From the NCBI GenBank assembly GCA_015055615.1, contig SVHT01000001.1:62001-126000 (forward strand): a stretch of 64,000 nt of DNA, read 5' to 3'. Position 1 is the first letter of the stretch. The number at the start of each line of letters is the position of its first letter. Under the pieces are notes generated by a model that worked only from the letters and a program-made list of their open reading frames with translations, was not told where the DNA came from and made no database searches. This document shows, piece by piece, positions 1 through 64,000 of this stretch. Both the position numbers and the translations under genes were made by a program. Source of the DNA: Clostridiales bacterium. Its GTDB lineage: Bacteria; Bacillota; Clostridia; Christensenellales; Borkfalkiaceae.

Positions 1-1
1 C

Positions 2-373
2 AAAACCGACCTTATGGATATATTTGAGGCAATCGTAGACGGGCGTTTGGACGAAGTAAATATTGAGTGGGAGGACGGCGCGTGTGTGTGCTTGGTGCTT
101 GCAAGTGGCGGTTATCCCGAAAAATATGAAAAAGGCAAAGAAATCACTTTTGGCGATTTGGATAAAGACGTTACGGTATACCACGCAGGTACGGCGATAA
201 AAGACGGTAAAGTGGTAACGAGCGGTGGCAGAGTGCTCGGTGTTGTGGCAAAGGGCGCGGATATCGAGCAAGCTCGTCAAAAGGTATATGCAAACGCTGA
301 AAAAATTCACTTTGACGGTATGTACTACCGCAAGGACATCGGTATCAAGTACAGAGACATTGCAAAGGAGTAA
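2..373 (+). CDS. purD: Phosphoribosylamine-glycine ligase, C-terminal part (5' end outside window)
   Basis: C-terminal end of GAR synthetase, the cytosolic ATP-dependent enzyme that joins glycine to phosphoribosylamine in purine synthesis. The frame is open from base 2, so the gene begins before the window; the ATG at 14 is internal. The segment SGGYPEKYEKGKEI is typical of the C-terminal lobe of PurD, followed by the usual HAGTA and GGRVLGV stretches. About 123 residues are visible of an expected 420 or so. purL follows at once, so the two are very likely co-transcribed with other purine genes upstream. Confidence 0.93.
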   Translation, partial: KTDLMDIFEAIVDGRLDEVNIEWEDGACVCLVLASGGYPEKYEKGKEITFGDLDKDVTVYHAGTAIKDGKVVTSGGRVLGVVAKGADIEQARQKVYANAEKIHFDGMYYRKDIGIKYRDIAKE

Positions 374-385
374 GTGAGAACGGAT

Positions 386-3300
386 ATGATTTACAGAATT
401 TTTGTGGAAAAGAAAGACAACGTACAGGCAAGAAAAGAGGCGGCAGATATCAAAACCCTCCTCAATATTACGACGGAAGATTTTCGATTGGTGCTCCGTT
501 ACGACGTAGAGGGGCTCAGCGAAGAAGAGCTTAACGCGGCGATTCCGTCCGTATTTTCCGAACCTCCCGTTGACGACGTATATTTGGAAAACTTGGAAAT
601 TCCCGCAGGCTATAAGGCGTTTGCGGTCAGCTATTTGACGGGCCAGTACGACCAACGCGCAGACAGCGCGGCGCAATGCGTACAGCTCTTGACAAGAAAG
701 GCGCGTCCCCTTGTAAAATGCGCTAAAATTTATATGGCGAAGGGGGTAACGGACGAAGAACTTGTGGCGATTAAAAAACACATCATCAACCCCGTAGAGA
801 GTGAGGAGGTTGGTTTTGAGAAACCCGAAACGCTCGTTCGCGTGGCGGTAGAGGGTGCGCCCGTTGTCGACGTAGACGGTTTTATTGATATGTCCGACGA
901 CGAAATCAAGGCGTACCACAAGAACGTCGGTTTTGCGATGAGCGCGCTTGATTTGGCGTTCGTACACGATTATTTCAAGAGTGAAAAACGCAATCCGACG
1001 GAAACGGAGCTCAAAGTTATCGACACGTATTGGTCGGATCATTGCCGTCACACGACGTTTGCAACCGAACTCAAAAACGTAAAAATCACGTCGAAAAACG
1101 AGGGTATCAAAAAGGCGTACCATTTGTACGAAGATTTGTATAAGGAACTCAACGGCGCGCGTCCCGACAAATATCCTTGCCTTATGGATTTGGCGACGAT
1201 TGCGGCAAAGAAATTGAAAAAAGACGGCGTTTTGGATAACTTGGACGTTTCCGAAGAAATTAATGCTTGCTCGATTGAAATCGAGGCGGAAATCGACGGT
1301 AAGAAAGAGCAGTACCTGGTTATGTTCAAAAACGAAACACACAACCATCCGACGGAAATTGAACCCTTCGGCGGTGCGGCGACCTGTCTTGGTGGCGCAA
1401 TCCGCGATCCTTTGAGTGGTAGAACGTACGTATATCAAGCGATGCGTATTACGGGCGCGTCCGACCCCAGAGAGAAATTGGAAGATACGTTGGAGGGGAA
1501 ATTGCCCCAACGCGCTATCACGCAACGCGCGGCTGCGGGTTTCTCGTCGTACGGTAACCAAATCGGTTTGGCGACGGGTATCGTTGACGAAGTATACCAC
1601 GAAGGCTACAAGGCAAAACGCTTGGAAACGGGTTTTGTTGTTGGCGGCGCAAGAAAGGAAATGGTTTACCGTGAAACACCTAAGGCAGGGGACGTAATCG
1701 TGCTTTTGGGCGGTGAAACGGGCAGAGACGGTTGCGGTGGCGCAACGGGGTCGTCCAAAGCGCACGACGCGCATTCGGTAGAAACGTGCGGCGCGGAAGT
1801 CCAAAAGGGCAACGCATTGACGGAAAGAAAATTGCAACGTTTGTTCCTCAACAAAGAGGCTACGCGGAAGATTAAAAAATGTAATGACTTCGGCGCAGGC
1901 GGCGTATCGGTTGCTATCGGCGAGCTTGCAGACGGTTTGAATATCGACCTTGACAAAGTGCCTAAAAAATACGAGGGTTTGAACGGTACGGAACTTGCGA
2001 TTTCCGAGTCGCAAGAACGTATGGCTGTGGTTGTAGACGCAAAGGACGTGGACGCTTTCATTGCGCTTGCGGCGGAAGAAAACCTTGCGGCTACCCCCGT
2101 TGCGGTCGTTACCGACACGGGCAGAATGAAAATGTTCTTAAAAGGCAAGGCAATCGTAGATATTTCCCGTGATTTCCTCAACACGAACGGTGTAAAACAA
2201 GAGGCGAACGTAGAAATTGACGACGAAGTTACGACTTGGTTCGATAAGAAATCGGGGTTGAAGTTTGCGGAAGAAACTAAAAAGGTTTTGTCCGACCTTA
2301 ACGTCTGCGCGAAGAAAGGCTTGTCCGAAACTTTCGACTCGACGATTGGCGCAAGAACGGTATATATGCCTTGGGGTGGTAAGACCCAACGCACGCCCGC
2401 GATTGCTATGGCGGCAAAAATTTGCGGAGGCGAAACGGACGTTTGTACGGTATCGGCGTACGGCTATTCGCCTTACCTCATGGAAACCAGCCCGTTTATC
2501 GGCGCGATCTATTCGATTGTAGCGTCCGTATCCAAAGTGGTGGCAACGGGTGCAAAATACAGCGATATTCGCCTTACCTTGCAGGAGTTTTTCCAGCGTA
2601 TGACGGGCGAAGCAAAGGTATGGGGCGTACCCGCGTCCGCACTCCTTGGCGCAGTTTCCGCGCAGATCGGCTTGGGACTTGGCGCAATCGGCGGTAAGGA
2701 CAGTATGAGCGGTACGTTTGAAAGCATCCACGTACCCCCCACGCTCATTTCGTTTGCGCTTGCTCCCGCAAAAGCAAGCAAGCTTATCACCAACGTTTTG
2801 AAGGGTGGCGAAAAGCTTTATCATATTCCCGTACCCAAGGATGAAAACTCCGTACCCGATTTTGAACAGCTCAAAAAGGTATACGGCGAAGTTTTCAAAA
2901 ATATCGAAAACGGCAATATCACCTTCGCGACGGTGGTTGAAAACGGCGGTATCGGCGCGGCGGTTATCAAATCGGCGCTCGGTAATGCAGTTGGCGTAAA
3001 CTTTGCGATGAACGCAAACGAACTGTACAGCGAAGGCTATGGCGATTTAATCGTTTCACTTAAAGACGAAAAGGCAATTTGCAGTTGCGTTAGCAAACAA
3101 TACGTGGGCGAAGTTAGTGGCAACGCATACGTTTGCGGTAATGAAAGCGTATCGTTGGACGGCGCTGCTTGCGCGTATATCAGCCCGTTGGAAAGCGTAT
3201 TTGCAACAGTTGCGCCCGCAGAAGGCAAAGCGGAAGATTGCGACTACACGGCAGGTGTAAAATATAGCAATATTGCAACGAAAATTGCAAAACCCAGAGT

Positions 3301-4087
3301 GTTTATTCCCGTGTTCCCCGGTACGAACTGCGAACTTGATACGGCGCGTAAGTTTATTCTTGCAGGCGCGGAAGTGGAAACGGTGGTCGTTCGCAACCGT
3401 AGCGCGCAGGACATTGAAGAGAGCGTAGAACGCATTGTAAAGGCGATTAAAAACGCAAACATCGTGGCGTTCCCCGGCGGTTTCTCGGGCGGTGACGAAC
3501 CGGACGGTAGCGGTAAGTTTATTGCAACGACCTTCCGCAACCCGTATATCGCAGAACAGCTCGAAGAGCTTTTGAATAATCGCGACGGTTTGGCGTTGGG
3601 TATCTGTAACGGTTTCCAGGCGCTTATCAAGCTTGGTCTCGTACCGTATGGGCACGTAACCGAAATGACGGCGAACTCGCCCACGCTGACGTTCAACAAT
3701 ATTTCCCGCCACGTATCGACGGTAGTGGACGTACGCGTAGCGTCTAATCTCTCGCCTTGGCTTTCCGCTTGTAAGGTTGGCGAGGTTTACAAAGTACCCG
3801 TATCCCACGGCGAAGGTAAAATCGTTGCGCCGATGGCAGAGCTTGAAAAGATGAAGGCAAACGGACAAATTGCAACGCAGTACGCAGATTTGAACGGTAA
3901 CGCGACGATGGTTTCTCCCTTCAACCCCAACGGTTCTATGTGGGCAATCGAGGGTATTACCTCTCCCGACGGCAGAGTTTTGGGTAAGATGGGTCACAGC
4001 GAACGTACGGGCGATAACCTTTATAAGAACGTCGAAGGCAATTTCGATATGAAGATTTTTGAAAGTGGCGTTCAGTACTTTAAATAA
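386..4087 (+). CDS. purL: Phosphoribosylformylglycinamidine synthase, fused PurL-PurQ type
   Basis: Converts FGAR, glutamine and ATP to FGAM in the cytosolic purine pathway. At about 1233 residues this is the large single-chain form in which synthetase and glutaminase are joined. HNHPTE near residue 318 and the following GGAATCLGGAIRD belong to the AIRS-like ATP-binding domain. The glutaminase domain starts near 970 (FIPVFPGTNCE), with the nucleophile Cys in LGICNG near 1072, SHGEGK near 1140 and HSERTGD near 1205. The start is ambiguous: GTG at 374 lies only 3 nt after AGGAG (366-370), while ATG at 386 lies 15 nt after it; I chose ATG because the conserved start IYRIFVEKK follows it directly. 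A downstream start change would not affect function. Confidence 0.95.
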   Translation: MIYRIFVEKKDNVQARKEAADIKTLLNITTEDFRLVLRYDVEGLSEEELNAAIPSVFSEPPVDDVYLENLEIPAGYKAFAVSYLTGQYDQRADSAAQCVQLLTRKARPLVKCAKIYMAKGVTDEELVAIKKHIINPVESEEVGFEKPETLVRVAVEGAPVVDVDGFIDMSDDEIKAYHKNVGFAMSALDLAFVHDYFKSEKRNPTETELKVIDTYWSDHCRHTTFATELKNVKITSKNEGIKKAYHLYEDLYKELNGARPDKYPCLMDLATIAAKKLKKDGVLDNLDVSEEINACSIEIEAEIDGKKEQYLVMFKNETHNHPTEIEPFGGAATCLGGAIRDPLSGRTYVYQAMRITGASDPREKLEDTLEGKLPQRAITQRAAAGFSSYGNQIGLATGIVDEVYHEGYKAKRLETGFVVGGARKEMVYRETPKAGDVIVLLGGETGRDGCGGATGSSKAHDAHSVETCGAEVQKGNALTERKLQRLFLNKEATRKIKKCNDFGAGGVSVAIGELADGLNIDLDKVPKKYEGLNGTELAISESQERMAVVVDAKDVDAFIALAAEENLAATPVAVVTDTGRMKMFLKGKAIVDISRDFLNTNGVKQEANVEIDDEVTTWFDKKSGLKFAEETKKVLSDLNVCAKKGLSETFDSTIGARTVYMPWGGKTQRTPAIAMAAKICGGETDVCTVSAYGYSPYLMETSPFIGAIYSIVASVSKVVATGAKYSDIRLTLQEFFQRMTGEAKVWGVPASALLGAVSAQIGLGLGAIGGKDSMSGTFESIHVPPTLISFALAPAKASKLITNVLKGGEKLYHIPVPKDENSVPDFEQLKKVYGEVFKNIENGNITFATVVENGGIGAAVIKSALGNAVGVNFAMNANELYSEGYGDLIVSLKDEKAICSCVSKQYVGEVSGNAYVCGNESVSLDGAACAYISPLESVFATVAPAEGKAEDCDYTAGVKYSNIATKIAKPRVFIPVFPGTNCELDTARKFILAGAEVETVVVRNRSAQDIEESVERIVKAIKNANIVAFPGGFSGGDEPDGSGKFIATTFRNPYIAEQLEELLNNRDGLALGICNGFQALIKLGLVPYGHVTEMTANSPTLTFNNISRHVSTVVDVRVASNLSPWLSACKVGEVYKVPVSHGEGKIVAPMAELEKMKANGQIATQYADLNGNATMVSPFNPNGSMWAIEGITSPDGRVLGKMGHSERTGDNLYKNVEGNFDMKIFESGVQYFK

Positions 4088-4123
4088 AAAGTAACTACCC
4101 CAAAGGATAGAAAGGAGGGGGAA

Positions 4124-4876
4124 ATGGTAGATTTTCATACGCATATTTTGCCCCACCTTGACGATGGGGCAAAGGATACGGCAACGTCTGTGGAAATGCT
4201 TAAGGCGGAACTTGCGCAGGGTGTAACCACAGTTCTTTGCACGCCCCATTATTACGGAAAGCGTTATCCCGACAAATTTTTGTCCCAACGCAACGCCGCA
4301 TACGAGCGGTTAAAAGAACGTGTGCCCGACGGAATTACCCTTCGATTGGGTGCGGAAGTGCATTTTACGGGTATCAACGTGCCCGATTATGATGAGCTCT
4401 GCAAACTTGCAATCGACGGCACGAAATATATTCTGCTTGAATTGCCGTTCGTGCAAAAATGGACGGATAGATTACTTCCTGCATTGTCGGATTTTGCGTA
4501 CGACACGGGGTATACCCCGATTATCGCGCACGTAGAGCGCTATCGCGAAGTTTTGAAAAAACCGTCCATCGTGTCACAGCTTATCGATATCGGTTGCTTG
4601 ATACAGGTAAATGCCCGCGCTTTTACGGAAAAGCGGGAAAGAAAGTTTGCGTTTGCGCTTTTAAACCACGGTTTCGTGCATTGTATCGGCTCGGATGCGC
4701 ACGATTTAGAACGTCGCTCCGTGGACCTTTTGACGGCAAAAAACGCGGTGGAAACGGCGGGTTATGGCAACGCTTGGGAAAATGCGCAATCGATCATGCA
4801 GCGCGTTTTAAACGACGAAGAATTGCGCGTCCCGCTCGGCGAACCCATTAAAAAGGGATTAGGTTCCTACAAATAA
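4124..4876 (+). CDS. CpsB/YwqE-type PHP-domain tyrosine-protein phosphatase
   Basis: A 250-residue PHP-fold metallophosphatase of the CpsB/CapC/YwqE type, which in relatives dephosphorylates the tyrosine kinase controlling capsule or exopolysaccharide assembly. The N terminus DFHTHILPHLDDGAKD gives the HxH metal ligands (His5, His7) and the family-specific LDDGAKD; CTPHYY, the GAEVHF segment, IIAHVERY and GSDAHD supply the remaining ligands. The length is normal. It has a strong Shine-Dalgarno site (AGGAGGGG) before ATG 4124. No kinase or capsule genes are beside it, so its partner must be elsewhere, or it acts on another phospho-substrate. It follows purL by 36 bp and may be read from the purine operon. 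Confidence 0.85.
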   Translation: MVDFHTHILPHLDDGAKDTATSVEMLKAELAQGVTTVLCTPHYYGKRYPDKFLSQRNAAYERLKERVPDGITLRLGAEVHFTGINVPDYDELCKLAIDGTKYILLELPFVQKWTDRLLPALSDFAYDTGYTPIIAHVERYREVLKKPSIVSQLIDIGCLIQVNARAFTEKRERKFAFALLNHGFVHCIGSDAHDLERRSVDLLTAKNAVETAGYGNAWENAQSIMQRVLNDEELRVPLGEPIKKGLGSYK

Positions 4877-4950
4877 ATTGAAAAAATGCGTTTTAATAAC
4901 AACAAAACGTGTTACAATAATAATAGAAAAAACCAAAAGGAGAATAGAAA

Positions 4951-5151
4951 ATGGCTAAAATCACGGCAGATACTTTGATTGCAGATTGCTTGCAAATTAA
5001 CCCCAACGCACCTGAAATTTTGATGTCGGCAGGTATGCATTGTTTCGGTTGCGCGATGGCGCATGGTGAAACGGTTGCGGAAGCGGTTGCGGTACACGGC
5101 GAAGATTTGGACGCATTGCTTGCAAAGCTTAACGAGGGCTTAGAAGACTGA
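4951..5151 (+). CDS. DUF1858 small CxxC protein (prismane-associated type)
   Basis: A 66-residue protein matching the DUF1858 family, in clostridia often found alone or fused or near to hybrid-cluster protein. Typical features are ITADTLIADCLQINPNAPEILMSAG followed by MHCFGC, a CxxC pair that may act as a redox disulfide or metal site, and a helical tail. It has a clear AAGGAG site before ATG 4951 and its own strong terminator directly after the stop. No hybrid-cluster protein gene is beside it. The molecular role of the family is not established. Confidence 0.85.
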   Translation: MAKITADTLIADCLQINPNAPEILMSAGMHCFGCAMAHGETVAEAVAVHGEDLDALLAKLNEGLED

Positions 5152-5152
5152 T

Positions 5153-5183
5153 AAAAAGGACGCGGCAAAACCGCGTCCTTTTT
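5153..5183 (+). terminator. Rho-independent terminator after the DUF1858 gene
   Basis: Perfect stem AAAAAGGACGCGG / CCGCGTCCTTTTT with loop CAAAA-type bases and a T run; begins 2 bp after the stop codon. Confidence 0.93.
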
Positions 5184-5209
5184 CAACAAACGGCGGGGGA
5201 TGGTACGCG

Positions 5210-5941
5210 ATGAATAAGAATTATTTGGAAAAAATTCAATATTTTCAAGAGATATTACAAAAGGGTAACGCCGTGTTTTTCGGTGGCGCGGGCGTCAGCA
5301 CGGAAAGCGGTATTCCCGATTTTCGTTCCACGGATGGACTTTATAACCAAGAATACGCTTACCCGCCCGAACAGATGGTTTCGCATTCTTTTTTTGTGAG
5401 CAATACCGCCGAATTTTATCGTTTTTATAAAAATAAAATGCTCTTTCCTAAGGCAGAGCCCAACGCTTGTCATTTTGCTTTGGCGCGATTAGAGCAGCAA
5501 GGCAAACTCCGCGCAATCGTCACGCAAAACATCGATGGATTGCATCAAAAAGCGGGGAGCAAAAAGGTATTCGAGTTACACGGCAGCGTTTGGCGAAACA
5601 ACTGCGTAAAATGTAGAAAAGGATATACCTTGCCCGAGATTATTGAAAAAGAGACCGTTCCGCATTGTGATTGCGGAGGGATTATTAAACCCGACGTTGT
5701 ACTCTATGAAGAGGCATTGGCCGATGACGTAGTTATGGGTGCAGTACGCGCGATTTCACAGGCGGATACCTTGATTGTCGGCGGTACGTCCTTGGTTGTA
5801 TACCCCGCGGCGGGACTGTTGCGGTATTTCAACGGCGAGCATTTGATTGTAATTAACCGTACGCCTACGGACGTGGACGGGCGTGCGGAGTTGCTCTTTA
5901 GCGAAAATATTGGCAAAGTCTTTGCCGATTTAGGAGTATAA
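5210..5941 (+). CDS. cobB: NAD-dependent protein deacylase, sirtuin family
   Basis: A 243-residue SIR2-family enzyme that removes acetyl or other acyl groups from lysine using NAD. The NAD-binding motif GAGVSTESGIPDFRS spans residues 26-40, TQNIDGLH 105-112, the catalytic His is in ELHGS (His124), and four zinc-binding cysteines are at 132, 135, 153 and 155. Length and order match bacterial CobB. It stands alone between two terminators, so it forms a single-gene transcript. The acyl preference cannot be told from the sequence. Confidence 0.94.
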   Translation: MNKNYLEKIQYFQEILQKGNAVFFGGAGVSTESGIPDFRSTDGLYNQEYAYPPEQMVSHSFFVSNTAEFYRFYKNKMLFPKAEPNACHFALARLEQQGKLRAIVTQNIDGLHQKAGSKKVFELHGSVWRNNCVKCRKGYTLPEIIEKETVPHCDCGGIIKPDVVLYEEALADDVVMGAVRAISQADTLIVGGTSLVVYPAAGLLRYFNGEHLIVINRTPTDVDGRAELLFSENIGKVFADLGV

Positions 5942-5965
5942 AAATCAAAAATTCTCATAAAAACC

Positions 5966-5996
5966 AAAAAAGAGGTCGTTTGAACCTCTTTTTTTT
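5966..5996 (+). terminator. Terminator after the sirtuin gene
   Basis: Stem AAAAAAGAGGT / ACCTCTTTTTT with a short loop and T run, 25 bp after the stop codon. Confidence 0.9.
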
Positions 5997-6099
5997 GCGT
6001 GTTTTCACAGCTGAATCCACTTGTAGTTACTGCGAAAATGCTATCAATGAACAGTAATTGTATACAAAAAGCATATTTTGTAAAAAAAATTAAAAGGGA

Positions 6100-6120
6100 G
6101 ATAATTATTACATAATTATC
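6100..6120. promoter_or_regulatory. Perfect AT-rich palindrome upstream of the MoxR operon promoter
   Basis: GATAATTAT, three bases, then ATAATTATC: 9-bp arms with no mismatch, ending 21 bp before the -35 box at 6142. Position and symmetry suit an operator for a dimeric regulator or an UP-like element. No regulator gene is adjacent, so the link is inferred. The rest of 5997-6182 holds no gene. Confidence 0.45.
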
Positions 6121-6141
6121 ATTTTTTTGTTGTCAAAATTA

Positions 6142-6170
6142 TTGACTTGACAAAGAAAACATGATAAAAT
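6142..6170 (+). promoter_or_regulatory. Promoter of the MoxR/VWA/lipoprotein operon
   Basis: TTGACT, 17-bp spacer, TAAAAT, about 80 bp before the chosen start at 6249. Confidence 0.65.
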
Positions 6171-6248
6171 ATTTCTGTATAGGTGTTTTTTGTCCTTGGC
6201 GACAACGTACGCTTACGGATAGAAAAAATGCGCGTGAAGGGTTTATGT

Positions 6249-7739
6249 ATGCAAGGCGGATTTGAAAAATTTAGAAAGAAGCAAAAATGTATCGCCATAA
6301 TCAGCAGTGTGATTTTGGGGATTGCCATGGCGCTGTTTGCATTCGGGCTTACAATGCATCTTTCAAAACTGAATAAAACTCGCTTGCATCTAGTGCTTTA
6401 CGTGCTGATTCCTGTGGCAGGATTTTTGTTGGTTGCAAGTGTTTCCTATGTGCTTTTCCGCAAAAAGGACAAGGAAGTGGCTAACCGTATTGACGAAAAA
6501 TACGCCTTCAACGACAGAGCGAAAACGATGATAGAGCACCAAGGCGAAGATTCGGATATGGTTCGCTTGCAACGCGAAGACACGCAGGAGCGTTTAAAGA
6601 GTTTATCTCTTGGCAAGTACAGTTGGAAAGGACTTTGGGTTTGTTTGCTTGCTTTTGCGCTCTCGGTGGCGATGCTTTTTACGGGAATTTTTATCCCGAA
6701 ACAATACAACGAAGATAACGTTGTAGATGATACGACTCCTCCGCCTCCTACCATCGAATTCGAAATCACGCAAGACCAAAAAATAAAGCTCGAGATGTTG
6801 ATTAAAAAAGTAGAGGGCTCTAAGGCGGAAGACGCGGTAAGGGGCGCCATTACGTCGGAGTTGAAACCGTTGTTGCAAAATATAGACGAAATTGAAACGG
6901 CGGAAGATCTCTATACTGAGCTTGTACGCATTATTCTTTCCATTGATGCGTTTGTGGAAAATCACAACACGTATAAACGCGTATACAAACCTATTCGGCT
7001 TAGCGAGATTGAAACGGTGCAAACTTTTGCCATCGGTATCGGTTTAAACGATTGGACCTTGCGTTTCGCGGATATGAAAAAATCGTTTGAAAACGAAGAA
7101 GAATACAACGTGAGCACCTTAGCTTGCCTCAACGAATTTGTCACCGAATTAAAAGCGCGCTTTGCCGAAGTGCACGAAGAGGACAAGGGTGCGTTGACGG
7201 ATGCGATTGAGAAGTTGATTGTCGACGTTGAAACAGTTTCGTTATTCGATCCTATAACGTATACATACGATTATATTCTCGGCGAGATTGACGTAGCGTT
7301 CAACAACAACGTAAAACCTCTTGCGGAAGCGTTGACACAGCAGACGGAAAACCGTGCGGTTACAACGGCAACAATCAAAGAGTTGATATCCATTTTCAGT
7401 ATTCCCGCGGAATGGATACCCGAGTGGGGAGGAGAACCTCTTGAAGGTTTGGATTTGTCTGAACCGCCCCAGGATAAACCGCTGAAACCAGGCGAAGGTA
7501 TTATTATAGACGGTATACAGTATCCGAGCAACGAAACGGTATACGATTATTTTACGAAAGTCATTTGCGAATATGGGAAGGTATTTGAAGGGGACGCATA
7601 TAATTACAAAGCGGCAATCAACCAATTACTTTCAGAGGGCATAGCCAACGGCACTATCGATCCAGAGCTGGAAGAAATGATTCGCGAATATCTGGAGGAA
7701 ATTTCAGGTAAGGACCCCATCGTTGGCGGTGGAAATTAA
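6249..7739 (+). CDS. Membrane protein with large extracytoplasmic domain, first gene of the MoxR operon
   Basis: A 496-residue protein of no family I can name firmly. Three hydrophobic segments lie near residues 14-36, 46-70 and 127-149, followed by a proline-rich linker (TTPPPP) and about 340 mostly helical, acidic residues that should face outside. Between TM2 and TM3 the run ANRIDEKYAFNDRAKT recalls the cytoplasmic loop of DUF4175-type proteins that also accompany moxR genes; this is a resemblance only. ATG 6249 was preferred over the earlier in-frame start at 6183 because GAAGGG lies 7 nt before it and the hydrophobic N terminus follows. The stop lies 46 bp before moxR, so the genes are one operon. 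Confidence 0.75.
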   Translation: MQGGFEKFRKKQKCIAIISSVILGIAMALFAFGLTMHLSKLNKTRLHLVLYVLIPVAGFLLVASVSYVLFRKKDKEVANRIDEKYAFNDRAKTMIEHQGEDSDMVRLQREDTQERLKSLSLGKYSWKGLWVCLLAFALSVAMLFTGIFIPKQYNEDNVVDDTTPPPPTIEFEITQDQKIKLEMLIKKVEGSKAEDAVRGAITSELKPLLQNIDEIETAEDLYTELVRIILSIDAFVENHNTYKRVYKPIRLSEIETVQTFAIGIGLNDWTLRFADMKKSFENEEEYNVSTLACLNEFVTELKARFAEVHEEDKGALTDAIEKLIVDVETVSLFDPITYTYDYILGEIDVAFNNNVKPLAEALTQQTENRAVTTATIKELISIFSIPAEWIPEWGGEPLEGLDLSEPPQDKPLKPGEGIIIDGIQYPSNETVYDYFTKVICEYGKVFEGDAYNYKAAINQLLSEGIANGTIDPELEEMIREYLEEISGKDPIVGGGN

Positions 7740-7785
7740 ACGAAGGAAACAAGACACAAGAAAGTCTAAGGAAGGAAAAAATAGC

Positions 7786-8775
7786 ATGGAAAGTTTTGAA
7801 AAAGTACAAGAATTCAGCGAAAAAATCGCTTTGATTAAACAGGAACTTGCAAAGGACGTCGTTGGTCAGGAAGACATCATCAACAACGTAATCATCGCAA
7901 TGGTTGCGGGTGGCAACGTATTGTTGGAAGGTGTTCCCGGGGTAGGGAAAACTCGTTTGGTGCGCTCGCTTAGCCGCGTGTTCAAATTGCCGTTCTCGCG
8001 TATTCAGTTTACGCCCGATTTAATGCCTTCGGACGTTACGGGTACGGATGTTATCGAAAAGGACGAAAAGGGAAATATGAAAACGGTATTCCGTAAAGGT
8101 CCTATTTTTGCAAACCTTGTACTTGCGGACGAAATCAACCGTGCAACCCCCAAAACGCAGTCGGCAATGCTCGAAGTAATGCAGGAGCATAAAATTACGG
8201 TGGGTAACAAAAATTACGTACTCGACGAGCCTTTCTTTGTATTGGCAACGGAGAACCCGATTGAACAGGATGGTACCTATCCTTTGCCCGAAGCGCAAAT
8301 GGACCGTTTTATGTTCAAATTGATTATGAAATTCCCTGCGGTGGAAGAATTGATGGACATTGTCAATATGACGCAGATTACGATGGCAGAAACGGCTGCA
8401 ACGGTTATGGACGGTGCTACGATGCTTGAAATGCGCGCATTGGCGTCGACGGTGCCCGTAGCGTCCGACGTGTTGCAGTATGCGGTGCAGTTGGTAACGA
8501 ATACGCATCCTGAGGTGGAAGACGCATCTTCGACGGCAAAGGCGTATATCAAATACGGCGCTTCGCCCCGTGCGGCCCAAGCGCTTATCACGTGCGCAAA
8601 GGTGCGCGCGCTTATGAACGGCAATTATAACGTATCCAAAGAGGACATCGACGCATTGGCGTTCCCCGTATTGCGTCACAGAATTAAAATCAGTTATAAC
8701 GCCGTCAACGAACGTCTTACCGTTGACGAAGTAATTGCGCTCCTGATTAAAGAAACGAAGAAAACGACGAAGTAA
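7786..8775 (+). CDS. MoxR-family AAA+ ATPase
   Basis: A 329-residue cytosolic AAA+ ATPase of the MoxR group, chaperone-like proteins that work with VWA-domain partners. Walker A GVPGVGKT is at 49-56, Walker B LVLADE at 111-116, sensor ATENP at 154-158, and the segment PLPEAQMDRFMFK is diagnostic for MoxR. ATG 7786 was chosen because AAGGAAGG precedes it; an in-frame GTG at 7723 overlaps the previous gene and lacks a site. It is directly followed by DUF58 and VWA genes, the classic partners. Confidence 0.95.
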   Translation: MESFEKVQEFSEKIALIKQELAKDVVGQEDIINNVIIAMVAGGNVLLEGVPGVGKTRLVRSLSRVFKLPFSRIQFTPDLMPSDVTGTDVIEKDEKGNMKTVFRKGPIFANLVLADEINRATPKTQSAMLEVMQEHKITVGNKNYVLDEPFFVLATENPIEQDGTYPLPEAQMDRFMFKLIMKFPAVEELMDIVNMTQITMAETAATVMDGATMLEMRALASTVPVASDVLQYAVQLVTNTHPEVEDASSTAKAYIKYGASPRAAQALITCAKVRALMNGNYNVSKEDIDALAFPVLRHRIKISYNAVNERLTVDEVIALLIKETKKTTK

Positions 8776-8781
8776 AACGTT

Positions 8782-9666
8782 ATGGCAAAAGGGATAATAA
8801 ACGAGGCGCTCTTGCAACAGATAGAAACGTTGCAGACGTTACTCGAAAACAATATCGGCGGTCTATTTGGCGGGAATCGTAAGAGTAAAACGTACGGTTC
8901 TTCTTGCGAATTTGCCGATTATAGGGGATATCTTCCCGGCGACGATATCACCAAAATCGACTGGAACGTGTTTGCGCGTACGGAAAAGCTGTATCAAAAG
9001 CTGTACTTGGACGAACGTCAAATGCACACGCGTATTTACATAGATGCGAGTAGGTCGATGGCGTACGGAAAGAGCCAAAAAGCCAACCAAGCGTTGCGTT
9101 TGGCGGCTGCGTTCGCTTATTTGTCCGTGCACGAAATGGATAGAGTTTCCGTGTATATTATCAAGGACAAAGAGGTGCACGAGGTTCTTTCGAAAATCGT
9201 TGGAAAGGACGCTTACGCCCAAAACATATTCAAATTAAACGAAATCGAGTTCGACGGCGATTCGTATATCAGCGAAGCGATTTTGCCCACTACGGTGGGT
9301 ATGGGCGACGGCTTGTCCATTATTATTTCCGACTTTTTGACGGATAACAATTACGAAGACGCAATACAATACTTGTCGGAAAAGAAGAGAGACGTATTGT
9401 GTTTACAACTGCTTTCCATGGAAGAATTGAACCCGAAACTGCGTGGTAAGATGCATTTATTCGATTCCGAGGACATGGACAAGGAATACCGCAAAAAGAT
9501 AGATAAAGACGTTGCGCGCGCGTACAAGCAAGCGTTAGAATACGCAACGGGCAGAATTAGAAACTACTGTTTTTCACGTGGAGCAAAATATATGCTCGTG
9601 TCGGCGGAAGACGATATTGCAAAGATTTTCTTTGAAAACTTACCGGATATGGGAGTAATAAAGTGA
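8782..9666 (+). CDS. DUF58 domain protein, MoxR partner
   Basis: A 294-residue soluble DUF58 protein. The family motif DYRGYLPGDDITKIDWNVFART spans about residues 46-67, here quoted with its central GDD and W; a VWA-like strand and metal site follow (YIDASRS, 86-92). Proteins of this family are encoded next to moxR in most bacteria and are thought to bind the ATPase or its clients. It starts 6 bp after moxR and its TGA overlaps the GTG of the next gene, so translation is coupled. Confidence 0.92.
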   Translation: MAKGIINEALLQQIETLQTLLENNIGGLFGGNRKSKTYGSSCEFADYRGYLPGDDITKIDWNVFARTEKLYQKLYLDERQMHTRIYIDASRSMAYGKSQKANQALRLAAAFAYLSVHEMDRVSVYIIKDKEVHEVLSKIVGKDAYAQNIFKLNEIEFDGDSYISEAILPTTVGMGDGLSIIISDFLTDNNYEDAIQYLSEKKRDVLCLQLLSMEELNPKLRGKMHLFDSEDMDKEYRKKIDKDVARAYKQALEYATGRIRNYCFSRGAKYMLVSAEDDIAKIFFENLPDMGVIK

Positions 9667-11516
9667 GGTTTTTATATCCTATGGGCTTATGGGGATTGGT
9701 CGGGATTCCGATTTTAATTCTCATATATCTCATCAAAAATAAATATACCGAACAGACCGTATCTTCTACGTATCTGTGGTCGTTGAGCGAAAGGTTTTTA
9801 AAACGTAGAAACCCCTTGACGATGATTACGGGCTTAATAGCTCTCATTTTACAGATTTTGGCGGTGGCGGTGATTTCGATTGCGATTGCGCACCCCGTAT
9901 TTCCGTTGAAAAATACGGCTCGGCAGTACTATTTCATTTTGGACGCGTCGGGCAGTATGGTAACGGATGCGGGCGACGGAAATACTTTATTCGATTATGG
10001 CAAAGCGCACGTTTATAATATGGTAAACAGCGCTGGCAACGGCAGTACGTTTACCCTTGTTTGCGTGGGAGATACGTACGAAGTGGTGTACGAAAACTAC
10101 GAGGATAAGGAAAACCTTCTTGAAGGATTGAGTGAGTTGCAGGCAGTCGGTGGCGAAGCGGCGATGGACAAAGCGTTGCTTGCCGCGCAAAAGGCGTTTG
10201 ACGAAAACAGCGGCTTAGAAATCTATCTCTTTACGGATAAACTTTACAAACAGACGGAAAACGTTACCGTAGTGAATTTGGCCAGCGAGACGGAAAACTA
10301 TGCGATTGCCGATTTTACGTATACAACGCTTAAAGACGAGGTTACGTTAAATGCGAACGTGGTTTCGTATGCAAGCGATGCCGAATTGACGGTGGAATTT
10401 TACAAGGACGGTGAAGATACGGCGTTTGCAATGCAGACCGTATCCGTAGCTAAAGGGGAAAAGACGGCAATTTTGCCCGTTACCTTTGCAGGCTCTTTCG
10501 ACGTTGTCGAGGCGAAAATTTTAAACGGCGACGGACAAAGTTTGGATAATAGTAGCGTGCTTTTCAGCGAAGAGAGTCAAAACGAGTATCGCGTATTGCT
10601 CGTCAGCGACCAGCCCTTCTTTTTGAGCAAAGCTTTGGAAGTAGCAGGTACGGCGGCAGTCGACGTTGTTGCAACGGAAGACTACATGCAACAAAGCGGT
10701 TACGATTTATATATTTTTGATTCGTTCAATCCAGGAAAAATACCCAAAGACGGCGCAGTATGGCTGTTTAATTTGGACGGCAATTTACCGCAGGCAGGGT
10801 TTAGCGTATACGGCCCCAACGCGATCACAGACGGGGGAAAATTAAAGCTTTCCACGTCCACGGCAGCCCTTGTGCAAACGTTGACGAAGGATTTGCAAGA
10901 TTCTCCGATATACGTAGAAAGCTATCAAAAATACGGCGCGTTTCAGTTGAGTAGCGAGTTTCAAACTCTGTATACTTACAATTCGTCGCCCATGGTATTT
11001 ATCGGTAAAAACGGTTACGGCAACCGCGAGGTCGTATTTGCGTTTGACTTACACAAATCATCCTTCCCGTTGACGTACGATTACACGGTATTAATCCGTA
11101 ATATTTTAGAGTATTCCTTCCCCAAGGTTTTGGATAAGCATACGTACGATTGCGGTGAAACGCTGGCGATGAACGCTATGCCCGATTGCGAAAGTATCGA
11201 AATTGTCAGCCCTTCGGGGGAAAAGGAATTAAAAACGATTAACACGATAGACAACTATCGTCTTACGGAAGTAGGCGTATATACGATTACGATGAACGCA
11301 AAGAGCGGTTCGCATATCTATAACGTATACGCGCAACTTCCCGAAGCGGAACGCGCTCCGTTACAAACGGCAGAGCAGTTCCAAATCTCCGGCGAGGCAA
11401 CCGACGGAAGAAAGGACGGCAAATACGACCAACTGATTTGGTTCTTTGTCGCGCTTTCCCTTATGTTTATCGCCGATTGGGTGGTGTATTGTTATGACAA
11501 ATATCAACTTAGATAA
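9663..11516 (+). CDS. BatA-like membrane protein with VWA domain
   Basis: A 617-residue protein with the N-terminal layout of aerotolerance (BatA-type) proteins: TM near 8-24, TM near 54-77, then a VWA domain whose metal site DASGS is at 94-98, an extracytoplasmic middle region, and a last TM near 590-611. The VWA domain is expected on the outer side of the membrane between TM2 and TM3. The start is GTG, overlapping the DUF58 stop as GTGA. The end overlaps the next gene by 23 bp. Likely works with the MoxR ATPase through its cytosolic ends. Confidence 0.87.
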   Translation: MRFLYPMGLWGLVGIPILILIYLIKNKYTEQTVSSTYLWSLSERFLKRRNPLTMITGLIALILQILAVAVISIAIAHPVFPLKNTARQYYFILDASGSMVTDAGDGNTLFDYGKAHVYNMVNSAGNGSTFTLVCVGDTYEVVYENYEDKENLLEGLSELQAVGGEAAMDKALLAAQKAFDENSGLEIYLFTDKLYKQTENVTVVNLASETENYAIADFTYTTLKDEVTLNANVVSYASDAELTVEFYKDGEDTAFAMQTVSVAKGEKTAILPVTFAGSFDVVEAKILNGDGQSLDNSSVLFSEESQNEYRVLLVSDQPFFLSKALEVAGTAAVDVVATEDYMQQSGYDLYIFDSFNPGKIPKDGAVWLFNLDGNLPQAGFSVYGPNAITDGGKLKLSTSTAALVQTLTKDLQDSPIYVESYQKYGAFQLSSEFQTLYTYNSSPMVFIGKNGYGNREVVFAFDLHKSSFPLTYDYTVLIRNILEYSFPKVLDKHTYDCGETLAMNAMPDCESIEIVSPSGEKELKTINTIDNYRLTEVGVYTITMNAKSGSHIYNVYAQLPEAERAPLQTAEQFQISGEATDGRKDGKYDQLIWFFVALSLMFIADWVVYCYDKYQLR

Positions 11517-14187
11517 TCCGTATTTTTTGCTCATAGCAATCCCTTTATTAGCGCTTGTATTGATTCCGTTCTTTATCTCGTTTCGCAAGCAGAACCGAGA
11601 TAAACACGTAATCGCATCGCTGATTTTGCACTTGCTTATGGTGGGGTGCGTTGTATTGGCTGCGGCGGGCTTAAACGTTACCCGCGTCGTCACCGAATTG
11701 AACGTATACGTGGTGGCGGACGTTTCCTATTCGTCCAATTTGAACTTAGATGAAGTAAACCAATGCATTTTAAAGGTGCAGAGCAAATTACCGGAAAACT
11801 CTCGTATGGGTGTAGTATGCTTTGGCAGGGATGCGGTGTTGTATACGCCGCTCGGCGCGAATTTGACCCCAGTATCGAGTGAGGTTGTTGACGACAGCGC
11901 GACGGATATTTTCGGAGCAATCGATTATACGGTGGGATTGTTTGACGAAAGCGTTATCAAACGCATCGTTCTGATTACCGACGGAACGCAAACGGGTGGC
12001 GCAGACGAACTTCGTCTTCGTGAAACGGTTGCCACGCTCAAACAAAAGGATATCTATATCGACGCGATTTATTTAGACGCAACGTTGCCTACCGAGGCGG
12101 TTGAAATACAGTTTAACGGTGTAGATTTTGTGCCGTCCACTTATATAGGACAAGGCTCGGAAGGGGTTGCGTATATACAATCAAATACAACAACAACGGC
12201 AAACGTAACCTTGCAAAAGGGAGACGACGTCGAAACGCAGTTGGTTGAATTGCGGGCGGGGGAAGAAAAAGAAGTACATTTCACATTGGATACAACTGCG
12301 GCAGGCTCGTTTGATTATACGTTGACGGTTGAAAATGCTCAGGATGGTTGCTTGTACAACAACACTTATTCCTTTACTCAAGAGGTGGCGGACAAACAAA
12401 GAATTCTCTTCCTAACGTCAAAGTCTTCGGATAAGAGATTGGCAGAGGAGCTTTATAAAGACGAAAACACGGAGCTTGACACCTACGTGTATTCGACGAA
12501 AAAGATAAAACCGCCTACGTCAATCGAGCAACTTTGCGCGTACGACGAAATTATTTTGTCGAACGTGAATATTCCCGAACAAGTGGAAAATTACACGCAA
12601 TTTGTGGACAATCTCAACGTAGCGGTATCTATGTACGGCAAAACGTTGCTGACGTACGGCAACTTGCATTTGCAAAACAAGACGGACGCCGTGGAAGATT
12701 TGGAAAATCTTGAAAATATTTTACCTGTTCAGTTTGGAGCGCGTGAAGAGGATGCGACGCTGTATGGTATTCTGATCGACGTTTCTCGCAGTATGTACGA
12801 AAATGACAAGTTGCGGGTTGTAAAAGATTCCGCCTTGTATATCATCGACCAATTAACGCCACAGGACGGGCTGATTATCGTATCGTACTCGGCAACGGGC
12901 GTTACACTTATGGGTATGCGCTATGCCAACGAAACGGGCAAAGCGATGGCAAGAGACGCGATTAACGCTATTACCCCCATACAAGGCACGAGCGTTGCAA
13001 GCGGTTTGGAGCGTATGCGTTTGGAGATGAACGCACACACCGATTTCCTCAATAAGCAAGTGCTTTTACTCGGCGACAGTATGCACGCAACGACGTCGGA
13101 TGCGGGCGCTGCGGTCACCGAAGCGATGAAAATGGGCGGCGATGAGATTTGCGTTACTACGCTCGATATAGACGACGACGGCGATGAAAACTTCTATAAG
13201 AGTATCGCTGAAAAAACGGGCGGAAAATCTTATAAAGCCTATAATAGAAACGGATTTAGCGAAGAAATGTTAAAAGAGGCGTTGGAGGGTGACATCACGG
13301 AAAAACTGATGGGGACCGTATCCAAAGAAGCCAGCAACGTTTATATGCAACTTCCGATGGACCCCGTTTTAAACGGTATTACGTCGCTCAACGAAATCGA
13401 CGAATTCATCTGCGGTAAACCGAAAGGCGACGCCGTGGTGGTACTGACGGCAAATTACGTAAAAGCAAGCGGGATTATTTCGAGTGTACCGTTGTACTCC
13501 TACCGAAATTGCGGTAAGGGTAAGGTGGCAACTTTTACAGGTTATTTCAGCGAAAAGAACGCGCAATTTTTAGATAAGGACGGAGCGCAAGCGGGTAAGA
13601 CCTTCTTCCGCAACGTTTTACGCACGAATATACCGACGGAGAATATCGATAATCCCTGTCTGTATACGGTCACGCCGGGGGCAAATACTTCGATAGAAGT
13701 TATTCCCAGCAATTTGCGGGACACTACGTCGGTGGAAATCACGTTGACTACGCCAAGCGGAAAAGTGGAAACGCACGCATTACGTTTTGACGTATCCCGT
13801 CACGTAGGAACGTTTGAGACGTCGGAAATCGGCAAATATACGCTGGAAATCAAATACGTTGACGGCGATAAAGAATATCCTATGACGACGACCTTTATGA
13901 TTCCGTATTTGGAAGAATACAACCGTTTTGCAGGGTACAGCGCAGGTTTGTTATACGACATTGTGGACGAACGCGGTATTGTAAGCTGGGACGGCAACGA
14001 TATCAGTTTTAGGTCCAACGAGGACGAAATTGAAACGTACGTATACAGTTTGGTAATTCCTTTGTTGATTGCGTGCGTGGTATTGTTTGTCGTGGACGTT
14101 TTCGTTCGAAAAATCCGTTGGAACGATATCAAGAGTTTGTTTGTCCGCACAAAAAAACGTTCGTCGAACAAAGGAGGTAAACAATGA
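11494..14187 (+). CDS. Large membrane protein with two VWA-like domains
   Basis: An 897-residue protein with TMs near 9-29 and 40-61, a first VWA-like domain starting with DVSYS (76-80), a second more canonical VWA domain with DVSRSM near 428-433 and a TSVASG segment, and a C-terminal TM near 852-875 followed by a short basic tail. Two VWA domains in one chain are unusual for this operon type. ATG 11494 begins the hydrophobic N terminus; earlier in-frame starts lie deeper in the preceding gene. Its TGA overlaps the ATG of the next gene (ATGA), so synthesis of the lipoprotein is coupled to it. Confidence 0.85.
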   Translation: MTNINLDNPYFLLIAIPLLALVLIPFFISFRKQNRDKHVIASLILHLLMVGCVVLAAAGLNVTRVVTELNVYVVADVSYSSNLNLDEVNQCILKVQSKLPENSRMGVVCFGRDAVLYTPLGANLTPVSSEVVDDSATDIFGAIDYTVGLFDESVIKRIVLITDGTQTGGADELRLRETVATLKQKDIYIDAIYLDATLPTEAVEIQFNGVDFVPSTYIGQGSEGVAYIQSNTTTTANVTLQKGDDVETQLVELRAGEEKEVHFTLDTTAAGSFDYTLTVENAQDGCLYNNTYSFTQEVADKQRILFLTSKSSDKRLAEELYKDENTELDTYVYSTKKIKPPTSIEQLCAYDEIILSNVNIPEQVENYTQFVDNLNVAVSMYGKTLLTYGNLHLQNKTDAVEDLENLENILPVQFGAREEDATLYGILIDVSRSMYENDKLRVVKDSALYIIDQLTPQDGLIIVSYSATGVTLMGMRYANETGKAMARDAINAITPIQGTSVASGLERMRLEMNAHTDFLNKQVLLLGDSMHATTSDAGAAVTEAMKMGGDEICVTTLDIDDDGDENFYKSIAEKTGGKSYKAYNRNGFSEEMLKEALEGDITEKLMGTVSKEASNVYMQLPMDPVLNGITSLNEIDEFICGKPKGDAVVVLTANYVKASGIISSVPLYSYRNCGKGKVATFTGYFSEKNAQFLDKDGAQAGKTFFRNVLRTNIPTENIDNPCLYTVTPGANTSIEVIPSNLRDTTSVEITLTTPSGKVETHALRFDVSRHVGTFETSEIGKYTLEIKYVDGDKEYPMTTTFMIPYLEEYNRFAGYSAGLLYDIVDERGIVSWDGNDISFRSNEDEIETYVYSLVIPLLIACVVLFVVDVFVRKIRWNDIKSLFVRTKKRSSNKGGKQ

Positions 14188-15653
14188 AAAAAATAATCAG
14201 TTTACTTCTTGCGTCTTTCTTGTCTATTTCCTTGCTTAGCGCGTGCGGAGAAAAGAGAGGCGGTAAAACAAGCACCAATGAAAGCTCCAACTCCAACGTA
14301 CTCGACAGCGAAATTATTGGTTCGGACGCAAGCGATTCGGCGGAAAACGAAAATGAAATCAATGCGGAAAGCTATACGGTATCCCTTGTATACAAAGGCG
14401 AAAAATTTATGCCAACCGCGGATATGTACGTCCAATGGACGGGAATTACGGATACAGGCGAAATTACGGGCTTTCAACGGGCAGGCTTTAACGAGGACGG
14501 CATAGCTTATCTCAACGGCTTGGACGGCGAATACCGTATAACCTTGGGCAATCTTCCCGACGGTTATGCGTACAATCCCAACGTTCACGTTGCGTCGGGT
14601 AATTATCGCAACGTCGTTGTCGAAATTTATCCGATTATTCCGACAAAGGGTACAGGCGCAGACGAATATAAGAATATTATCAATATCAGCAGTGAAGGCA
14701 TATACCGAGTAACCCTCAAAAAGGGCTATGCTCAAAAAATGGGTATATTTTATCAATTTACAGCCCCGAGAAACGGCTTGTATTCCATACAGTCTATCGT
14801 AGACGTACTGCAAGATAAAATCAACCCGATTGCGGAAATTTACTCGGGTAACACCGAATTTAAAACGTTCTCGCATACCTGCGACGGCGGTGTGGATTTT
14901 GAAAACGGCTCGTTTACCAAAAATTTCTATTTTGAATGCGATTCGACGGACGAACAAAGCGGACACAAAGTTGTTCCGTTTGCGGTGCGCGCCGTATCAA
15001 AAGACGGAACGTATCCGATAACCGTAGACTTTTTGGTTACGCGTAAAGACGATTTTGAAGATGACAGAGAGGAAGCCGAACTGATATACGCCAAGGAATG
15101 TCCTTCGACGAAAGCGCCCGAGGGCGTAGGCACGTGGGTAGGCGCGGAAACGGAAAAGAACGGTTCTTGGTCGTTCGACGGGTCTAATTACGTCTACAAT
15201 GAAGAGGACGGATTCTATCACGTAGGCACGAAAGACGGACCGTATTTATACGCAGATATAAAAACCCGTTGCCGTTTTCTTCCGTTATATTATCCTTCCC
15301 CTGGGCAAGGATACGTCTCTGGACTCGAGTGGTCGTTTGTAACGGCAGAATATACTTTGCCAGAGGCCTATTTGCGCGTAGCGGAGTTGGATAGAACGAC
15401 GGGTGAACGCACGGGTAGATTAATCCATTACAAACCGATGATAGAACAGCAATACGCATTAGTATGCAACGACGACGGTCGGTGTTTGGTAACGGAAGAA
15501 TTGAAATGGTTCTTGCAAGAAATTTGCGAATCCAAAGCATACTTTAACGACGGCTACGGCTGGGTGGAAACGTATAGCTTGGCAGAGTTTGGATACAGTA
15601 TATCCGCTTTGGAAAACGACCAATGGCTCTTTGCCTGCGGTTATTATCAATGA
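14184..15653 (+). CDS. Lipoprotein of unknown function in the MoxR operon
   Basis: A 489-residue protein with a type II signal peptide: basic MKK, hydrophobic core, lipobox LLSAC with Cys21. A Ser/Asn/Asp-rich linker follows, then a region that looks like mixed beta-sandwich repeats. I recognise no catalytic motif. Its start overlaps the stop of the VWA gene, which ties it to the ATPase/VWA membrane complex; it may be its extracellular client or sensor, which is inference. Confidence 0.8.
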   Translation: MKKIISLLLASFLSISLLSACGEKRGGKTSTNESSNSNVLDSEIIGSDASDSAENENEINAESYTVSLVYKGEKFMPTADMYVQWTGITDTGEITGFQRAGFNEDGIAYLNGLDGEYRITLGNLPDGYAYNPNVHVASGNYRNVVVEIYPIIPTKGTGADEYKNIINISSEGIYRVTLKKGYAQKMGIFYQFTAPRNGLYSIQSIVDVLQDKINPIAEIYSGNTEFKTFSHTCDGGVDFENGSFTKNFYFECDSTDEQSGHKVVPFAVRAVSKDGTYPITVDFLVTRKDDFEDDREEAELIYAKECPSTKAPEGVGTWVGAETEKNGSWSFDGSNYVYNEEDGFYHVGTKDGPYLYADIKTRCRFLPLYYPSPGQGYVSGLEWSFVTAEYTLPEAYLRVAELDRTTGERTGRLIHYKPMIEQQYALVCNDDGRCLVTEELKWFLQEICESKAYFNDGYGWVETYSLAEFGYSISALENDQWLFACGYYQ

Positions 15654-15704
15654 TTTTCATAATTGACGATTTGAAAATAAATATTAAACTAGGAGGAGTT
15701 TATT

Positions 15705-18689
15705 ATGAAAAAGAGAATCTTATTGGCTTTGATGGCTCTCTTGGCAGTAACGTGCGTTGCTGGTTGTAGCAAAGACAACAATGCAAACGTTAACGTTGGT
15801 GGCAGCAGTGATTCCATCAGTGGTTCCGTAAGTGGCGACGATTCGTCTTCGGGCGAAGTAGAAGCTACGACGTACTCGTTCACGAAGGTACATAACCCTA
15901 TGGACCGTATGAACGGCGCTACGATTACGGAAGTGGAAGAAGGCGACGCGCTTGACCTTTCTGCACCCGCAGAAGTTGTAGGCAAAGTCTTCAAGGGTTG
16001 GTGCTATGCAGACGGTACGGCAGTTGAAGAAGGTACTGTAATGGGTACGGAAGCTGTTACAATCTATGCAGATTGGGAAATTACGGCTTACACGGTAACG
16101 GTTAAACAGGACGGTCAGGAAGACAAGACGTTCAAATTCGGTGTAGAATCCGATTACGACGATCTTGAAAACCCGATCATCGGCGTTGACGAACTTGCGT
16201 TCGTATTGGAAGGCGAACTTCCCGCAGCGGAAGGCGAAACCTACTACGCATTTGCAGAAGGACTTCCCGAAACGTGGGAATTGCAAGATTACACGTTCAC
16301 GGTTGTTTCGAAAGTAAAGACGTACGTCTTCACGAAAATTGACGGCAACCCTAGAATGGGCGGTGCTGTAACGCAGGTTGAATTGAAAGCAGGCGACGCG
16401 CTTGACCTTGCGGCACCCGCAGAAGTTGAAGGCAAAGTGTTCAACGGTTGGGTAGACGGCGAAGGTAACGTATATGAAGGCACGGAAATGCCCAGCGAAG
16501 AATTGACGTTGTATGCAGATTGGACGATTACGCCGTACACGGTAACGTTGACTATGAACGGCGAAGAGTACAAGACGTTCACGTTCGGTGTAGAAGACGA
16601 TTACAGAGATATTGAAAACCCGATCATCGGTATCATGTCGATTGGTTTCGTTATTGAAGGCGAAATCCCCGAAAATACGGATTTGATTACCTACACGGTA
16701 GAACTTCCCGAAGAATGGGCTTTGCAGAACTACGAAATCAACATCACGAAAGTTGTAGACCTTTCTTCGATTGTTGAAAAAGGTATAGCGGCTGGAGACA
16801 AAGTAACGAACGGTACGTTGGTATCGACGTCCGGTGGATACGTAATTGACGACGTTGCTTACGAACTTGCAGAAAATTATGCGAAACTCGTTGTGAAAGA
16901 CGGTGAAGATACCACCGAAAAATACTTCATTGGTTATGGTGATGACAGCGTTCTTGCTTTGGTAAAATACAGCTGGAGCGAGAATCCTTCTAAGAGCTAT
17001 GACGAAATCAAGCCCGACATGGTAAACGGTTACGCATTTGAAACGGTATTCGATTATGAAAATACCTACTATGGTATTGAAGAATTTGTTTCGGTAATCT
17101 ATTCGTTGGAAGGCATCAAGTTTGCAGACGTAATGGAAGAGGAAGGCGAAACCATTTATAGCTTCGGCGTTCTCTACGTTAATGAAAGTGGGTCCACGTA
17201 CATTGCGTCCGTTGCGTTCACGTTGAACGACGAAGACGTTATGGATATGGTAGCTATTCATATCGACACGTACTATGGTGAAATCGCTGAAACCCCCGAT
17301 CGTACGTTTGATTACATGATTACGCAGGCTTCGGACGGCGAAGTTACCGTTGCATACGATCCCGCAGAAGTATTGGTACAGTCCTATACGCTTACCGATG
17401 CGGAAGGTGCTGAAGTAGAAGCGCTTGACGTAATCCTCGGCGATGAAACGACGTTGAATATTGCAGACGTAGCAGAAACCGCAAACCTTAATTGGGAAAC
17501 GTTCACGGTAACGGTTCTTGACGCAGACAGCGTTGAAGTAGAAGGCGCAGTAGAAGTATCCGTAGATACTTGGAGCAAGGCTATCACCGTAAAGGCATTG
17601 GAAGAAGGCGAATTCACCGTAACGATTCAATCTGCGTTCGTAACGAAAGAAATCACCGTAACGGCTACCATGCCCGAAACGACGGAAATCTATGCTTGCA
17701 CGGATGATTGGGGTTATAATAGAATTGAAACGGCGGAAATTTATGCAGACGCTACGCAGTCTTTCTACGTAAAGGCAAACGCATATGCTGACGCATCCGC
17801 AACGGTTGCAATCGTATCGCAGCCCGAAGGCGCAGAAGCAAGCGTTGAAGAAGTTCAAGGCGAGTGGACGTTCACGCCCGACGTTGCTGGCGAATATGTA
17901 ATCAAGATTACGTCGGACGTAAACGAAGAGCTTACCTGGACGATTACCATTACGGCTAAAGAAATCCCCAACGTTGTTGAAGAATTCTTTGCTTTCAATG
18001 AATATCAGAACGAAGGTAAAACCTTTACGAACAACTGGAAACTTTTGTTTGTAACGGTAGATGACATAACGCAGTTGTTTGCAACGTTCGAAGGTGAAGT
18101 ATACGACCGCAACAGCTGGGAGTGGGTAGACGTTAAGTCGGCAGCATTGTACTTTGTAGATTATAATGCGGAAACGAAGGAAATTGCCTTAACGGCAACT
18201 TCCGCTGAAGATGCGCAACCTGTTATTGACGAAATGGCGCCCGGGTTCACTTTGGATCAGACTTTGATTTCCTCTGTTACGATGAACGATGATTACACTA
18301 TGTCCGTTGCATACGGCAACAACATGGCTGATTTGGAACCTTGGGCAGATTTCGCACCCATTGACTACGTGGTTGGTAACTATGAGGCAGAAGTAACGGT
18401 AGAAGAAGAAACCACGAATTACGCGCTTACCGTCTGGGATGATGGTACGGCTGTACTCTGCCCTCTGATTTACAATGAAATGTGGGATGGCTATGAGCCT
18501 GACAATAAAAATCAGGTATCCTTTGCATTTACCATTGCGGAAGACTTCACGATTACCGTAACGGAAATCCGCGAAGGTCAGTGTGGCGATTTCGGCGTTG
18601 AAACGGCTATTTCCTTCGATAAGGATGCTGGTACGATTTCTATGGTATTGAACGGTCAAACGCTTGTATTTTCTACTGCAAGTTATTAA
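15705..18689 (+). CDS. Large acidic surface lipoprotein with two InlB-type repeats
   Basis: A 994-residue protein with signal peptide and lipobox VAGC (Cys21), then a Ser/Gly linker. Two repeats of about 145 residues follow (near 55-203 and 205-346), each containing an InlB B-repeat-like block (KVFKGW / KVFNGW ... YADW) and a second block ending in the ENPIIG segment. Beyond residue 500 lie Ig-like beta modules (FTVTVLDAD, KAITVKAL) of the kind found in surface adhesins. The protein is strongly acidic. Start: ATG 15705 after AGGAGGAG. It is the last gene before a strong terminator, 51 bp after the previous gene. Binding target unknown. Confidence 0.85.
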   Translation: MKKRILLALMALLAVTCVAGCSKDNNANVNVGGSSDSISGSVSGDDSSSGEVEATTYSFTKVHNPMDRMNGATITEVEEGDALDLSAPAEVVGKVFKGWCYADGTAVEEGTVMGTEAVTIYADWEITAYTVTVKQDGQEDKTFKFGVESDYDDLENPIIGVDELAFVLEGELPAAEGETYYAFAEGLPETWELQDYTFTVVSKVKTYVFTKIDGNPRMGGAVTQVELKAGDALDLAAPAEVEGKVFNGWVDGEGNVYEGTEMPSEELTLYADWTITPYTVTLTMNGEEYKTFTFGVEDDYRDIENPIIGIMSIGFVIEGEIPENTDLITYTVELPEEWALQNYEINITKVVDLSSIVEKGIAAGDKVTNGTLVSTSGGYVIDDVAYELAENYAKLVVKDGEDTTEKYFIGYGDDSVLALVKYSWSENPSKSYDEIKPDMVNGYAFETVFDYENTYYGIEEFVSVIYSLEGIKFADVMEEEGETIYSFGVLYVNESGSTYIASVAFTLNDEDVMDMVAIHIDTYYGEIAETPDRTFDYMITQASDGEVTVAYDPAEVLVQSYTLTDAEGAEVEALDVILGDETTLNIADVAETANLNWETFTVTVLDADSVEVEGAVEVSVDTWSKAITVKALEEGEFTVTIQSAFVTKEITVTATMPETTEIYACTDDWGYNRIETAEIYADATQSFYVKANAYADASATVAIVSQPEGAEASVEEVQGEWTFTPDVAGEYVIKITSDVNEELTWTITITAKEIPNVVEEFFAFNEYQNEGKTFTNNWKLLFVTVDDITQLFATFEGEVYDRNSWEWVDVKSAALYFVDYNAETKEIALTATSAEDAQPVIDEMAPGFTLDQTLISSVTMNDDYTMSVAYGNNMADLEPWADFAPIDYVVGNYEAEVTVEEETTNYALTVWDDGTAVLCPLIYNEMWDGYEPDNKNQVSFAFTIAEDFTITVTEIREGQCGDFGVETAISFDKDAGTISMVLNGQTLVFSTASY
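15870..16745 (+). repeat. Tandem duplication of about 450 bp inside the InlB-type lipoprotein gene
   Basis: Unit 1 begins at 15870 and unit 2 at 16320, both in frame. They stay alike in DNA as well as protein, for example the shared run around GGCGACGCGCTTGACCTT and the repeated AACCCGATCATCGG, pointing to a duplication not long ago or kept alike by recombination. Confidence 0.8.
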
Positions 18690-18714
18690 TAACAGTTAAA
18701 TATCCATAAAAGAG

Positions 18715-18742
18715 AGCCGACGGGGCAACCCGTCGGCTTTTC
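18715..18742 (+). terminator. Terminator of the MoxR/VWA/lipoprotein operon
   Basis: Perfect 10-bp stem AGCCGACGGG / CCCGTCGGCT, loop GCAA, then TTTTCT; 25 bp after the stop. Confidence 0.94.
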
Positions 18743-18813
18743 TAATGCTATTAAGGCAAGACTCTTTGTGGAAAAGAATTATCAAAATGACTATGAAAAA
18801 TTTAAAAAAGCTA

Positions 18814-18842
18814 TTGATTTTTAGATTGGACTGTGATACAAT
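18814..18842 (+). promoter_or_regulatory. Promoter of uraA-upp
   Basis: TTGATT, 17-bp spacer, TACAAT. It sits about 170 bp before the uraA start, leaving a leader of roughly 160 nt. Confidence 0.65.
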
Positions 18843-18849
18843 AGATAAA

Positions 18850-18990
18850 ATAAGAAAATGCAAGAAGAAGCGCTGATATACCTAATAAAAGGAAGAGAGT
18901 TTTTTGGTATGTTAGGTCAAGAAAGGGGCGTAATTGCCCCACTATAAAAACCGAAAAAAGGGGAGTTTGATTTCCTTTTTATAAAAAATT
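18850..18990 (+). promoter_or_regulatory. Structured uraA leader with a possible attenuator
   Basis: The leader holds a segment ATACCTAA (18878-18885) that can pair with either GGTAT (18906-18910) or TTAGGT (18912-18917), a GGGGC/GCCCC hairpin (18925-18940), and a last stem AAAAAGGGGA (18955-18964) / TTTCCTTTTT (18971-18980), whose 3' arm ends in five Ts like a terminator. The uraA Shine-Dalgarno site comes after it. This is the layout of a transcription attenuator. I could not match it to a known riboswitch class or to the PyrR binding loop. Confidence 0.5.
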
Positions 18991-19009
18991 TTTAAGGGGT
19001 GTTTCACTG

Positions 19010-20440
19010 ATGAAAAATTCTAACTTGGTGTATGGGGTCAAAGACAGACCCGGGCTGTGGAAAACGCTGATTTTTGCGTTCCAACAGGTACTTGCAATCC
19101 TTGCAGCGACGATTGTCGTTCCCGTAATTATCAATCAAAATACGGGCTCTAATATGTCGCAGTCGGCTGCGCTTGTCGGCGCTGGTTTGGGTACGCTTGT
19201 GTACCTTTGCTTTACGAAATTCAGAAGTCCCGTTTTCTTGGGCTCGTCTTTCGCGTTTATCGGCTCTATGTGCGCTGCATTTGGCGGTGCAGGCGCGTAT
19301 TTGTGCCTTGGCTATTTGGGCTTAATTCTCGGCGCTGTTTTCGCGGGCCTTGTGTACGTGGTTATCGCGATTATCGTTAAATTTGCAGGGGTAAAATGGA
19401 TCAATAAGATTATGCCCGCATCCGTTATCGGCCCCACGGTTGCCGTTATCGGTCTTTCGCTTGCAGGCAACGCGGTTGGCGATATGGTCAAGGGCAACGA
19501 ACTTCTTGCGCTTGGCGCTAAGTTTGATGCTGTAAATAACGTATGGGTTATGAACTGGACGGGTATCATCTGTTTGATTTGCGCAGTCGTAACGCTTGCG
19601 ACCGTTGTTATTTGTTCTGTGTACGGCAAAAAGATGATGAAGATGATTCCCTTCATTATCGGTATTTTGGCAGGGTATGCGGTGGCGTCGATCTTCACCC
19701 TTATCGGTATGGCAACGGATAATTCTAAGTTGGAAATCGTCAATTTTGCTTTATTCAAAGATATGGCTTGGTTACCTAAATTTACCGTTGTAGAGGCGTT
19801 TAAAGGCATTGGCGACGTAAACAATTTCAAGTGGGGCGCGTTTATCGTCAGCATCATCGTTGCGTACGTACCCGTAGCGTTTGTAGTATTTGCAGAACAT
19901 CTTGCCGACCATAAGAACATTTCTTCGATTATTGGCGACGATTTGTTGGAAAATCCCGGTCTGCACAGAACCTTGCTCGGCGACGGCGTAGGCTCGATGG
20001 TAGGTGCGGTTTTTGGTGGCTGCCCCAACACGACGTATGGCGAATCGGTTGGTTGTGTTGCAATTTCTCGCAACGCGTCCGTTGTTACGATTTTCACGGC
20101 GGCAATTATCTGTATTATTTCCGCGTTTATCGCGCCTTTCGTAACCTTCCTTGCAACGATTCCCACTTGCGTAATGGGTGGCGTATGCGTAGCTCTTTAC
20201 GGCTTTATTGCGGTATCTGGTTTGAAGATGATTCAAAAAGTTGACCTTAACAAAAACGGCAACCTCTTCACGGTAGCAACCGTTCTGATTTTGGGTGTTG
20301 GCGGTATGGCTTTGAAAATTAAGGAAATTACCATTACGGCAGTTGCTTGCGCGTTGATTGGCGGTATCATCGTTAACCTCGTAACGTCGAAAATGACCAA
20401 GAAAGAAGAGGCGGAAGAGAACAAAGAAAAGCAGGACTAA
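19010..20440 (+). CDS. uraA: Uracil/xanthine permease, NCS2 family
   Basis: A 476-residue inner-membrane nucleobase:cation symporter with about 14 hydrophobic segments. The family signature is seen in [13 protein letters not shown], and [10 protein letters not shown] marks the first half of the substrate site. It is followed 2 bp later by uracil phosphoribosyltransferase, so uracil rather than xanthine is the likely substrate: the pair imports uracil and converts it to UMP. The start ATG 19010 follows AAGGGGTG. Control is probably through the structured leader upstream. Confidence 0.92.
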
Positions 20441-20442
20441 TT

Positions 20443-21081
20443 ATGAAAAATTATAAAAACGTTCATATTTTGGATCATCCGTTGATCCGTCATAAATTAG
20501 CGATTATCCGCAACAAGGATACAGACACCAAACAATTCCGTGATATTGTCAAGGAGCTCGCTACGCTGATGGCGTACGAAAGCTTTAAGGATGTTCCCAC
20601 GCAGGAAATTGAAGTGGAAACACCGCTTGAAAAGACGACGCAAACGGTCGTAAAAGAAAACTCGATTGCGATTGTTCCGATTTTGCGCGCGGGTCTTGGT
20701 ATGGTGGACGGAATTTTGACGCTTTTCCCTGCGGCAAAGGTAGGGCATATCGGTTTGTATCGCGACGAAGAAACCTTAGAACCGCAGGAATATTACTGCA
20801 AGCTGCCCACGAATATCGAGCAGAAAGTGGTAATGGTGGTCGATCCAATGCTCGCAACGGGCGGTAGTGCTTGCGACGCAATAAAAATGCTGAAAAAGCG
20901 CGGTTGCGAAAAGATTAAGCTGTTGTCGATTATCGCTGCGCCTGAGGGCGTGAAAAAGGTTGCAGAAAACTACCCCGAAGTGGAAGTTTTCGTGGCAATG
21001 CTTGACCGTGGGTTGAACGAACACGGTTATATCGTGCCTGGGCTTGGCGACGCTGGCGACAGAATTTTTGGTACGAAATAA
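20443..21081 (+). CDS. upp: Uracil phosphoribosyltransferase
   Basis: A 212-residue cytosolic enzyme that makes UMP from uracil and PRPP. The PRPP loop [12 protein letters not shown], the region around [11 protein letters not shown], and the C-terminal [13 protein letters not shown] uracil-binding flag are all present and of normal length. It begins 2 bp after the permease stop, so the two proteins are made from one message. Confidence 0.97.
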
Positions 21082-21091
21082 TTTTCTAAGA

Positions 21092-21127
21092 TAAAAGTGC
21101 AGGGCGTTTTAAGACGCCCTGCTTTTA
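21092..21127 (+). terminator. Terminator of uraA-upp
   Basis: Stem GCAGGGCGT / ACGCCCTGC extended by AAAAG / CTTTT pairs, followed by TTTTAT. Confidence 0.92.
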
Positions 21128-21139
21128 TGCGGATAGATT

Positions 21140-22117
21140 ATGGAAGAAATACAAAAAGGCTTAAAAGAAAAATTGCATAAACATATAATTCCGATTTCTT
21201 ACGTAGGCTTGATTTTCGTTGTCCTTGTATGGGGCACCGTTCCGATTCTTACAGGGAAATTGATAACGACAGAGGGACCTTACTCGGCGTCGTTATATAA
21301 CGCTGCGCTCGGTTTGGTTGCGGCGATTGCGCTCATGATTATTTGCGCTCCGAAATTAAAAACCTTGCATAAGGGCTACTTTTTGCTTGCCGTTCCGACG
21401 GGCGCATTCAACGCTATTGCATCTTTGCTTCAAAAAATCGGTTTGAAATACACAACGGAAACGCAATATGCTTTTTTAGAAAATCTTTCGTGTGTTATTG
21501 TGCCCGTCTTGCTGTTTTTCTTTATCAAGAAAAAGCCGAGCCTTACGACGATTTTTGCTTGCGTTTTATGTCTTGTCGGTTCGTTTGTGTTAAACTGTTC
21601 GAAGGATGGGTTGACATTTGGCGTTGGTGAGATTTTATGTGCGCTTGCAGGGCTTTGTTACGGCGTAAATATTGCGGCGACGGGTGTGTTTGCCAAGAAG
21701 ATGAATGCGGGATTGTATGTTATGATTCAAATGTGGGTGCAGGCGATTTTGTCTTTTGCTATTGCGTTTTGCTTGTCAAATATTAAGATAGGCGGAGCGC
21801 CGATTGAGCCCATGCTCTTTTCTTGGGAGGCAAAACATATTTGGCTGCTCATCGCTTTGGCTTTGGGTTCAAGTACGCTTTGTTGGTTAATCCGTACCAG
21901 CGTTATGAAATACATCAACGCGTCGGCGGTGGCGGTCATTATGCCTTGTTCGGCGGTGGTAACCAGCATAATATCCGTTGTTTTTGGTAAAGATACGTTA
22001 ACGTTGCCTTTAATTTTAGGGGCGAGTATCGGCTTTTTAGCGGCGGTTTTATCGGGGATTGCCGATGTGTTAGATTCCAAGAAAAAGACGAAAAAAGAAC
22101 CCGAAGAAGAGCCATAA
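21140..22117 (+). CDS. EamA/DMT-family transporter
   Basis: A 325-residue membrane protein with ten hydrophobic segments in two EamA halves (first half from about residue 18, second from about 155), the layout of drug/metabolite exporters. A charged tail (KKKTKKEPEEEP) lies in the cytosol. It starts 13 bp after the upp terminator with no obvious promoter of its own, so read-through from uraA-upp may supply it. Substrate unknown. Confidence 0.85.
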   Translation: MEEIQKGLKEKLHKHIIPISYVGLIFVVLVWGTVPILTGKLITTEGPYSASLYNAALGLVAAIALMIICAPKLKTLHKGYFLLAVPTGAFNAIASLLQKIGLKYTTETQYAFLENLSCVIVPVLLFFFIKKKPSLTTIFACVLCLVGSFVLNCSKDGLTFGVGEILCALAGLCYGVNIAATGVFAKKMNAGLYVMIQMWVQAILSFAIAFCLSNIKIGGAPIEPMLFSWEAKHIWLLIALALGSSTLCWLIRTSVMKYINASAVAVIMPCSAVVTSIISVVFGKDTLTLPLILGASIGFLAAVLSGIADVLDSKKKTKKEPEEEP

Positions 22118-22175
22118 AAGAAAATTGGCTCAGACTTGTCGCTCATTTTATATATAAAGAAAAATGTGCTTATAC

Positions 22176-22204
22176 TTGACAAAAATTGGATGGTGTGATA
22201 TAAT
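22176..22204 (+). promoter_or_regulatory. Consensus promoter of the zinc-ribbon gene
   Basis: TTGACA, 17-bp spacer, TATAAT: a perfect sigma-A match 30 bp before the start codon. Confidence 0.88.
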
Positions 22205-22233
22205 AGAATTACATAAAAATTGTGGAGGGAATT

Positions 22234-22641
22234 ATGGCTTTATTTAGAGTAAAATGTTCTTCTTGCGGACACGTAGGCGATATTTCGTCGGATTGTGAGT
22301 GTCCAAAATGCAAAAATGCTCTTAGCGTTACGCACGAGGGCGGTGTGCAGATTTATCGCATGGGTTCTCCCGTCGGGGTTGCGGTTGGGTACGGTATTTA
22401 TATCAACGGTCAGCCGTACGGACACCTTGCCAACAAGGAAAGCGTAAAAATACCACTTCCTTACGGTACGTATACCTTCCATTTTACTTGTGGCATGACA
22501 AGAAAGTGTCAAGACGTGACGGTGGAGATTACGCCCGAAAAACGCATTGCATACATAAAGGCGCGCATAAAAATGGGCTTTTGGTCGAATAAGATTTTTG
22601 CGGAGCTTGTAAACGCGGAAGATATGCCACCGATGCAATAA
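22234..22641 (+). CDS. Small zinc-ribbon protein with C-terminal beta domain
   Basis: A 135-residue soluble protein. The N terminus has a four-Cys zinc ribbon (CSSC near 8-11, CPKC near 22-25) and the rest is a beta-rich domain in which YINGQPYGHL...LPYGTYTFHF resembles the PEGA/DUF2846 fold that often decorates surface or signalling proteins. No signal peptide. ATG 22234 follows GGAGGG. Its perfect promoter and own terminator imply a well expressed single gene. Function unknown. Confidence 0.75.
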   Translation: MALFRVKCSSCGHVGDISSDCECPKCKNALSVTHEGGVQIYRMGSPVGVAVGYGIYINGQPYGHLANKESVKIPLPYGTYTFHFTCGMTRKCQDVTVEITPEKRIAYIKARIKMGFWSNKIFAELVNAEDMPPMQ

Positions 22642-22656
22642 CCGAACAGAAAACAT

Positions 22657-22690
22657 AAAAGGATAGCGAAATCTTTTCGTTATCCTTTTT
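22657..22690 (+). terminator. Terminator after the zinc-ribbon gene
   Basis: 14-bp stem AAAAGGATAGCGAA / TTCGTTATCCTTTT with one G-T pair and a T run. Confidence 0.9.
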
Positions 22691-22696
22691 CTCTTG

Positions 22697-22735
22697 TAAA
22701 AAGATGCCCCCAAGTACGTTTAACTTTGGGGGCAT
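22697..22735 (-). terminator. Terminator of the ABC transporter operon
   Basis: Stem ATGCCCCCAAGT / ACTTTGGGGGCAT; read on the minus strand it is followed by a T run (CTTTTTAC), 31 bp after the permease stop. Confidence 0.88.
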
Positions 22736-22765
22736 AGCATTTGGTTTAATTAAGTTGTTTTATGA

Positions 22766-23584
22766 TTATTTTAAATCTTTTTTCTTGAATACGAGGATTC
22801 CAAGGCCGATAAACCCTACGCAACCGATAACGGCGGGCAGTATAACGTAGAGTAAGTCACGCCAAGCGTAAGCCGTTCCTTGTCCGATTACCGTTCCCAA
22901 AAATACGTTGGATTTCGTCAAAAATTCCAAGACGGAGTACGCTGTTTGATTGGTGACGAACATTAAGGAAATGCTAAGAATTCCGCCGATAAGCGCGCAT
23001 AAAAAGGCTACCGCAACGTACATAACGATGGTCAAGCCCATATTCTTCATAAACACGGACAAAAAGGCAAGAAATGCGGCGATAAACAGATAAACCAAAA
23101 TTTCCAAAGCGACCGATTCCAGCAGATAGAGAAAATCTTTTGCGTGGAAAGGGGTGGGTTGATAGGGGAAGAATAAGAGCGAAAAAAGCAGGGTTACGAG
23201 CGCGTGCGCCAAAATAACGCCACACATAACGATTGCGCAAGAAAGGAAGGTGGAAAGGAAGATATTCGTTCTTGTTTTTCCGCAAATGATTTTATTTCTA
23301 ACCGTTCCGTAACTGAAATCCTTGCAGAGAATAATCGAGAGGAAAATGGGAAGAATCAACCCGAAATTATCCCCAGGAATAAACGCGGAGAAAAACAAGT
23401 TTTTCGCGCTAACGTTGAGCGCTGCGCCCATTTCCGTGGCGGTTTCCTCTAAGTCCAACGCGCTAAACAAAAGCTTGTAGACAAGGGGATTAAACAAGGC
23501 AAAAACACCGCCGATAATACAAAGAATCAAAAAAAGCTTGTCTTTTAAAATACGCTTTAAATCTGTTTTTAATAAATTACGCAT
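22766..23584 (-). CDS. ABC-2 type transporter permease
   Basis: A 272-residue integral membrane protein with six hydrophobic segments: one near the N terminus, then a large outward segment, four clustered, and one at the C terminus. This is the ABC-2 pattern of exporters for drugs, peptides or lantibiotics. The start overlaps the end of the ATPase gene by 8 bp, so the two form one transporter. The cargo cannot be told; no bacteriocin gene is near. Confidence 0.85.
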   Translation of the reverse strand: MRNLLKTDLKRILKDKLFLILCIIGGVFALFNPLVYKLLFSALDLEETATEMGAALNVSAKNLFFSAFIPGDNFGLILPIFLSIILCKDFSYGTVRNKIICGKTRTNIFLSTFLSCAIVMCGVILAHALVTLLFSLLFFPYQPTPFHAKDFLYLLESVALEILVYLFIAAFLAFLSVFMKNMGLTIVMYVAVAFLCALIGGILSISLMFVTNQTAYSVLEFLTKSNVFLGTVIGQGTAYAWRDLLYVILPAVIGCVGFIGLGILVFKKKDLK

Positions 23585-24497
23585 GGTGGCCTCCTACGAT
23601 AGAGAGGTAATAATCTTCAATGCTTGACGAATAGCAGTTGACGCTTAAAATCTCGATACCCGCCTGAATAACCTTGTTTAAAACAGCATTTAAAGAGATA
23701 TTTCCGTAGATTTTAACGCCGTTTGCGGCGGGCGCAAGGCTTTCTACGGGGATTTCTTCGCGTAAAATTTGAAACAGCTTTTGTTTGTCGTCCACTTCAA
23801 TTACCGCCCATTTTTGGCATTCTTTTTTCAGGTCCTCAGCGGAAATTTCTTTTAAAATCTTGCCCTTGGAAATAATGCCGTATGTGTTCGCGAGCAGAGA
23901 AAGCTCCGTCAAAATATGCGAGGAAATCAAGAAAGTGATATTTTGTTCTCGGTTCAGTTTTAATATCAATTCGCGGATTTCCACAATACCCGCGGGGTCG
24001 AGTCCGTTCATCGGCTCATCGAGAATAATAAAATCGGGCGAGCCTAACAGCGCCATAGCAATCCCCAATCGCTGTCGCATACCAAGGGAAAAATTACCCG
24101 CTTTTTTCGGCTCGTTGTACAATTCGGATAAGCCCACGTCTGCCAAGACCTCTTTGATTCGTTCTTGATTTGTGCAACCGAGTAAAAGGCTTTGCATTTT
24201 TAAGTTTTCCAAAGCGGACATATTGAGATAAATGGAAGGGGTTTCCACGATAGCGCCAACCCGTTTCCGTGCTTGAGAAATGGCGGGGGAAGTGTTGGGC
24301 GTTTCAAACAGCGCGAAATCGCCACCGTTTGCAGAAATCAATCCCGTAATTAGACGGATGAGGGTAGTTTTCCCTGAACCGTTTTCGCCGATAAAGCCGT
24401 AAATATCCCCTTTATGAATCGTGATATTCACTTTATCGAGGACCAGTCGTCCCTTATAGCGTTTGGATAAGTCGTGCGTTTGTAATACGTATTCCAT
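23577..24497 (-). CDS. ABC transporter ATP-binding protein
   Basis: A 306-residue ATPase of the multidrug/bacitracin type. Walker A GENGSGKTT is near residues 36-44, the signature is FSLGMRQRLG, Walker B is FIILDEPMNGLDPAG, and a C-terminal regulatory domain of about 90 residues follows. The minus-strand start at 24497 was chosen because GAAAGGAG precedes it; the longer open frame reaching 24833 runs through the promoter and the repeat and is not coding. Partner: the permease just downstream. Confidence 0.94.
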   Translation of the reverse strand: MEYVLQTHDLSKRYKGRLVLDKVNITIHKGDIYGFIGENGSGKTTLIRLITGLISANGGDFALFETPNTSPAISQARKRVGAIVETPSIYLNMSALENLKMQSLLLGCTNQERIKEVLADVGLSELYNEPKKAGNFSLGMRQRLGIAMALLGSPDFIILDEPMNGLDPAGIVEIRELILKLNREQNITFLISSHILTELSLLANTYGIISKGKILKEISAEDLKKECQKWAVIEVDDKQKLFQILREEIPVESLAPAANGVKIYGNISLNAVLNKVIQAGIEILSVNCYSSSIEDYYLSIVGGHHA

Positions 24498-24528
24498 AAC
24501 AGCTCCTTTCTTTTTATCTACTACATTG

Positions 24529-24557
24529 AGTATATCCTTTTTTTTGTTGTTTGTCAA
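24529..24557 (-). promoter_or_regulatory. Promoter of the ABC transporter operon
   Basis: On the minus strand TTGACA, 17-bp spacer, TATACT, 32 bp before the start codon. Confidence 0.88.
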
Positions 24558-24633
24558 GGGGGTAATAGGGAAAAATAGGTGTAAAGGGGGGGAGCGTGCT
24601 CTACGCTTTGTAGAGTGAACTTTGTGATAGAAT

Positions 24634-24666
24634 AAATATCCCCGCGTTTTCAACGCGGGGATATTT
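24634..24666 (-). terminator. 13-bp perfect hairpin after tRNA-derived element A
   Basis: AAATATCCCCGCG (24634-24646) and CGCGGGGATATTT (24654-24666). On the minus strand it follows the tRNA-like tail of element A by 4 bp, in the place where a tRNA gene would have its terminator. The T run is weak. A second small hairpin (CTCTAC/GTAGAG) lies at 24599-24615. Confidence 0.6.
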
Positions 24667-24670
24667 CTTT

Positions 24671-24777
24671 GTGACCTTATCGGGTATCTCCGATACCCCA
24701 AAGGGGTCCCTCGGAGGGCAGCGGTCGTTTGTACTCCCTCGCGCGAACCCTTCGCGTTCATCGTGTTTCCCGATAAG
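24671..24777 (-). ncRNA. tRNA-Glu-derived structured element, copy A (putative)
   Basis: On the minus strand this 107-bp element begins CTTATCGGG and ends CCCGATAAG plus GTCAC, so its ends pair and reproduce the acceptor/T helix of the neighbouring tRNA-Glu. The D and anticodon arms are absent, and the T loop is replaced by a large insert that contains TTCGCGCGAG (complement at 24738-24747), a GAGGG/CCCTC hairpin and a GGTATC/GATACC hairpin. The terminal CCA is degraded in this copy. Whether it is transcribed is unknown; it could equally be a non-autonomous mobile repeat. Confidence 0.5.
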
Positions 24778-24781
24778 ACAC

Positions 24782-24811
24782 AAAAAGAAAAGGACACCAT
24801 TTGGTGTCCTG
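24782..24811 (-). terminator. Terminator of the pyruvyl transferase gene (repeat copy)
   Basis: AGGACACCA/TGGTGTCCT stem (24791-24810), on the minus strand followed by TTTTCTTTTT. It is a copy of the tRNA-Glu terminator at 26285-26313. Confidence 0.88.
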
Positions 24812-24856
24812 CTTTTTGGTAACCCTTAACCAACCTAAATCGATTTTTTGGGTGTT

Positions 24857-26026
24857 TTACAAATATTTCTTTATTTCATCGCACATACGGTTATACGTCG
24901 CCAATGCATTTTTTCGTCCACTTTGCACGTATTCACGGCTACGCTGCGCGTCGGTGACCATTTCTAATACCACTTTCGGGAACTTTTCGCGATCTTCTTC
25001 AATATCAAAATTGAAAAGCCAATTTGAAAGACCAATATCTTCGATCATATACCCTTTCGTTGTTTGCTCACGCCAACGCGCTACGATTGCAGGCACTCCG
25101 TTTCCTATACACATAATAGGCGAATGCATTTCGCAACCAAACAGTCCACAACTCTCTTTGTACACGGCAAGCGCCTCGTCGGGCAACCAAAATTCTTCTT
25201 TCACGACCGTTCTTTTCTGAATTTGCGGTGGTAATTTTTCGTAAATTGCACGTTTCCCAAGCGCTATTTGCGAACAATCTTCGGGGCAAATAAAAACTTT
25301 GAGATCGGTGTTTTCTACAATCTCGGTAATGGCTTTACGCAACGGCAAAAGGTCTGTTTCTTCCATTTTCTTATTATACGCGTCACGTTCAGCGTTGTAG
25401 GCGTCACTCTCTTTAATTTCCCAATACGGCGTATAGCGGTTTCGGGGAATACAGCAAACGAATTTACCTGATTCCAATCCGTATTTTTGCATGGTCTGCT
25501 CTGCCTTTACCGTATCCGTAAGGTTATAGGCAAATACTCCGTCACACCCAAAATCCATCACCTTTGCGTGAATACCGTTTTCTTTGGCGTATTGAAGGGA
25601 TTTGGAATCTCTATAATAGATAAAAGCCGCTTTATTAAGTAGATTTTTTTGTTCTTGCAAATGGTCGAGCGCAATATCGGGACCGCAAGTAATCCCAAAC
25701 AACCCAAAGGGTTTGTTCGTTCTCTCGTAAAACTGTTTTACGTCTTCATACGCAACGAAATAGGGAGCAGATGCGTGCACCAAAAAATCGCACTCGTCAA
25801 CGGCAGTAAGGAGTTCTTTTTTGCCTTCTGAAATAGTTCCTTCCACGATTTTAACGTCGGGAAAATGGGAGCTAAGCATATTTCTAACAGAATCGTTTAA
25901 TCTGCTTGCCCAAAGCGTTATTTTTGCGCTTGGAAACTTTTCTTTTAAGATGGCAAGAATAGCAGGGGAGTGTGCAATATCGCCAACGTTGACCGTTTGC
26001 CACGAACCGCGAAGTAATATATTCAT
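24857..26026 (-). CDS. Polysaccharide pyruvyl transferase family protein
   Basis: A 389-residue protein of the polysaccharide pyruvyl transferase (WcaK/CsaB-like) family, which adds ketal pyruvate to surface sugars. Seen are the N-terminal GSWQTVNVGDIAHSP nucleotide-fold start, DFLVHASAPYF, and the C-terminal GCEMHSPIMCIGNGVPAI motif that forms the donor site. ATG at 26026 is chosen from the first conserved residues; AGGAG lies 12 nt before it, a little far. It stands alone, bounded on both sides by tRNA-derived direct repeats, and is somewhat more AT-rich than its neighbours, all of which suggest acquisition as a cassette. The acceptor sugar is unknown. Confidence 0.83.
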   Translation of the reverse strand: MNILLRGSWQTVNVGDIAHSPAILAILKEKFPSAKITLWASRLNDSVRNMLSSHFPDVKIVEGTISEGKKELLTAVDECDFLVHASAPYFVAYEDVKQFYERTNKPFGLFGITCGPDIALDHLQEQKNLLNKAAFIYYRDSKSLQYAKENGIHAKVMDFGCDGVFAYNLTDTVKAEQTMQKYGLESGKFVCCIPRNRYTPYWEIKESDAYNAERDAYNKKMEETDLLPLRKAITEIVENTDLKVFICPEDCSQIALGKRAIYEKLPPQIQKRTVVKEEFWLPDEALAVYKESCGLFGCEMHSPIMCIGNGVPAIVARWREQTTKGYMIEDIGLSNWLFNFDIEEDREKFPKVVLEMVTDAQRSREYVQSGRKNALATYNRMCDEIKKYL

Positions 26027-26056
26027 AGTTTTCAATGTCTCCTTTTTTTCTTCATC

Positions 26057-26085
26057 ATTATATAATAAAAGCAAAATGGTGTCAA
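26057..26085 (-). promoter_or_regulatory. Promoter of the pyruvyl transferase gene
   Basis: On the minus strand TTGACA, 17-bp spacer, TATAAT, a perfect consensus. Confidence 0.9.
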
Positions 26086-26117
26086 TATATTTTTTAACTC
26101 AGTTGATTGCTTTTTTT

Positions 26118-26167
26118 CGTATAATAAAGAAAAACTCCGAACCAATAGATGTAGTTCGGATTATACG
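26118..26167 (-). terminator. Terminator-like hairpin after element B
   Basis: Outer arms CGTATAAT/ATTATACG and inner arms TCCGAAC/GTTCGGA; on the minus strand the inner stem is followed by GTTTTTC. It begins right after the CCA-bearing tail of element B, again the position of a tRNA terminator. Confidence 0.7.
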
Positions 26168-26173
26168 TTTTTG

Positions 26174-26280
26174 GTGACCTTATCGGGTATCTCCGATACC
26201 CTTAAAAGGGAACCCTCGGAGAGCGTCGGCGATAAATCGCCTCGCGCGAACCCTTCGCGTTCATCGTGTTTCCCGATAAG
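26174..26280 (-). ncRNA. tRNA-Glu-derived structured element, copy B (putative)
   Basis: Same plan as copy A: minus-strand CTTATCGGG (complement of 26272-26280) pairs with CCCGATAAG, and the 3' end continues GGTCACCA, keeping the CCA of a mature tRNA. The 20 bases at 26168-26187 are identical to 26316-26335, which cover the tRNA-Glu 3' end and flanking T run. The enlarged T-loop insert carries TTCGCGCGAG (complement at 26241-26250), then a GGCGAT/ATCGCC hairpin and GACGCTCTC. It lies immediately after the tRNA-Glu terminator. Confidence 0.55.
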
Positions 26281-26284
26281 ACAC

Positions 26285-26313
26285 AAAAAGAAAAGGACAC
26301 CATTTGGTGTCCT
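26285..26313 (-). terminator. Terminator of tRNA-Glu
   Basis: AGGACACCA/TGGTGTCCT stem (26294-26313), on the minus strand followed by TTTTCTTTTT. Confidence 0.9.
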
Positions 26314-26319
26314 GTTTTT

Positions 26320-26394
26320 TGGTGACCTTATCGGGACTCGAACCCGAGTTTGCGCCGTGAGAGGGCGCCGTCCTAACCGCTAGACGATAAGGCC
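26320..26394 (-). tRNA. tRNA-Glu, anticodon CTC
   Basis: Minus strand. Acceptor GGCCTTA/TAAGGTC (one G-U pair), discriminator A and encoded CCA (26320-26322). Anticodon stem GCGCC/GGCGC with loop CTCTCAC gives CTC, reading GAG. T arm TCGGG-TTCGAGT-CCCGA. Its 3' end is the source of the tail sequence in repeats A and B. Confidence 0.96.
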
Positions 26395-26413
26395 AAGTGT
26401 TTATTGCTTATGT

Positions 26414-26442
26414 AGTATAGCACATTTTTTGCGGAATATCAA
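26414..26442 (-). promoter_or_regulatory. Promoter of tRNA-Glu
   Basis: On the minus strand TTGATA, 17-bp spacer, TATACT, 20 bp before the tRNA 5' end. The stretch 26443-26566 towards the next promoter holds nothing I recognise. Confidence 0.8.
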
Positions 26443-26566
26443 CTGTTTTTTGGGTTTGAATAAAAAATTTCCACGGAAAAAGTTCGCTTTTTATTGATTG
26501 TTCTATTCGGGAACAAAAATGCAGAAAAAATGATTAAAAAACGAACAAAAATAATGAAAAAGGATA

Positions 26567-26595
26567 TGGACAAATAGGGAATAATCTGTTATAAT
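26567..26595 (+). promoter_or_regulatory. Promoter of the GH130/GH29/MFS operon
   Basis: TGGACA, 17-bp spacer, TATAAT. Confidence 0.75.
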
Positions 26596-26642
26596 GTATT
26601 TAGCCGTATGCTTTTACGGATTAATAATAGAGAGGATAGTAC

Positions 26643-27680
26643 ATGAAACTGAAAAAATATGAGGGAAACCCTATTTTAAAACCCAACCCCGAAAATCAAT
26701 GGGAAGAAAGATGCGTTCTTAACCCTGCGGTTATTTACGACGATAAAAACGAAGAATTCGTCATGCTGTACCGCGCGGCGGGCAACGACGTTCGTCACCA
26801 AATCAAGCTCGGTTTGGCAACCAGTAAAGACGGCGTCAACTTCGTCCGTCAAAGCGATAAACCCGCGTTTGAGGCAGGGCACTGCGAGCCCGACGGTGGG
26901 TGTGTAGAGGACCCTCGCCTTATGAAAATCGGCGATATGTATTATATGACGTATGCGGCGCGTGCGTATGCTCCTGGGCAATATTGGCTCGTGGAATACG
27001 TCGAAGGCGTTTCCAAAGCGCCTACGTATATGGACGAAACGGACGTTTGCGGTGAGGAATTGCCCGCGTTTGCCAAGGACAATATCACCGTAACCTATCT
27101 TGCGGCAACGAAAGATTTCAAAGTGTTCAAAAAATTCGGTCGTATTACGGAAGCGACGGTGGACGATAGGGACGTGTATTTGTTCCCCGAAAAAATCAAC
27201 GGTAAATACGTTATGGTATCCCGTCCGAAATTCAAAAATGCGGGCGTAAAAATGCCGTCTATTTGGATTTCGTTCGGCGATGACCTTATCGAATATGGCA
27301 AGCCCGAGCTCCTTATGACGGGCGAACAATGGTGGGAAACCCAGCGTATGGGTGGCGGTACGCCTCCTATCAAGACGGACAAGGGTTGGTTTATGCTTTA
27401 TCACGGTGTAGACGACAAGGGTGTGTACCGTGTCGGCGCGGTTATGATGGACCTCAACGATCCCAGAAAGATTATCGCGCGTACAAAGGATTTCCTTATG
27501 GAACCCGAACACGATTACGAAACCTGCGGTATTTACGAAGGTTGCGTATTCCCGACGGGCACGGTAGTTAAGGACGGAACGCTGTACGTTTATTACGGCA
27601 CGGCGGATACGTACATTGGGTTAGCAACGGCAGATTTTAACGAGCTCGTCAATTACTTGATGACGGAATGTAAGATTTGA
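26643..27680 (+). CDS. Glycoside hydrolase family 130 (mannoside phosphorylase type)
   Basis: A 345-residue five-bladed beta-propeller enzyme of GH130. Members mostly cleave beta-mannosides with phosphate to give mannose 1-phosphate; some are hydrolases. Seen are NPAVIYDD near the N terminus, GGCVEDPRL with the likely acid in the D of EDPR, and the GGGTPPI...YHGVDDKGVYRVG blade that shapes the phosphate site. No signal peptide, so cytosolic. It heads an operon with a GH29 protein and an MFS transporter, suggesting uptake of a short oligosaccharide that is broken down inside the cell. Confidence 0.88.
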   Translation: MKLKKYEGNPILKPNPENQWEERCVLNPAVIYDDKNEEFVMLYRAAGNDVRHQIKLGLATSKDGVNFVRQSDKPAFEAGHCEPDGGCVEDPRLMKIGDMYYMTYAARAYAPGQYWLVEYVEGVSKAPTYMDETDVCGEELPAFAKDNITVTYLAATKDFKVFKKFGRITEATVDDRDVYLFPEKINGKYVMVSRPKFKNAGVKMPSIWISFGDDLIEYGKPELLMTGEQWWETQRMGGGTPPIKTDKGWFMLYHGVDDKGVYRVGAVMMDLNDPRKIIARTKDFLMEPEHDYETCGIYEGCVFPTGTVVKDGTLYVYYGTADTYIGLATADFNELVNYLMTECKI

Positions 27681-27704
27681 TTTACGTTTTAGGGGAGAAG
27701 AAAA

Positions 27705-28907
27705 ATGCGTTCTTATCAATACATAGCAGATTTTGAAAAACTTGGTTTTGGCTTGTTTGTGCACTTTGGACTTTACAGCGTGCAAGGGCAAGGGGAATGG
27801 TATCTTACGGCAAACCCCAATGCCGATAAAGAAAATTACAATAAACACCCGCAAAGATTTAACGTGGCGAAAAATTGGGCGAGAGATTTGGTTTCGACGG
27901 CGAAAAAGGCGGGCTGTAAATATATTACGCTCACAACCCGTCACCACGACGGTTTCTCGCTGTACGACACCTGCGGGCTGAACGATTTTGACGCGCCCCA
28001 TTCGGCGTGTAAACGTGATTTGGTGCGTGAATTTGTTGACGAGTGTAACAAGCAAGGGATTGTACCTTTCTTCTATCATACGTTGCTTGATTGGCATCAC
28101 CCCGATTATTATAATAATTTCGATTCGTATATCGATTATTTGATTAAGAGTGTGGAAATTCTTTGCACAAACTACGGCAAAATCGGTGGTTTGTGGTTTG
28201 ACGGTTTCTGGGATAAACCCAATGCGAATTGGCAATTCGACCGCTTATACGGAACGATTAGAAAGCATCAGCCCGACGCAATGATTATCAACAATACGGG
28301 GCTTAGCGCGCTTGGTAAGGTTAGCCATCCCGAAATCGACAGCGTTACCTTTGAACGCGGTAATCCTTGCTTTGTGGATAATTCCGACCGACCGAGAGCG
28401 GGGGAAATGTGCGAAGTTATTTGCGACCATTGGGGATATGCGAAAAACGATATTTGCTTCAAATCCATGAAACAACTCTTAAATACGTTGATTACTTGCC
28501 GAAAGTTTAACTGCAATTTACTCCTCAATGCTGGTCCTCGCGCAAACGGTCTGCTTACGCCCATTGATAAGCAGCTTTTGGAAAGCATGGGCAAATGGAT
28601 TAAAACGAACAAGAATTTCATTTACAACGCAAAATCTTGTGACGTTACGGCGGAAAATGCAATCGTTATGAAGGACGACAAATATTATTATGCCATTATC
28701 ACCGACGTGCCCATGGGCGCAGATCCCAACGTTGCAAAGGAAAGAGAAAGCAGGTTGGTTACCGTGGATACGCATAAGAAACTCAAAGGCGCAATTTGGT
28801 TGGATTCGGGCGAAAAGGTTGAGCTTGAAAGCAAAAATTCCTTTGTTCCGAGGGCATTTACCTATGGTACTAGTTTATCTATTAGAGTGGCGAGGTTTAC
28901 TCTTTAA
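27705..28907 (+). CDS. GH29 alpha-L-fucosidase family protein
   Basis: A 400-residue GH29 (beta/alpha)8 enzyme without a signal peptide. Typical blocks are FGLFVHFGLYS, the TTRHHDGFSLYD segment, FFYHTLLDWHHPDY, and GGLWFDGF with the nucleophile at Asp166. The C-terminal beta domain is short. Cytosolic location with GH130 and an MFS permease fits final trimming of an imported fucosylated oligosaccharide. GH29 also contains members with other specificities, so alpha-L-fucose is likely but not proven. Confidence 0.87.
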   Translation: MRSYQYIADFEKLGFGLFVHFGLYSVQGQGEWYLTANPNADKENYNKHPQRFNVAKNWARDLVSTAKKAGCKYITLTTRHHDGFSLYDTCGLNDFDAPHSACKRDLVREFVDECNKQGIVPFFYHTLLDWHHPDYYNNFDSYIDYLIKSVEILCTNYGKIGGLWFDGFWDKPNANWQFDRLYGTIRKHQPDAMIINNTGLSALGKVSHPEIDSVTFERGNPCFVDNSDRPRAGEMCEVICDHWGYAKNDICFKSMKQLLNTLITCRKFNCNLLLNAGPRANGLLTPIDKQLLESMGKWIKTNKNFIYNAKSCDVTAENAIVMKDDKYYYAIITDVPMGADPNVAKERESRLVTVDTHKKLKGAIWLDSGEKVELESKNSFVPRAFTYGTSLSIRVARFTL

Positions 28908-28915
28908 AGAAGGCT

Positions 28916-30184
28916 ATGCAGAACGATAAACGCGTAAAATACGCTTGTTATACAGTCAATATTTCAATGGCAATCGTGGGGAATTTATCCCCACTTTTGT
29001 TCATTACGTTTCAAGGCTTGTACGGTATTTCGTACACGCTGTTGGGGCTTTTGGTGCTGATTAACTTTTCTACACAGCTTTTTGTGGATTTAATTTTTTC
29101 GTTTTTCTCGCACCGCTTTAATATCCACGCAGCGGTAAAGGCGACGCCGATTTTGACGATTATCGGGTTGTCAGTTTACGCGCTGTTCCCGTTTGTTTTT
29201 GAAAACCACGTGTACGTGGGTTTGGTCATCGGTACGGTTATCTTTTCCGCAGCGAGTGGCTTTAGCGAAGTATTAATCAGTCCAGTAATTGCGGCTTTGC
29301 CCGCCAAAAATCCCGAACACGAAATGAGTAAGTTGCACTCTATCTACGCGTGGGGCGTTGTAGGGGTGGTCCTGTTTGCGACGGTCTTTTTGCTTGTATT
29401 TGGCAAAGTGGCTTGGCAATGGATGACGCTGATTTTGCTGATAGTTCCTATTCTTTCCGCCGTGCTGTTTTTCAGCGCAAAATTGCCCAAATTAGAAACG
29501 CCCGAGCGAATGTCGGGGGCATTGCAATTCCTTAAAAAGAAACAGCTTTGGGTTTGCTTTTTTGCGATTTTCTTGGGTGGCGCGGCAGAATGTACTATGG
29601 CGCAATGGTGTTCGGGGTATCTTGAACAAGCGCTCGGCATCAAGAAGGTGTGGGGGGACGTATTCGGTGTAGCCGTCTTTTCTATGACGCTAGGTATCGG
29701 GCGTTCTCTGTATGCAAAAATCGGCAAAAATATCGGTAAAGTTCTTTGTCTTGGCGGAATTGGCGCAACTCTTTGTTACGCGACGGCGATCGTGTCGCCC
29801 TATGCGGTATTGGGATTGGTGGCTTGCGCGTTGACAGGCTTTTGCGTGTCGATGCTTTGGCCGGGTAGCTTGGTTGTTGCGTCGGACAGATTTCCGATTG
29901 GCGGGGTGTTTATTTACGCAATGATGGCGGCTGGCGGCGATTTTGGCGCGGCAGTAGCTCCGCAAATGGTCGGGGTAATCACGGACAGCGTATCGGGTAA
30001 GGCTTGGGCTTTACAGTTTGCGACAAAATTAGGCATGACGGGGGAACAGCTCGGCATGAAAATCGGCATGCTTGTAGGCATGATGGTATCGCTGATTGCC
30101 ATTTTTGTATATTTATATATATGGAAAACGCAAAAACGATACACGGCGAAAATTGAAAATCCGATTGAAAAGGAATTGAATTAA
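28916..30184 (+). CDS. MFS transporter, probably for the oligosaccharide used by GH130/GH29
   Basis: A 422-residue membrane protein with 12 hydrophobic segments and the MFS two-half layout. It begins 8 bp after the GH29 stop, so it is in the same operon. The overall pattern recalls FucP/sugar permeases. Substrate inferred from context only: a fucosylated or mannosylated oligosaccharide or its sugar product. Confidence 0.82.
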   Translation: MQNDKRVKYACYTVNISMAIVGNLSPLLFITFQGLYGISYTLLGLLVLINFSTQLFVDLIFSFFSHRFNIHAAVKATPILTIIGLSVYALFPFVFENHVYVGLVIGTVIFSAASGFSEVLISPVIAALPAKNPEHEMSKLHSIYAWGVVGVVLFATVFLLVFGKVAWQWMTLILLIVPILSAVLFFSAKLPKLETPERMSGALQFLKKKQLWVCFFAIFLGGAAECTMAQWCSGYLEQALGIKKVWGDVFGVAVFSMTLGIGRSLYAKIGKNIGKVLCLGGIGATLCYATAIVSPYAVLGLVACALTGFCVSMLWPGSLVVASDRFPIGGVFIYAMMAAGGDFGAAVAPQMVGVITDSVSGKAWALQFATKLGMTGEQLGMKIGMLVGMMVSLIAIFVYLYIWKTQKRYTAKIENPIEKELN

Positions 30185-30251
30185 CGCATAAAAGCGGTGT
30201 GTTCAAATCTCAAAAGCTTAGTTTGAGAAAATTAGAAAGGGAGGTTGCGTT

Positions 30252-30977
30252 ATGGATTGCGAACGACGGAAGGCGTTGGTTGAAAAATATATAACCATTG
30301 TTTTAAACCTTTTGATTGCTATTTTTGCAGGGATGGGTTTTATCTTGTCTTGTTGCTTTGCCCGCAGGGACGGATATTCGCATTGGTCGACAAGACCGTT
30401 GTATTTTACACAGCAATCTAATATATGGATTGGCGTCACGTCGCTGATTTTTGCAATCTTTTTATTGCGGAAAAACGTAACGCAAAAGCAATGGATGGTG
30501 ATAAGCGTTTTTAAATACGTTTTTACCGTCGCAATTACCGTCACGGGCGTCATCTTCTGTTCAATTCTCGCGCCTTTTGCCGATTATAACGTTTGGACGT
30601 TTGCGAGCGTTTTGACGCACGTCGTTGTCCCCGTGTTATCCGTGGTTGACTTTTTTATCAACAAATCGATTGTCAAGTTCAATAAGAAATTTGTTTGGTG
30701 CAGTTTTATTCCGCTGGTTTATTACCTTATTTTTGCCAGCGTTTTAGGCGCTTTTAACGTGGATTTTGGTAGGGGAGAGCCTTATCCCTACTTTTTCTTA
30801 AATTTCCACTCGGAAGTGGGGTTGTTCGGGTTTATAGCGAAGTGGCCTCCGCAAATCGGTTCCTTTTATTGGTTTGTCTTCTTTGGTGGCTATATATTCC
30901 TATTGGGTTTTGTTTACTATAAGATTCACGCGAATTTGTGCAAACGAAGAAAAAAGGAATTTGATTGCAACAATTAA
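30252..30977 (+). CDS. Six-TM membrane protein, Pr6Pr-like
   Basis: A 241-residue protein with about six hydrophobic segments. The block YFTQQSNIWIGV after TM1 resembles the Pr6Pr / FAR-17a-like family whose function in bacteria is not known. ATG 30252 follows GGGAGG. It ends just before a bidirectional terminator. It may or may not belong to the preceding sugar operon (67 bp gap, no clear promoter). Confidence 0.7.
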   Translation: MDCERRKALVEKYITIVLNLLIAIFAGMGFILSCCFARRDGYSHWSTRPLYFTQQSNIWIGVTSLIFAIFLLRKNVTQKQWMVISVFKYVFTVAITVTGVIFCSILAPFADYNVWTFASVLTHVVVPVLSVVDFFINKSIVKFNKKFVWCSFIPLVYYLIFASVLGAFNVDFGRGEPYPYFFLNFHSEVGLFGFIAKWPPQIGSFYWFVFFGGYIFLLGFVYYKIHANLCKRRKKEFDCNN

Positions 30978-30983
30978 AAAGAT

Positions 30984-31015
30984 AAAAAACGACGGTTTAT
31001 TGACCGTCGTTTTTT
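30984..31015. terminator. Bidirectional terminator between the Pr6Pr-like gene and tRNA-Arg
   Basis: Perfect 13-bp stem AAAAAACGACGGT / ACCGTCGTTTTTT serves the plus-strand gene and, read in reverse, the tRNA. Confidence 0.93.
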
Positions 31016-31089
31016 GGTACCCCCAACAGGAATCGAACCTGTAATTGCCCCTTAGGAGGGGGCTGTTATATCCATTTAACTATGAAGGC
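31015..31089 (-). tRNA. tRNA-Arg, anticodon CCT
   Basis: Minus strand. Anticodon stem GCCCC/GGGGC with loop CTCCTAA gives CCT, reading AGG. D stem GTTA/TAAC, T stem ACAGG/CCTGT, discriminator A and encoded CCA. The acceptor GCCTTCA/TGGGGGT has three G-U pairs including position 1-72, which is unusual. Confidence 0.92.
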
Positions 31090-31119
31090 ATATCTAGTCG
31101 TTTTACAATGATATACTGT

Positions 31120-31148
31120 ATTATACTCCATTTTTTTATAAATTGCAA
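31120..31148 (-). promoter_or_regulatory. Promoter of tRNA-Arg
   Basis: On the minus strand TTGCAA, 17-bp spacer, TATAAT, 30 bp before the tRNA. The intergenic stretch 31149-31298 is AT-rich with nothing else I can name. Confidence 0.8.
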
Positions 31149-31298
31149 TTATTTTTCACGTTCTTTATAAAAACGAAAAAAGTGCTAATATTATAAGATT
31201 GGCTTATGGCAACCATAACAAAAATTTATTTTTTAGATGTTTCTTATAAAAAATACCAATATTTTTATGACTTTTTCTTAAAAATGCCCGTTAAACTC

Positions 31299-32743
<1,445 letters not shown>

Positions 32744-32915
32744 TTCCGCATACCGAGAGAGAGTATTAAAAGAAAAAATGTCAACTTATGAAAATAGAGA
32801 AAAGGATTCGGTTTTTTATCGGGTCTTTTTCTTTTTTTTGTCCGATTGCGAAGTATCAAAATTTTCCATTTGGGCATACTCTGTTTAGTGAATAAAAGCA
32901 AAGGAGTATCTGCCC

Positions 32916-34193
32916 ATGAATCCATTTCAAGAAAAACCGATGCCTATAGAAAAGGCGTTGCAAAATTGGAAAGAACTGTACCCGCAAGCGTACGATAAGC
33001 GCGAAATCGACCCGTATACCAAGACGAGAATTATTCTGATGAACGGAACGGAATTCGAATCGAATTGGTTTTCGCATCAGCTAGCGCGGCATACCGACGA
33101 CAACGACTTGCGCCGAGATATAGCGCTCACGCGTGAAATTGAAAAGCAACAGCAATTACAAATTTCGCTGTTAAAACCCGCCAACGAGACGATTTTGGAA
33201 CATACGATATCGTACGAACAGTTGGCGGTCGATTTGACGGCAGAGCTTGCAAAACGTGAATTGGATTGCAACGTAAAAACGGCGCTTGATTTTGCGCTTT
33301 TAGAAGATTTTGACCATTTGTATCGGTATGCAAACTTATTAGAAATGGACCAAGGCATTGCCGCCGAGTGGTTGGTTGGTCGATATACCGAGATTATGCC
33401 CGGACGGCCGACGATTGCCCATCACCGCTATCCTATGGATAACGTACGTCGCAATATCAACGCAAAAGAATCGGATACGCAAACGGTACTTGCGACCATG
33501 ATTATTACCGCTGCGGAACAGCAAACGATGAACTACTATATGAACGTGACGAATTTTGCTTGCAACGATATGGCGCGTAAGCTGTATCAAGAAATCGCGC
33601 TCGTGGAAGAGGAGCACGTTACGCAGTACGAATCGCTGATGGACCCTAACGCAACGTGGCTGGAAATGCTGCTTTGGCACGAGTATTGCGAGTGTTATTT
33701 GTATTGGTCGTGCTATAAGACGGAAACGGATCCGTACGTGAAAGGTCTTTGGGAAATGTATTTGTCCTTCGAGATTTCGCACCTGCATAAAGCGGCGGAA
33801 CTCCTTAAAAAATACGAAAAGAAAGATTGGGAAGAGGTCATCAAGGACCCGAAATTTCCAAAGCCCTTGTCCTTGCACGAAAATATCGATTACGTGCGGA
33901 AGATTTTGGGGGAAACGGTGCAGTATACGTCCAAGCGCGAGGAATACGTGCGCGTGAGAGATTTGCCTGAAAATGCCGACTTTTTCCGTTTCCAAAAGAC
34001 GATTCAGCCCACGGCACAGATGACGCCGTCGCATAATGTGATAGAGAAGTTTATTTGTAAGCGCGGAGCGGATTATCGATACCAAGTGGCGCCCTCGCCC
34101 GTACCCGAACTTCGTAACCGTCGGGAAGATAATACCTCGGTAGGTCGGAAACCGAACGCGGCGGAGTCTACAGACTTTTTCTGCAATAAATAA
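32916..34193 (+). CDS. Ferritin-like (di-iron type) protein of unknown function
   Basis: A 425-residue soluble helical protein. EEHVTQYES, EYCECYLYWS and FEISHLHKAAE have the spacing of ExxH iron ligands in ferritin-like four-helix bundles, and an earlier helix pair (ISYEQLAVDLTAELAKRE, EDFDHLYRYAN) may complete them. The length is more than twice that of a simple ferritin, so an extra N-terminal part of about 120 residues and a C-terminal tail are present. No signal peptide. ATG 32916 follows AAAGGAG. Role unknown; rubrerythrin-like oxygen defence or a metabolic oxidase are possibilities. Confidence 0.65.
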   Translation: MNPFQEKPMPIEKALQNWKELYPQAYDKREIDPYTKTRIILMNGTEFESNWFSHQLARHTDDNDLRRDIALTREIEKQQQLQISLLKPANETILEHTISYEQLAVDLTAELAKRELDCNVKTALDFALLEDFDHLYRYANLLEMDQGIAAEWLVGRYTEIMPGRPTIAHHRYPMDNVRRNINAKESDTQTVLATMIITAAEQQTMNYYMNVTNFACNDMARKLYQEIALVEEEHVTQYESLMDPNATWLEMLLWHEYCECYLYWSCYKTETDPYVKGLWEMYLSFEISHLHKAAELLKKYEKKDWEEVIKDPKFPKPLSLHENIDYVRKILGETVQYTSKREEYVRVRDLPENADFFRFQKTIQPTAQMTPSHNVIEKFICKRGADYRYQVAPSPVPELRNRREDNTSVGRKPNAAESTDFFCNK

Positions 34194-34201
34194 AGCGTAG
34201 C

Positions 34202-34237
34202 AAAACGGCGCCTTTTCGTAAAAGGGGGCGCCGTTTT
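34202..34237 (+). terminator. Terminator after the ferritin-like gene
   Basis: Stem AAAACGGCGCC / GGCGCCGTTTT, 8 bp after the stop. Confidence 0.9.
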
Positions 34238-34287
34238 ACGTGTGATAAAAAATTTTCAGTTTTCGATAAAAAAGCATAAAAAAATAA

Positions 34288-34316
34288 TTGACAAAGTTTT
34301 TGAAATGCTATATAAT
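34288..34316 (+). promoter_or_regulatory. Consensus promoter of tRNA-Ala
   Basis: TTGACA, 17-bp spacer, TATAAT, 12 bp before the tRNA. Confidence 0.93.
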
Positions 34317-34327
34317 GAAAAAGCTTT

Positions 34328-34403
34328 GGGGATATGGCTCAGTTGGTAGAGCGCCTCGTTCGCAACGAGGAGGCCAGCGGTTCGAATCCGCTTATCTCCA
34401 CCA
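34328..34403 (+). tRNA. tRNA-Ala, anticodon CGC
   Basis: Acceptor GGGGATA/TATCTCC, discriminator A, encoded CCA (34401-34403). Anticodon stem CCTCG/CGAGG with loop TTCGCAA gives CGC, reading GCG, the most used class of Ala codon here. T arm AGCGG-TTCGAAT-CCGCT. Its T arm and 3' end are partly copied in the element at 34441-34575. Confidence 0.96.
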
Positions 34404-34441
34404 AAAAATAAAGACAGGTCTTGTGCCTGTCTTTATTTTTT
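34403..34441 (+). terminator. Terminator of tRNA-Ala
   Basis: Perfect 16-bp stem AAAAAATAAAGACAGG / CCTGTCTTTATTTTTT with a 7-nt loop. Confidence 0.95.
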
Positions 34442-34575
34442 GTCGATAACCGAAAGAACCGCTGAGGTGTCAGCGGTTCGCGCGAGCAACGACCGAAAAC
34501 GAACGCTTACATAAAAAAATGAAACTTGTCGGCGTTGCGACGCTCTCGCCATAGGCGAGAATCCGCTTATCTAAC
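34441..34575 (+). ncRNA. tRNA-Ala-derived structured element (putative)
   Basis: Directly after the tRNA-Ala terminator. It contains CAGCGGTTCG (34471-34480) and GAATCCGCTTATCT (34559-34572), which together are the T arm and acceptor 3' strand of tRNA-Ala, split in the T loop by about 78 bases. A 10-bp hairpin (GAACCGCTGA/TCAGCGGTTC, 34456-34479), a long stem using GCAACG/CGTTGC, and TCTCGCC-ATA-GGCGAGA (34544-34560) fill the insert. The insert starts with the same TTCGCGCGAG (34477-34486) and shares GACGCTCTC with the Glu elements. The 5' part GATAACCG can pair in part with CGCTTATC. The CCA end is lost. Confidence 0.5.
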
Positions 34576-34611
34576 ACAAGCGCATGCCGTAGTGCATTTC
34601 ATTATTTTGGC

Positions 34612-34640
34612 TTGATTTTTTAATCTGTCTATGCTATAAT
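34612..34640 (+). promoter_or_regulatory. Promoter of the AT-rich acetyltransferase-like gene
   Basis: TTGATT, 17-bp spacer, TATAAT, 16 bp before the start codon. Confidence 0.8.
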
Positions 34641-34656
34641 TTTTTTGAGGTATATT

Positions 34657-35157
34657 ATGGATTTTATCGTATATAATCAATCTATAAAACGAAACGATTT
34701 TTTATTAGACTATATTTTTAACACGCTGAAAGAAAATTTATCTTTTATATACGGCGAAGATATGATAAATACTGAAAGCCGTCAAAATTGGATAAATAAC
34801 AATCTCTTGAATATAGATATATATTGGCGTATGGTTATAGCTTATAATGAAGATAAGCCTTGTGGGTTTTTAATATATACAATTCAAGATGACTGTTTTA
34901 TAGTCAATGATATTGAAATCAATAAGGAATACAGAATAAATCCTGTTCTTTTGCGTGGCTTATTCTTGAATGCCTTTGTACTCGAAAAAGGAAAATGGAA
35001 TACATTAAGAGGCTATATCAATCATAAAAATACTGTATCAAAAAAGAATTTCTTAAGGTTAGCAACTGAAATTGTAGAAACTGAACGCGGAATTTCGTTT
35101 ACGATAACCAAAGAAGAAATTAAAAATAGATTTTTCATAAAATCTGGTTCGATTTAG
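34657..35157 (+). CDS. GNAT-like protein, AT-rich and probably acquired
   Basis: A 166-residue protein. The order of a short helix pair, a strand WRMVIAYNEDKPCGFLIY, a strand FIVNDIEINKEYR and a helix resembles the GNAT acetyltransferase core, though the acetyl-CoA loop is not clear. Base composition is far more AT-rich than the surrounding genes, with many ATA and AAA codons, which suggests recent transfer. ATG 34657 follows GAGG; an upstream in-frame TTG at 34645 has no site. It lies between the tRNA-Ala-derived element and a copy of the tRNA-Ala tail at 35168. Confidence 0.55.
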   Translation: MDFIVYNQSIKRNDFLLDYIFNTLKENLSFIYGEDMINTESRQNWINNNLLNIDIYWRMVIAYNEDKPCGFLIYTIQDDCFIVNDIEINKEYRINPVLLRGLFLNAFVLEKGKWNTLRGYINHKNTVSKKNFLRLATEIVETERGISFTITKEEIKNRFFIKSGSI

Positions 35158-35167
35158 GTTACACTCG

Positions 35168-35178
35168 CTCCACCAAAA
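35168..35178 (+). repeat. 11-bp copy of the tRNA-Ala 3' end
   Basis: CTCCACCAAAA is identical to 34396-34406, the tRNA-Ala 3' end with CCA and flank. It could be the right border of an insertion at the tRNA, but 11 bp is short. The rest of 35158-35288 shows nothing else. Confidence 0.4.
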
Positions 35179-35288
35179 TGGACATAACCTTACTCGCCGT
35201 TTGAGTTTGTCTTTAATCGTTTATAAATAAACAGAAAGGTGTACTTTTCGTTTTTCTACACATACTGCAAAAAAGGACGGTGACGATT

Positions 35289-36290
35289 ATGATTAAAATC
35301 GCTTTTTTCGATACCAAACCGTATGACAAGGACGCTTTTGAAAAAGCGCTTGCCAATCGTAAAAATGCGGATTTGGAATTCCATTATTTTGAAACGAAAT
35401 TAAACAAAGACACGGTGGACCTTGCCAAAGGCTTTGACGGCGTTTGCGTTTTTGTAAACGATACGGTCGATAGCGCGGTGGTAGAGCGTTTGCACGCTTT
35501 GGGGGTAAAACTCATTGCCTTGCGTTGCGCGGGCTTTAACAACGTGGACCGCAAAAAAGCTGCGGGGAAACTGCGTATCGTGCGTGTGCCCGCCTATTCG
35601 CCCTATGCGGTTGCAGAGCACGCTATGGCGCTTTTGTTGACCTCTATTCGCCGTACGCACAAGGCGTATATCCGCACGAAAGATTTCAATTTCAGCCTTT
35701 CGGGCTTGACGGGCTTTGATTTGCACGGCAAGACGGTGGGCGTTATCGGAACGGGGCGTATCGGGCGTGTATTCGTCGATATTTGCCGCGGTTTCGGTAT
35801 GAAAGTCTTGGCGTATGATAAATACCCCGCGCCCGATTTCGAGCGTGAAAACGTGCAATACGTGAGCTTGGACGAGCTCTTTGAAAAGAGCGACGTAATA
35901 TCCCTGCATTGTCCGTTGGCGGAGGACAGCTATCATATTATTGACGAAAAGGCGATTGAAAAGTGTAAGCGCGGCGTGGTAATTATCAATACTTCGCGTG
36001 GTGCGTTGGTGGACGCGGAGGCGCTACTTGGCGGTATCAAGGCGAGGAAAGTCGGCGCGGCGTGTTTGGACGTGTACGAGGAGGAAGGGGATTTCTTCTT
36101 TGAAGATTTTTCGGGACATATCGTAGACGACGACGTGTTGGCGCGGCTTATATCCATGCCCAACGTGTTGGTGACTTCCCATCAAGCTTTTTTGACGGAA
36201 GAGGCGCTGTCCAACATAGCGGAAACGACGGTGCAAAATATCGTGGAAATTCTCCAAACGGGCACTTGCGAAAACGAGTTGACCTTATAA
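35289..36290 (+). CDS. ldhA: D-lactate dehydrogenase (D-2-hydroxyacid dehydrogenase family)
   Basis: A 333-residue NAD-dependent enzyme that reduces pyruvate to D-lactate in the cytosol. RCAGFNNVD is the lactate-type substrate segment, GTGRIGR the Rossmann loop, NTSRGALVD carries the catalytic Arg, and VTSHQAFLTEEAL the catalytic His. These features and the overall match to fermentative LdhA enzymes favour lactate over other 2-hydroxyacids. ATG 35289 was chosen over GTG 35280, which sits too close to AAGGA. Confidence 0.9.
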   Translation: MIKIAFFDTKPYDKDAFEKALANRKNADLEFHYFETKLNKDTVDLAKGFDGVCVFVNDTVDSAVVERLHALGVKLIALRCAGFNNVDRKKAAGKLRIVRVPAYSPYAVAEHAMALLLTSIRRTHKAYIRTKDFNFSLSGLTGFDLHGKTVGVIGTGRIGRVFVDICRGFGMKVLAYDKYPAPDFERENVQYVSLDELFEKSDVISLHCPLAEDSYHIIDEKAIEKCKRGVVIINTSRGALVDAEALLGGIKARKVGAACLDVYEEEGDFFFEDFSGHIVDDDVLARLISMPNVLVTSHQAFLTEEALSNIAETTVQNIVEILQTGTCENELTL

Positions 36291-36309
36291 AAACACAACG
36301 ACACAAAAA

Positions 36310-36349
36310 ATACGGCGCATCCGATAAAGGGACGCGCCGTATAATTTTT
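36310..36349. terminator. Bidirectional terminator between D-lactate dehydrogenase and the FNT gene
   Basis: Stem ATACGGCGC / GCGCCGTAT with T runs on both strands. Confidence 0.9.
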
Positions 36350-36357
36350 ATGTGCCA

Positions 36358-37074
36358 TTATTTGTCTGTTTTTTCGTTGTTTTCCGCTTTCTTTTCGGCT
36401 CTGTTCGACCAAGTACGGAAGAGGGACAAAATCGGCAGAATAACGCCGCCGAGGATATTCCCTACAACGCAAATCAAGAGATACACAACCGCTTTGCCCG
36501 AAAAACCCGTAAAGTAGAAATACAGAGTATTCGCAACCGAGTGGTCAAACCCGCAAAACGCAAACACGATAATCGGGAACATAACGCCGACGGTGGTGGA
36601 CAAACCTTTTCGGGGTGCGTAGTTTACCGCGCCGATAGAAAGGGTGATTAAAAAACCGCAAAGGATAGAGGACGTTAAGGCTTTGACGTACCAGAACTCC
36701 GCGTGGAGTTTCTTCAAAATAAACCCTGCCTCGGGAACGACCGTATCGCCCAAAACGGAATACCGCACAAGAACGGCGGCGAAAAGAACGCCGAGTATAT
36801 TCCCCAAGAAACATACGGGGAGACGCCACCAATTTTTAGCGCCCATTTCGGGCATATCGGAAATCAGCCCCGTAAAGAGTTTCATTTCAAACATAACGAT
36901 TGCCAAAATACCGAGGGAGAAGAGTGCCGAGCCTAGCAGTTTTCCCCACGTTGCGTCCAGGCTAAGTGAAAGTAAGAACGCCGTACCGCCGACGCCAATC
37001 ATGACGCCTGCGCAGAAGGACATAAGGCAGAAGGACGCAAATTGCGCTTTCGTCAATTTTTCCAAAGATTTCAT
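36358..37074 (-). CDS. Formate/nitrite transporter (FNT) family channel
   Basis: A 238-residue membrane protein with six TMs of the pentameric FNT fold. LFTGL in the Omega loop region, GGTAF, and the central FDHSVANTLYF with the pore His are visible. In a fermenter the likely cargo is formate or, given the adjacent D-lactate dehydrogenase, lactate; FNT proteins move both. It is convergent with ldhA, not in its operon. Confidence 0.87.
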   Translation of the reverse strand: MKSLEKLTKAQFASFCLMSFCAGVMIGVGGTAFLLSLSLDATWGKLLGSALFSLGILAIVMFEMKLFTGLISDMPEMGAKNWWRLPVCFLGNILGVLFAAVLVRYSVLGDTVVPEAGFILKKLHAEFWYVKALTSSILCGFLITLSIGAVNYAPRKGLSTTVGVMFPIIVFAFCGFDHSVANTLYFYFTGFSGKAVVYLLICVVGNILGGVILPILSLFRTWSNRAEKKAENNEKTDK

Positions 37075-37124
37075 AGTAGTACCGACCTCGATAAAAACTA
37101 CGGTTTTATAAACAAACCTATATG

Positions 37125-37153
37125 ATTATAATGCAAAAGATAAAAAAAATCAA
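37125..37153 (-). promoter_or_regulatory. Promoter of the FNT gene
   Basis: On the minus strand TTGATT, 17-bp spacer, TATAAT. Confidence 0.8.
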
Positions 37154-37217
37154 GCCAAAAACACAAAATTTATAAAATAACGAAGAAAAAACTCCGTGGG
37201 TAAATTTTTTCTAACAC

Positions 37218-37246
37218 TTGACAATGCAAATGCTTTGGTATATAAT
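37218..37246 (+). promoter_or_regulatory. Consensus promoter of the esterase gene
   Basis: TTGACA, 17-bp spacer, TATAAT, 27 bp before the start. Confidence 0.92.
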
Positions 37247-37273
37247 AGAAAAAATCAAACACGGGGTTTTATT

Positions 37274-38035
37274 ATGGCGTATATTCAGTTGCACGTTTAC
37301 AGCAGAGCTTTGGGGATACAAACGGAAGTGGGTGTGATTATTCCCCAACAAGATACGGCGGGCGAAATCGGTATCGGCAACGCCGCAAACAAGCAAAAAT
37401 ACCGCTCGTTATACCTCTTGCACGGGCTTAGCGACGACCAAACGATATGGCATAGAAGAACGTCGATAGAACGCTATGCAACGGAGTACGGCATTTGCGT
37501 GGTGATGCCTTGCGGTGGCAGAAGTTTTTATATGAACCAACAAAACGGTCAGGCATATTACAATTTTGTCGCTAAGGAATTGCCTGCGCTAATCAGCGAA
37601 TTTTTCAACGTATCCGACAAGAGGGAGGACCGCTATATTGCGGGGAATTCTATGGGCGGATACGGCGCTTTGAAGATTGCATTAAAAGAAAACGAAACGT
37701 TTGCGGGCGGGGCAGGGCTCTCGTCGGTGGCGGATATTCGGACGGGATTGTTTAAGGAACTTATCGAGGGGAATATCGGCAAAGAAAATTATCTTTCCGA
37801 TGACGAAGACTTGTTTGCTTTGTCAGCAAAGTATGAAAATGCAAACACGAAACCGCGTTTGTATATGTGTTGCGGGACGGAAGATTTTTTATATTCTGAC
37901 AACGTAAAACTTTGCAATCACTTGCAAAAGCTTGATTTCGATTATACTTACGAGGAAAGCGAAGGGACGCACGAGTGGGGATATTGGGATAAAAAGATTC
38001 AGAGTGTTTTAAAATGGGCATTTGGGAATAAATAA
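37274..38035 (+). CDS. Alpha/beta-hydrolase esterase (EstA / esterase D type)
   Basis: A 253-residue cytosolic serine esterase. LYLLHGLSDDQTIW forms the oxyanion region, GNSMGGYG holds the nucleophile Ser126, CGTEDFLY the Asp and GTHEWGYWD the His. Relatives include tributyrin esterase EstA of lactic acid bacteria and S-formylglutathione hydrolase; the former is closer in size and N terminus. ATG 37274 was chosen by conservation and by the promoter; an upstream in-frame start lies before the promoter. Confidence 0.85.
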   Translation: MAYIQLHVYSRALGIQTEVGVIIPQQDTAGEIGIGNAANKQKYRSLYLLHGLSDDQTIWHRRTSIERYATEYGICVVMPCGGRSFYMNQQNGQAYYNFVAKELPALISEFFNVSDKREDRYIAGNSMGGYGALKIALKENETFAGGAGLSSVADIRTGLFKELIEGNIGKENYLSDDEDLFALSAKYENANTKPRLYMCCGTEDFLYSDNVKLCNHLQKLDFDYTYEESEGTHEWGYWDKKIQSVLKWAFGNK

Positions 38036-38043
38036 AAATAACA

Positions 38044-38076
38044 ACGGCTCGTCCATGTTGGGCGAGCCGTCCTTTT
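38044..38076. terminator. Terminator between the esterase and LysR genes
   Basis: Stem ACGGCTCG / CGAGCCGT followed by CCTTTTAT; in reverse it could also end the LysR transcript. Confidence 0.85.
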
Positions 38077-38084
38077 ATGTAGCT

Positions 38085-38942
38085 TTATTCGTCAAATTTG
38101 TTTTCCAAGAACCGTTTTACGTCGTATTCCTGTCTATAAATAAGATAGGTGGTGACGTTGGGCGCGGTGAAATCTTTCAGGGCAACCTCTTCCAAATCTC
38201 CGCTTTCCAATTTATCCTTTACAAGCTTATACGGCAAGAAGGAATACCCCAAACCGTTTTCCAAATAGGGCAACAGCTTAGACGAGTTATCCACGTCCAA
38301 ACGGAAAATATGGTTTTTCGGGAAGAGGGAACGGATAAATACACCCGCCTCGCTCAGCGTGAAATCGCACATAAGATAGGGGAGCTTAGAAAGTTGCTCT
38401 TTTGTAACGCCGTCGGGATATGCGTTCATACCTTTTTTGCAAACGAGCGCTACGCGGTCGACGTCGTACACGTCGCAGGCGTACCCTAAACGCTTTAAAG
38501 GAATTGCCGAAAAGACCATATCCAGCATATTATCTTGTAATTGCTGAATAAGGTCCAGCGAATGTCCCAACATGACTTTGATGGACGTAATCGTGTTATT
38601 CTTTAAACACTCGTCTACAAGGGGTTTGACGTAAATTTCGTACGTAGCATTGATTGCGCCGATAGAAAATTTACGGCTGTGGGAAGAGAGCGCGTTCATT
38701 TCCTCGATAGAGGTGCTTTGCAACTCTAAAATACGCTCAGCGTAGCGCAGGAAAATTTCGCCCGCCTCCGTCAGCTTGACCGTTTTCGAGCCACGGGTAA
38801 AAAGTTTTTTACCCACTTCTTTTTCGAGTTCGCTGATGCGGTTGGTGACCGTCGATTGCGCAATGAACAGTTGTTCCGCCGCCAAAGTGAAGTTTTTAAC
38901 TTTCGATAAAAAGATAAACGTCTTTAATTCTTCGGTATTCAT
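38085..38942 (-). CDS. LysR-family transcriptional regulator
   Basis: A 285-residue DNA-binding regulator. The N-terminal winged helix (FTLAAEQLFIAQSTVTNRISELEKEVGKKLF, here residues about 17-48) is typical, and a two-lobed effector domain follows from about residue 90. The sequence after the HTH is close to regulators of the CysB/CbbR/YtlI kind in Firmicutes, but the ligand cannot be told. It is divergent from the YggS gene, sharing a 207-bp region, so it may control that gene and itself. Confidence 0.92.
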   Translation of the reverse strand: MNTEELKTFIFLSKVKNFTLAAEQLFIAQSTVTNRISELEKEVGKKLFTRGSKTVKLTEAGEIFLRYAERILELQSTSIEEMNALSSHSRKFSIGAINATYEIYVKPLVDECLKNNTITSIKVMLGHSLDLIQQLQDNMLDMVFSAIPLKRLGYACDVYDVDRVALVCKKGMNAYPDGVTKEQLSKLPYLMCDFTLSEAGVFIRSLFPKNHIFRLDVDNSSKLLPYLENGLGYSFLPYKLVKDKLESGDLEEVALKDFTAPNVTTYLIYRQEYDVKRFLENKFDE

Positions 38943-38984
38943 TTGAAATATTGATTGCCCCCGTCAGTTTAATCTATTATTTTA

Positions 38985-39013
38985 ATTATAACGCCTATTT
39001 GCAAAAAAATCAA
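38985..39013 (-). promoter_or_regulatory. Promoter of the LysR gene
   Basis: On the minus strand TTGATT, 17-bp spacer, TATAAT. Confidence 0.78.
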
Positions 39014-39089
39014 TAGTTTTAATGCAAAAAATCGATAATATTAAAAAATTTTTATTTTTATGTATTTTTCAGGAAAATGCCCGCCATGA

Positions 39090-39118
39090 TTGACAAAACC
39101 GCGCAAATGCGGTATACT
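39090..39118 (+). promoter_or_regulatory. Promoter of the yggS-amidase-SDR operon
   Basis: TTGACA, 17-bp spacer, TATACT, 32 bp before the start. Confidence 0.88.
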
Positions 39119-39149
39119 TAATGAGAATAGCCAAGAAAAGGAAATGATT

Positions 39150-39830
39150 ATGGAAAAAACGGAGATAATCGAGAGAGTAGAGGCGCTGAAAGAAGAGCTT
39201 GCAAAAGGGAACGGTTACGGAGAAAGGGTATTGCTGGTCGCGGCAACGAAAACGCAGACGGCGGAAACAATCAACTTTGCAATCGAAGGCGGAGTGGACG
39301 CGGTGGCGGAAAACAAACCGCAGGAATTTCGCGATAAAAACGAGTTTCTTTTGCCTTGTCCTCGTCATTTTATTGGACATTTGCAGACGAATAAAATCAA
39401 ATATTTAATTGGTAAAATTGATTTGTATCACTCGTGCGATAGGGACGATTTGGTAAACGAACTCGCCAAACAATCGCTTGCGCGCGGTATCGTATCGGAT
39501 ATTTTATTGCAGATAAATATTGGCAACGAAGAAACGAAGGGCGGGTTTTCGTATGAAAGCGCAAAAGAAGTATTTACGCGTGTTTCACAAACGGCAGGCT
39601 TGCGCGTAAAGGGCTTTATGGCGATGTTGCCAGAGAGTGATGATGAAGAACTGCTCCGCACGTTGACGCGAAAAATGCGCGCTCTGTTCGATTGGGCGAA
39701 AACGCAGTCGGCGGACGTGGAATACCTTTCGATGGGTATGAGCGGGGATTACAAATTGTGCGTGGAAGAAGGTAGCAACGTGATTCGGGTGGGCTCTACG
39801 ATTTTCGGCGCAAGAAATTACACGGTATAA
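39150..39830 (+). CDS. yggS: YggS/PROSC-family PLP homeostasis protein
   Basis: A 226-residue protein that binds pyridoxal phosphate and helps balance vitamin B6 and amino-acid pools. The PLP lysine is in VAATKT, and HFIGHLQTNK and the C-terminal SMGMSGDY are diagnostic. ATG 39150 has AAGGA 8 nt upstream; the ATG 6 nt earlier is too close to it. In clostridia this gene often sits near cell-division genes, which is not so here; it heads a three-gene run with an amidase-like protein and an SDR. Confidence 0.93.
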   Translation: MEKTEIIERVEALKEELAKGNGYGERVLLVAATKTQTAETINFAIEGGVDAVAENKPQEFRDKNEFLLPCPRHFIGHLQTNKIKYLIGKIDLYHSCDRDDLVNELAKQSLARGIVSDILLQINIGNEETKGGFSYESAKEVFTRVSQTAGLRVKGFMAMLPESDDEELLRTLTRKMRALFDWAKTQSADVEYLSMGMSGDYKLCVEEGSNVIRVGSTIFGARNYTV

Positions 39831-39854
39831 AATTGGGTTACGGAGAGTAAAAAG

Positions 39855-40706
39855 ATGGAAGAAAAGAAACGTAAAATTATACGTAAACTGTTGGCGATTT
39901 CGCTTGCGGTTGTGCTTTCGCTTTTTACTCTGTACGGAGTAGCTTGTTTGGGCGCGCAATATCAAATTAAGCATTGGAAATATTGGTATCCTTATTATGA
40001 AAAAATCGATATAGAGCCGCTTTTGGATAAGGCGGAGCGCACAGAGGAGGATTACGCAACGTTGTACGCGCAAACGGGCTTGACGGAGATTGGGATTGAG
40101 GATACCCTTGCGCAATGGAACGGTAAAAAGACTGTGTTGCGTATACAAGATTCCTATTTCCAAGACGTGTATATTTATAGAGAATACGTTGCGGGGGTTA
40201 TGTGCCAAGAATCGATGACTTCGGTTGCGACGTTGGCGCATTTGCAGGACGGCGACGTATTGGTAACGGCGGCTACGACGGTATCGTGGTGGCGTTGGGG
40301 GCATTCTGCAATCGTCGTGGATGCGGCGAGGGGGTTGCTGGTTGAATCGACGCAGATTGGTAGCAACAGCAGATGCAATCCTACGTCGGTGTTTGTAGAC
40401 CGCCCCAATTTTATGGTTTTACGCCCCAAGGTAGACGCGGAAGTAAAACGCCAAGTGGCGGATTTTGCGAAACAGTATCTCGTTGGGTTACCCTATGATT
40501 TTACAGCGGGGATATTATCCAAAAAGAAAGCGGTACCTCTGAAAGGTACGCAATGCGCCCATTTGGTTTGGTACGCTTATAAACAATTCGGTATTGATTT
40601 GGACAGCAACGGCGGACTCTTGGTCGTACCGCAAGACATTGCAAATTCCCCTTATATGGAAGTCGTACAAGTGTTTGGATTTCACCCGCAAGGATTATGG
40701 AGATGA
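39855..40706 (+). CDS. Membrane-anchored permuted papain-like amidase (YiiX/C92 type)
   Basis: A 283-residue protein with an N-terminal signal anchor (about 13-34) and an outward domain of the permuted NlpC/P60 (YiiX/YaeF) type. The pattern is DGDVLVT, then the catalytic His in WGHSAIV (His150), and after a long gap the Cys in GTQCAHLVWYAYK (Cys234), the permuted order of this clan. Such enzymes are thought to cut amide or ester bonds in cell-wall or lipid substrates. Its stop overlaps the SDR start, so the two are coupled. Confidence 0.8.
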   Translation: MEEKKRKIIRKLLAISLAVVLSLFTLYGVACLGAQYQIKHWKYWYPYYEKIDIEPLLDKAERTEEDYATLYAQTGLTEIGIEDTLAQWNGKKTVLRIQDSYFQDVYIYREYVAGVMCQESMTSVATLAHLQDGDVLVTAATTVSWWRWGHSAIVVDAARGLLVESTQIGSNSRCNPTSVFVDRPNFMVLRPKVDAEVKRQVADFAKQYLVGLPYDFTAGILSKKKAVPLKGTQCAHLVWYAYKQFGIDLDSNGGLLVVPQDIANSPYMEVVQVFGFHPQGLWR

Positions 40707-41512
40707 AAGAACGGTCGCATACAAACGAATACGCATTGATTACGGGCGCTACGGGCGGTTTAGGGAAAGCGTTCGTTTACGCTGTGGCAAAGCGTGGGTA
40801 TTCCTTGCTTTTAACGGGTAGGAGCGAAGAAAAACTGGTTGTATTGCAAGCGGAAATTGCTGAAAAATATCCCGATATTTCTACGCGCGTTTACGCCTGT
40901 GATTTGTCGGATACGGCTAGCCGTATCGGGTTAATGGAAAAAATTAAGGCGGAAAATATCCGTCTTTCCTTGCTCGCCAACGTTGCGGGCGCAGATATTC
41001 AAAAGGGCTTAATCGAATACACGCAAGAGAAGATTGCCTTTCAATGCCGTGTCAATTTTGAAAGTGTCGTTGCGCTTTGTCGATTTGCGATTGAAAACAG
41101 AGCCGATAGGTTAGAAATCGTCAACGTTTCGTCGGTGTCGGGGATATATCCAATGCCCTATTTTGCAATTTACAGCGCAACGAAAGGAGCGCTTACGTCC
41201 TTTTCGCAGAGCCTTCGCGCGGAGATGCAAGGGAAAAACGTAGCGGTAACGGCAATTTTGCCAGGCGCAATGCCCACGCGCGAGGATATCAAGGCGCAAA
41301 TCAAAGGGCAGGGGCTGTGGGGGAAACTCGCGGCGAAATCGCCCGAAGAGGTAGCGGAAAAATCCTTGAAAGCCGTCCGCAAAAACAAACGCAAGGTCAT
41401 CGTGGGGTTTTGGAATAAGGTAATGCGCGTAGGGACTTGTTGGATGCCGACTTCGTGGCGCTTGCGCTTTATCGCCAAGCGGTGGAGCAAAATTTCCAAA
41501 GATGCCTTTTAA
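40703..41512 (+). CDS. Short-chain dehydrogenase/reductase (DltE-like)
   Basis: A 269-residue NAD(P)-dependent oxidoreductase. The cofactor loop is TGATGGLG, the catalytic residues are the Ser in NVSSVSG and YSATK, and the C-terminal basic extension resembles DltE/YqjQ-type SDRs. ATG 40703 forms an ATGA overlap with the preceding stop and has AAGGA 8 nt upstream; the ATG at 40697 is less well placed. Substrate unknown. Confidence 0.88.
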   Translation: MKERSHTNEYALITGATGGLGKAFVYAVAKRGYSLLLTGRSEEKLVVLQAEIAEKYPDISTRVYACDLSDTASRIGLMEKIKAENIRLSLLANVAGADIQKGLIEYTQEKIAFQCRVNFESVVALCRFAIENRADRLEIVNVSSVSGIYPMPYFAIYSATKGALTSFSQSLRAEMQGKNVAVTAILPGAMPTREDIKAQIKGQGLWGKLAAKSPEEVAEKSLKAVRKNKRKVIVGFWNKVMRVGTCWMPTSWRLRFIAKRWSKISKDAF

Positions 41513-41629
41513 CGTAAAATGAAACGAAATCAAAACGTTTTTTTGTCTAAACAGAGGGGAAAACGTTTTTATTTTTGTGAAAAAAATCGGTTATTTCCGT
41601 GAAGAAAAGCAAAATCGCCCCTTAAATCC

Positions 41630-41658
41630 TTGACAAAGCACTTCAATTTGAGTATAAT
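41630..41658 (+). promoter_or_regulatory. Consensus promoter of the citrate synthase operon
   Basis: TTGACA, 17-bp spacer, TATAAT, 59 bp before the start. Confidence 0.92.
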
Positions 41659-41717
41659 CGATTTAATAAATTGAAATGCGTTGTGCAATCGAAAAAATAG
41701 TAGGAGAAGGAAGAAGT

Positions 41718-43109
41718 ATGATAGAATTTAATCCTATGAGTAATTTATTGGAGCAGGACCAATACAAATACAACCTGCAAGACGTCGCGAAGCCTAATTT
41801 ATTCCGTGACATTTATCCGTACGACGAAGTGCCGAAAACTTCGTTCAACCATCGCCGTGTGCCGATGAATATGCCCAAAGAGATTTGGATGACGGATACG
41901 ACGTTCCGTGACGGACAGCAATCCCGCGCGCCTTATACCGCAAAACAAATCGTAGATATTTACAAGTTGATCGCGCGCCTTGGCGGTCCTAAGGGTATCA
42001 TCCGTCAAAGTGAGTTTTTCGTATATACGAAAAAAGACAGAGATGCGCTTGAACAATGTATGGCGCTCGGATATAAATTCCCCGAAATTACCACTTGGAT
42101 TCGCGCCAAGAAGGAAGACTTTGAGCTTGTGCACGATATCGGTATCAAAGAAACGGGTATTTTGGTCAGCTGTTCCGATTATCACATTTTCAAAAAACTG
42201 AACATGAGCAGAAAACAGGCGTACGAACATTATCTTGGCGTCGTTCGCCAGGCGTTCGACGCAGGTATTTCGCCTAGATGTCATTTGGAAGATTTGACGC
42301 GCGCAGATTTGTACGGCTTTGTCGTACCGTTCGTAAACGCATTGGTGGAACTTTCCAAGGAAGCGAATATTCCCGTCAAAATCCGTATGTGCGATACGAT
42401 GGGTTACGGCGTTCCTTTTACGGGTGCTGCACCTCCGAGAAGTGTTCCCGGACTTGTTTACGCGTTGCATCATTATTCTGACGTTACGTCGGAAATGCTC
42501 GAGTGGCACGGTCATAACGATTTCTATATGGGCGTAGCCAACGCCGTTAGCGCATGGCTGTTTGGCGCGAGCGCCGTTAACTGTTCGCTTCTTGGTATTG
42601 GCGAAAGAACGGGTAACGTGCCTTTGGAAGCAATGGTTATGCAATACGCGTCCTTGCGCGGCACGCTCGATGGGATGGATACGACGGCGATTACGGACAT
42701 TGCCGAATATTTCAAAAAGGAACTCGGCTACGATATTCCGCCGATGACGCCGTTTGTGGGTAGCGCGTTCAATTTGACAAGAGCGGGCGTTCACGCCGAC
42801 GGTATGATGAAAGACGCGGAAATATACAACATTTTCGATACGGAAAAAATTCTCAACCGTCCCGCGGAAGTTTCGATATCTAATACCTCGGGCTTGGCTG
42901 GTATTGCGTATTGGATTAACAAGCATTATAAGTTGCCTCCCGAAAAGCAGGTTGGTAAGCAAGATTGGTTGGTTAAGACAATCAAGGACGAAATCGATAA
43001 ACTGTACGCAGACGGCAGAACGACGGTTATGGGCGAAGAGGAATTGCATGCGCTTGTGGACGGCTTGAAAGACAACGAACAAAGCACGATCAAAGGCATG
43101 AAGCTGTAA
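41718..43109 (+). CDS. Probable Re-citrate synthase (isopropylmalate/homocitrate synthase family)
   Basis: A 463-residue DRE-TIM metallolyase. The metal and catalytic block is TTFRDGQQSRAPYT, with the His pair in WHGHNDFYMG and a GIGERTGNVPLEA segment. It lacks the leucine-sensing domain of isopropylmalate synthase, and the genes directly after it are aconitase and isocitrate dehydrogenase, so the most likely reaction is acetyl-CoA + oxaloacetate to citrate, as in the Re-citrate synthase of Clostridium kluyveri. ATG 41718 follows AGGAGAAGGAAG. Homocitrate synthase is the main alternative. Confidence 0.82.
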   Translation: MIEFNPMSNLLEQDQYKYNLQDVAKPNLFRDIYPYDEVPKTSFNHRRVPMNMPKEIWMTDTTFRDGQQSRAPYTAKQIVDIYKLIARLGGPKGIIRQSEFFVYTKKDRDALEQCMALGYKFPEITTWIRAKKEDFELVHDIGIKETGILVSCSDYHIFKKLNMSRKQAYEHYLGVVRQAFDAGISPRCHLEDLTRADLYGFVVPFVNALVELSKEANIPVKIRMCDTMGYGVPFTGAAPPRSVPGLVYALHHYSDVTSEMLEWHGHNDFYMGVANAVSAWLFGASAVNCSLLGIGERTGNVPLEAMVMQYASLRGTLDGMDTTAITDIAEYFKKELGYDIPPMTPFVGSAFNLTRAGVHADGMMKDAEIYNIFDTEKILNRPAEVSISNTSGLAGIAYWINKHYKLPPEKQVGKQDWLVKTIKDEIDKLYADGRTTVMGEEELHALVDGLKDNEQSTIKGMKL

Positions 43110-43125
43110 GGAAAAAGGAGAGAAT

Positions 43126-45057
43126 ATGGGCTATACGATAGCGCAAAAAATTATAAAGGAACACCTTGTCTGTGGGGAAATGGTTGCAGGCAAGGAGATT
43201 GGATTGAAAATCGACCAAACGCTGACACAGGACGCTACGGGTACGATGGCGTATCTGCAATTCGAGGCGATGGGGATTGACCGTGTAAAGACGGAGCTTT
43301 CCGTCGCTTACATAGACCACAATACGTTACAGGCGGGCTTTGAAAATGCAGACGACCACCGTTATATTCAAACGGTAACCAAAAAGCATGGTATTCGTTT
43401 TTCCCGTCCCGGTAACGGTATCTGCCATCAGGTACATTTGGAACGTTTTTCTAAGCCCGGTAAGACCTTGATTGGCTCGGACAGCCATACGCCTACGGCG
43501 GGTGGTATCGGCATGCTTGGTATGGGCGCAGGCGGTTTGGACGTAGCCGTTGCTATGGGTGGCGGTACGTACTATATCACTATGCCTAAAATGATTAAAG
43601 TCAACCTTGTAGGACAGCTTTCCGATTACGTTGGAGCAAAGGACGTCATTTTGGAAGTATTGCGTTTGCTCGGCGTGAAAGGCGGTGTTGGCGCGATTGT
43701 GGAATATGGAGGAGAGGGGGTAAAAACTCTGTCCGTACCGCAACGTGCGACGATTACCAATATGGGCGCGGAGCTTGGCGCGACGACGTCTATCTTCCCG
43801 TCCGATGAGGTAACAAAAGCTTTCTTAAAGGCGGAAAATCGCGAGGAAGATTGGATTGAACTTTCCTCGGATAAGGACGCAATATTTGATGCGGAATACA
43901 CGGTGGATTTGTCCGCTCTGAAACCCTTGGCGGCTTGTCCGCACAGCCCCGACAACGTAAAGGCGGTTGCGGAGCTTTCGGGCATGAAAATCAACCAGGT
44001 ATGTATCGGCTCGTGCACCAACTCCTCCCTTGCGGATATGTTGACGGTGGCGGCGATGCTTAAAGGTAAGACGGTGCATCCTGACGTCAGTTTGTCGATT
44101 TCTCCCGGTTCTAAGCAAGTATATACGATGCTTGCAGAATGCGGTGCGCTTGCCGATTTAATCAATGCGGGCGCGCGTATTTTGGAATGCGCTTGCGGGC
44201 CTTGTATCGGTATGGGTTTCTCGCCGCAGTCGGCTGGCGTAAGCTTGCGTACGTTCAACCGTAACTTCTTGGCGCGTAGCGGTACGGCGGACGCGCAGGT
44301 ATATTTGGTTTCTCCCGAAACGGCGGCTGCATCGGCAATTTCGGGCGTGTTTACCGACCCCACGACGTTTGGCAAGGCGCCTAAGGTGGAAATGCCGACC
44401 GTCTTTAAAATCAACGATAATTTGATTGAAATGCCCGTAAAAGCGGAAGATATGGACAGCGTTACTGTACAGCGCGGACCGAATATCAAACCGATTCCCG
44501 TTGGCAAGGCGCCCGACGAAAATCTCGCATGCGAGCTGATTTTGAAGGTGGGCGACGATATCACAACCGACCATATTATGCCCGCGGGGACAAAAGTATT
44601 GCCGTACAGATCGAACGTGCCGAAACTTTCGGAATTCTGCTTTACGGTCTGCGACAAAGAATTCCCCGAACGCGCAAAGAAAAAGGGTGGCGGTGTGATT
44701 TTAGGCGGCGTCAACTATGGGCAAGGCTCTTCTCGTGAACACGCGGCGCTCGTGCCCTTGTATTTGGGGATTAAAGCGGTTGTTGCGAAGAGTTTTGCGC
44801 GTATTCACGTGGCAAATCTTATCAACTTCGGTATTGTACCGATGACGCTTGTCAATCCCGATGATTACGACAATTTCGCTGAGGGCGACCAAATCGCAAT
44901 CGACGGTTTTGCTGCGGCGGTTGCAGGCGCAACGGAAGCGACGCTCGTCAATAAAACGAATGGTAAAACGGCAAAACTTAGCCTTAATTTGTCGGCTCGT
45001 CAACGTGAAATGTTGCTGGCGGGCGGTTGCTTAAATTATACGAAAAACGCAAAATAA
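43126..45057 (+). CDS. acnA: Aconitate hydratase
   Basis: A 643-residue cytosolic [4Fe-4S] enzyme that turns citrate into isocitrate. Cluster cysteines are in IGSCTNSS and CACGPCIGMG, with SDSHTPTAGG near residue 125 and the swivel-domain GQGSSREHAALVP. The size is that of the short bacterial aconitase group rather than the 900-residue AcnA. It follows the citrate synthase by 16 bp and precedes isocitrate dehydrogenase by 13 bp. Homoaconitase would be the counterpart if the first gene were a homocitrate synthase. Confidence 0.92.
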   Translation: MGYTIAQKIIKEHLVCGEMVAGKEIGLKIDQTLTQDATGTMAYLQFEAMGIDRVKTELSVAYIDHNTLQAGFENADDHRYIQTVTKKHGIRFSRPGNGICHQVHLERFSKPGKTLIGSDSHTPTAGGIGMLGMGAGGLDVAVAMGGGTYYITMPKMIKVNLVGQLSDYVGAKDVILEVLRLLGVKGGVGAIVEYGGEGVKTLSVPQRATITNMGAELGATTSIFPSDEVTKAFLKAENREEDWIELSSDKDAIFDAEYTVDLSALKPLAACPHSPDNVKAVAELSGMKINQVCIGSCTNSSLADMLTVAAMLKGKTVHPDVSLSISPGSKQVYTMLAECGALADLINAGARILECACGPCIGMGFSPQSAGVSLRTFNRNFLARSGTADAQVYLVSPETAAASAISGVFTDPTTFGKAPKVEMPTVFKINDNLIEMPVKAEDMDSVTVQRGPNIKPIPVGKAPDENLACELILKVGDDITTDHIMPAGTKVLPYRSNVPKLSEFCFTVCDKEFPERAKKKGGGVILGGVNYGQGSSREHAALVPLYLGIKAVVAKSFARIHVANLINFGIVPMTLVNPDDYDNFAEGDQIAIDGFAAAVAGATEATLVNKTNGKTAKLSLNLSARQREMLLAGGCLNYTKNAK

Positions 45058-45070
45058 TTAGGAGTGAACT

Positions 45071-46246
45071 ATGGAAAAGGAAGAATACAAAGCGCAACTT
45101 GACGTTGCGTGCGAAAAATTTAGAAAATTGATGTCGGAACAGCTCACGCGCGTAGAAGATATGAAGGCGCAAGGCGATTTTGTCGATTATGCGGCTCTCG
45201 ATTGCATTAAAATCGGCGTTTGCGGCGGGGACGGTATCGGTCCAATTATTTCCGCGCAAGCCCGTCGCGTGCTTGAATTTATCCTTGCAGACCTCGTTGA
45301 GGCGGGTAAAGTTGCATTTAAAGATATCGAAGGCTTGACGATTGAAAACCGTATCGCAAAAGGTAAGGCAATCCCCGATGACGTTATGGCGGAGCTCAAA
45401 GCTTGTCATATCATTTTGAAAGGTCCCACGACTACGCCGCAAAAGGGTAGCGGTATGCCTAACATCGAATCGGCTAACGTAGCAATGCGTAAGGCGCTCG
45501 ATTTGTTTGCGAATATCCGTCCTGTCAAAGTGCCCGAAGAAGGTATCAACTGGACGATTTTCCGTGAAAACACCGAGGGTGGGTACGCAATCGGCTCGTC
45601 GGGTTTTAATATCACGGAAGATTTGGCGGTAGATTTCACGATTACGACCAAACAAGGCTCGGACAGAATTGCTCGCCTTGCGTACGATTATGCGCACAAA
45701 AACGGCTTAAACCGCGTTTCGCTCGTTACCAAAGCGAACGTTATCAAGACGACGGACGGCAACTTCTTGGAAGATTGCCACAAAGTTGGTGATTTGTACC
45801 CCGATATCATTACGGACGAGTGGTATGCGGATATTATGACGGCGAAGCTCGTGGATAAAAAACGTCGTCGCGATTTTAAGGTGTTGCTGTTACCCAATCT
45901 CTACGGCGATATTATTTCGGACGAAGCGGCAGAATTCCAAGGCGGTGTCGGTACTGCTGGTTGCGCAAATATCGGTAAAAAATACGCAATGTTCGAGGCG
46001 ATTCACGGCTCTGCGCCCCGTATGATTACCGAGGGCAGAGGACAGTATGCGGATCCTTGTTCCATGCTCCGCGCTTGCGTTATGCTCCTTTCGCATATCG
46101 GTTTGCAGGACAGAGCGGACAAATTGGAACGCGCGCTCGATATCTGCTCTTTTGAAGAAAAGAAATACGTTATCACGGGCAGAGATACGGGGGCAACCTG
46201 TCAGCAGTTCGGCGATTACGTCATGGAAACGCTGACCAGCCTTTAA
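45071..46246 (+). CDS. icd: Isocitrate dehydrogenase (NAD/NADP, beta-decarboxylating)
   Basis: A 391-residue enzyme that oxidises isocitrate to 2-oxoglutarate and CO2. GDGIGP begins the fold; the Ser/Asn of GSGMPNIESANVAMRK mark the isocitrate (rather than isopropylmalate) specificity loop; TIFRENTEGGYA and the C-terminal FEAIHGSAPR are the substrate and cofactor segments. It ends the operon before a weak terminator. NAD versus NADP use is not certain. Confidence 0.9.
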   Translation: MEKEEYKAQLDVACEKFRKLMSEQLTRVEDMKAQGDFVDYAALDCIKIGVCGGDGIGPIISAQARRVLEFILADLVEAGKVAFKDIEGLTIENRIAKGKAIPDDVMAELKACHIILKGPTTTPQKGSGMPNIESANVAMRKALDLFANIRPVKVPEEGINWTIFRENTEGGYAIGSSGFNITEDLAVDFTITTKQGSDRIARLAYDYAHKNGLNRVSLVTKANVIKTTDGNFLEDCHKVGDLYPDIITDEWYADIMTAKLVDKKRRRDFKVLLLPNLYGDIISDEAAEFQGGVGTAGCANIGKKYAMFEAIHGSAPRMITEGRGQYADPCSMLRACVMLLSHIGLQDRADKLERALDICSFEEKKYVITGRDTGATCQQFGDYVMETLTSL

Positions 46247-46273
46247 CTTAGTTAAATTTAACGAAAATCGACG

Positions 46274-46309
46274 AAAAACTCTCTTAAAAACAAGGGGGTT
46301 TTTCTTTTT
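46274..46309 (+). terminator. Terminator of the citrate synthase-aconitase-isocitrate dehydrogenase operon
   Basis: Stem AAAAACTCTC / GGGGGTTTTT with two G-T pairs, then a T run. Confidence 0.75.
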
Positions 46310-46315
46310 TGCCCG

Positions 46316-46344
46316 TTGACAATTTCATGAAGTCGTGATATAAT
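46316..46344 (+). promoter_or_regulatory. Consensus promoter of the phosphohexomutase operon
   Basis: TTGACA, 17-bp spacer, TATAAT, 28 bp before the start. Confidence 0.93.
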
Positions 46345-46372
46345 AAATATAATAACCGATATGGAGGCGTAT

Positions 46373-48088
46373 ATGGATTATAAGAAGAATTATCGCGATT
46401 GGATTGACAGTCCGTTTTTAAACGAAGAGGGCAAGGCGGAGTTGACCGCGATTGCGGATAACGAAAAGGATATCGAATACCGTTTTGGCGGCGAATTGGA
46501 ATTCGGCACGGCAGGTATGCGCGGTGTGATTGGTTACGGCATGAACATGATGAACGTATACACGGTAAAACGCGCGACGCAAGGGCTTGCGGAATGGGTA
46601 AAGAGTCTTGGAAAAGCGGCGATGGAAAAGGGCGTCGTTATCTCGTTTGATACGCGCAGAAAATCGGAGGAATTTGCTAAGGCGACAGCAGCCGTATTGG
46701 CGAAAAACGGTATCAAAGCGTACCTTTTTGACGACGTACATCCCGTACCGATGCTTTCTTATGCGGTTCGTTATTTAAAAACGATTGCGGGCGTTATGAT
46801 TACGGCTAGCCATAACCCCAAGGAATATAACGGCTATAAAGTATATGGCGAAGACGGAGCGCAGATGTCTCCCGAGGATACGGCAATCGTCGTGGATTAT
46901 ATCAATAAAACCGATTATTTGTCGGTTGAAGGCGACGAAAATAGCGCGCTTATTTTCCCCGTTCCTGCAAAATTGGACGAAGATTATATCGAAGAGTTGT
47001 CAAAGCTTACCCTCTCGAAAGAGGCTGTGGAAAAATGTGGCGCTAACTTGAAACTCGTCTATACGCCCGTACACGGTAGCGGTTACAAGCCCGTTACGGC
47101 AATTTTGAAAAAGCTCGGTATCAACACGACGGTTGTTGAAGAACAGACGACGAAAGACACCGAATTTTCCACAGTAAAAGTGCCCAATCCCGAGTTCAAG
47201 GAAACCCTTTCTATGGGTATTGAGCTTGCCAATAAAATCAACGCGGACGTCGTGTTTGGTACCGACCCCGATTCCGACCGTTTGGGCGTTGCGCTCAAAA
47301 ACGAAGAGGGGGATTTCGTCGCGCTTTCGGGTAATCAGGTCGGCATTTTGTTGCTCGATTATATTTTGACAAGACTTGCGGAAGACAAGGCGATGCCCGA
47401 TAATGCGGCGGTGGTAAAATCGTTTGTTACGACGGGTATGGCAAAGGCGCTTTGCGACGATTACGGTGTGACCTTGTACGAAACGCCCGTTGGCTTTAAG
47501 TTTATCGGCGAAAAAATCAAACAATGGGAACGCGACAACAAGCATACGTATATTTTCGGTTTTGAAGAATCGTGCGGGTATCTTCGCGGTACGCACGCAA
47601 GAGATAAAGACGCTGTCGTAGCGTCTATGCTCTGCGCAGAAATGGTTTGTTATTATACCTATATCGGCAAAACGGTGTTCGCGCGGTTGCAGGAAATATA
47701 CGCGAAATACGGTTACGTGCTTGACCTTAATATATCCGTGCAATATTCGGGCTTGAACGCTATGAAGGAAATGAACGCGGTCGTAGACGGCTTGAAAACG
47801 CTCAAAGTGGACGAAATCGGCGGTATGAAAGTGGATGCTGTACGCGATTACAGCGCGGCGAAACGCACCGCTGCGGACGGTACGGTTAGTGAAATGGATA
47901 TTCCAAAATGTAACTGCGTATATTACGAGCTTGCTGGCGGTTCGTTTATTTGCGTACGTCCTAGCGGTACCGAACCGAAACTCAAAATTTACTATTCGAT
48001 TAAGGCGAAAGACGAGGTTGCGGCAAAGGCAAAATTGGAAGAATTAAAGGTTGCCGTTTCGGCTCTGCTTGAAAAAGCGAAAGCATAA
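46373..48088 (+). CDS. Phosphoglucomutase/phosphomannomutase
   Basis: A 571-residue alpha-D-phosphohexomutase that interconverts hexose 1- and 6-phosphates. The phosphoserine loop is TASHNPKEYNGYK, the metal loop DPDSDRLG, the sugar loop GFEESCGYL and the phosphate loop RPSGTEPKLK. The length matches the PgcA-type enzyme of Firmicutes. ATG 46373 has GGAGG upstream; the ATG at 46361 overlaps that site and is rejected. It could feed mannose 1-phosphate from GH130 or glucose 1-phosphate into glycolysis. Confidence 0.94.
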   Translation: MDYKKNYRDWIDSPFLNEEGKAELTAIADNEKDIEYRFGGELEFGTAGMRGVIGYGMNMMNVYTVKRATQGLAEWVKSLGKAAMEKGVVISFDTRRKSEEFAKATAAVLAKNGIKAYLFDDVHPVPMLSYAVRYLKTIAGVMITASHNPKEYNGYKVYGEDGAQMSPEDTAIVVDYINKTDYLSVEGDENSALIFPVPAKLDEDYIEELSKLTLSKEAVEKCGANLKLVYTPVHGSGYKPVTAILKKLGINTTVVEEQTTKDTEFSTVKVPNPEFKETLSMGIELANKINADVVFGTDPDSDRLGVALKNEEGDFVALSGNQVGILLLDYILTRLAEDKAMPDNAAVVKSFVTTGMAKALCDDYGVTLYETPVGFKFIGEKIKQWERDNKHTYIFGFEESCGYLRGTHARDKDAVVASMLCAEMVCYYTYIGKTVFARLQEIYAKYGYVLDLNISVQYSGLNAMKEMNAVVDGLKTLKVDEIGGMKVDAVRDYSAAKRTAADGTVSEMDIPKCNCVYYELAGGSFICVRPSGTEPKLKIYYSIKAKDEVAAKAKLEELKVAVSALLEKAKA

Positions 48089-48091
48089 AAG

Positions 48092-49069
48092 ATGATTTTT
48101 GATTTGCATTGCGATACGCTTTGGAAAATACAAAACACAAAGGACGGGTCTTTACAAAAGGACTCGTTCTTACAAATTGACGAAGAAAAATTATTTTCGG
48201 CGGGATATTTTGCGCAATGTTTTGCTATGTACGTGCCCGCTGATACGCCTATGCCAAAACGGACCTTAGACGAGTTGATTGCACGTTATTATCAAGAGCT
48301 TGTAAACTGTGAAAGGATACGCCCCGTGCTTGCGTTTGACGATTTTGCAAGGAATAGAGCGGAGGGGAAAATATCCGCAGTTTTAACTATGGAAGACGCT
48401 TGTCCGCTTTGCGGGGATATAGGAAATCTGTACGCTGTCCACAAAAAAGGCGTTAAAATGATTGCCTTGACGTGGAATTTTCCCAACGAAGTCGGATATC
48501 CAAATTACCGTGGTTTTGTCCGAGGTAAAAAGCCTGATATGTTCACACCCGAAACGGAGCGAGGGTTGACCGATTTTGGCTTTTTGCTCGTGGAAGAAAT
48601 GAATCGATTGGGAATTGTGGTGGACGTGTCGCATTTGTCCGATAAGGGCTTTTTCGACGTGCTTTCGGTGACGAAAAAACCGATAATGGCGAGCCACTCT
48701 AACGCGCGTTGCGTATGCAGAAACGTACGGAATTTGACGGACGAAATGCTGTTTGCACTTGCGGAAAACGGCGGTGTAACGGGTATCAATTACGCAACTG
48801 GATTTCTGTGTGAAGACGAGCAAAAAGGAAGGCAAACAATCGACTACGCCGTGGAGCATATTCGATATATCCGCAAAAAAATAGGTGTGGAGCATATCGC
48901 GCTGGGTAGCGATTTTGACGGCATACAGACGGATATTGAACTGTCTGATTGTTCCAAAACGCCGCTTTTGTTACAAGCATTGGAAAGGTCGGATTTCACA
49001 ACAAACGAGATAGAAAAAATAGCATATAAAAATGCTCTGCGGGTTTTTAGGGATAATATGGAGTCATGA
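48092..49069 (+). CDS. Membrane dipeptidase-like enzyme (peptidase M19)
   Basis: A 325-residue zinc dipeptidase of the renal dipeptidase family. FDLHCDTLW gives the first HxD ligands, LTMEDACPL the bridging Glu, DVSHLSDKGF and SHSNARCV later His ligands, and GSDFDGI the last Asp. No signal peptide, so cytosolic. It follows the phosphohexomutase by 3 bp and overlaps the SGNH gene by 4 bp. D-amino-acid dipeptides from wall turnover are plausible substrates. Confidence 0.9.
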   Translation: MIFDLHCDTLWKIQNTKDGSLQKDSFLQIDEEKLFSAGYFAQCFAMYVPADTPMPKRTLDELIARYYQELVNCERIRPVLAFDDFARNRAEGKISAVLTMEDACPLCGDIGNLYAVHKKGVKMIALTWNFPNEVGYPNYRGFVRGKKPDMFTPETERGLTDFGFLLVEEMNRLGIVVDVSHLSDKGFFDVLSVTKKPIMASHSNARCVCRNVRNLTDEMLFALAENGGVTGINYATGFLCEDEQKGRQTIDYAVEHIRYIRKKIGVEHIALGSDFDGIQTDIELSDCSKTPLLLQALERSDFTTNEIEKIAYKNALRVFRDNMES

Positions 49070-50130
49070 TGGATATTACGGAAATTGATAAAAATTTTAA
49101 GCTAGCTACGGTAACGGAAACGGACGTTGAGTGGATAGACGCGCGGGATAATCGGGCGTCGTTGCATGGCGTATATCATCAAAACGGCGAGTATATTCGT
49201 ATGCCCAAAGAGGTAGGTGCGAGCGTCGGGCCTTGGCTTGCAGAGATGTCGGCGTATACGGCAGGGGGGAGGTTGCGTTTTGTGACCGATTCGCCCTACG
49301 TTGCGGTAAAATGTTTAGGTAGAAAAGTCGGGTTGATGACACACGTATCCGCTCTGTTGTCTACGGGCTTTTCTCTGCTTGCAGACGGAATGCTTGGTGG
49401 AGTATATATGCCTACAATAGCGCAAATTGTCGGCGCTGAAAAGGTGATTGCCTTTGATGGAATTTGCCGTTTTGAGGGTAAACAAAAAAGAGTATTCGAG
49501 CTGTATTTTCCTATGTACGGTGGCGTTCACGAATTGTATATCGGTGTGCAATCGGGAAGTGTTTTTGAAAAAGCGCCTGCTTATACGCACGAGAAACCGA
49601 TTGTTTTTTATGGCTCGTCCATTACGGAAGGGGCTTGTGCGTCAAGACCTGGGAACGATTACATAGCGCACGTATGCCGTTGGCTGGATAGTGATTATAT
49701 CAATCTCGGTTTTTCGGGGAGCGCAAAGGCGGAGCCTATCGTTGTGGAACATTTGGCGAGTATTGATGCGTCTGTGTACGTTATTGATTACGACCATAAC
49801 GCGCCTACGCCAGAATATTTAGAAAAAACCCATTATCCGCTTTATGAACGGATAAGGACACGGCGGAAGGATACTCCGATTGTGTTCATGTCAAAACCCG
49901 ATTTTGATAACGGTATGGAGAATAACGTAATTCGTCGCGATATTATTCGTAAAACTTATGAAAGAGCGAAAAAAAACGGGGATAATAACGTGTATTTTAT
50001 CGACGGGGAAGACTTGTTTGGCACGGAAGACCGTGTTGCTTGCACAGTAGACAAAGGTCACCCTAATGATTTAGGTTTTTACCGTATGGCAAAAACGGTG
50101 TACCCTATATTAAAACAAATTTTAGACTAA
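49066..50130 (+). CDS. SGNH/GDSL-family hydrolase
   Basis: A 354-residue esterase-type protein in two parts: an N-terminal beta domain of about 165 residues, then an SGNH domain with YGSSITEG (nucleophile Ser), NLGFSGSA, and the DKGHPNDLG block that holds the catalytic Asp and His. The architecture resembles carbohydrate esterases that remove acetyl groups from polysaccharides (CE2-like), but no signal peptide is present. ATG 49066 overlaps the previous stop; the next codon is also ATG. Confidence 0.83.
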   Translation: MMDITEIDKNFKLATVTETDVEWIDARDNRASLHGVYHQNGEYIRMPKEVGASVGPWLAEMSAYTAGGRLRFVTDSPYVAVKCLGRKVGLMTHVSALLSTGFSLLADGMLGGVYMPTIAQIVGAEKVIAFDGICRFEGKQKRVFELYFPMYGGVHELYIGVQSGSVFEKAPAYTHEKPIVFYGSSITEGACASRPGNDYIAHVCRWLDSDYINLGFSGSAKAEPIVVEHLASIDASVYVIDYDHNAPTPEYLEKTHYPLYERIRTRRKDTPIVFMSKPDFDNGMENNVIRRDIIRKTYERAKKNGDNNVYFIDGEDLFGTEDRVACTVDKGHPNDLGFYRMAKTVYPILKQILD

Positions 50131-50159
50131 AAAGAGGGCGGCGAAAAACCGCTCTTTTT
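50129..50159 (+). terminator. Terminator after the SGNH hydrolase gene
   Basis: Stem AAAAAGAG / CTCTTTTT with inner GG/CC pairs; begins inside the stop codon. Confidence 0.87.
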
Positions 50160-50227
50160 GTTATTATTAAAAACTTTCGCGGGAAAAAACTGAGAAAGAT
50201 TTCCACAAAAGTATGAAAGATTTTCTA

Positions 50228-50256
50228 TTGCAATCGTGTTATTATACTTGTATAAT
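50228..50256 (+). promoter_or_regulatory. Promoter of the ROK-like/nagA operon
   Basis: TTGCAA, 17-bp spacer, TATAAT, leaving a leader of about 75 nt. Confidence 0.82.
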
Positions 50257-50336
50257 AACTTCGTGGTAATTAAATAGCGGTGTTTCGGCGTTTTGCTGAA
50301 AGCTGCAAACAGACAAAACGGAGAGGAGATAATATT

Positions 50337-51716
50337 ATGAGATTACCTAAATTAGACAAGAACTTTTATCCTATGATCAAGGCGCTCAACGACTTCGAGA
50401 ACGAAGTGCAAAAGAGCGGTAACCCTGTGGAAGTAACCATCGTTGTAGAGCGCAGCGGCGGCTATAACTACGTGTATAAATATAACGCGCTCGCAGACGG
50501 CGTCAACGATGCGTTGAATTTCCGCGTGGCAGAACGTATCGCAAAGACGATTCTTTGGGTTGTCGGCGGTTTCAAAATCTACGTTGCGGGTAGCAAATCG
50601 ATTTATGAATATTTGAAAAACGCGTACACGGTGGACGGGCTTCGCGCGTTTGATTTCGATTTCATGAGCGGCGTTTATGAAAAGCCTTTCGAAGTGGTTT
50701 GGATGGAAAAGGGCGAAATTCCCGAGCAGAAAAACGCATCTATCCGCGTAGGCGGGTATTTGGACGGTTGCCGTATCGGTTTCGACGCGGGCGGTTCGGA
50801 CAGAAAAGTCAGCGCGGTTATCAACGGCGAAGTTGTTTACAGCGAAGAAGTCGTTTGGAATCCGAAGGTTACGGAAGACCCTACCTATCATTACAACGAA
50901 ATTTTGACGGCTATGAAGACGGCTGCGTCCAAGATGCCCACGGTTGACGCAATCGGCGTTTCGTCCGCTGGCGTTTACGTAGACAACAAAATCATGGTTG
51001 CGTCCTTGTTTATCAAGGTGGACAAGTCCAAATACGGCGATTACGTAAAGAATATGTATATCAACGTAGCAAAGGATATGAGCAAGGAACTTGGCAAGAA
51101 TATCCCCTTGGAAGTTGCTAACGACGGCGACGTTACGGCGCTTGCAGGCGCGATTGATTTGGACGACAACGGCGTGCTTGGTATCGCAATGGGTACGAGT
51201 GAGGCAGTTGGCTATATCAACACCAACGGTGGTATCAACGGTTGGCTTTCCGAACTTGCGTTTGCGCCCGTAGATTTTAACGAAGGCGCTATGCAAGACG
51301 AGTGGAGCGGAGATTTTGGCGTTGGCTGTAAATATTTCTCGCAAGACGCGGTTATCAAGCTTGCAGAGGCAGGCGGTTTCGTGTTCGAGGCAGGTCTTAC
51401 TCCCGCGCAGAAACTCAAGGTTATCCAAGCGCTCATGGAAAAGGGCGACGCGCTTGCACAGCAGATTTACGAAGATATCGGCGTATATTTGGCGCACACG
51501 ATTCCTTTCTACGCGAAGTTCTACGACATCAAACACATGTTGCTTTTGGGCCGTGTAATGGGTGGTAAAGGCGGCGACGTTATCCTTGCAACCTGCAAAG
51601 AAACGTTGGCGGCTGAATATCCCGAATTTGCTGGGCTTGACATCGGCTTGCCCGACGAAAACAACCGTCGCGTAGGGCAGAGTATTGCGGCTGCGTCTTT
51701 GCCTGCAAGCAAATAA
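50337..51716 (+). CDS. ROK-like sugar kinase-fold protein with an N-terminal extension
   Basis: A 459-residue protein. From about residue 140 it has the ASKHA fold: phosphate-1 loop GFDAGGSDRKVSAV, a second half with VANDGDVTALAG and GIAMGTSEAVGYI. That part resembles ROK kinases, but the CxC zinc motif is absent, and the first 130 residues have no match I recognise. It lies 33 bp before nagA, so a role in N-acetylglucosamine use (kinase or sensor) is likely. The start at 50337 follows GAGAGGAG. Confidence 0.7.
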   Translation: MRLPKLDKNFYPMIKALNDFENEVQKSGNPVEVTIVVERSGGYNYVYKYNALADGVNDALNFRVAERIAKTILWVVGGFKIYVAGSKSIYEYLKNAYTVDGLRAFDFDFMSGVYEKPFEVVWMEKGEIPEQKNASIRVGGYLDGCRIGFDAGGSDRKVSAVINGEVVYSEEVVWNPKVTEDPTYHYNEILTAMKTAASKMPTVDAIGVSSAGVYVDNKIMVASLFIKVDKSKYGDYVKNMYINVAKDMSKELGKNIPLEVANDGDVTALAGAIDLDDNGVLGIAMGTSEAVGYINTNGGINGWLSELAFAPVDFNEGAMQDEWSGDFGVGCKYFSQDAVIKLAEAGGFVFEAGLTPAQKLKVIQALMEKGDALAQQIYEDIGVYLAHTIPFYAKFYDIKHMLLLGRVMGGKGGDVILATCKETLAAEYPEFAGLDIGLPDENNRRVGQSIAAASLPASK

Positions 51717-51749
51717 AAACGTCTATATACGTCGCAAGGAGAACTACTT

Positions 51750-52898
51750 ATGAAAACTTTTAAAAATGCAAACGTATACGTTGCGGGCGAGGGTGTGAAA
51801 AAATGCAACCTTTCCTTTGGCGAAAAGATTGAAAAAATTTCCCGTTGCGCGGACAAAACCGCGGAAGTGATTGAACTGCCCGAGGGCGCAATCGTGTTGC
51901 CCGGTTTTGTCGATCAGCATATCCACGGCGCGGGTGGTTCGGACGGTATGGACGGAACGGTAGAAGATATCGCAATCATCGCAAAAACGATTGCGGCAGA
52001 AGGCACGACGTCTTTCTTGGTTACGACCATGACGCAAAGCCCCGAAAATATCACCAAGGCTCTTTCGGCGGTAAAGACCTACCGTGAAACGGACAAAGGC
52101 GACGGCGCGCGCGTAGTGGGCGTACACCTTGAAGGTCCGTTTATTGCTGCGGCGCACAAAGGCGCACAGCCCTTGGAATACGTAAAAGCCCCCGATATCG
52201 AAACCTTTGATAAATACAATGCGGCAAGCGGTAATTCGATTCGTATCGTAACGCTCGCCCCCGAAGTGGACGGCGCGGCAGAATTTATTTCGCATTTGAC
52301 GGCGCAGGGTATTGTGGCGTCTATCGGTCATACGGGCGCAAAATATCCCGACATTGAAAAAGCAGTTTCGCTCGGTGCGAGTAACGTAACGCATACCTAC
52401 AATGCGCAGACGGCTCTGCATCACCGCGAAATCGGTACGGTCGGCAGCGCAATGTTGATTGACGAGCTCAACTGCGAAATGATTTGCGATACGATTCACG
52501 TATCCGTTCCCGCAATGCGTTTGCTTGTGAAGAACAAGCCCGCGGACAAATTGACGTTGATTACGGACGCTATGCGTGCAAAGGGGATTCCCGACGGCGT
52601 CAGCGAACTCGGCGGTCAGACGGTTTACGTGAAAAACGGCGAAGCTCGTCTTGCGGACGGCACGCTTGCAGGTAGCGTTTTGCGTATGAACAGAGCGGTA
52701 CAAAATATGGTGGAAAAGGTTGGCGTACCTTTCACGCAGGCGGTAGATTGCGCTACGATTAACCCCGCTAAGAATTTGGGAATTGACAACGAAGTGGGCA
52801 GTATTGCGGTAGGCAAGCGCGCCGATTTCACGGTTATCAATGCAAATTACGACGTTTTGATGACGGTACGCGGTGGCGAAGTGATTTACAAGGCGTAA
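51750..52898 (+). CDS. nagA: N-acetylglucosamine-6-phosphate deacetylase
   Basis: A 382-residue amidohydrolase that removes acetate from GlcNAc-6-phosphate in the cytosol, for catabolism and wall recycling. Metal and substrate residues lie in VDQHIHGAG, HLEGPFIA, IGHTGA, the His-rich YNAQTALHHRE and ITDAMRAKG. Length and motif order are normal. ATG 51750 follows AAGGAG. No nagB is next to it, so the deaminase must be elsewhere. Confidence 0.95.
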   Translation: MKTFKNANVYVAGEGVKKCNLSFGEKIEKISRCADKTAEVIELPEGAIVLPGFVDQHIHGAGGSDGMDGTVEDIAIIAKTIAAEGTTSFLVTTMTQSPENITKALSAVKTYRETDKGDGARVVGVHLEGPFIAAAHKGAQPLEYVKAPDIETFDKYNAASGNSIRIVTLAPEVDGAAEFISHLTAQGIVASIGHTGAKYPDIEKAVSLGASNVTHTYNAQTALHHREIGTVGSAMLIDELNCEMICDTIHVSVPAMRLLVKNKPADKLTLITDAMRAKGIPDGVSELGGQTVYVKNGEARLADGTLAGSVLRMNRAVQNMVEKVGVPFTQAVDCATINPAKNLGIDNEVGSIAVGKRADFTVINANYDVLMTVRGGEVIYKA

Positions 52899-52933
52899 GC
52901 GCATAAAAAAGATTACACAATATTTCCTCTTAT

Positions 52934-52970
52934 AAAAGGGCCCGAACGGAAACGCTCGGGTTCTTTTTTT
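52934..52970 (+). terminator. Terminator after nagA
   Basis: CCCGAACG / CGCTCGGG stem with one mismatch, GAAA loop and a run of seven Ts. Confidence 0.85.
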
Positions 52971-53099
52971 GCATACCCTTTCTTTAAAAAACATATTTAT
53001 ATGTTTGAGAGTAAAATTTCTTGTCTAAATTTTTGTTTTGAGTAATTGAAATACTTTCAAAAATACAAAAAATATGTTACAATAAAGGAGTATGACCAC

Positions 53100-53984
53100 T
53101 TGAACGCAAAAAATCGTTTTGAAGACTATTCCGATTATACGCAAGAAAAGCCGTTTAGCTTTGCTAAAAACAGCTCGATTGGTTGTGGCGGATACGCCGA
53201 AATCTGTTTTTGCCCCAAAAACGTGGCGGAGCTGACTTCGCTTGTTGACCGCTTAAAGAAGGACGGAATTGGGTATTATATTCTTGGAAATCTTACCAAC
53301 GTTTTACCGCCCGATGACATAACAAACCGCGCGATTATCCGCACGAAAAATATCAACGGTATCGTTTTTACCGACAACGGGGCTTTTGTATATGCAGGCG
53401 TAAACAGCGGCGCGTTGCTCACCGCTTGTAAACGCGAACAAAAAAGCGGTGCGGAATTTTTAAACGGCGTGCCTTGCACGCTCGGCGGTGCTCTGTATAT
53501 GAATGCGGGCGCTGGGGGCGTATATATTGACGAAATTGTAGAGAGTGTTTTTGTACTTCGCAACGGCAAAACCCTTTTGTTGAAAAGGAGCGATTGTGGC
53601 TATACTTATAAACACAGCGCATTTATGGAAAACGGCGACGTGATTTTGGGCGCAAGCTTGCGATTGCAAAACGCTACGGCAGAAGAAATTTCCGCGAAAG
53701 AAAGCTATTATGCCAACCGACGCAAGCATTTGCCCAAAGGTAGGAGTATGGGTTGCGTATTCAAAAATCCGAACAACGCGATCGCTGGGGAATTGATTGA
53801 AAAGAGCGGCTTTAAGGGCATGCGTATCGGCGGGGCGAAGGTGTCGGAAGAGCACGCAAATTTTATCATGAACGACAACGGCGCGACGGCTGGGCAAATT
53901 CGCAGTTTGATTACGATTATTAAAAACGGCGTTTTTGCGCAATACGGCGTGCAATTAGAAGAGGAAATCAGATATTTGGACTAA
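53100..53984 (+). CDS. murB: UDP-N-acetylenolpyruvoylglucosamine reductase
   Basis: A 294-residue flavoenzyme that completes UDP-MurNAc in peptidoglycan synthesis. The FAD segment is visible as ILGNLTNVLP, and the catalytic Ser is in GRSMGCVFKNP, with ERxx replaced by the type-II pattern. A TTG start at 53100 is the best placed, 9 nt after AAAGGAG (53084-53090). The only nearby ATG (53092) is out of frame and stops after three codons, with its TGA overlapping the TTG. The gene heads the murB-PHP-whiA-dnaE run. Confidence 0.92.
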   Translation: MNAKNRFEDYSDYTQEKPFSFAKNSSIGCGGYAEICFCPKNVAELTSLVDRLKKDGIGYYILGNLTNVLPPDDITNRAIIRTKNINGIVFTDNGAFVYAGVNSGALLTACKREQKSGAEFLNGVPCTLGGALYMNAGAGGVYIDEIVESVFVLRNGKTLLLKRSDCGYTYKHSAFMENGDVILGASLRLQNATAEEISAKESYYANRRKHLPKGRSMGCVFKNPNNAIAGELIEKSGFKGMRIGGAKVSEEHANFIMNDNGATAGQIRSLITIIKNGVFAQYGVQLEEEIRYLD

Positions 53985-53997
53985 AGGAGAGAATTAG

Positions 53998-54774
53998 GTG
54001 ATTTTAACGGCAGATTATCATACGCATACGCCCTATTCGCACGGCAAGAATACGGTGGATGAGAACGTAGCGCAAGCAAAGGCGCAGGGATTAAAGCAGG
54101 TTGCCATATCAGACCACGGCTTTTCGCATATTATTTTCGGCGTGCGTCGCAAGGAAATGCCACAGTATATTGCCGAGTGTAAGGCGGCGCAAGAAAAATA
54201 CGGCATTGACGTTTTGGTGGGCATTGAATCGAATATTCGCGGTATGGACGGCAAAGGCGATTTGACGGAAAAGGATTATGAAAATTTCGACGTGTATCTT
54301 TGCGGAAACCATATCTATATTTGGTACGACAAATTCGTCGAAATGTTCCGTTACAGCTACGTGAATTTCTTTGCGGACAAATTCCACGTCAAACCCTCTA
54401 AGGGACGTCTTGCGCGCAATACAAGAGCGTACGTTAACGCCATAAAGAATAACCCAATCGACGCAATCACCCATTTGAACTATATCTGTCCTGCTAACGC
54501 TTTAGAGGTGGCAAAATGCGCGGCGGATTACGGCACGTATATCGAGCTGAACTCCAAGAAAGAGCATTTGACGGACGAAGAATTATCGGATATCGTAGCA
54601 AAGACGGACGCGCGGTTTATCATCAATTCGGATGCGCACGCCGCCGTTCGCGTAGGGGAAATCAAGCGCGTAGAAGAACAGCTTGCTCGTATCAATTTTC
54701 CGTTGGAGCGCATCGACAATATCGACGGTCGGTTGCCCAATTTCCGTTTCGCAGAATTTAAAAAACACATGTAA
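53998..54774 (+). CDS. PHP-domain phosphatase-like protein
   Basis: A 258-residue metallo-hydrolase of the PHP superfamily. DYHTHTPYSHG gives the first His ligands, SDHGFS the Asp-His, GIESNIRG the Glu, GNHIYIW a further His, and INSDAHAA the last. This gene is a regular member of the clostridial murB-whiA neighbourhood; its substrate is not known. GTG start at 53998 with AAAGGAGAG upstream, 13 bp after murB. Confidence 0.87.
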   Translation: MILTADYHTHTPYSHGKNTVDENVAQAKAQGLKQVAISDHGFSHIIFGVRRKEMPQYIAECKAAQEKYGIDVLVGIESNIRGMDGKGDLTEKDYENFDVYLCGNHIYIWYDKFVEMFRYSYVNFFADKFHVKPSKGRLARNTRAYVNAIKNNPIDAITHLNYICPANALEVAKCAADYGTYIELNSKKEHLTDEELSDIVAKTDARFIINSDAHAAVRVGEIKRVEEQLARINFPLERIDNIDGRLPNFRFAEFKKHM

Positions 54775-54782
54775 GGCAGAGT

Positions 54783-55751
54783 ATGAATTTTACCGCAGAT
54801 ATCAAAAAGGAAATCATCAGTCGCGGCATAGGTCGCGGAGCTGACGCGCTCGCTGAAAAAAAGGCGGGTTTTTCCGCGTTCGTGCGAACGAGCGGGGAAT
54901 TACTCGCCATCGAGGGAGTGCCGACTTTCCGTTTAATTAGCGAGAGAGAAAACGTCGCCGAATTCTTCACGTCGGCGTTTTCCGAAATTTTTTCTGCGGA
55001 ATTATCAATTATCCACGCAACGCTCGATAGAAAAAGCGGTCGGGACAAGCTGCTTTTGCAATGCCCGCTTTCGACGTCGGAAAAGGCTTTGACAGAGCTT
55101 GCTTTGCTTAGAAAAAACGGAGAATTTCGAGAGAGCATTTCAGCGAGCTTAACTTCTACGGAGCGCAGAAAAATTTCCTATATTCGAGGCGCGTTTTTAG
55201 GGAGTGGCAGCTGTACGATACCGACGGAATCGGGCAAGGCGGGATATCACCTCGAAATTATTTTCCCGTTGCGAAAAACGGCGCGCGATTTTTGTGATTT
55301 GCTTTGTGAATTTGAAATTATCGCAAAGCTGACCAAGCGCAAGGATACCCACGTCGTTTATATCAAGAGCAAGGAACAGATTTCTGATTTCTTAGCGGTA
55401 ATCGGCGCAAAAAAGGCGTTGAAACGCCTTTCGGAATTGGTAGAACAACGAGATAAATCCAACCGTGACAACCGCGCGCAAAACTGTATGGCAGGCAATG
55501 CCGACAAGGCGGCGATAGCGGCGGTAAAACAGGTAAAGGCGATCAAAAAACTGATAGACTGCGGTGTGCTTGCCAATCAGAGCGAAGAACTGCAACAGCT
55601 TGCAAAAGCTCGCGTGGAAAATCCCTCGCAGTCCTTGCAAGAGCTTGCGGATAGCTTAAAGGTAAGCAAGAGCTGTTTAAATCACCGTATGCGGCGGCTT
55701 ATGGCGCTTGCGCAACGCACAGAAGAAAGTAACGAAAAAACGAAAGAATAA
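54783..55751 (+). CDS. whiA: DNA-binding protein WhiA
   Basis: A 322-residue regulator found in nearly all Gram-positive bacteria, linked to cell division and, in sporulating actinomycetes, to sporulation. The N-terminal part has the LAGLIDADG-homing-endonuclease-like fold (YIRGAFLGSGSCTIP), and the C-terminal helix-turn-helix is SLQELADSLKVSKSCLNHRMRRL. It starts 8 bp after the PHP gene. The usual upstream partners rapZ and yvcK are not here. Confidence 0.95.
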   Translation: MNFTADIKKEIISRGIGRGADALAEKKAGFSAFVRTSGELLAIEGVPTFRLISERENVAEFFTSAFSEIFSAELSIIHATLDRKSGRDKLLLQCPLSTSEKALTELALLRKNGEFRESISASLTSTERRKISYIRGAFLGSGSCTIPTESGKAGYHLEIIFPLRKTARDFCDLLCEFEIIAKLTKRKDTHVVYIKSKEQISDFLAVIGAKKALKRLSELVEQRDKSNRDNRAQNCMAGNADKAAIAAVKQVKAIKKLIDCGVLANQSEELQQLAKARVENPSQSLQELADSLKVSKSCLNHRMRRLMALAQRTEESNEKTKE

Positions 55752-55763
55752 ACGGAGTACGAG

Positions 55764-58700
55764 ATGACGGATTTTGTACATTTACATTTGCATACGGAAT
55801 ACAGTTTGCTTGACGGCGCGGCAAAGGTGGACGATCTGGTCGATCATCTTGTCAAAAACGGTATTGACACCTGCGCGATTACCGACCACGGCAATATGTA
55901 CGCATCGCTGTATTTCGCGGAAGAATGCGTTAAAAAAGGGATAAAATATATTATCGGGTGCGAGCTGTACGCCGTGGACGACCATTTACAAAAGTTACAC
56001 GGCATAAAGAACGAGCACTTGGTTTTGCTTGCAAAAAACAAGACGGGCTATAAAAATATCGTTAAATTGGACAGCTTGTCCTATATCGACGGTTATTACG
56101 GCGGTAAACCCCGTATCAGCTACGATTTGATTAAACAGCACAGCGAGGGGGTTATTTGTCTTTCCGCTTGTTTGGCGGGTAGATTGCCGCAGCTTTTGCT
56201 CCGTGGCGAGTATGACGAAGCTAAAGCTTGGGCGGCAGAAATGAAAGGGGTGTTCGGCGACGATTTCTATATCGAATTGCAGGACCACGGCATTGCTGAA
56301 CAAAAGCAAATTATTCCCGACCTTATCAAAATTGCCCGCGAGCTGAATATTGGGCTCGTAGCGACCAACGACGTGCATTATATCGAAAAAGAAGATTGGG
56401 AAATGCACGAGGTTTTGCTGTGCATACAGACGAAATCTACGCTCGCGCAGCCAAAGATGAAATTTGAAACGCACGAGTTTTATATGAAATCGGGGGACGA
56501 AATGATGGAGCTTTTCCATTACGTGCCCGAGGCGATTACCAATACGCGCGTGATTGCGGATAAAATTGAAGAGCCCGTCTTTGATTTAACCCCCAAGGGA
56601 GATCCTATCCGCGACACCTCCCTAATTCCTCTGTATAAACCGGACGACGGTTCGACTTCGCCCGATTATCTTAGACGGTTGACGTGGGAGGGTTTGCCAA
56701 AGCGTTACCCTGAGATTACCGATACTATTCGTGAGAGAGCGGAATATGAGCTCGGTATCATTATCAAAATGGGTTTCGCCGATTATTTCTTGATTGTGTG
56801 GGACTATATCAACTGGTCTCGTTTGCAAGGTATCCCCGTTGGTCCCGGGCGTGGTTCGGGTGTAGGCAGTATCGTTGCGTATTCGATAGGGATTACGGAC
56901 GTAGACCCGTTGCGATACGATTTGATTTTTGAGCGTTTCTTGAACCCTGACCGTGTATCGATGCCCGACTTCGACGTCGATTTCTGTACGAAAAGAAGAG
57001 CGGAAACCATCGAATACGTCCGTGCAAAATACCACCCCGAAAACGTAGCGCAGATCGTAACCTTCGGTACGCTCGCTTCGCGCGCCGTTATCAAGGACGT
57101 GGGCCGCGTTATGGGGATTCCTTATTCCGAAACGGACAAAGTCGCAAAGCTCATGGACGGTAAGTCCACGATTGGCGAATTGCTCGGTTTGAAAATTCCA
57201 AAATTGGAAAAGCAAATCGCGGCGGAAGAGAACGAAGAAAAGCGAGGCGAATTGCAGAAGAAACTCGCCGAACAAAAGCAGAAGAAAAACCCCGAATTTA
57301 TCGAGGTATACGAGTCGAACGACGAATTGCACCGCGTTATCGATATGGGGTTGAAATTGGAGGGTATGCCCAAGAATACCTCTGAACACGCGGCGGGCGT
57401 CGTTATTTGTAACAAGGTTCTGTCGGATAACGTACCTTTGGCAAGAAACGGCGACGATATCGTTACGCAGTTCGATATGAAAGAGGTCGAGGCAGTAGGG
57501 ATGCTCAAAATGGACTTCCTTGCGCTCACTACGCTTACCGATATTCAAAATACACTTGAATATATCAAAGAGGGCAAAGGCATTGATATCGATTTTTCCA
57601 CGCTCGGTGTGGACGTGCCCGAAGCCTATCAACTGATTTCGTCCGGGGATACGGACGGGGTGTTCCAACTCGAACAAGGTGGCATGAAAAAGTTCATGAA
57701 GGACTTGCAACCAAATTGTTTGGAAGATTTGATTGCAGGTATTTCGTTGTATCGTCCCGGTCCTATGGACTTTATCCCTAAATACATCGAAAACAAGCAT
57801 AATCCCGAAAAAATTGTGTACGATACGCCTTTCTTGGAGCCGATTTTGAAAAACTCGTACGGTGTTATCGTGTATCAAGAACAGGTTATGCAGATATTCC
57901 AACAGCTTGCAGGCTATTCGCTCGGCCAAGCCGACCTCGTACGTCGCGCCATGGCGAAAAAGAAGAAAAAGGAGCTGATGGAGCAAAAGGATAAATTCAT
58001 TTACGGCGCGCCCGAAGAAGGGATTACCGGTTGCGCGTCAAAAGGGATACCAGCGGAGGTTGCGGCGAAGATTTTCGGGGATATGGAAAGCTTTGCGTCC
58101 TACGCCTTCAATAAATCGCACGCGGCGGCGTATGCGGTCGTGGCGTACCGTACGGCGTACTTAAAGCATTTCTACCCGCAGGAGTTTTTGGCGGGGCTTT
58201 TGAACGACCGTATCGATAAAATTGAAGAAATTTCTAAGTACATTATGTACATGAAAGAAAAAAATATTGCGGTTCTTCCCCCCGATATCAACCGTTCCAA
58301 GGATATTTTCTGGGTAGAAGGGGACGGTTTGCGAATTGGGCTTGGTGCTTTGCGTGGCGTTGGGCAAGAAGCGATTGCCGCGGTTATTCGCGAGAGAAAT
58401 GAAAACGGTTTGTTTAAGGACTTTGCCGATTTTGTTTCCCGTTGTACGAAATACGTCAACAAGCGTATCGTGGAAAGCTTGATTTACGCGGGCGCATTCG
58501 ATTGCTTTGGGTATAACCGAGCGCAAGTTGCGGCGGTGTACGAAGAGGTAATGACGCGTGTTAGCGCGATGGATAAACAGAACGCAGGCGCGCAGATTTC
58601 GTTGTTCGGTAATATAATTCAAGAAGAAACAATCGAGGTGAAATTCCCCAACATTCCCGAGTACGAAATGATGGAAAAGCTGTCCAAAGAAAAATCGGTG

Positions 58701-59396
58701 CTCGGCGTGTACGTCAGCGGGCATCCGTTCGAGAAATTCTTGCCGTATTTTAAGGACAAGACTTTTAACTGTTCAATGCTTAATGCCTATGAAGAAAACG
58801 AGGAAACGGGCATAAAGAAGTATACGGAAATTGAGGATGGACAAGCGGTAACGATGGGCGGTATGATCGGCGCGTTTAAGAAGTTAAAAACGCGTAGCGG
58901 TTCGCTGATGGCGTTTATTACCGTGGAAGATATGTTCGGCTCTATCGAGTGTGTATGTTTCCCGAAAATCTACGAAAGAATTCGTGGCTTTTTAGAAACC
59001 GACCGCGTTGTATCTCTGTCGGGTAAAATTAGTATCGAAGAAGAAAAACCGCCCGTAATTATTTTGGATAAAATGACGGAGTTTTCGTTGGATGAACCGA
59101 CGGAAACGCATACGGAAAACAAAGCGGTCAATGCTTTTGCGCCCCAAGAAAGCGCAAAAAAAGCCGTGGTTGAAAAGGAGGACAAAGATAAGACGCTTTG
59201 GCTCAACGTTAGCGGTATGGAAGACGAGGACGTGGAAGAGCTGTTAGAAACCCTTTCTTTCTACGCTGGGGAAACGCTCGTTTGCTTTGTGAAAGACGGC
59301 AAAAAAATGCGTTGTTCGCAAAAGGTTTCGCCAAATCGCGCCTTAATGGCAGAGCTTTCTAGTTTTCTGCCCGAAAATTGCATAAAACTTGTCTAA
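55764..59396 (+). CDS. dnaE: DNA polymerase III subunit alpha
   Basis: A 1210-residue polymerase of the DnaE1 type. The PHP domain starts at HLHTEYSLLDGA; GPGRGSGVGSIVAYS and MPDFDVDFC (near residue 400) carry the catalytic acids of the palm; a lysine/glutamate-rich helix near 475-510 follows, then the tandem HhH motif and the C-terminal OB-fold (MTEF..). The 12-bp gap from whiA puts it in the same operon. Its length is normal for clostridia. Confidence 0.97.
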   Translation: MTDFVHLHLHTEYSLLDGAAKVDDLVDHLVKNGIDTCAITDHGNMYASLYFAEECVKKGIKYIIGCELYAVDDHLQKLHGIKNEHLVLLAKNKTGYKNIVKLDSLSYIDGYYGGKPRISYDLIKQHSEGVICLSACLAGRLPQLLLRGEYDEAKAWAAEMKGVFGDDFYIELQDHGIAEQKQIIPDLIKIARELNIGLVATNDVHYIEKEDWEMHEVLLCIQTKSTLAQPKMKFETHEFYMKSGDEMMELFHYVPEAITNTRVIADKIEEPVFDLTPKGDPIRDTSLIPLYKPDDGSTSPDYLRRLTWEGLPKRYPEITDTIRERAEYELGIIIKMGFADYFLIVWDYINWSRLQGIPVGPGRGSGVGSIVAYSIGITDVDPLRYDLIFERFLNPDRVSMPDFDVDFCTKRRAETIEYVRAKYHPENVAQIVTFGTLASRAVIKDVGRVMGIPYSETDKVAKLMDGKSTIGELLGLKIPKLEKQIAAEENEEKRGELQKKLAEQKQKKNPEFIEVYESNDELHRVIDMGLKLEGMPKNTSEHAAGVVICNKVLSDNVPLARNGDDIVTQFDMKEVEAVGMLKMDFLALTTLTDIQNTLEYIKEGKGIDIDFSTLGVDVPEAYQLISSGDTDGVFQLEQGGMKKFMKDLQPNCLEDLIAGISLYRPGPMDFIPKYIENKHNPEKIVYDTPFLEPILKNSYGVIVYQEQVMQIFQQLAGYSLGQADLVRRAMAKKKKKELMEQKDKFIYGAPEEGITGCASKGIPAEVAAKIFGDMESFASYAFNKSHAAAYAVVAYRTAYLKHFYPQEFLAGLLNDRIDKIEEISKYIMYMKEKNIAVLPPDINRSKDIFWVEGDGLRIGLGALRGVGQEAIAAVIRERNENGLFKDFADFVSRCTKYVNKRIVESLIYAGAFDCFGYNRAQVAAVYEEVMTRVSAMDKQNAGAQISLFGNIIQEETIEVKFPNIPEYEMMEKLSKEKSVLGVYVSGHPFEKFLPYFKDKTFNCSMLNAYEENEETGIKKYTEIEDGQAVTMGGMIGAFKKLKTRSGSLMAFITVEDMFGSIECVCFPKIYERIRGFLETDRVVSLSGKISIEEEKPPVIILDKMTEFSLDEPTETHTENKAVNAFAPQESAKKAVVEKEDKDKTLWLNVSGMEDEDVEELLETLSFYAGETLVCFVKDGKKMRCSQKVSPNRALMAELSSFLPENCIKLV

Positions 59397-59422
59397 AATT
59401 TCAAAAAAATGCCGAAAAAGAT

Positions 59423-59450
59423 TTGTTTTTTTTAAAAGATTTGCTATAAT
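59423..59450 (+). promoter_or_regulatory. Promoter of pfkA
   Basis: TATAAT (59445-59450) with a weak -35 TTGTTT at 16 bp. Confidence 0.6.
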
Positions 59451-59505
59451 ATATTTGTGTAAGGATAATCAGTGCCTTGAATAGAGAAGTAGAGAGGTAT
59501 AGAAT

Positions 59506-60468
59506 ATGAAACGTATAGGTTTATTGACTAGTGGCGGTGACGCTCCCGGTATGAACGCAGCAATTCGTGCTGTCGTTCGTTCTGGTATTTATTATGGTAT
59601 GGAAGTTTACGGGATTGAGCGCGGTTACGCTGGCTTGATTGAAGATACGATTGTGCCTATGGAAATGCGCAGCGTTTCTAATATCGTGCAGGCTGGCGGT
59701 ACTAAACTCCGTACGGCAAGATGTTTAGAAATGCTCACGGTAGAAGGGCAGAAAAAAGCGGTGGACACACTTGAAAAACACGGTATCGAGGGGTTGGTTG
59801 TTATTGGTGGCGACGGTTCCTTCCGTGGCGCTAAGGTGTTGTCTGAAAAATACGGCGTTCCTACGATTGGTATCCCCGGTACGATTGACAACGACTTGGA
59901 ATACACCGATTATACGCTCGGTTTTGATACGGCGGTCAATACTTGCTTGGATATTATCAACAAGCTCCGCGATACGATGACCTCGCACGAACGTGTATCC
60001 GTTGTCGAAGTTATGGGTAGACATTGTGGCGATATCGCGTTATACAGCGGTATTGCGTCGGGCGCGGAAATCATTGTTGTTCCCGAAATTGCATTCAGTA
60101 TGGACGAAATTGTTACCCGCATTAACCGTTCGCGCGCAAACGGCAAACACTCGAATATTATCGTTATCGCAGAAGGCGTTATGGGTGCGGAAGACTTTGC
60201 AAAGCAGTTGCAAGCCTTTACGACGCATTCCGTTCGTCCTACTTGTATCGGGCACGTACAACGTGGCGGTTCTCCGTCGATGGCAGACAGAATGCTCGCC
60301 GCGCAGTTCGGTAACAAAGCCGTTCGTTTGTTGAACGATGGTGTTGGCAACCGCGTAGTCGGTATCCGCAACAATAAGATTATAGATATGGACATTATCG
60401 AGGCCGTTTCCATGAAGAAGAAGTTCAATTACGAACTGTATGAAACCTTGCAGATGATTTCCATGTAA
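59506..60468 (+). CDS. pfkA: ATP-dependent 6-phosphofructokinase
   Basis: A 320-residue glycolytic kinase. GGDGSFRGA near residues 101-109 has the Gly after GGD that marks ATP rather than pyrophosphate use; PGTIDND carries the catalytic Asp, and the MGRHCGD segment binds fructose 6-phosphate. Length is that of bacterial tetramers. It follows dnaE, as in other clostridia, but has its own promoter and terminator. pyk, its usual next gene, is absent here. Confidence 0.97.
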   Translation: MKRIGLLTSGGDAPGMNAAIRAVVRSGIYYGMEVYGIERGYAGLIEDTIVPMEMRSVSNIVQAGGTKLRTARCLEMLTVEGQKKAVDTLEKHGIEGLVVIGGDGSFRGAKVLSEKYGVPTIGIPGTIDNDLEYTDYTLGFDTAVNTCLDIINKLRDTMTSHERVSVVEVMGRHCGDIALYSGIASGAEIIVVPEIAFSMDEIVTRINRSRANGKHSNIIVIAEGVMGAEDFAKQLQAFTTHSVRPTCIGHVQRGGSPSMADRMLAAQFGNKAVRLLNDGVGNRVVGIRNNKIIDMDIIEAVSMKKKFNYELYETLQMISM

Positions 60469-60489
60469 CTCTTTTAAAACTAAACCATG

Positions 60490-60518
60490 CGACCGTCCGA
60501 AAGGGCGGTCGTTTGTTT
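60490..60518 (+). terminator. Terminator after pfkA
   Basis: Stem CGACCGTCC / GGGCGGTCG, GAAA loop, then TTTGTTT. Confidence 0.9.
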
Positions 60519-60578
60519 GCAGAGAAGAGCGCGTATCAATGCAAGAAAATTATTTTGCTACTTTTTTTCGTTTAGGTA

Positions 60579-60607
60579 TTGAAAATTATGGGTATCTATG
60601 ATATAAT
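60579..60607 (+). promoter_or_regulatory. Promoter of the PfkB-type kinase
   Basis: TTGAAA, 17-bp spacer, TATAAT. Confidence 0.82.
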
Positions 60608-60650
60608 AAAAATATGGGATTGAAAAGTTCAATCTGGGGGAATTTTTAGG

Positions 60651-61574
60651 GTGATTTTAACGGTTTGCATGAGTCCGTGTACGGACGTAACAATAGAGCT
60701 TGATTCTTTTAACGTCGGAAAAACGAATATAGTAAAACGCAAGGCAATGACATTTGGCGGTAAGGGGTTAAACGTAGCGATTGGGGTAAAACGGCTCGGA
60801 GAAGAAACCCACGCGACGGGTATTATGTATAATGAAAACGGATACCTGTTCGAGAACGTTTTAGATAAAGAAAGCGTGCCCTTTACCTTTGTTTGGAATA
60901 AGGGCAGAGCAAGGGAAAATTATAAATTTATCGACCGTCGTGCTATGCTCACAGAGGTAAACGACGTGGGGGAAGAAGTTGCTACGGAAAAAACGGAAGA
61001 GGTGCTTGCGTTGGTTCGTATGCTGTCGGCAAAGAGCAACGTGACGGTGCTTTCGGGCGGTTTGCCCCGTGGGGTGGACCCCTCGTTCTATGCAGAGCTT
61101 GTAAAAGCCGTCGATAAAAACTGTTTAAAGGTAGTGGACGCGTCAGGCGCGCGTATGTTTGCGGCGTTGGGCGAAGGTGTCGATTTGGTAAAACCGAATA
61201 TCGATGAATTGGAAGACACGATTGGTAAGCAGGTAGAGAGTAAAGAGGATATGCTTGCGGGGTGTTACGAGCTAATAAATCGGGGCGCAAAACGCGTATT
61301 GTTATCCCTCGGAAAGCGTGGCGCAGTCATTACCGACGGTATTGAAAATTATTTCTGCAAGAGCTTAAACGTAGCGATGAATTCCACGGTTGGCGCGGGT
61401 GACGGTATGGTGGCGGCTGCGGCGGTGCAGTTAGAAAAGGGCGCTTCCTTGCCCGAAATATTAAAGGCGGGCGTAGCGGCTGGTACGGCAACCGTCATGA
61501 CGGTTGGGCAAACTTCATTTACCAAAGAAAAATATAACGAGGTGCTTGCGACTTTGCAAGTAAAACAAATTTAA
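60651..61574 (+). CDS. 1-phosphofructokinase family hexose kinase (PfkB fold)
   Basis: A 307-residue ribokinase-fold enzyme that phosphorylates a sugar phosphate. GGKGLNVA near residue 38 binds the sugar, the SGGLPRGVD segment and the GAGDGM motif with the catalytic Asp are typical of FruK/LacC. In fructose use it makes fructose 1,6-bisphosphate from fructose 1-phosphate; tagatose 6-phosphate is an alternative. No PTS or regulator is adjacent. GTG start at 60651, after GGGG. Confidence 0.88.
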   Translation: MILTVCMSPCTDVTIELDSFNVGKTNIVKRKAMTFGGKGLNVAIGVKRLGEETHATGIMYNENGYLFENVLDKESVPFTFVWNKGRARENYKFIDRRAMLTEVNDVGEEVATEKTEEVLALVRMLSAKSNVTVLSGGLPRGVDPSFYAELVKAVDKNCLKVVDASGARMFAALGEGVDLVKPNIDELEDTIGKQVESKEDMLAGCYELINRGAKRVLLSLGKRGAVITDGIENYFCKSLNVAMNSTVGAGDGMVAAAAVQLEKGASLPEILKAGVAAGTATVMTVGQTSFTKEKYNEVLATLQVKQI

Positions 61575-61582
61575 AAACATGT

Positions 61583-61622
61583 AAAAAAAGTCTGAAAAAC
61601 GGGTACGTTTTTCGGACTTTTT
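61583..61622 (+). terminator. Terminator after the PfkB-type kinase
   Basis: 17-bp stem AAAAAGTCTGAAAAACG / CGTTTTTCGGACTTTTT with GGTA loop. Confidence 0.93.
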
Positions 61623-61672
61623 GAATATACTATACTATACTTCCGAAAAAGCGTTTTCTTGCGAAAGGCGGT

Positions 61673-61798
61673 ATGGATACGGGGTATACCGTGCCAAGCG
61701 TTTGCGCAGGCGGAGCGTCGGGAATGACGTCGCTAAGGCGTTTGCAAAAAACGGCGTATACAAAGGAAGAGACGGTTATAGGCGCTTTGCAACTTTAG
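61673..61798 (+). CDS. Possible 41-residue ORF or remnant
   Basis: A short frame from ATG 61673 with GAAAGG a few bases upstream. Its end (QKTAYTKEE, then GALQL) is faintly like the C terminus of the PfkB kinase just before it (GQTSFTKEK ... ATLQV), so it may be a decayed end of a duplicated kinase gene. The stop lies in the CTTTGCAAC/GTTGCAAAG hairpin at about 61785-61810. The surrounding 61623-61841 has other small hairpins and no clear gene. Confidence 0.25.
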   Translation: MDTGYTVPSVCAGGASGMTSLRRLQKTAYTKEETVIGALQL

Positions 61799-61841
61799 TG
61801 TTGCAAAGTTCCCAAACTGCGGCTTTGTAAAGGGAGTATAT

Positions 61842-62321
61842 ATGAAAAAATCAGAAAAGATAATCGCGGCGATTTTGTCGATGGTGGTCGGCGTATTGCT
61901 GATTGTTTTAAAAGGAAAATTTATCGGCGTAATCGCCGCCGTTGTGGGCGTTTCGCTTATCGTGCTTGGGCTTGTCGACGCATTTGGTGGGGGTATCCCG
62001 CCTGCCGTTATAAAAATTGTCGTTGGCGTGTTGATTGTTATTTGCGGTTTTGCAATCGTGCGCGCGGTTATTTACGTCATATCCGCGGTGCTTTTAATTG
62101 CGGGTGTTTTGCTTTTGTACGACAAACTGAAAAACGGTTTGCGTTGCATAGAAACTCCGCAACGGATATGTGAAATCGCCATGCCGTCCGTGTGTATTCT
62201 AATCGGCGTTTTATTGCTGTTCCATAACGCAAAAATGATGAACGTAATTCTTATCCTATGCGGGATTTTGTCCTTCATAGAGGGCGGTTTAATTTTGTTT
62301 AATGCTTTTGTAGAAGATTGA
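61842..62321 (+). CDS. Small membrane protein, DUF308/HdeD-like
   Basis: A 159-residue protein with six hydrophobic segments arranged as three similar hairpins, each with a GV.L.V..G pattern, the look of DUF308 (HdeD-like) proteins, which in some bacteria help resist acid. ATG 61842 follows AAAGGGAG. Own terminator after the stop. Confidence 0.72.
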   Translation: MKKSEKIIAAILSMVVGVLLIVLKGKFIGVIAAVVGVSLIVLGLVDAFGGGIPPAVIKIVVGVLIVICGFAIVRAVIYVISAVLLIAGVLLLYDKLKNGLRCIETPQRICEIAMPSVCILIGVLLLFHNAKMMNVILILCGILSFIEGGLILFNAFVED

Positions 62322-62349
62322 CAAAAAATTGAAAAAATGATATAAAACG

Positions 62350-62376
62350 GCTCCGTGGGTTGCGCGGAGCTTTTTT
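62350..62376 (+). terminator. Terminator after the DUF308-like gene
   Basis: Stem GCTCCG / CGGAGC followed by TTTTTT. Confidence 0.85.
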
Positions 62377-62464
62377 CTTATAGAAAAAAAGGGTAAAAAA
62401 GCGCAAAAAGATAAAAATTTATCGATTTAGCGATTAAAAAATGATGAACGGAGCGGTTATGCGT

Positions 62465-62493
62465 TTGTGATTGTGAAAGAATTATGATATAAT
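62465..62493 (+). promoter_or_regulatory. Promoter of ldh
   Basis: TTGTGA, 17-bp spacer, TATAAT, 64 bp before the start. Confidence 0.72.
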
Positions 62494-62557
62494 AGAATCG
62501 TATGATTGCGTGTATTACGCTTAGCAACGAAAAAATAATTCTATGGAGAATAACACA

Positions 62558-63508
62558 ATGAAAAACAAAGTTACAGTTATCGGCGCAGGTTCGGTTGGTG
62601 CAACCGTAGCATACACGTTGGTTGCAACGGGTTCGGTGGCAGAAATCGTCTTAATCGACGTAAACGAAGCGAAAGCTCAGGGCGAAGCGCTCGATATTCG
62701 TCAGGCGACTCCCTATTTGCACCCCGTAAAGATTTATTGCGGTACGTATGAAGACGCGGCGGATTCCGACATCGTTATCATTACGTCGGGCGTTGGTAGA
62801 AAGCCCGGTCAATCCCGTATCGATCTTACGCAGACGAACGTAAACATTTTAAAGAGCATCGCTCCGCAAATTGTAAAGCATGCGCCTAACGCATTGTATT
62901 TGTTTGTTGCAAACCCCGTAGATATTCTTACCTACGTATTCTGCAAAATCACGGGCGTACCCAGAAACCGCGTTATCGGTACGGGTACGACGCTCGATAG
63001 CATCCGTTTGAGAACCCGCCTTTCCGAGCTCTATTCGGTAAACCAAAAACAAGTACACGCGTACGTTTTGGGTGAGCACGGCGATTCTTCCTTCGTGGCT
63101 TGGTCTGCTGCGGATATTTCGGGGGTTCCTTTGGACGAATACGAAAATGCGTTGACGGATAAAGACGCGCTCAAAGTTACGCCGTATACCCACGAAGAAG
63201 TGGAAGAATACGTTAAAAAGTCGGGCGGTCAGATTATCGCAGGCAAGGGCGCGACCTTCTACGGTATCGCGGCAAGTGTAACGCAGATTGTAAACAGCAT
63301 TTATTCCAGCGCTTATACGATTTTGCCCGTATCGACGGTTTTGGACGGCGAATACGGCATTTCCGACGTAGCGCTTTCCACCCTTTGCGCAATCGGTAAC
63401 GACGGCGTTGTGACGACGCTCACGCCGAAACTTTCCGATGATGAGCTTGCAAAAATGCACAACAGCGCAGAAGTTTTGAAAGGCGTTCTTGCGCAAATTG
63501 AAATCTAA
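62558..63508 (+). CDS. ldh: L-lactate dehydrogenase
   Basis: A 316-residue NAD-dependent enzyme that reduces pyruvate to L-lactate. GAGSVGATVAY is the cofactor loop; KPGQSR has the Gln that sets lactate rather than malate specificity; GEHGDSSF holds the catalytic His. ATG 62558 with GGAG 9 nt upstream is preferred over ATG 62543. fumC follows within 25 bp. Confidence 0.95.
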   Translation: MKNKVTVIGAGSVGATVAYTLVATGSVAEIVLIDVNEAKAQGEALDIRQATPYLHPVKIYCGTYEDAADSDIVIITSGVGRKPGQSRIDLTQTNVNILKSIAPQIVKHAPNALYLFVANPVDILTYVFCKITGVPRNRVIGTGTTLDSIRLRTRLSELYSVNQKQVHAYVLGEHGDSSFVAWSAADISGVPLDEYENALTDKDALKVTPYTHEEVEEYVKKSGGQIIAGKGATFYGIAASVTQIVNSIYSSAYTILPVSTVLDGEYGISDVALSTLCAIGNDGVVTTLTPKLSDDELAKMHNSAEVLKGVLAQIEI

Positions 63509-63533
63509 ATAAAAAGAACGGAGAGGAAATAGT

Positions 63534-64000
63534 ATGGAATACCGTATCGAAAAAGACACGATGGGCGAAATGCAAGTCCCCGCAGACAGATATTGGGCGG
63601 CGCAAACGCAGAGAAGTTATCAAAACTTCCGCATCGGCAACGAAATTATGCCTCGTGAAATCACGCATGCGTTCGGCATTTTAAAGAAAGCGGCAGCGCT
63701 TGCAAATAACAAGCTTGGCAAACTTGCAGACGATAAAAAGGACGCAATTTGCGCGGCTTGCGACGAAGTGATTTCGGGTGAGCTGAACGGGCATTTCCCG
63801 CTCGTCGTATGGCAGACGGGTAGCGGCACGCAATCGAATATGAACGCGAACGAAGTTATTGCGAACCGCGGCAACGAAATTGCGGGCAAGAAATTGTTGC
63901 ACCCCAACGACGATATCAATAAGAGCCAAAGCTCCAACGATACCTTCCCCACGGCTATGCACATTGCGGCAGTCATAGCGATTGAGGATAAGCTTTTCCC
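63534..64000 (+). CDS. fumC: Fumarate hydratase class II, N-terminal part (3' end outside window)
   Basis: First 155 residues of a class II fumarase, which interconverts fumarate and malate. [19 protein letters not shown] is the family start and [15 protein letters not shown] favours fumarase over aspartase. ATG 63534 follows GAGAGGAAA. It lies 25 bp after ldh, so the two are probably co-transcribed. The last 300 or so residues are beyond the window. Confidence 0.92.

Follow-up and report, generated by a model that had tools for sequence, protein, structure and literature searches.

The window analysed in this work is a stretch of 64,000 nucleotides from a Clostridiales bacterium (contig SVHT01000001.1), whose genome, designated G000, is a draft of 1.69 Mb with a completeness of 94%. 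On its minus strand, an intact tRNA-Glu(CTC) gene is followed by a 148-bp unit, copy A, located between the CCA of the tRNA and a terminator-like hairpin. The features of this locus and of two related ones in the window are compiled in Table 1.

Table 1. Features of the units, tRNA genes and cassettes in the window.
Feature	Position	Strand	Basis or identifier
tRNA-Glu(CTC), intact, carries the insertion	26320..26394	-	ARAGORN; Rfam tRNA 60.8 bits
Copy A, 148-bp inserted unit between tRNA-Glu CCA and second terminator	26172..26319	-	
First terminator-like hairpin, GGACACC..GGTGTCC	26281..26319	-	sequence reading
P1 5′ arm CTTATCGGG, antisense to part of the tRNA tail	26272..26280	-	
P2, GAAC..GTTC, antisense and sense T-stem 5′ strand	26248..26262	-	core alignments A2, A3
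Core hairpin P3, GCG-A-stem / stem-GA-CGC	26223..26245	-	covariation (A3)
Core hairpin P4, TCTCCGA..TCGGAGA and inner hairpin	26190..26222	-	covariation (A3)
Second tRNA tail copy CCCGATAAGGTCACCA	26172..26187	-	sequence reading
Second terminator-like hairpin, possibly the original one of tRNA-Glu	26118..26167	-	by eye
ORF between copies A and B, polysaccharide pyruvyl transferase family	24857..26074	-	PF04230 3.8e-14
Cassette 3′ end motif M1 TCGATTTAGGTTGGTTAAGGGTTACCA	24817..24843	-	
Copy B; core GGTTCGCGCGAG at 24738-24749	24671..24777	-	own-genome similarity
tRNA-Ala(CGC)	34328..34403	+	ARAGORN
Ala element; core GGTTCGCGCGAG at 34475-34486; T-arm pieces AGCGGTTCG, AATCCGCTTATCT	34443..34577	+	
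Cassette 5′ end motif M2 AAGCGCATGCCGTAGTG behind the Ala element	34578..34594	+	G000:C5:96578
Cassette gene, 166 aa, no Pfam match	34657..35157	+	
M1 ending TCCACCA, like the tRNA-Ala end	35146..35175	+	G000:C5:97146

Anatomy of the unit behind tRNA-Glu(CTC)

Read along the tRNA strand, copy A consists of a terminator, a partial antisense copy of the tRNA tail, the 5′ strand of the T stem up to TTCG, the two hairpins P3 and P4, which constitute the core, and a second tRNA tail with its CCA. The GAAC..GTTC hairpin (P2) ends in GGTTCG and the core CGCGAG..GACGC / TCTCCGA..TCGGAGA comes next; in the minimum-energy fold of copy A, the adjoining stretch is paired instead of P2. The second tail repeats, in direct orientation, the final 16 nt of tRNA-Glu (26320-26335). 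We found no gene within the 148 bp of copy A, and thus no integrase of the kind expected inside a tRNA-gene island.

An earlier note on this DNA had described the ends of the unit as pairing with each other, with the CCA kept behind tRNA-Glu, and both ends were indeed located and form a 9-bp helix (P1) in the predicted fold. The 5′ arm, regarded there as a helix strand, does pair, and it is in addition an antisense copy of the tRNA tail, partial in the window and perfect through TGG at loci L094 and L080. The proposal that hairpins stand in place of the T loop was right as to the hairpin core; however, the T-stem 5′ strand and TTCG are retained and the core lies inside the T loop, at TTCG^. 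Likewise, the D and anticodon arms are absent from the downstream layout, but units of the upstream layout have the D arm and some of them (L083, L078) the anticodon arm too. The terminator-like hairpin that the note had placed after the element is present, as judged by eye, and looks like the hairpin directly 3′ of the tRNA in genomes G016, G045 and G072. Its alignment score against G016, 11.5, lies between the 95% (9.0) and 99% (14.0) points of a background that includes identical contexts (tRNA tails of upstream-type loci scored against themselves were disregarded), and the match of the second terminator to the empty relatives is therefore weak.

Elsewhere in the window, a 994-aa ORF (15705-18689) contains a diverged tandem duplication (15930-16183 and 16380-16630, with 74-79% identity).

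Copies of the unit in the same genome

Copy A gave six matches in its own genome, with E values of 6.8e-80 (self), 6.9e-49 (copy B) and down to 1.7e-12; its likeness to the other copies goes far beyond chance. Identity between copies A and B reaches 98% over 88 nt, and both copy B and the element behind tRNA-Ala(CGC), already pointed out in the earlier note, proved to be real. The insert of the latter is flanked by two pieces of the adjoining tRNA-Ala (Table 1). When one mismatch was allowed in GGTTCGCGCGAG, 25 matches were obtained in G000, and 19 of them are elements, distributed over eight tRNA loci (Glu-CTC for copies A and B, Ala-CGC, Glu-TTC on contig C5, Glu-TTC on contig C8, Val-GAC, Ser-GCT, Ser-TGA and Arg-CCG) and in an array at the end of contig C6. 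The six remaining matches (L051, L053, L060, L064, L054 and L055) have by eye the appearance of coding DNA and were rejected. One further copy, outside the GGTTCGCGCGAG pattern, was read from the sequence behind Gln-CTG.

In the upstream layout, the 5′ half of the tRNA is retained and the intact tRNA stands behind it; Val-GAC has three units of this type and Glu-TTC (C8) four. Tandem arrays occur with two periods, 144 at the end of contig C6 and 114 at Val-GAC.

Some other arrangements were observed. A second family of T-arm inserts, with core GGGNGGGAGCCGTTTTGCGGGAGCAAAACGCTTTGCC, is found behind Pro-AGG (L027), Leu-CAA (L034), Thr-GGT (L016) and Gly-CCC (L068), in the last three cases without a right-hand tRNA tail. 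The tail of the tandem units found at the end of a contig, at L007 (G000:C6:310425-310782), is near that of tRNA-Lys(CTT), and the C6 end and the C5 end, which is near tRNA-Lys(CTT), may be neighbours. At L014 (C1 end), a truncated copy of tRNA-Leu(TAA), ending in the anticodon loop, precedes the intact gene, and at L131 (C7 start) a tyrosine recombinase gene lies near tRNA-Leu(TAA); these two loci perhaps represent another type of island, with an anticodon-loop junction.

Distribution among relatives

The exact core pattern was present in 17 of 24 same-genus relatives and in 3 of 16 genomes of other families, and a reversed control pattern in 4 of 24 and 4 of 16, respectively, so that the matches in other families are at chance level. 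Matches L088, L089 and L090 look like coding DNA. A covariance model restricted to the core and built from four own-genome sequences (R1) matched, at an E value of 0.01, 30 of 41 genomes of the genus, G000 among them. Applied to 297 genomes of the order at 5e-4, with strict filters by which weak matches are lost, it matched 13 of 23 genomes of the same family, from four genera, and 1 of 274 others. A longer pattern recovered 101 stretches from GTDB contigs, all titled Clostridia, Clostridiales, Eubacteriales or Borkfalkia save one Acidobacterium match (L194), which was taken as chance and dropped from the count of tRNA proximity described below. One MAG species of Borkfalkia has the core (L173). 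Three exact patterns searched against viral contigs gave no match each. The bacterial family carrying the units is mostly gut-derived, and the inserts measure about 110-150 bp.

One relative, Lapin-025__bin18, has the core scattered at a distance from tRNAs, within a GTCATTTCGAACG..GAGAATC repeat (L143, L146, L153, L157, L158, L180, L187 and others).

Link to tRNA genes and position of the junction

The earlier note had proposed a search for further copies beside tRNAs, and many were found. Among 115 pattern-defined elements in 100 stretches, a sample in which the MAGs are not independent and array units are counted singly, 51 have a tRNA on the same strand within 150 nt, on the 5′ side in 46 cases and on the 3′ side in 5. 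A tRNA on the opposite strand within this distance was found for none of the 115. Random positions gave 2.4%. The tRNAs used are those for Glu, Tyr, Ser, Arg, Lys, Val, Leu and Asp. The 64 elements without a tRNA within 150 nt comprise 16 from Lapin-025__bin18 (all its elements), 15 near the end of a stretch and 33 others; cassette arrays are among the elements without a nearby tRNA.

The arms of the units were also compared with tRNA tails. Mean similarity to the tail of the own tRNA was 8.85 of 12 in sense and 8.43 in antisense orientation, against 6.91 and 6.70, respectively, for other isoacceptors. The own tRNA was strictly the best match in 8 (sense) and 11 (antisense) of 46, and at least equal to every other isoacceptor in 21 and 20. 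In G053 (three times), G009 and G011, partial matches to tRNA-Glu break off with the G of TTCG, nt 56 of the tRNA. Judged from the sequences, the core interrupts the T loop at TTCG^; islands of the DsiB type likewise have their junction in the T loop. A restored target with a displaced piece of it, as in tRNA-gene islands, was also recognised, from the tail repeat at 26172-26187, the 56-nt 5′ fragments and, for a unit-bearing island, the L190 pair described below.

Covariation of the core and the RNA alternative

The core alignment A3 was assembled from 78 of the 101 GTDB-contig loci together with 10 own-genome loci and holds 107 core matches in 88 loci, 101 of them distinct. In this alignment, whose fitting to the proposed structure favours that structure, 92.4% of the core cells are paired compared with 75.0% after shuffling, 17 of the 23 core pairs changed on both sides (410 cells), and sliding of the partner abolishes the signal. 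Each of the four inner pairs of P3 has 36 to 44 doubly changed cells, and compensatory change is strong in both core hairpins. The earlier note had named a lack of compensatory change in the end helix as a point that would count against it; the core covaries strongly, but the outer helix P1 is only weakly conserved among relatives. In the corresponding test, for which 45 of 46 were kept, own 5′ and 3′ flanks reached a pairing value of 7.20 against 6.31 for exchanged flanks, and the own value was higher in 28 of 45. The acceptor 3′ strand and the CCA are absent from several upstream units.

The 2188 core cells include 60 G.T and 39 A.C. A reading of 60 to 39 as an absent strand bias, favouring DNA, was overturned by the counts per pair. 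Three helix-end pairs hold 17, 12 and 5 of the A.C cells, and the ratio of G.T to A.C becomes 60 to 22 without the first of them and 60 to 5 without all three, an exclusion chosen after the data had been seen and in a setting where the covariance model may favour G.T. From this excess of G.T on the tRNA strand (60 to 5), the tRNA strand seems to be the folding one, and such a bias fits an RNA and a folded single DNA strand alike. For comparison, 153 tRNA genes from these loci gave 153 G.T and 25 A.C in the 1836 cells of their acceptor and T stems, a G.T share of 8.3% compared with 2.7% in the core.

These results bear on the possibility that the unit is a tRNA-like small RNA, co-transcribed with the tRNA, with P3-P4 for a T loop and handled by tRNA enzymes, its copies having arisen by duplication of the tRNA region. 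We consider it unlikely. The strong covariation of the core, the excess of 60 to 5 once the three pairs are set aside post hoc, P1 with its CCA in the window and the location of upstream units, judged by eye, behind a promoter-like TTGAC..TATAAT and ahead of the tRNA would all suit such an RNA, but the low G.T share, the weakly conserved outer helix and the upstream units devoid of acceptor 3′ strand and CCA argue against it, as does the position of the downstream units behind a terminator-like hairpin. Furthermore, the only Rfam matches at gathering score in the window were three tRNAs, and a permissive scan added weak, scattered matches, with no RNA family except tRNAs above the gathering score.

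Presence and absence at the same tRNA

When the tRNA-Glu(CTC) of the window was used as a query, matches were found in 24 of 57 genomes, which gave 25 tRNA-Glu(CTC) loci. Nine of them have a core downstream and two have upstream units, G053 having both; a clear cassette end is present in four, including G009, which also has an upstream unit, and a weak one in G053. Reading of the twelve untagged loci revealed eight without an element, a variant cassette end in G059, a degenerate element in G015, a locus cut off in G011 and, in G041 (L350), a serine recombinase frame that starts behind the tRNA-Glu(CTC) and is open for 89 aa. A common promoter type occurs in 16 of the 25 loci, six with a core and six without an element. 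On this comparison, in which orthology was judged by eye and not all 25 loci are orthologous, the site appears to be filled in some of the relatives and vacant in the rest, as is characteristic of tRNA-gene islands.

A defined pair was found at tRNA-Leu(CAG). G000 is empty there (L070), whereas L190 carries, exactly behind the tRNA, an island of 1.7 kb that comprises a gene and an element. In the downstream flanks, 49 of 50 bases are equal between both loci, and by eye the ends of the upstream gene are alike too. No exact empty allele of the tRNA-Glu(CTC) site of the window was found among the relatives compared. The gene flanking this site (26643-27680) is present in 7 of 57 genomes, own included, and the five relatives' loci that were read contain no tRNA, so that the orthologous site was not recovered by that flank.

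Recombinases in the genome and near the units

Large serine recombinase (LSR) genes were located by tblastn with four LSR queries in the collected loci. They lie just 5′ of an element and on the same strand in L119, L185, L197, L208 and L210, those of L208 and L210 being nearly identical, and in L185, L208 and L210 the LSR frame passes through a tail-like TCACCA/GTACCA. An LSR also adjoins tRNA-Glu in G005 (L313), one of the cassette loci read, and a 29-aa LSR remnant was found near tRNA-Glu(TTC) of G000. With three queries, tyrosine recombinases were detected in six other element loci (L075, L116, L167, L222, L223 and L331), at about 0.5 kb or less from the core in L116 and L331. These tyrosine recombinases speak against a firm choice; we favour, with moderate confidence, an LSR as the probable mobiliser. 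G000 itself has three tyrosine recombinases (PF00589); with the integron integrase model TIGR02249, they gave 53 and 48 bits against a cut-off of 265, the third not being listed.

A rather improbable alternative is a palindromic transposon of the REP or MITE kind, the core of which would enter hairpin loops, T arms among them, by means of a transposase of unspecified kind. It would agree with the short covarying hairpins and with the dispersed copies inside the repeat of Lapin-025__bin18; nevertheless, Y1 (IS200/RAYT type) transposases, matched in 21 of 57 genomes of the genus, gave no match in G000, and neither the duplication of a 56-nt tRNA fragment nor the polarity towards tRNAs (51 sense, 0 antisense) would be expected from it.

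Gene cassettes beside the units

Two recurrent motifs mark the ends of gene cassettes near the units. M2 (AAGCGCACGCCGTAGTG, one mismatch allowed) was found in 21 of 57 genomes (reversed control, 3) and M1 (GGTTCGATTTAGGTT) in 28 of 57 (reversed control, 0). The cassettes are bounded by M2 at the 5′ end and M1 at the 3′ end, with M1 inverted (AACCTAAATCGAACC) at the left end. They lie behind tRNA-Glu, once behind tRNA-Ala (L312), or behind the tail of an element (L310), and cassettes directly behind a tRNA, without an element, also occur. The window contains two of them: the one that lies between copies A and B holds the pyruvyl transferase gene, and the one behind the Ala element holds the gene for the 166-aa protein.

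The cassette loci (window 34404-35175, and L308-L319) hold genes of anti-phage, transport and metabolic type. Cargo or neighbouring genes encode TrkH/TrkA, UvrD with HRDC (GajB-like), a DEAD helicase (DpdF-like), PDC-S37, GmrSD, Mrr, GH63, LysR and an ion channel, and DNA_processg_A (ShosA-like) was found at L207, outside M2 bounds. The PADLOC models that matched neighbours or cargo were PDC-S37, GajB, DpdF and ShosA; three further proteins had no PADLOC match. An integron-like system, in which the elements would separate cassettes as attC-like sites and the tRNA would take the part of attI, is very improbable, since, even though genes with M2..M1 ends adjoin the elements and the sites are folded and branched, the tyrosine recombinases of G000 fall below the integron-integrase cut-off and cassettes stand directly behind tRNAs without any element.

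Interpretation

The explanation that we prefer, with a confidence barely above even, is that of a minimal, non-autonomous DNA unit that undergoes site-specific integration at tRNA genes by a recombinase acting in trans at the T loop or 3′ tail. The recombinase, presumably an LSR, would join the unit at this place in such a way that the tRNA stays whole, and a tRNA fragment would be duplicated alongside, the tail in the downstream and the first 56 nt in the upstream layout. Within the copied T arm, the P3-P4 core would serve as a conserved site of recombination that is recognised in the form of a folded strand, and the fold would act in DNA. Units pile up in tandem and have larger neighbours bearing genes, some of them of anti-phage type, and a palindromic T-loop crossover, TTCGAA, could, as a speculation, give both sense and antisense copies. 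Movement may be ongoing today.

The earlier note had offered as one option a non-autonomous element that copies the tRNA tail, and this option is supported by the copies beside tRNAs, the presence and absence polymorphism, the one empty/filled pair of a unit-bearing island, the arrays and the direct repeat; the sequences further show the core structure of the family, its T-loop junction and its gene-bearing neighbours. Against an integrative reading, one family would need to accept many tRNA tails, and the antisense tail copies are unexplained by ordinary integration. The absence of a recombinase from the 148 bp, the 64 of 115 elements without a nearby tRNA, the missing exact empty allele for the window and the limited number of arms that match the own tRNA best also count against it, and the G.T excess would fit an RNA equally. 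We conclude that insertion is supported and that an RNA is less likely. A bolder version, which we hold to be doubtful, is a tRNA-anchored, integron-like capture, in which an LSR would use a folded site rebuilt from the occupied T arm, units of 110-150 bp and defence cassettes would be stacked at more than 10 isoacceptors, and a palindromic crossover would yield both orientations.

If integration at tRNA genes is true, these units would show how small a tRNA-targeted integrative unit with a conserved site can be, and a recombinase accepting many tRNA T arms would be useful for genome insertion. If, on the other hand, the core acts as RNA, it would represent a new class of tRNA-derived RNA. The results also point to a bacterial family whose tRNA ends carry stacks of units and anti-phage-type cassettes.

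Comparison with known systems

The family of miniature tRNA-targeted units is real, and none of the papers listed by our literature searches describes this layout. REP/BIME and MITE palindromes are short, covarying and non-coding. The units share these properties and are dispersed in one relative, but they are tied to tRNA T loops and G000 lacks a Y1 transposase match.

Integron attC sites are folded sites with a variable branched end near cassettes (PMC2727003). The units resemble them in being folded sites with a branched end near cassettes; unlike in attC, their arms resemble the adjoining tRNA, and no integron integrase was found among the three tyrosine recombinases of G000 by the NCBIfam cut-off. 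Islander (PMC4383910) recognises tRNA and tmRNA islands by a regenerated target and a displaced fragment, at the 3′ or, more rarely, the 5′ side, reports tandem arrays, tests for an integrase gene and gives size peaks of 13.6 and 39.9 kbp. Regenerated tRNA, displaced fragment and arrays are common to such islands and the units, which differ from them in integrase gene and size.

The nearest described case that we found is that of the Dehalococcoides tmRNA (ssrA) islands (PMC3146451). There, with the serine recombinase DsiB, the insertion splits the T loop in its middle and the 3′ end of the RNA gene is present as a 20-bp repeat; the islands occur in tandem, some without integration genes of their own, and the repeat is embedded in the recombinase gene. 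The units described here differ from what that source reports in the many isoacceptors used, the gene-free length of about 110-150 bp, the two-hairpin core, the antisense tails, the upstream layout and the putative nature of the recombinase; they share with those islands the T-loop junction, the tail repeats, the tandem arrays and the occurrence of members devoid of integration genes.
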